From a bacterium (GTDB lineage Bacteria > CSSED10-310 > JAJRTK01): 16,951 bases of DNA. The stretch lies in assembly GCA_024278345.1 (NCBI GenBank), contig JAJRTK010000259.1, positions 1-16,951 of the forward strand, given 5' to 3'. Below are positions 1 to 16,951 of the stretch, piece by piece. Both the position numbers and the translations under genes were made by a program. The notes below the pieces were generated by a model. The model was not told the DNA's origin and did no database searches. It was given only the letters and a program-made list of their open reading frames with translations. The first letter of the stretch is position 1; the number at the start of each line of letters is the position of its first letter.

Positions 1-6
1 GATTTT

Positions 7-94
7 GGGTGCAGGCCTTCCGGCCTGCGCCCGCTTCTTGCCGGGCAACCGGGAGCGCCCAACGGAGAGCATGGAGGCCGGAAGGCCTCCATGC
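7..94. repeat. Pair of inverted GGCC-rich hairpins (REP/BIME-like)
   Basis: Two strong hairpins lie close together. The first has arms 7-17 and 22-32, with one G-T type mismatch and loop TTCC. The second has perfect 11-bp arms 69-79 and 84-94, with loop GGAA. The core of the second (GGCCGGAAGGCC) is the reverse complement of the core of the first (GGCCTTCCGGCC), so they form an inverted pair like bacterial interspersed REP units. They follow the 3' end of the decayed minus-strand gene to their right and could also act as a terminator-like structure, although no T-run is present. Family membership is inferred. Confidence 0.5.
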
Positions 95-557
95 GAAAGG
101 CCGGAGAAAGAACGGCTTGGACGGCTAGAGTAGATGAATTCGGCGCGGAACACAGACTCGCGCATCAGCCGCTCCAAGAGGTCCCCCAGATCCAGCTCGG
201 ATGCCTGAGTCTCCAGCCACTGCAGGTCCAGTTCACCGGCCTGGACCTTCACGATGCCCAGGGCATCCTTCCATTGGCGCCCGGAAACTTCGTTGCCCGG
301 ACGAGACCACTCCAGCTTGCTGATCATGGTATTCTCTGGCGAAGCCACGGGAAACGAACGCGCCTCTTCCACTGATTCCAGTCGCTGCAAAGAGGCTCGC
401 CCAAACGCCTCCCCATCGATCTTCCGTTCCTTGGGTTGAACGAGGAGCGGCGCTGGATCGCCTCCCGCACCATGGTCTCCGAGAGATAATAATCGCCTTC
501 AAGTGCATCAACCTGGGGCCGGACATGGAGGGCCAAGATCAGCGACAAGAGCGACAT
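95..557 (-). pseudogene. Decayed nucleotidyltransferase-like (AbiEii-type) protein gene, truncated and frameshifted
   Basis: Reading leftwards from 557, one frame gives a stretch with LEGDYYLSETMVREAIQRRS. The similarity then moves to another frame around 442-420. That frame carries PVASPENTMISKLEW, VSGRQWKDALGIVKVQ and LDLGDLLERLMRES. This layout (YY-motif, 'ASPEDxILxKLEW', 'RQWxDxLGIxKVQ', C-terminal helix) is what I know from a common family of small predicted nucleotidyltransferases related to AbiEii. The N-terminal catalytic part (the GS...DxD region) is absent; similarity stops near 557, just before the GTGGGC repeats. The second frame has no stop before the window edge, so the true 3' end is lost or mutated. 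I infer a dead gene. The family call rests on pattern memory, not a search. Confidence 0.5.
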
Positions 558-577
558 CGAGCTCGCAGGCTAGGGGG

Positions 578-668
578 AATGGCAGTGGGCAAAATGATCT
601 CAATGGCAGTGGGCAAAGTTTTCCCATCCTGGATCGGGGTGGGCGAGATCTTCCCACCTTGATCCCTG
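578..668. repeat. GTGGGC direct repeats, possible end of an IS21-like element
   Basis: Three related units follow one another. AATGGCAGTGGGCAAA occurs at 578-593 and again at 602-617 (period 24). The second unit runs on as GTGGGCAAAGTTTTCCC (from 609) and is repeated 30 bp later, from 639, as GTGGGCGAGATCTTCCC, with a similar tail. Serial copies of a GTGGGCAAA-type motif at spacings of 20-30 bp are typical of IS21-family termini, where they bind the transposase. No istA or istB coding sequence is visible, so at most this is a solo end or scar. It abuts the truncated minus-strand gene to its left. Confidence 0.4.
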
Positions 669-975
669 GGCTTTCCCTTCATGTCCTATTCGGGTCTGAT
701 GGGTCACCTGCCTTGTCCTGGGCGAAGACCTCCCGCCGGACAGGGGTCTTCATGGTCCATTCCTGGCCTGGCGGTTCGCCTTACGGCTGGGGATCCGGGC
801 GCGCGGGGGTCGTGGCCCAGGACCGCTGGCGTGTGTGGCGACGGACGAGAGCGGCTGCGAGCGGCCGGAGCGGAACGCGACACTGAAGAGATTTTCCGAC
901 TTTTTCCGATTCCATGGTGGCGTGGCATGGTTTGTGCTTTATCCTGGAGAAAAAATCTTTGTGAGGAATCTTTTG
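669..975. other. Intergenic stretch before the respiratory operon
   Basis: I see no credible gene here. The open frames are short, lack domain motifs and have shadow-like composition. The interval should hold the promoter of the operon, since the first strongly supported start is at 976, but I could not identify a convincing -35/-10 pair or an FNR-type palindrome. A ribosome-binding site (GAGG, 963-966) lies 9 bp before the ATG at 976. Confidence 0.5.
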
Positions 976-2745
976 ATGTGGCCCGTGGAAGTACCGGACT
1001 GGGGTTATTTTGAGCGTCTGATCAGTTGTCGCGAGGGTTGTCCGGTGAGCACGGACGCGCGAGGCTACGTTCAGGCGGTGGCGGCTGGCGATTATGCGCT
1101 GGCTTATCGGATTGCCAGGGGACCGAACCCGTTTGCATCGATCTGCGGCCGGGTTTGTGGTGCGCCTTGTGAGGCGGCTTGTCGCCGGAAGATCATCGAC
1201 CGGGCGGTCTCCATCCGCGCCATCAAGCGGACGACGACGGAGCGCCATGGAGTGGAGGCTGTGGAAGAGGCGGCCTCGACACTGTGGATGTCCACGGCGC
1301 CTGGGTCCCCGGAGCCTCGTCAACGGCCCCAAAAGGTAGCTGTTATCGGCTCTGGAGTGGCGGGAATGACTTGTGCTCACGACCTTGCGCGGCTGGGGTA
1401 TGGTGTGACGGTTTTCGAAGCGGACGACGAGCCCGGTGGGATGCTTCGGGTGGGCGTGCCCGTTTACCGGCTGCCCCGGAAGGTTTGGAGGAGCGAGATC
1501 GAGGCCATCGAGCGGCTTGGAGTGGAGATCCGTTGCGGCGTGAAGATCGGAGCGGATCGGACGATCCCCGAGCTGCGTGAAGAAGGGTTCGAGGCGGTTT
1601 TTCTGGGAGTCGGGCTTCAGAAGGCCCGGATGCTGGACCTGCCCGGGAGCAGCTTGCCCGGTGTCAAGGGCGGTCTGGGTCTCCTCCGTGCCTTCAACAC
1701 GGGGGAGGAGTGGCCGGAGATGGGCCGCGTGGTGGTCATTGGCGGCGGGAACGTGGCCTACGATTGCGCCCGGTGCGCGGTTCGGATGCCCGGGACCTCG
1801 AAGGTGACGCTGGTTTGCCTGGAGTCTTTGGAAGAGATGCCGGCAGATGAGATCGAAATCGTGGAAGGGGATGAAGAAGGGATTGCCCGGATGAACCGCC
1901 GGGGGCCGGTCCGATTCGTGGAGGAGGGCGGCCGCGTGGGTGGAGTGGAGTTCCTGGAGGTGTCGCGGGTATTCGACGAGGATGGCCGATTTTCGCCCGA
2001 GATGGTGCCTGGCACGGAGCAGGTGGTGGAATGCGACACGGTTTTGCTTTCGGTTGGCCAGATGGGGGATACGGGCTTCGTGACGGGGCTGTCGGAATTG
2101 GAATTGGGCCGCGGCGGCTCTGTGGTGGCGGAGCGGGAGACTGGCAAGACATCCATTCCGTGGCTATTCGCCGCCGGGGATGTGGCTTTGGGCCCGGGTC
2201 TCTTCATCGATGCCATTGCCCACGCTCAGAAGGCGGCGCGCTCGATTCACCAGTATCTGGCTGGTGTGGAACAGGCGGCGTTGGACTACGGGAAGCCCGA
2301 GTCACGGGCCTATGTGGGGGAAGAGATTCGTGAGGGCCTCCACCACGAGTACATGCGATTGCCTCGTTTGTTTCCGCCGGCGGAGGAGCCGGAAAGGCGG
2401 CTGTCGGATCGAAACCTGCTTGTGGAGCGGGTGTACGATGACCCCACGGCGCGGCTCCAGGGAGCCAGGTGCCTGCGCTGCGAGGTGGAGACGATCTTCG
2501 ATGGTCGGCTCTGTATTTTGTGTGGGGGTTGCGCTGACGTCTGTCCCACGTTCTGCCTGCGTCTCGTGAGCTGCGAAGAGCTGGATCTGCCCGATGTTCA
2601 GGGGCAGGGGTGGAGCGCCATCATTAAGGACGAAGATCGCTGCATCCGGTGCGCGCTCTGCGCGGAGCGCTGCCCCACGGACGCCATCACCATGGAGCGC
2701 CTGTGCGGCTTCGAGCCGTGGGCGGAGCTGCCGGCTGCCACTTGA
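976..2745 (+). CDS. GltD-like FAD/NAD(P) oxidoreductase with N- and C-terminal Fe-S domains, bc-complex associated
   Basis: 589 aa from the ATG at 976, chosen because GAGG sits 9 bp upstream and GltD-like similarity begins right there; the frame is open further upstream but without homology. The N-terminal Fe-S domain has C18, C22, C57, C61, C65 and C69. A Rossmann FAD motif GSGVAG is at 125-130, an NAD(P) motif GGGNVA at 256-261 and the second FAD motif AAGDVA at 399-404. The C-terminus holds two 4Fe-4S sets, C513/516/519/523 and C556/559/562/566. This is the glutamate synthase small-subunit fold, but no large subunit is present. In the anammox bacterium Kuenenia a similar protein accompanies a bc-type complex, so I infer it connects the NAD(P)H pool to the membrane complex encoded downstream. 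No signal peptide or membrane segment is evident, so it should sit on the cytoplasmic face. Direction of electron flow cannot be told from sequence. Confidence 0.85.
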   Translation: MWPVEVPDWGYFERLISCREGCPVSTDARGYVQAVAAGDYALAYRIARGPNPFASICGRVCGAPCEAACRRKIIDRAVSIRAIKRTTTERHGVEAVEEAASTLWMSTAPGSPEPRQRPQKVAVIGSGVAGMTCAHDLARLGYGVTVFEADDEPGGMLRVGVPVYRLPRKVWRSEIEAIERLGVEIRCGVKIGADRTIPELREEGFEAVFLGVGLQKARMLDLPGSSLPGVKGGLGLLRAFNTGEEWPEMGRVVVIGGGNVAYDCARCAVRMPGTSKVTLVCLESLEEMPADEIEIVEGDEEGIARMNRRGPVRFVEEGGRVGGVEFLEVSRVFDEDGRFSPEMVPGTEQVVECDTVLLSVGQMGDTGFVTGLSELELGRGGSVVAERETGKTSIPWLFAAGDVALGPGLFIDAIAHAQKAARSIHQYLAGVEQAALDYGKPESRAYVGEEIREGLHHEYMRLPRLFPPAEEPERRLSDRNLLVERVYDDPTARLQGARCLRCEVETIFDGRLCILCGGCADVCPTFCLRLVSCEELDLPDVQGQGWSAIIKDEDRCIRCALCAERCPTDAITMERLCGFEPWAELPAAT

Positions 2746-2761
2746 GGGCGGAGAGAGGAAA

Positions 2762-2908
2762 ATGACTGAAATGACTTTGATGCTGCTTGTGGCCGGCCTG
2801 GTTCTTGCGGTTGTGGCTTTGGGCGTCTTCGCCTACGCAGCTCGACAGGGCCAATTCGACGACCTGGAAGAGGTAAAGTTTCAAATGTTTCGGGAGGAGA
2901 CTCGATGA
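2762..2908 (+). CDS. ccoS: Cbb3-type oxidase assembly protein CcoS
   Basis: 48-aa protein: one N-terminal transmembrane helix, then the CcoS signature [18 protein letters not shown]. The ATG at 2762 follows the good Shine-Dalgarno GAGAGGA; a longer frame from 2594 only overlaps the preceding gene. The stop overlaps the Rieske start (ATGA, 2905-2908), implying translational coupling. CcoS is known to be needed for haem and copper cofactor insertion into cbb3 oxidase. Its position here is unusual: it lies inside the bc part of the operon, about 3.5 kb before ccoN and 8.5 kb before ccoI, whereas ccoS normally lies next to ccoI. Confidence 0.8.
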
Positions 2909-3396
2909 CCACGGCGAACCTGAATCCTGAGCGGGCCACGGAAGCGGTTGAGGGGCGACGAACCTTCATCTCATGGATCACGGCTGGAGCTCTGGTTCTG
3001 TCGGCGGGCTTGATGGGGATTTTCAACCTCATCTTCCTGCGGCCTCGCGTGACCTATGGGCCTCCCAGCAAGTTCCGTGTGGGAAAGCCCGATGGGTATT
3101 CATCAGGAGCAGAAGTTGTATTTCCGGCGGCTCGCGTGGTCGTTCGTCGGCGAGGAGACGAGTTTGCTGCGATTAGCCTTGTCTGCACCCACCTTGGTTG
3201 CGTTGTGAACCCGACGGACAGCGGTTTCGACTGTCCCTGCCACGGCAGCAAGTATGACAGTGCCGGGAATGTAGTGGCGGGGCCGGCGCCGAAGCGGCTT
3301 TCCTGGTACCGGATAGCACAGGCGCCCAACGGCGAGCTCGAAGTGGACAAGCGGAAAGAGGTGGATTCCGGCACCTACCTGGAGGTGAAGGCGTGA
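2905..3396 (+). CDS. Rieske [2Fe-2S] iron-sulfur protein
   Basis: 163 aa. An N-terminal anchor helix (about 21-45) precedes the Rieske fold. The cluster-binding boxes are CTHLGC at 94-99 and CPCHGS at 110-115, giving two Cys and two His ligands plus the disulfide Cys pair (C99/C112). Y117 sits at the position that tunes potential in high-potential Rieske proteins. The hydrophobic anchor is preceded by RR in 'GRRTFISW', consistent with Tat export. The start overlaps the ccoS stop, and the stop overlaps the GTG start of cytochrome b. It is the high-potential electron acceptor from quinol at the Qo site. Confidence 0.95.
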
Positions 3397-4172
3397 GCAT
3401 GGACAAGGTGCAAATCCCATGGACTGATTCGGATGGGAAACCTGGTTTTTGGGGAGCGTTACATTCGTTGCCCCGCCGGGTTTACCACTCGGTTTTCCGC
3501 AGCCGCCCGATCCCCGCGAACGACTTGGAGCGATCTCAGGCGGTGGCGGCGAATTTCTTCTTCCATCTTCATTCGGCCAAGGTCCAGGAGCGGACACTGC
3601 GATTCAAGACGACTTTGGGGCTGGGCCTCTTGTCGCTTTACACCTTCGTCATCCTGGTGGTTACCGGTATTCTCTTGATGTTCTACTACGTGCCGACGCC
3701 GGTGGAGGCCTACGACCGGATGCTGGATCTGCGGGGGGCGGTCTTTTTCGGCACTTTCCTTCGGAACCTGCACCGTTGGTCGGCTCACGCCATGGTGGGG
3801 CTGGTCTTTTTGCACTTGATGCGCGTGTTCCTCACCGGCGCCCACAAGGCCCCCAGGGAGTTCAACTGGATGGTGGGGATCGTACTCTTCTTGCTCACAC
3901 TGCTCCTGTCGTTCACGGGCTATTTGCTTCCTTGGGACCAGTTGGCCTTCTGGGCAATCGTCGTGGGAACCTCCATTGCCAGTTACGCTCCAGTGGTGGG
4001 CGACGAGCTCAGGTACGTCTTACTGGGCGGCGATTCCGTGGGAGCCGAAGCGCTCTTGAGGTTCTACGTTTTGCACGTGGCGGTGCTTCCAGTGGTACTG
4101 ACGACTCTCATCGGGCTCCATTTTTGGAGAATCCGCAAGGATGGCGGGCTCGCAAAGCCCAGAGAGAAGTAG
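3393..4172 (+). CDS. Cytochrome b6-type N-terminal cytochrome b subunit
   Basis: 259 aa, four predicted transmembrane helices. Haem b ligands appear as H127/H141 (in NLHRWSAH...FLH) and H228/H243 (VLH...GLH). The second pair is separated by 15 residues, as in b6f-type rather than mitochondrial cytochrome b. The protein contains no cysteine, so the thioether-linked haem ci of true b6f is not expected. GTG at 3393 is preferred (GGAGG 7 bp upstream, overlapping the Rieske stop); ATG at 3399 is possible. With the next gene it forms the split cytochrome b that oxidises quinol and carries electrons across the membrane. Confidence 0.92.
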
Positions 4173-4182
4173 GGGACGAACG

Positions 4183-4704
4183 ATGCTCGAAGACAAACCA
4201 ACCTACGAACGGTTTCCCATCCGGCCGGGCAAGACGTACGGCTTGATGTGCGTGGTCCCCACGGCCACTGAAGCCACGAAAATCGAAACGGAGAAACAGG
4301 TCCATGCATGGCCGGCGGCGCTCACCCGTGAGCTGGCTCTCTTCGTGTTGACCCTGGTGATCCTAAGCGTGGTGGCGCTTCTCTTCAACGCACCTCTGGA
4401 GGAACCGGCCAGCAGACTCCATCCACCCAACCCGGCCAAGGCTCCATGGTATTTCCTGGGGCTCCAGGAGATGGTGGCCTATTCGGCATTTTGGGGGGGG
4501 ATCGGGATTCCGGGGCTCTTGGTGCTCCTGGCCTTGGCGGCACCCTACCTGGAGCGAAAACCAGGAGGCGAAGGCGTCTGGTTCCATTCCTCGCGGTCGG
4601 CGGCAAACTGGGTTTTCCTTGGCATCGTGGGGACACTCCTTGTCTTGACGGCCATCGGGACCTTCTTCCGCGGTGAAAACTGGGCTTTCGTGGTACCCTG
4701 GTAG
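4183..4704 (+). CDS. Cytochrome b/b6 C-terminal domain (subunit IV-like)
   Basis: 173 aa from the ATG at 4183 (AGGGG just upstream); an in-frame ATG at 4141 lies inside the cytochrome b gene and is unlikely. Three transmembrane helices are predicted at about 50-69, 107-121 and 143-161. The Qo-site loop normally reading PEWY reads APWY (87-90) within KAPWYFLGLQE, so the catalytic Glu is not at its usual place; E96 of LQE is the nearest acid. It completes the split cytochrome b begun by the preceding gene. The extra N-terminal ~45 polar residues are longer than in plant subunit IV. Confidence 0.88.
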   Translation: MLEDKPTYERFPIRPGKTYGLMCVVPTATEATKIETEKQVHAWPAALTRELALFVLTLVILSVVALLFNAPLEEPASRLHPPNPAKAPWYFLGLQEMVAYSAFWGGIGIPGLLVLLALAAPYLERKPGGEGVWFHSSRSAANWVFLGIVGTLLVLTAIGTFFRGENWAFVVPW

Positions 4705-4714
4705 GAGAAAGAGC

Positions 4715-6415
4715 ATGAGAATTAGCTTTGCATTGCTCCTTTCAAGTCTGGCTCTCATCGTGGTGGTGGTCGTGGTGATCGCGCAATCCACCGACGAGGA
4801 GTGGCGAGACTATCAGCTCGAGTACCTGGACCAGGCGATGGGCCGGGCCTCCAGTGACACGGTGCGCCAAGCCCTGGCAGCCAGCGGCCTCGAGATCCAA
4901 CAAGACACTCTGGCGGGGTTTGAGGATACCACTCGAATTGATCGGTGCCGCACCTGCCACATGGCCATTGACGACCCACAGTTTGAAAATGGTCAGCACC
5001 CCTTGAAGACCCACCCGAAGATGGCCGGCCACTCCTTCAGCGAGTTTGGCTGCACGGTTTGCCACGCGGGTAACGGTCGAGGGCTCACCACCTACGACGC
5101 CCACGGGGATGACCATTTCTGGCCGGAGCCCCTCCTGGCGGCTCCCTATATCGAATCGTCCTGCGCACGGTGCCACCCGGAGCCCTACCTGGACGAGACG
5201 CCCCATCTGCGGCGGGGTCGCAAGCTTTTCGAGAAATACGCCTGCGTGGGGTGCCATACGATCCGCGGTGTCTCACGGGGAAAACTGGGGCCCGACCTCA
5301 CGGACGTGGGAACCAACTTTAAGATCGATTATCTCACGGAATCCATCGTCGATCCGAAAGCCAACGCCATCACCTCGATCATGCCGAAGTTTGTCATGGC
5401 ACAAAAGGACGTGCAAGCTCTGACGGTCTTCCTCAAAAGCCGCAGGGGTCGCCAGATGTTCGAGGATCCCGTGACACTCCGGATCAAGACGAAAGAGTGG
5501 GAACAGGAAGCCGCACGGGAGCTCTCGGAAACCCCCGACGCGGGCCAAATGGCGTTTGACGAACGATTCTGTGCCTCCTGCCACAAACTTGGCCAAGAAG
5601 ATGGGAAGCTGGCTCCGGATCTCTCCTTCCAAGGGCTGCTCCGGGAGAAGGAGTACATAGTAGCCCACCTGAGCGACCCCAGACGCCACACCTACGGCTC
5701 CAACATGCCGACGTTCTTCATGTCGGAAAGCGAAAAGAAGGCCATCGCCATCTATTTGACGTCGTTGACGGCGTTCGATCTTCCCGCAGCCCCCAAGGAG
5801 CAGTACGCCCTGCTCTGTTCCCGGTGCCACGGAGAGGAGGGCGCCGGCGACGGTCTTATCGCCGAAAACCTGCTTCCCAGGCCCCGTCAGTTTACCAATG
5901 CCAAGTTCTTCAACTGGCTTCCGGAGGATCGCGCTTGGAACGACATCGCCAACGGCGTTCCAGGAACGGCGATGCCTCCTTTCAAGAAGATCTTGAGCGA
6001 ATCTCAGGTCCAGGAGCTCTTTTCCTGGGTCCGGAGCGAGTTCCTCAAGAGTGATCGGAAAAAGTGGAAACGGCCACGGCCGAAAACCGGCGCCAATCCG
6101 GTGGCCTATTCGCCGGAAAGTATCAAGCGAGGACACGACGCGTTCCAGTTGCGCTGTTACGGCTGTCATGGGCGGATCGGGGACGGGAACGGACCCAACG
6201 CCGTGGACATGCTTCCGCGGCCTCGAAACCTGATGAGTACGGCATTCATGGGCGCGGTGACCGACCAGCGCCTCTTCGAATCGATCACCTATGGAATCGT
6301 CGGCACGGGGATGCCGGCATGGGACTATCTACCCAAAACGCAGCGCTGGGATTTGGTGAACTTCGTACGAAGCCTTTCGAAGACTGGCCCTGCGGCGCCT
6401 AGCAACGGGAAATAA
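4715..6415 (+). CDS. Membrane-anchored heptahaem cytochrome c, bc-complex partner
   Basis: 566 aa from the ATG at 4715 (AGGAGA upstream). An N-terminal hydrophobic anchor (about 5-22) is followed by seven CxxCH motifs at C78, C113, C150, C177, C286, C368 and C481. The first three are close together with no obvious Met ligand, suggesting a trihaem module. The last four each start a class-I-like monohaem domain with a likely Met ligand (M223, M331, M420, M533, in SIMP, NMP, AMP and GMP contexts). It replaces cytochrome c1/f and should receive electrons from the Rieske centre in the periplasm. Because the downstream oxidase lacks CcoP haems, its terminal domains may donate directly to CcoO; that is inference. 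Confidence 0.9.
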   Translation: MRISFALLLSSLALIVVVVVVIAQSTDEEWRDYQLEYLDQAMGRASSDTVRQALAASGLEIQQDTLAGFEDTTRIDRCRTCHMAIDDPQFENGQHPLKTHPKMAGHSFSEFGCTVCHAGNGRGLTTYDAHGDDHFWPEPLLAAPYIESSCARCHPEPYLDETPHLRRGRKLFEKYACVGCHTIRGVSRGKLGPDLTDVGTNFKIDYLTESIVDPKANAITSIMPKFVMAQKDVQALTVFLKSRRGRQMFEDPVTLRIKTKEWEQEAARELSETPDAGQMAFDERFCASCHKLGQEDGKLAPDLSFQGLLREKEYIVAHLSDPRRHTYGSNMPTFFMSESEKKAIAIYLTSLTAFDLPAAPKEQYALLCSRCHGEEGAGDGLIAENLLPRPRQFTNAKFFNWLPEDRAWNDIANGVPGTAMPPFKKILSESQVQELFSWVRSEFLKSDRKKWKRPRPKTGANPVAYSPESIKRGHDAFQLRCYGCHGRIGDGNGPNAVDMLPRPRNLMSTAFMGAVTDQRLFESITYGIVGTGMPAWDYLPKTQRWDLVNFVRSLSKTGPAAPSNGK

Positions 6416-6419
6416 ATCG

Positions 6420-7817
6420 ATGAGCCATCAAGAAGAAACGAGCTTGAGAGGCCAGCCTTCGGTGCGCTGGTTCATTCTAAGCTCCATCGTGTTCTTTGTG
6501 ATCACGGCCACGGTTGGGCTTCTGCTATCGCTGAAGTTCGTCTGGCCCGAGTTCATGGGAACGGCCAAATGGTTGACCTTTGGGCGGCTTCGCCCGCTGC
6601 ACGTCAACGGCATCCTATTCGGCTGGCTGCTTGCCGCCGATATGGGACTGCTCTTCTACCTAGTTCCCCGCCTTTGTGGGAACAAGCTCTGGAGCGAGAA
6701 ACTTGGTCTCATGACGGTGGGGCTCTTTGACCTGGTCATCCTGGGGGCAGTCTACACGACTCTCTCGGGCCAGACCCAGGGCCTGGAATACGCCGAATTG
6801 CCTCTGGTTCTCGACGTCGGTGTGACACTTGCCTGGGTCTTTTTCGGGGTCAATATTTTCGGCACAATCCTGACCCGAAAGCACAAGAAGATCTATGTCT
6901 CTCTGTGGTACACCATGGGGGCAGTCATCTGGACCGCGGCAGTCTACATCACGGGGAACTTCCTTGTGATGTTTGCCACGGGCGTGAACCAGGCAAACCT
7001 CAACTGGTTCTACGTCCACAATGCGGTGGGCCTGATTTTCACGCCTCTGGGGCTGGCCATCGCATACTACTTCATTCCCCTTGCTGTTCGGGAGCCACTG
7101 TACAGCCATAAGCTCTCCATGATCGGGTTCTGGTCGATCTCATTCATCTACGTTTGGACCGGAGCGCACCACATGATCCACGGCCCCATCAGCCAGTGGC
7201 TTCAAACGGTGGCGATCCTTTTCAGCGTCATGTTGATCATCCCGGTCTGGACGGTGATCGTGAACTTCTTCGGCACGGTGCATGGCCGCTGGGACCGGGT
7301 GCGGCAAGATCCTATCCTGAAGTTTCTCATGGCGGGAACGACCTTCTACCTGTTGACTTGCCTCCAGGGACCGATGCACTCGTTGCGGACAGTGAATGCC
7401 ATCGTCAGCAAGACGGACTGGGTCGTGGGTCACGCACACATGGCGGTCTTCGGAGCATTCAGTTTTTTCGCCATCGCCGGTTGCCTTTACGTGGTGCCGC
7501 TCCTCAGCGGTCGGAAGCTCCATTCCGTGAAGCTTGCGGACAACACCTTCTGGCTCATGATGGTGGGTGGCCTCATCTATTTCGTGAGCCTCTGGATCGG
7601 TGGTTTCATGCAGGGTCTTCAATGGAATGACCCGTCGATCCCCTTTATCGACACGGTCCGTTTCATGAGGCCGTTCTGGATCGCCCGGGCCTTCTCCGGT
7701 GTCCTGATCCTGGCGGGGACCATCCTGTTTTTCTACAATTTGATTCGAACCTTCGGCGGCACCGCGGGAGGTGAAACCACCACGGCGGTTGGAACACCGG
7801 TTCCGGCCACCGCCTAG
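6420..7817 (+). CDS. ccoN: Cbb3-type cytochrome c oxidase catalytic subunit I
   Basis: 465 aa, about 12 transmembrane helices, slightly shorter than proteobacterial CcoN. Ligands visible: H61 and H340 for haem b, H338 for haem b3 (GHAHM), and H200, H250 and H251 for CuB. Y244 lies six residues before H250, the place of the cross-linked Tyr of C-type oxidases, so this is a genuine O2 reductase rather than NorB. The acid found in cbb3 enzymes 22 residues before the b3 His (E323 of Pseudomonas stutzeri CcoN) is Q316 here, in LQGP. It starts 5 bp after the cytochrome c stop. The enzyme reduces O2 to water and pumps protons. Confidence 0.95.
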   Translation: MSHQEETSLRGQPSVRWFILSSIVFFVITATVGLLLSLKFVWPEFMGTAKWLTFGRLRPLHVNGILFGWLLAADMGLLFYLVPRLCGNKLWSEKLGLMTVGLFDLVILGAVYTTLSGQTQGLEYAELPLVLDVGVTLAWVFFGVNIFGTILTRKHKKIYVSLWYTMGAVIWTAAVYITGNFLVMFATGVNQANLNWFYVHNAVGLIFTPLGLAIAYYFIPLAVREPLYSHKLSMIGFWSISFIYVWTGAHHMIHGPISQWLQTVAILFSVMLIIPVWTVIVNFFGTVHGRWDRVRQDPILKFLMAGTTFYLLTCLQGPMHSLRTVNAIVSKTDWVVGHAHMAVFGAFSFFAIAGCLYVVPLLSGRKLHSVKLADNTFWLMMVGGLIYFVSLWIGGFMQGLQWNDPSIPFIDTVRFMRPFWIARAFSGVLILAGTILFFYNLIRTFGGTAGGETTTAVGTPVPATA

Positions 7818-7835
7818 AAAAGGAGAGAGAGCATC

Positions 7836-8381
7836 ATGTTCCACAAACTCGATTTCAATGCGGGTTGGGTGGCTGTCGGCGCCCTGCTTTTCTTCCTGGT
7901 GGGAGCCACACTGACCACGATCCTACCGCAAATGAGTGAAGCCTCTTGGACAACTCCGCTTGAAGGCTCTAGAGCCTATTCCGAGCAGGAGCTCCGGGGA
8001 AAGGCCATCTATCAGCGCGAAGGCTGCTGGTACTGCCACACCCAACAGATCCGGACGCTGGAAGCAGACACGAAACGGTACGGCTGGCGCGGCGTCGATG
8101 CACCCATCAGCCTTCCCGGCGAATATGTGAGGGACGCCCCCCACGTGCTGGGGACGCGGCGGGCCGGACCCGACCTGGCCCGCGTCGGTGGAAAATATGA
8201 CAAGAGCTGGCACAAGACCCATTTCAACAACCCGCGGGACCTGGTACCAGGATCGGTCATGCCTCCTTTCCCCTGGATCGTCACCGACAATGGAGGCCAG
8301 GACCTCAAAAACCTCATCGCCTATATCCAGACCTTGGGCCGCACCCGCGATTGGCGGCCTGACGACGATTACGAGGAATAA
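7836..8381 (+). CDS. ccoO: Cbb3-type oxidase monohaem subunit II
   Basis: 181 aa. One N-terminal transmembrane helix (about 11-30) is followed by a cytochrome c domain with C64-WYC-H68 in the family-typical GCWYCHTQQIR context, GPDLARVG, and the Met ligand M142 in SVMPPFPW. It starts after a clear AGGAGAGAG ribosome-binding site. CcoO takes electrons from the donor and passes them to haem b of CcoN. It is shorter than the usual ~200 aa but all core motifs are present. Confidence 0.93.
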   Translation: MFHKLDFNAGWVAVGALLFFLVGATLTTILPQMSEASWTTPLEGSRAYSEQELRGKAIYQREGCWYCHTQQIRTLEADTKRYGWRGVDAPISLPGEYVRDAPHVLGTRRAGPDLARVGGKYDKSWHKTHFNNPRDLVPGSVMPPFPWIVTDNGGQDLKNLIAYIQTLGRTRDWRPDDDYEE

Positions 8382-8382
8382 G

Positions 8383-8553
8383 ATGATCTGGAAGAGCGAA
8401 ATGGTGCTCTACGGGCTGATGATTCTTAACGTTCTGGGCGTTGCGGCCTGCTTGGTTTGGGCCTGGCGGAGGGGACTCCTCAAGGACCTCGATAGCGCGG
8501 CAACCGCGATGTTCGAAGAGCCCAGAGAAGCACGGGAGGATTCTGATGACTGA
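8383..8553 (+). CDS. Small cbb3-operon membrane protein (CcoQ position, CcoS-like tail)
   Basis: 56 aa, ATG one base after the ccoO stop. One transmembrane helix (about 7-28) precedes the charged tail RRGLLKDLDSAATAMFEEP. Its spacing of Gly, Asp-Leu and Met-Phe echoes the CcoS tail at 2762-2908 ([16 protein letters not shown]). By position it is the CcoQ analogue, a small stabilising subunit, but the tail hints at a CcoS relative. Its 3' end overlaps the next gene by 8 bp. Function is inferred from context only. Confidence 0.65.
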   Translation: MIWKSEMVLYGLMILNVLGVAACLVWAWRRGLLKDLDSAATAMFEEPREAREDSDD

Positions 8554-8752
8554 TGACAAGAAACACGACGAAGTCGCCGAGTACCCGGGCGGCCTTCTGG
8601 AGAACCCTGGCGGGAGCTTGCCGATCTTTCTCAAGCTCACCTATGTCGGATTTGTTCTCTTTGGGATCATTTACTTCGTCCTCTACATGGCTGGAGACGG
8701 TTCAGCCCTGGTAGAGCAATTCAACCAGTTGACAGGCTATGGGCATCCCTGA
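8546..8752 (+). CDS. CcoP N-terminal-like small subunit without haem domain
   Basis: 68 aa. The N-terminal part has the shape of the FixP/CcoP N-terminal segment: 'EYPGGLLENPGGSLPIF', then one transmembrane helix (about 33-51). The protein ends at the point where CcoP normally continues into two CxxCH domains. No CxxCH follows in any frame before ccoG, so this is not a simple frameshift. It overlaps both neighbours (8 bp before, 14 bp after). I infer a structural third subunit whose electron entry role has passed to another cytochrome. Confidence 0.65.
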   Translation: MTDDKKHDEVAEYPGGLLENPGGSLPIFLKLTYVGFVLFGIIYFVLYMAGDGSALVEQFNQLTGYGHP

Positions 8753-9983
8753 CGCCCTCTCGGTGAGGCCGCCCAAGGACGGCCTCTTTCATCGGTGGCG
8801 CCGCATCACTCAAAGCGCGGTGCTGCTTCTACTCCTCCTCGCCCCTTTTCTGGAAATCCTGCGTTTCGACCTCGCCAGCGAACAACTGGTCCTTGTGGGA
8901 ACGCGCTTTTCCATGGGTGAATTGGGAGTGGTCTACGGGCTGCTGCTCTTGGGGATGTTTCTGCTGATAGCGGCAGCGATTCTGTACGGGCGGCTCTGGT
9001 GTGGCTGGGTCTGTCCTCAGACCTCCCTTTCAGAGCTGGCGGCGGAGCTTGAGCGCCAAATTATCCGGCGGCACCACGCCAGACCGTGGCGGCGATGGGC
9101 GGCCCGGGCTACGATTCTCCTTCTCAGCGCCCTCCTTGCCGCCAGTATGGTGAGCTACTTCGTCAAGCCCGCCGACTTCCTGGCTCCAACAGTAGTCATC
9201 TGGGTCTCATTCACGATTCTCTGGGCAATGGTGGCGGCAAACCTTCTTTGGGTGCGCCATCACTTCTGTCCCGGTCTCTGCCCCTACGGGATTCTACAGA
9301 GTCTCTTTCAGGATGACCACACTATGGGCGTCACCCCCATCGATGGGAGGGAAATCGGCTGTTTTTCCGGGTGCAAGGGCTGCTCGCAATGCTGTTTTCT
9401 GGGCATCGACATCCGCCGGCACCCCTTTGACACCCTTTGCTTCAACTGCGGGGATTGCATCGACGCTTCCCGCTCTTTGGAGGGCCGGCGTGGACTCCCG
9501 CCGATCCTTGGATTCCGCTTCGGGGCCGGTGAATCGAAGATGCCTTACTGGCTGCAACGACTAGGGCTCTCCGACTTCAAGCGCCTTGGCGGGACAACGG
9601 TGATCCTGGTGCTGGCGGGATTCCTGACGCTGCAACTCGGCCAGCGGCAAGAGTTCGACTTTCAGCTTGCGCCCCGGTTCGACGAGCTGGAAGCCCTGGA
9701 AAACGGCTCGGTTGTGAACCACTATTCGCTGCTTCTGGCCAACCGTCGCACCGAACCACTCCGGCTAGCGCTGGCGGTAGAAGGGTTTATCGGGCTCGAG
9801 CTCGACGATCCCAGCACTCCGCTGCTCCTCTCTCCCCTGACGGAAACCCGAATCGACCTGATCTTGAGCTCTCCCGCTCAAGGCATCAAAGCCGGAGCCC
9901 ACGCCATCCGTGTCAAGGGACAAGACGAGCGGGGCCTCTCCCTCGTCCGCTTCACCCGCTTCTTCGTCCCCACCAAGAGGTAA
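8739..9983 (+). CDS. ccoG: Cbb3 oxidase accessory protein CcoG (FixG), Fe-S membrane protein
   Basis: 414 aa, about five transmembrane helices and a C-terminal Ig-like domain (from about 310, VVNHYSLLLANRRTEPLRL) as in FixG/RdxA. CxxxC motifs are C88/C92 (WCGWVC) and C177/C181 (FCPGLC). The ferredoxin region has C208/212/215/219 (C-x3-C-x2-C-x3-C) and C234/237/240, where the fourth ligand is S244. CcoG is known as a cupric reductase supplying Cu(I) for CuB. The ATG at 8739 overlaps the previous gene by 14 bp; GTG at 8763 is an alternative start. Confidence 0.9.
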   Translation: MGIPDALSVRPPKDGLFHRWRRITQSAVLLLLLLAPFLEILRFDLASEQLVLVGTRFSMGELGVVYGLLLLGMFLLIAAAILYGRLWCGWVCPQTSLSELAAELERQIIRRHHARPWRRWAARATILLLSALLAASMVSYFVKPADFLAPTVVIWVSFTILWAMVAANLLWVRHHFCPGLCPYGILQSLFQDDHTMGVTPIDGREIGCFSGCKGCSQCCFLGIDIRRHPFDTLCFNCGDCIDASRSLEGRRGLPPILGFRFGAGESKMPYWLQRLGLSDFKRLGGTTVILVLAGFLTLQLGQRQEFDFQLAPRFDELEALENGSVVNHYSLLLANRRTEPLRLALAVEGFIGLELDDPSTPLLLSPLTETRIDLILSSPAQGIKAGAHAIRVKGQDERGLSLVRFTRFFVPTKR

Positions 9984-9988
9984 ACGTT

Positions 9989-10315
9989 ATGCGCGGCCTG
10001 TTGATCGGTGTCATGCTCTTTTTCTTTGGCCTCATGATCGTCGTCTGGATCGCCTCGATCCACGCGGACCCGAAAATGATCGTGGTGCCGGAAGGAGAAA
10101 TGTCCATGCCGCTCCCTCCTCCCAAAACCGCCCCAAAAAACTCTCTTGGGACTGAATCTGGTTCAAATGCTTTCCTCTCTTTGGGTTGTACTCCGCTCCC
10201 ATCGGGCGCCGTCCGACACCCGCTACTCGCCTCTCTCCACCCTCAAAAACTTCCTGACAGAAGAGCAAGAAAGAGTGCCACTACCGGTAACAACCGCCTA
10301 GAAGGAACCAAATGA
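9989..10315 (+). CDS. Small single-TM protein in the CcoH (FixH) position
   Basis: 108 aa. Residues 1-22 form one hydrophobic helix, followed by ASIHADPKMIVVPEGEM and then a Pro/Ser-rich, low-information tail. Position between ccoG and the TauE/SafE gene is that of ccoH/fixH, and the helix plus short extracytoplasmic stretch is compatible, but I do not see a clear FixH domain. The stop overlaps the next start (ATGA), which supports translation of the full frame. The tail may be a drifted or frameshifted C-terminus. Function is uncertain. Confidence 0.5.
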   Translation: MRGLLIGVMLFFFGLMIVVWIASIHADPKMIVVPEGEMSMPLPPPKTAPKNSLGTESGSNAFLSLGCTPLPSGAVRHPLLASLHPQKLPDRRARKSATTGNNRLEGTK

Positions 10316-11304
10316 CAGCCATTATTGGATCGGCATTCCTCGTAGGTCTCCTGGGCTCCGTCCACTGCATCGGCATGTGTGGCCCGCTGGCTATCGCCAT
10401 CGGCGCGGGCGGGCGGAATCGGGCCAGTGGGCTGTGGCTCTATCTAGTTGGAAAAGGCACCACCTACATGGTTCTCGGGCTGGCTGCGGGGGTCGTGGGC
10501 AGCGCCTTCGGCAATCCCGCACTGGGCAAAACGGGGATCGCCGGGCTGGCAATCCTTACCGGCATCGCGATGATCGTGCTTGGACTGATCCACGGCTGGA
10601 AGCTCTGGCCCGCCGCAAGACGCTCCCCGAACCATCCAACCTCAACCGGTGGAGCACGACCTGCAGGACCCGGACAACCTGGCCGGAGAAAGGGAGCCAT
10701 CTCAATCCTCATGGGCGCTGCCCTCCGTTCCCGAAGCCGGTTCAAGCCATACGCGGCTGGCATTTTGACCGGCCTCCTGCCCTGCGGCCTGGTCTATGCC
10801 ATGGTGGCACAAGCTGCCTCCGCCGGTTCCCCTCTGCCAGCCCTCCTTGTCATGGCGGCCTTCGGGCTGGGAACAGCTCCGGCCCTCTGGGCGGTAGGGT
10901 GGTCCAGCCGCTTCATGAGCAACCGCGCCCGCGCACTTGGGGACAAGGGGTATCCACCTAAGCCGGGACACGCAACAAAACCAAAAAAAAGACGCGCAGC
11001 GTACAAAAACGTGGGTCCAGGGAGCGCGCTCCCTGGTGGGTGCAGGGCGAAGCCCTGCCAGGGGACGGGGGATGGAATCCCCGGACCACCTACGGGTAAC
11101 GCGCGGCGTGACCCGCCGAGCGATAGCGAGGCGTTGCCCGGACGCTTGCGATTCCACAGTCCTGGGAATGTCCCGCCTTGCGTGGATACCCAGGACAAGC
11201 TGGCAGCCGGTGGAGTCATCCTCATGGGAGCTCTGGCTATCTGGCGCGGCCTCCACCTGGTCTTGTCGTCTCCCGCCGTCCAATCCTGCCATCATGGCGG
11301 CTGA
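10312..11304 (+). CDS. TauE/SafE (DsbD_2-like) membrane protein of cbb3 assembly, carrying an in-frame insertion
   Basis: 330 aa. The N-terminus has the metal-site motif HCIGMCGP at 18-25, and the C-terminus ends SCHHGG. Membrane helices are at about 5-30, 43-62, 74-93, 141-160, 165-187, and a last one at about 299-315. Such proteins ('TauE/SafE' or UreH-like) are frequent in cco clusters and are thought to handle copper. Between ALGDK and LAAGG lie 84 extra codons encoded by a MITE-like element (10948-11192 plus a 7-bp duplication). Without it the protein would be 246 aa, a normal family length, with an uninterrupted final helix. Whether the extended protein still works is unknown; the insert would lie in the loop before the last helix. 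It overlaps ccoI by 11 bp. Confidence 0.8.
   Translation: MTAIIGSAFLVGLLGSVHCIGMCGPLAIAIGAGGRNRASGLWLYLVGKGTTYMVLGLAAGVVGSAFGNPALGKTGIAGLAILTGIAMIVLGLIHGWKLWPAARRSPNHPTSTGGARPAGPGQPGRRKGAISILMGAALRSRSRFKPYAAGILTGLLPCGLVYAMVAQAASAGSPLPALLVMAAFGLGTAPALWAVGWSSRFMSNRARALGDKGYPPKPGHATKPKKRRAAYKNVGPGSALPGGCRAKPCQGTGDGIPGPPTGNARRDPPSDSEALPGRLRFHSPGNVPPCVDTQDKLAAGGVILMGALAIWRGLHLVLSSPAVQSCHHGG
10941..10947. repeat. Target-site duplication, left copy (GGACAAG)
   Basis: GGACAAG immediately precedes the left inverted repeat and recurs at 11193-11199, one base after the right inverted repeat. Joining the two flanks through one copy gives R-A-L-G-D-K-L-A-A-G-G in frame, the expected run into the last helix of the host protein. 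Confidence 0.75.
10948..11192. mobile_element. 245-bp MITE-like element with terminal inverted repeats
   Basis: Terminal inverted repeats are 10948-10970 (beginning GGGTATCCAC and ending CGGGACA) and 11169-11191 (beginning TGTCCCG and ending GTGGATACCC), matching at 20 of 23 positions. The 7-bp sequence GGACAAG flanks the element on both sides (10941-10947 and 11193-11199), as a target-site duplication would. Inside are a perfect 20-bp palindrome (11017-11036), a hairpin GCAGGGC-GAA-GCCCTGC (11042-11058) and a hairpin GGGGAT-GGA-ATCCCC (11068-11082). No transposase is encoded. The element plus duplication adds 252 bp and leaves at least two forward frames open. Confidence 0.8.
11193..11199. 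repeat. Target-site duplication, right copy (GGACAAG)
   Basis: Second copy of the 7-mer at 10941-10947. A single A (11192) separates it from the right inverted repeat. The exact duplication could instead be 6 bp (GGACAA) with 24-bp repeats whose outermost base differs. Confidence 0.75.
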
Positions 11305-13852
11305 ACCCGATCTGGCCCCCCCCGCGCCCAACGGGAAGCTCTGTGAGCTGTGCGGCGGGGCGCGGCCGAGCTCCAGACCACGATATTGCTGCGACGGCTG
11401 CATGCGAGTGGCGGAGATCCTGGCCGCATCGGGCTACACCGGCGAAGCGAAGCATAGCGGAATCTGGAAACAGGCAGCCCTGGCGGGATTGGTCCCCAGA
11501 AGAGCGGATCCCGGCATGAAGCTGGGCGCCTCGACAGAGCCGGGAAGCGCGGACCCTACCACCTACCGATGGAAGCGGACCTCAACGCAAGAAAAAAAGA
11601 GGGTGAATCAAGCTTCCCACCCTCGGCGGAAACCAGATTTCGGTGTTGAGAGCGGGCCAACGCCGCCACTTCGGCCCATTCAGCGTCAAAAACAGGAAGT
11701 CTCCTTCGATCTGGAAGGCCTCTGGTGCCCATCCTGTGCCTGGCTCATCGAGGCAACCCTGGTGCGCCTCCCCGGCGTAGCCCGGGCCAGATCGAGCTTC
11801 CTGACGGAATCGCTCCACGTCCTTTTCGATCCCAGCGCCATCGGGCGAAACGACCTGGTCCGCCAGATCGAGCAACTCGGCTACCGCGTAGTCCACGGGC
11901 AAGAGAAGAGCCCTGTCCGAGGCCCTCTCCTGCGCTTTGGCATCGCCGCCTTTTTCACGGCGAACGTCATGATGCTCTCTTATTCCTTCTACGCCGTTCG
12001 CTGGGATGCTGCCCCCCAAGCCCTGGAGGCACTGCTTCCGTGGATTCTCGCGGCCCTTTCAGCGCCAGTGGTCTTCGGGTGCGGTTACCCCATCCTCCGG
12101 CGTGCCTGGCTGGCCCTCAGAGCCCGAGCGGTGACCATGGATACACTCATCGCACTGGGTTCAGTCTCGGCCTTCCTTTTCAGCACAGCGGCGGTGCTCC
12201 GCGGGAATCAGGATGTCTACTTTGACGGAGCCTGTGCGCTCATCACTTTCTGGCTTCTTGGACGCGTCCTGGAACAATCGGCTTTCGCCCGAGCCACGTG
12301 CGTCGGCCAAGCGGTTCGGCGGCTCCTTCCCCGCAAGGCCCGAAAACTGGTGGATTCCCAGACCGTCTGGGTCTCCACGTCACAGTTGAAACCGGGAGAC
12401 AGAATCCAGGTCGCCCCTGGGGAACGGATCCCCGTGGACGCCCGAGTGCTCAGCGAGACCGGCCGGATCTCCACCGCCGTCATCGACGGCGAACCGCGGC
12501 CTCGGCTAGTTCAGGCCGGGGCCCGGGTTCAGGGCGGATCGGTCTGCGGCGAGACGCGGCTGGAGATGGAAGTCCTGGCTTGCGCGGACAAATCTATGCT
12601 CGCGAAGATCGCGGAACACGTGGCCCGGGCTTCGGGCAAGCCCCGGGAAGGCGTCGATCTGGCCGACGCCCTGGCTCGCCTCTTTCTGCCGCTGGTTCTG
12701 GTCCTTTCAGCGGTCACGGGAGCAGCGATGCTCGGCTCGGGCTCGAGTTTGGCCGCTGCATTCGAGAGGGCCCTGAGCGTGCTTGTGGTCTCCTGCCCGT
12801 GCGCTCTGGGAATCGCTGCTCCTCTGGCCCGAGTGATAGCCGCGGGAGCCCTGGCCAGGCGCGGCGTCATCGTCCGGCGGGAGGATGCCCTCGAAGACCT
12901 GGCAACCGCTGAATGGGTGGCGTTCGACAAGACGGGAACTCTCACCGAAGGGCGCCTCGACCTCCAAAGAATCGAGGTTCAGGGCGCAACAAAGCAAGAG
13001 GTTCTCCATTGGGCATCCGTCCTGGAAACGGCATCGGGGCATCCCATCGCCATGGCCCTCCGGCGGGCGGAGGAAAAGGACCTCTCTTCTCATAATGGCC
13101 ACCTCTCACCGCACACTTCAGTGCCCGGAAAAGTCCTGGGCAGCCGTGGAGTCACCGGTTTCGTCCATGGCCACCGGGCACTCCTGGGCCGGCCACAATG
13201 GGTTGAAGACCTCATGGGCCCGATCCCCGGCAACCTGGAACAAGATCTCTCAGAAGAGCGAAGCCGCGGCAGGACCGCCATCCTCTTCGCCACGGGAGAT
13301 GGAACGTGGGGCCTCTTAGCATTCGGGGATTCCATTCGACCCGAAGCCCGGGCCACCGTCGATGCACTCCGGAGTGCCGGATTGCGGACCGCCATCATAT
13401 CCGGAGACTCCCGGGAAGCCACCGAAGCATGCGGCAGAAGCGTCGGCGCCGACTTCGCCCTGGGAGACCACCTTCCAGAGGAAAAGGCCCAGTGGCTCGA
13501 AACTCAAGAATCGGAGAGCGGCCGGACGCCGATCTTCGTGGGAGACGGAATCAACGACGCCCCGGCTCTGGCGGCTTCGGTGGGGATCGCCGTAGCCAGC
13601 GGCGCCGACTTCGCCAGGGAAACCGCGGACATCCTTTTCGCGGAAAAGGGACTGCAAGAGATCGTCCCACTCATCCGAACGGCTGGGATGATGCGCTCCA
13701 TCATCCGGCAGAATCTGATCTGGGCGGCGCTCTACAACGCCGTGGCAATCCCCGCCGCCATTTCTGGACTTCTGACCCCGGTCTTCGCGGCGGGAGCCAT
13801 GGTGACCAGCGGCCTTTTGGTGACCTTCAACGCTCTCCGCCTCCGTCCGTGA
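11294..13852 (+). CDS. ccoI: Cbb3 copper-transporting P1B-type ATPase CcoI
   Basis: 852 aa from the ATG at 11294; the frame stays open upstream only because it runs through the MITE-like element. Domains in order: a Cys-rich metal-binding domain (C17, C20, C32, C33, C36); a ~75-residue Pro/Lys-rich linker; an HMA domain with CPSC at 145-148; transmembrane helices; an actuator domain whose TGE loop reads DGE (398-400); the ion site CPC at 501-503; phosphorylation site DKTGT at 545-549; HP at 583-584; and GDGINDAP at 750-757. All point to the FixI/CcoI group that moves Cu(I) outward for delivery to CuB of CcoN. Its start overlaps the preceding gene by 11 bp, and it ends the operon. Confidence 0.92.
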   Translation: MAAEPDLAPPAPNGKLCELCGGARPSSRPRYCCDGCMRVAEILAASGYTGEAKHSGIWKQAALAGLVPRRADPGMKLGASTEPGSADPTTYRWKRTSTQEKKRVNQASHPRRKPDFGVESGPTPPLRPIQRQKQEVSFDLEGLWCPSCAWLIEATLVRLPGVARARSSFLTESLHVLFDPSAIGRNDLVRQIEQLGYRVVHGQEKSPVRGPLLRFGIAAFFTANVMMLSYSFYAVRWDAAPQALEALLPWILAALSAPVVFGCGYPILRRAWLALRARAVTMDTLIALGSVSAFLFSTAAVLRGNQDVYFDGACALITFWLLGRVLEQSAFARATCVGQAVRRLLPRKARKLVDSQTVWVSTSQLKPGDRIQVAPGERIPVDARVLSETGRISTAVIDGEPRPRLVQAGARVQGGSVCGETRLEMEVLACADKSMLAKIAEHVARASGKPREGVDLADALARLFLPLVLVLSAVTGAAMLGSGSSLAAAFERALSVLVVSCPCALGIAAPLARVIAAGALARRGVIVRREDALEDLATAEWVAFDKTGTLTEGRLDLQRIEVQGATKQEVLHWASVLETASGHPIAMALRRAEEKDLSSHNGHLSPHTSVPGKVLGSRGVTGFVHGHRALLGRPQWVEDLMGPIPGNLEQDLSEERSRGRTAILFATGDGTWGLLAFGDSIRPEARATVDALRSAGLRTAIISGDSREATEACGRSVGADFALGDHLPEEKAQWLETQESESGRTPIFVGDGINDAPALAASVGIAVASGADFARETADILFAEKGLQEIVPLIRTAGMMRSIIRQNLIWAALYNAVAIPAAISGLLTPVFAAGAMVTSGLLVTFNALRLRP

Positions 13853-14019
13853 AAAAAACTGAGAGAGATTGCCCATCGAACCCGTCCCAACCTCGATACC
13901 GATCTGCTGAAAACCCGTGACGTCGTTCCCGATAATCTTGTTGTCGGAACTCCCACCAGCCACATCCTGGAAACCTTCCAGGAAAAACGGCGGACTGCGG
14001 CGGACTGCGCCGGCAAACC
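13853..14019 (+). pseudogene. Possible coding remnant between ccoI and the AAA gene
   Basis: Directly after the ccoI stop, the same frame is open without an ATG/GTG and reads ...LDTDLLKTRDVVPDN, then GTPTSHILETFQEKRR. The charged, protein-like composition suggests a 5'-truncated gene, but I do not recognise it. The HILETF part recurs at the nucleotide level at 15671-15690, where it reads HILETFRDNR and stops shortly after. The two could be the split or duplicated end of one gene either side of the AAA module. Highly tentative. Confidence 0.25.
13960..13979 (+). repeat. Direct repeat flanking the AAA-ATPase gene, left copy
   Basis: The 20-mer beginning CCACATCCTGG and ending AAACCTTCC is identical at 15671-15690, same orientation. 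Similarity extends loosely on both sides (about 38 bp with several mismatches). The pair brackets the minus-strand AAA-ATPase/nuclease gene almost exactly. Confidence 0.7.
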
Positions 14020-15592
14020 CTACAGGCGAAGAAGGGTGATCCTCCGGCCTTCGTGCAAGAGCTTCTCCATCCCGCTCCGCTCCTCCGCGGAACCCGCCTC
14101 CGGGCGACGGTCGAAGATCACCAAAACACCTTCCTCCAACCCCAGCTTCTCCAGGTAGCCAGCCAGTTGCTCCAAACCCTCCCTCAACGGATCAGGACGA
14201 CCGGGACGCCACACCTTCAGCTCCAGCGCCGCGAGCTGCTCACATCCCTCGTGGGGCCAACGAATACAGAGATCCATCCGACCACGGCCCACGGCATACT
14301 CACGGTCGAGACGACCACCCCCGTTCACGATCCGCTGCAAAAACGCCTTGAGCACCAGGTGCGGCGCCACTTCATGGTACGGCTGCACACCCATCAGCGC
14401 CTCGCCGTGCTGCTTCCAGAAACCAACAAACGCCTCCAAAAGCGACTCCACATCCAGACGACCATCCTCACACACATACCACGCCGTCTCATAGGGAATC
14501 GTCAACTGGGCGCCATACGCCAGAGACCGAGGGATCACTTCCCGGTAGATCGGGTTCGCAATCTCCAGGTGCCCGCCACGGCGCCTGGAAACCAGACCAA
14601 GATCCTCCACATAAGCAGCGTCGTCGTGGATCCGGTCTCCCAAAAGAAGATCACCCGCAAGAATCGGCTCCAGCACTCGACGGACCCGGGGCTCGCGAAG
14701 CTTCTCCACCAAAGAGTCCAGGTGCGTGTCACGGCGCTCAATGAGCGCCTCCTTCGCCCACAACATGTGCCCAGCCGTCACCACGACACTCCGATCACGC
14801 ACATCCTTCTCCACTACCTGCCGGGCCAGGGCGTTCACCAGCCACGGCTGACCCTGCGGTCAGTTCCCACGCCAGCTCCAGCGCCTCTTCCTCGAACCCC
14901 TGGCCCGTCTCCTCCGTGTGCTGACCGTAAAGTTCGCCGATCTCTCCTCTCGTGAAATTCCGGATCCTCAGAGACTCTACCTTGATGTTGAACGGCGACG
15001 ACGTTCCAAGGCTCGCCCGATCCGGACGGGTCCGCACCTTGTAGTCCCGCACGTCCCGAAGCCCAATCAGTGCCATGGAGTGAGGAAAATGCTCCGGACG
15101 CTCCACATACCCCGCCCGAAGCTGACGCAACACCGATAGCAAACTCTCGTCACGCAGCGGGTCGATCTCGTCCAAAAACAGCACCACCGGACGCGGACAG
15201 CCCTCACTCCAGCGCGTCAAGCACACCTGGAGACGTGTCGTCCATTCAATCGACTTCATACTCTCGGCCTCCGGGGGACGAAGCGCCTTGGGAAGCCTTT
15301 CCGCCGTAAGCTCCATGGAACGAAGCACCGCCTGCACCGCCGGCTCCACGTCCCCTCCGGCTGCCTCCGCCGCCTCGCAACTCATGTGCAGCGCCGCATA
15401 CTTCCCCTCCGCCGTCAATCGCTTCGCCAACGTCCGGAAACAGGTCGTCTTACCCACTTGTTGCGGCGCGTGGATCACGAAGTAGAGCTTCTGCTCGATC
15501 AGCTCCCGGATACCGGGCAACCGGCGCTCCGGCGGCAGCATGTAGTGATCCCAGGGATCACAGGGACCGGCGACATTGAAGAAACGGGTCAT
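14020..15592 (-). pseudogene. AAA-like ATPase fused to PD-(D/E)XK nuclease domain, broken by a +1 frameshift
   Basis: The ATG at 15592 follows GGAGGAG; an upstream in-frame ATG (15646) is less likely. The first part has a Walker A variant APQQVGKTT (42-50) and Walker B LFLDEID (to 144). After ...WELTAG the frame breaks, and the continuation QPWLVNALARQVVEKD lies in another frame, which fits one extra C in the CCC at 14852-14854. The second part ends with a nuclease-like core, GRGRMDLCIRW followed by LAALELKVW, matching the D...ExK pattern. Corrected, the protein is about 523 aa. This architecture belongs to the AAA-ATPase-like/PDDEXK_9 type of proteins, multi-copy genes of unknown biological role. 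Either sequencing error or true inactivation explains the frameshift. Confidence 0.75.
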
Positions 15593-15670
15593 GGCAGCTC
15601 CTCCGGGGGACCACGCCCGGCTCTCCAAAGAAAACCAGGCCATCACGACATCCTCAAGAGCCCCATCCTA

Positions 15671-15690
15671 CCACATCCTGGAAACCTTCC
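15671..15690 (+). repeat. Direct repeat flanking the AAA-ATPase gene, right copy
   Basis: Identical 20-mer to 13960-13979. It lies 79 bp upstream of the AAA gene start. Together the copies enclose about 1.7 kb, suggesting acquisition of the gene as a unit or a duplicated target. Confidence 0.7.
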
Positions 15691-15800
15691 GGGACAATCG
15701 AACTCTCCAAGCGGACCTTTCTTGACCGATTCTTCGACACATCCACCCCATGGCTGAAGTTCACATTGCTGATACTACCGGATTTTGGGGGTTTGTGACT

Positions 15801-16070
15801 TCATGGCCTACGCCCTCCCATGAAATCGGCGATGAGAAGATTGTGAAGCCAGTTTGGGGTGGACCTCGGATCCGTTGAGATCATGGAAAGGTGAGCGCCT
15901 CCGCGGATCGTCGGAAAGTAGACGGGAACCATAGGGATGGAAGTGCCACTGGAGAGCGATGGAACGAACCGACAAGCGGGCACTTTGAAATGGACCCGCT
16001 CCTTGGCTTTGTAGATACCCCAATACCCGTAGCCTTGACGCTTGAGGTCCTTGTGATGGCAAAAGGGACT
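15801..16070 (-). pseudogene. Decayed zinc-ribbon, transposase-like fragment
   Basis: Between the SUMF1-like gene and the AAA gene, a minus frame with no normal start reads CHHKDLKRQGYGYWGIYKAK, then ERVHFKVPACRFVPSLSSGT, and ends FMGGRRP at the stop at 15801. The pattern of a Cys pair, Gly-rich turn, 'GxYKxKER', second Cys and 'S..GT' recalls the N-terminal zinc ribbon of IS transposases, with some ligands lost. The fragment is about 89 codons with the catalytic part missing. Alternatively it is meaningless sequence; no search was possible. The rest of 15593-15800 holds only the direct repeat and no gene. Confidence 0.25.
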
Positions 16071-16075
16071 TCACC

Positions 16076-16807
16076 CTACAGGGCAGACCTTGCAAGTCGA
16101 AAGCCAAGGGACGAGCGGCGGAGGTCAGGTTTGACCCCTCGGCGACCGGAGACGCGGTAGCGTTTGCCCGAACTGCCCCAGGCACCACCCCGATTCACGC
16201 GCTTCGAACTGTCACTTGAGCCAGTGGGGTTGCGCTGCGAACCGGTCCTATAGTCCCCATACCTATCCGCCGTCCACTCCCAGACGTTGCCCAGCATGTC
16301 GTACAGCCCATAGTCGTTGGGCTTCTTCTGACCTACCTGATGATGCCGGCTCTCCAAGCCCTCGACATACCACGCGATCTCTTCCAGTTTTCCGTAGTAG
16401 GGTCCTTTCGTCCCACCTCGCGCTGCAAACTCCCACTCAACCTCCGTCGGCAGCCTCAGCGCCGCAATTTCCAACTCTGCCTCCGTGGGCAGCCTCAGCA
16501 CTTTGTCAATGCGCCTGAGGAATTCCCGTGCGTCATTCCAGGACACATTCTCCACCGGCTGCTGGTCACCTTTGTACTTGCTGGGATTCGAACCCATCGT
16601 CACCGTCTTCCACTGACGCTGCGTCACTTCGTATTTGCCGATCCAAAAGCCGTCCACCGTCACTTGGTGCCGAGGGCTCTCATCGCTGTCACATTCACTG
16701 TCTCCCGGCGAGCAGCCCATCTGGAACGTCCCGCCCGGGATCCACACCAGCTCCAACTCCACCTCACCGGGGAAAAGCACCTTTTCCACTTCACCTGGTT
16801 GGGGCAC
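16076..16807 (-). CDS. SUMF1-fold (formylglycine-generating enzyme-like) protein, non-catalytic, probable lipoprotein with damaged 5' end
   Basis: 243 aa from the GTG at 16807. Fold markers: VWIPGGTFQMG (22-31), GKYEVTQRQW (57-66), PVENVSWNDA (84-93), RLPTEVEWEFAARGG (118-132), GLYDMLGNVWEW (167-178), RVNRGGAW (203-210) and LGFRLAR (234-240). The catalytic Cys residues of true formylglycine-generating enzymes, which follow RGG-W, are absent, so sulfatase activation is unlikely. LRLPTEAELEIAA (104-116) and LRLPTEVEWEFAA (117-129) are a tandem duplication. Upstream of the GTG the same frame contains LSLFFLPSC, a lipobox, but reaches a stop with only a CTG as possible start. An ATG at about 16880 lies in a neighbouring frame, so a small indel may have cut off the signal peptide. 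Confidence 0.8.
   Translation of the reverse strand: MPQPGEVEKVLFPGEVELELVWIPGGTFQMGCSPGDSECDSDESPRHQVTVDGFWIGKYEVTQRQWKTVTMGSNPSKYKGDQQPVENVSWNDAREFLRRIDKVLRLPTEAELEIAALRLPTEVEWEFAARGGTKGPYYGKLEEIAWYVEGLESRHHQVGQKKPNDYGLYDMLGNVWEWTADRYGDYRTGSQRNPTGSSDSSKRVNRGGAWGSSGKRYRVSGRRGVKPDLRRSSLGFRLARSAL
16422..16499 (-). repeat. 39-bp tandem duplication inside the SUMF1-like gene
   Basis: Units 16422-16460 and 16461-16499 match at 32 of 39 positions and both end GGCAGCCTCAGC on the plus strand. They encode the doubled LRLPTExExExAA segment. The length is a multiple of three, so the reading frame is kept. The seven differences imply the duplication is not brand new. Confidence 0.85.
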
Positions 16808-16951
16808 TCCGCCGCCGGGCGGCGAAGTGGAACAACTCGGCAGGAAGAATAGACTCAGTACATCGCAATCAGCATGTCAAGGATTGATGAATATCGATTT
16901 CAAGGTGCTTGGCGGGCCGTCATTAATGGATGCTGAACCTGGAATCGTCGA
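16808..16951 (-). promoter_or_regulatory. Upstream region of the SUMF1-like gene
   Basis: This holds the detached signal-peptide coding stretch (about 16808-16882) and probably the promoter of the minus-strand gene. In the minus direction an ATG occurs at about 16880 followed by CTGATTGCGATGTAC and a TGA; the lipobox frame is offset from it. I could not identify a confident promoter. Confidence 0.3.

Follow-up and report, generated by a model that had tools for sequence, protein, structure and literature searches.

A MITE family with copies lying in frame within conserved genes of an uncultured bacterium, including a membrane protein gene of its cbb3 oxidase cluster

So far, the in-frame invasion of protein genes by short mobile repeats has mostly been seen as a speciality of Rickettsia. 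The pneumococcal BOX elements, whose interior is a variable set of hairpin modules like that of the family described here, are regarded as essentially intergenic. The Rickettsia palindromic elements (RPEs) have been described as the most extreme example of MITEs fused in frame to genes (PMC10969869). In-frame cases have also been listed for the ERIC, YPAL, and Correia elements; among the forms of the Correia element, only the stop-poor 107-bp one is common in genes (PMC2229807). The Coxiella QMITE1 and QMITE2 are MITE families with about 50 copies and direct repeats, and some of these copies lie in frame within ORFs (PMC5896051). The original prediction regarded such insertions as rare outside Rickettsia. 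The RPEs do show the phenomenon, but so do the ERIC, Yersinia YPAL, and Neisseria elements, and it is not limited to Rickettsia (PMC2229807, PMC10969869).

The family described here shares several features with these systems. Like the RPEs, its copies are small hairpin-rich repeats, which lie in frame in many unrelated genes, add tens of residues, and are tolerated by the host protein (PMC10969869, PMC2229807). The RPEs are 105-150 bp long, lack a clear target duplication, and reportedly encode a peptide that is conserved; the present copies are about 170-340 bp long, carry terminal inverted repeats (TIRs) of 22-23 bp and target-site duplications (TSDs) of 8 bp without a transposase gene, use several frames, and occur in another lineage. 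On this comparison of features, the family works like the RPEs; relatedness is not claimed. ERIC/RU-1, YPAL/RU-2, and Correia are likewise bacterial MITEs with TSDs, mostly intergenic and with some in-frame fusions (PMC2229807). The present family differs from them in its ends, target duplication, and size, and also in that it hits conserved multidomain enzymes, one of them twice. In the Coxiella QMITEs, functional genes are hit at their 3' ends, and the mid-ORF in-frame cases lie in hypothetical proteins (PMC5896051). Thus, the family is a new MITE family, whereas the phenomenon itself is already known from other elements. The family stands out from routine cases by its lineage, by the range of conserved genes that it enters, by being read in several frames, and by its orientation bias.

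The element was studied in a stretch of 16,951 nucleotides (the window), where the following features were identified:

10312..11304, + strand: host gene, encoding a DsbD_2/SafE-type six-helix membrane protein of the cbb3 oxidase cluster (ORF, PF13386, orthologues)
10940..10947, unstranded: left copy of the TSD, GGGACAAG (sequence; 8-bp duplications at other copies)
10948..11191, + strand: MITE copy of 244 bp, forward orientation, four of six frames open
10948..10970, + strand: left TIR, 23 nt, the same end in hundreds of copies
10974..10991, + strand: A-rich module, T-rich on the opposite strand (alignment), absent from the reverse in-frame copy L061:4011
11017..11036, unstranded: internal hairpin module CCAGGGAGCGCGCTCCCTGG (self-complementary match; conserved pairs)
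11042..11058, unstranded: internal hairpin module GCAGGGCGAAGCCCTGC, with pairs conserved in 16 copies
11169..11191, - strand: right TIR, 23 nt, pairing with the left end
11192..11199, unstranded: right copy of the TSD, AGGACAAG, 7/8 identical to the left copy
11294..13852, + strand: downstream gene, CcoI-type heavy-metal P-type ATPase (Pfam E1-E2_ATPase, HMA, Hydrolase)

The inverted repeats of the window copy match at 20 of 23 positions (87% complementary), as was noticed originally. The TIR pattern, with up to three mismatches allowed, occurs twice in the whole window, at the two ends of the element, against 0.01 matches expected. The ends of the family are GGGTATCCAC...GTGGATACCC. The 7-bp direct repeat GGACAAG that was noticed originally is present on both sides (10941-10947 and 11193-11199). 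However, since other copies have 8-bp duplications, the target site is better read as 8 bp with one mismatch. The net insertion of 244 + 8 = 252 bp, or 84 codons, is free of stops in the host frame, and the ORF at 10312-11304 bears out the earlier claim to this effect. The insert had been described as open in two frames; the openness is real and extends to four of the six, against a mean of 1.0 in shuffled sequences (P = 0.003). Rfam models had no match in 10301-11800.

The host ORF matches PF13386 (DsbD_2) at residues 8-208 with an E value of 4e-39. Its predicted product has 330 residues with the insert and 246 residues without it. The gene lies in a cytochrome cluster with the order bc-complex genes, ccoN, ccoG, host gene, and CcoI-type ATPase gene, the last two of which share 11 bp where the ATPase gene starts and the host gene ends. 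The ccoN and ccoG assignments are based on TIGR00780 and TIGR02745, respectively, both with matches below the model cut-off. Between cytochrome b and ccoN in this joined bc/cbb3 cluster lies a gene (4673-6415) for a cytochrome c protein of the multi-haem type, in which several CxxCH motifs occur.

Orthologues of the host gene were taken from beside ccoN in named genomes and from further genomes. The 84 residues are absent from all of the true orthologues in one alignment and from the 15 in another (30-45% identical), so the reading of this region as an insertion stands. The closest orthologue (L158, 45% identical) runs uninterrupted across the site: its ...RVWGERLAAATVIVMGLVTTWRG... aligns with ...RALGD-KLAAGGVILMGALAIWRG... 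around the insert in the host protein. This supports the earlier observation that the protein rejoins cleanly at 246 residues once the element is removed. Downstream of the insert, the final helix and the histidine tail at the C-terminus match the orthologues, which indicates that the host frame resumes correctly. An AlphaFold2 model built on the orthologue alignment placed residues 214-292 or so as a low-confidence coil between the helices 174-213 and 293-319; only this layout was used, as the mean pLDDT was 70. The model and the alignment are consistent with the original suggestion of a loop before the last helix. The site of the insert is a short loop just before the last transmembrane helix, which the element would have turned into a probably unstructured loop of 84 residues.

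The host genome comprises 6.06 Mb in 550 contigs (88% complete), and its nearest relative among the genomes compared belongs to the same phylum. For the 15-base TIR-end pattern, 366 matches were counted across the genome; its reversed control gave 2. The window element had 86 matches in its own genome from the best 40 of 576 candidates, and two other copies are 98-99% identical to it across about 245 bp. In 1.5 Mb of the genome 227 copies or fragments were counted, a partial census of contigs picked as copy-rich, whose density is therefore biased upward. Of these, 71 sit at the ends of the sequence pieces examined in this draft assembly. In forty-odd copies, both ends are present together with a duplication, typically 8 bp and sometimes 9 bp, whose sequence varies from copy to copy. 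The own-genome search thus returned the further copies expected of a mobile element, hundreds in number and many with target duplications. By its TIRs, fixed-length TSD, small size, and high copy number, the family is a MITE family (non-autonomous DNA transposons). Alignment of the copies showed a modular body, consisting of the end, an A-rich stretch, and then optional GC-rich hairpins. The hairpins show weak covariation (4 of 45 pairs). Nested copies, one inside another, also occur (L230). The element was not found in 59 other genomes, seven of them of the same phylum, and its exact TIR had no match in collections of genome contigs and viral contigs. Many contigs end in an element copy (e.g. 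C285, C263, and C67), and the repeat fragments the assembly.

The gene status of the copies was judged by a hexamer coding model. Random points fell in genes in 61% of cases and had no coding flank in 11%; for 119 copies, the corresponding values were at most 11% and 58%. The copies avoid genes about six-fold, through selection or targeting. Among the TSD-defined copies with a coding empty site, the frame was kept open in 6 of 8-10. The frame-keeping copies are that of the window, L061:4011, L075:4075, L098:2416, L101:15085, and L104:5790; L227:2437 and L248:10506 clearly break the frame, and L058 and L108 are doubtful. For non-genic copies set down at a random phase and in either orientation at random, frame keeping would be expected at a rate of 0.078, which gives P values of 5e-6 to 4e-5. 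With length alone (1/3), P rose to between 0.02 and 0.08; this statistic therefore draws its strength from freedom from stops together with length. A frame-keeping length was ruled out as a family-wide trait: the lengths of non-genic copies vary freely modulo 3, and about a third of them are multiples of three.

In the part of the genome examined, about 12 in-frame sites were found in total, spread over about ten genes besides the host gene of the window. Besides the window copy, they include:

L075: Pkinase-AAA-TPR protein
L098: DEAD helicase
L061: membrane/TPR protein
L104: methyltransferase, with a CxxC pair on each side
L116: two copies in a 1798-aa fatty acyl reductase/AMP ligase/acyltransferase, one inside the AMP-binding domain
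L110: polytopic membrane protein
L057: two partial copies in a CHASE2-cyclase
L230: tandem pair in an ApbE protein, after a likely signal peptide
L255: GT4 glycosyltransferase, N-terminal linker
L101: a further in-frame copy

The sites in L116, L110, L057, L230, and L255 were added through a wider list of open frames, with Pfam and reading of translations, and are unusable for the frame statistic. For three of them (L255, L230, and L057), which fall within linkers or near the N-terminus, it is less sure that the site was coding before the insertion. Left out of the count were two copies that lie upstream of likely starts (L116:8965 and L257:1660) and those with unclear coding flanks (L084, L088, L058, and L108). 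Each of the three forward frames of the element is used by some host, and a reverse frame by one, and a single fixed frame with a shared peptide, as in the RPEs, was thus ruled out.

These results suggest, with a probability of about 0.82, that a high-copy MITE is mobilised in trans and that its genic insertions survive mainly if the frame stays open. A transposase acting in trans would have inserted a copy into the DsbD_2/SafE-type gene. Because 252 is divisible by three and the frame has no stop, this gene still encodes the entire membrane protein; as read from the sequence, the chimeric gene would be translated into the whole protein with an 84-residue loop. Random insertion followed by purifying selection against frame-breaking copies would be the simplest mechanism. 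The low stop content of the element may help genic copies to persist, and these would be kept in whichever element frame happens to be open. We do not claim that the inserted peptide is of any advantage.

The transposase itself is inferred. The host genome (88% complete) was searched for pairs of TIRs that are separated by 0.6-4.5 kb and enclose an ORF, and no autonomous element was found. Searches for the ISKra4, DDE_Tnp_1, Transposase_mut, IS1595, and ISL3 families gave only fragments, none with the element ends; the fragments present are ISKra4-, ISL3-, IS1595-, and ISAs1-like. The ISAs1, ISL3, and IS1595 elements make duplications of about 8 bp, and any of these types might therefore be the mobilising one.

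The family might also have been shaped by life inside genes: it would be poor in stops in most frames, genes would tolerate it whichever forward frame is read, and only one orientation would persist within them; this is put forward tentatively. A related reading, which is unlikely, is that insertion into genes is what the element is adapted to, through a scarcity of stops in several frames and selection on orientation, with genes as its normal niche. Counted over both strands, ten non-redundant copies contain 60 stop triplets, about 40% fewer than the 99.5 that dinucleotide shuffling predicts, and the open frames of the window copy point the same way, but the GC-rich hairpin interior may itself account for the low stop content. 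Across copies, open frames numbered 67 in reverse and 45 in forward orientation. As for orientation, 11 of 12 assignable in-frame copies are forward, against 67:63 among intergenic copies (Fisher P of about 0.006 to 0.012, varying with the counting of sites), a post hoc observation on few sites. Here L098 was taken as forward by alignment, and L057, which is mixed, was set aside; the test based on open frames used 12/13 and 10/11. The sole reverse in-frame copy (L061:4011) has lost the A/T-rich module. A terminator in the reverse orientation was rejected as the cause of the bias, since a scan found none and the intergenic copies are unbiased. Against adaptation stand the six-fold avoidance of genes and the free variation of length outside them. 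The original proposal that the element could be adapted to landing in genes was thus not borne out: the family is stop-poor, yet its copies strongly avoid genes, and tolerance with purifying selection suffices.

It is quite improbable that the host gene is a dead or dying pseudogene, open through the element by luck. A random family copy keeps the frame about 8-16% of the time, so a single case could be due to chance, and the window copy is young, as its near-identity to other copies indicates, so that decay would not yet show. However, unrelated genes provide about a dozen sites where the frame is kept, against two that are clearly broken (L227 and L248), and the last helix and histidine-bearing tail past the insert match the orthologues. 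An assembly chimera, with unrelated flanks joined via the repeat, is hardly credible even though the repeat often breaks the assembly, since matching target duplications flank the copy and both flanks together yield one orthologous protein.

In this large genome (6 Mb), the in-frame invasion of genes comes with clear TIR and 8-bp TSD hallmarks, which make empty sites and frame statistics directly readable. The in-frame copies supply a series of natural proteins into which long random peptides would have been inserted, and these may help to show where such insertions are tolerated and whether the peptides are ever used. They are also a warning for annotation, as 60-100-residue "lineage-specific" loops may be transposons. 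If the family has indeed been shaped by genes, it would supply conserved proteins throughout the genome of this uncultured lineage with loops of 60-100 residues.

Two further repeats were observed. In L270 (contig C5, about 336-542), a related GC-rich repeat with different ends splits an ISL3 transposase ORF and leaves the frame open; a second repeat family seems to exist alongside the element. In L116 (2830-2941), a 24-bp unit, GCGCTTCGCTCGGCGGGGACGCCC, is repeated 4.7 times and abuts the in-frame copy inside the AMP-binding domain, a pattern that looks like the amplification of a hairpin module.
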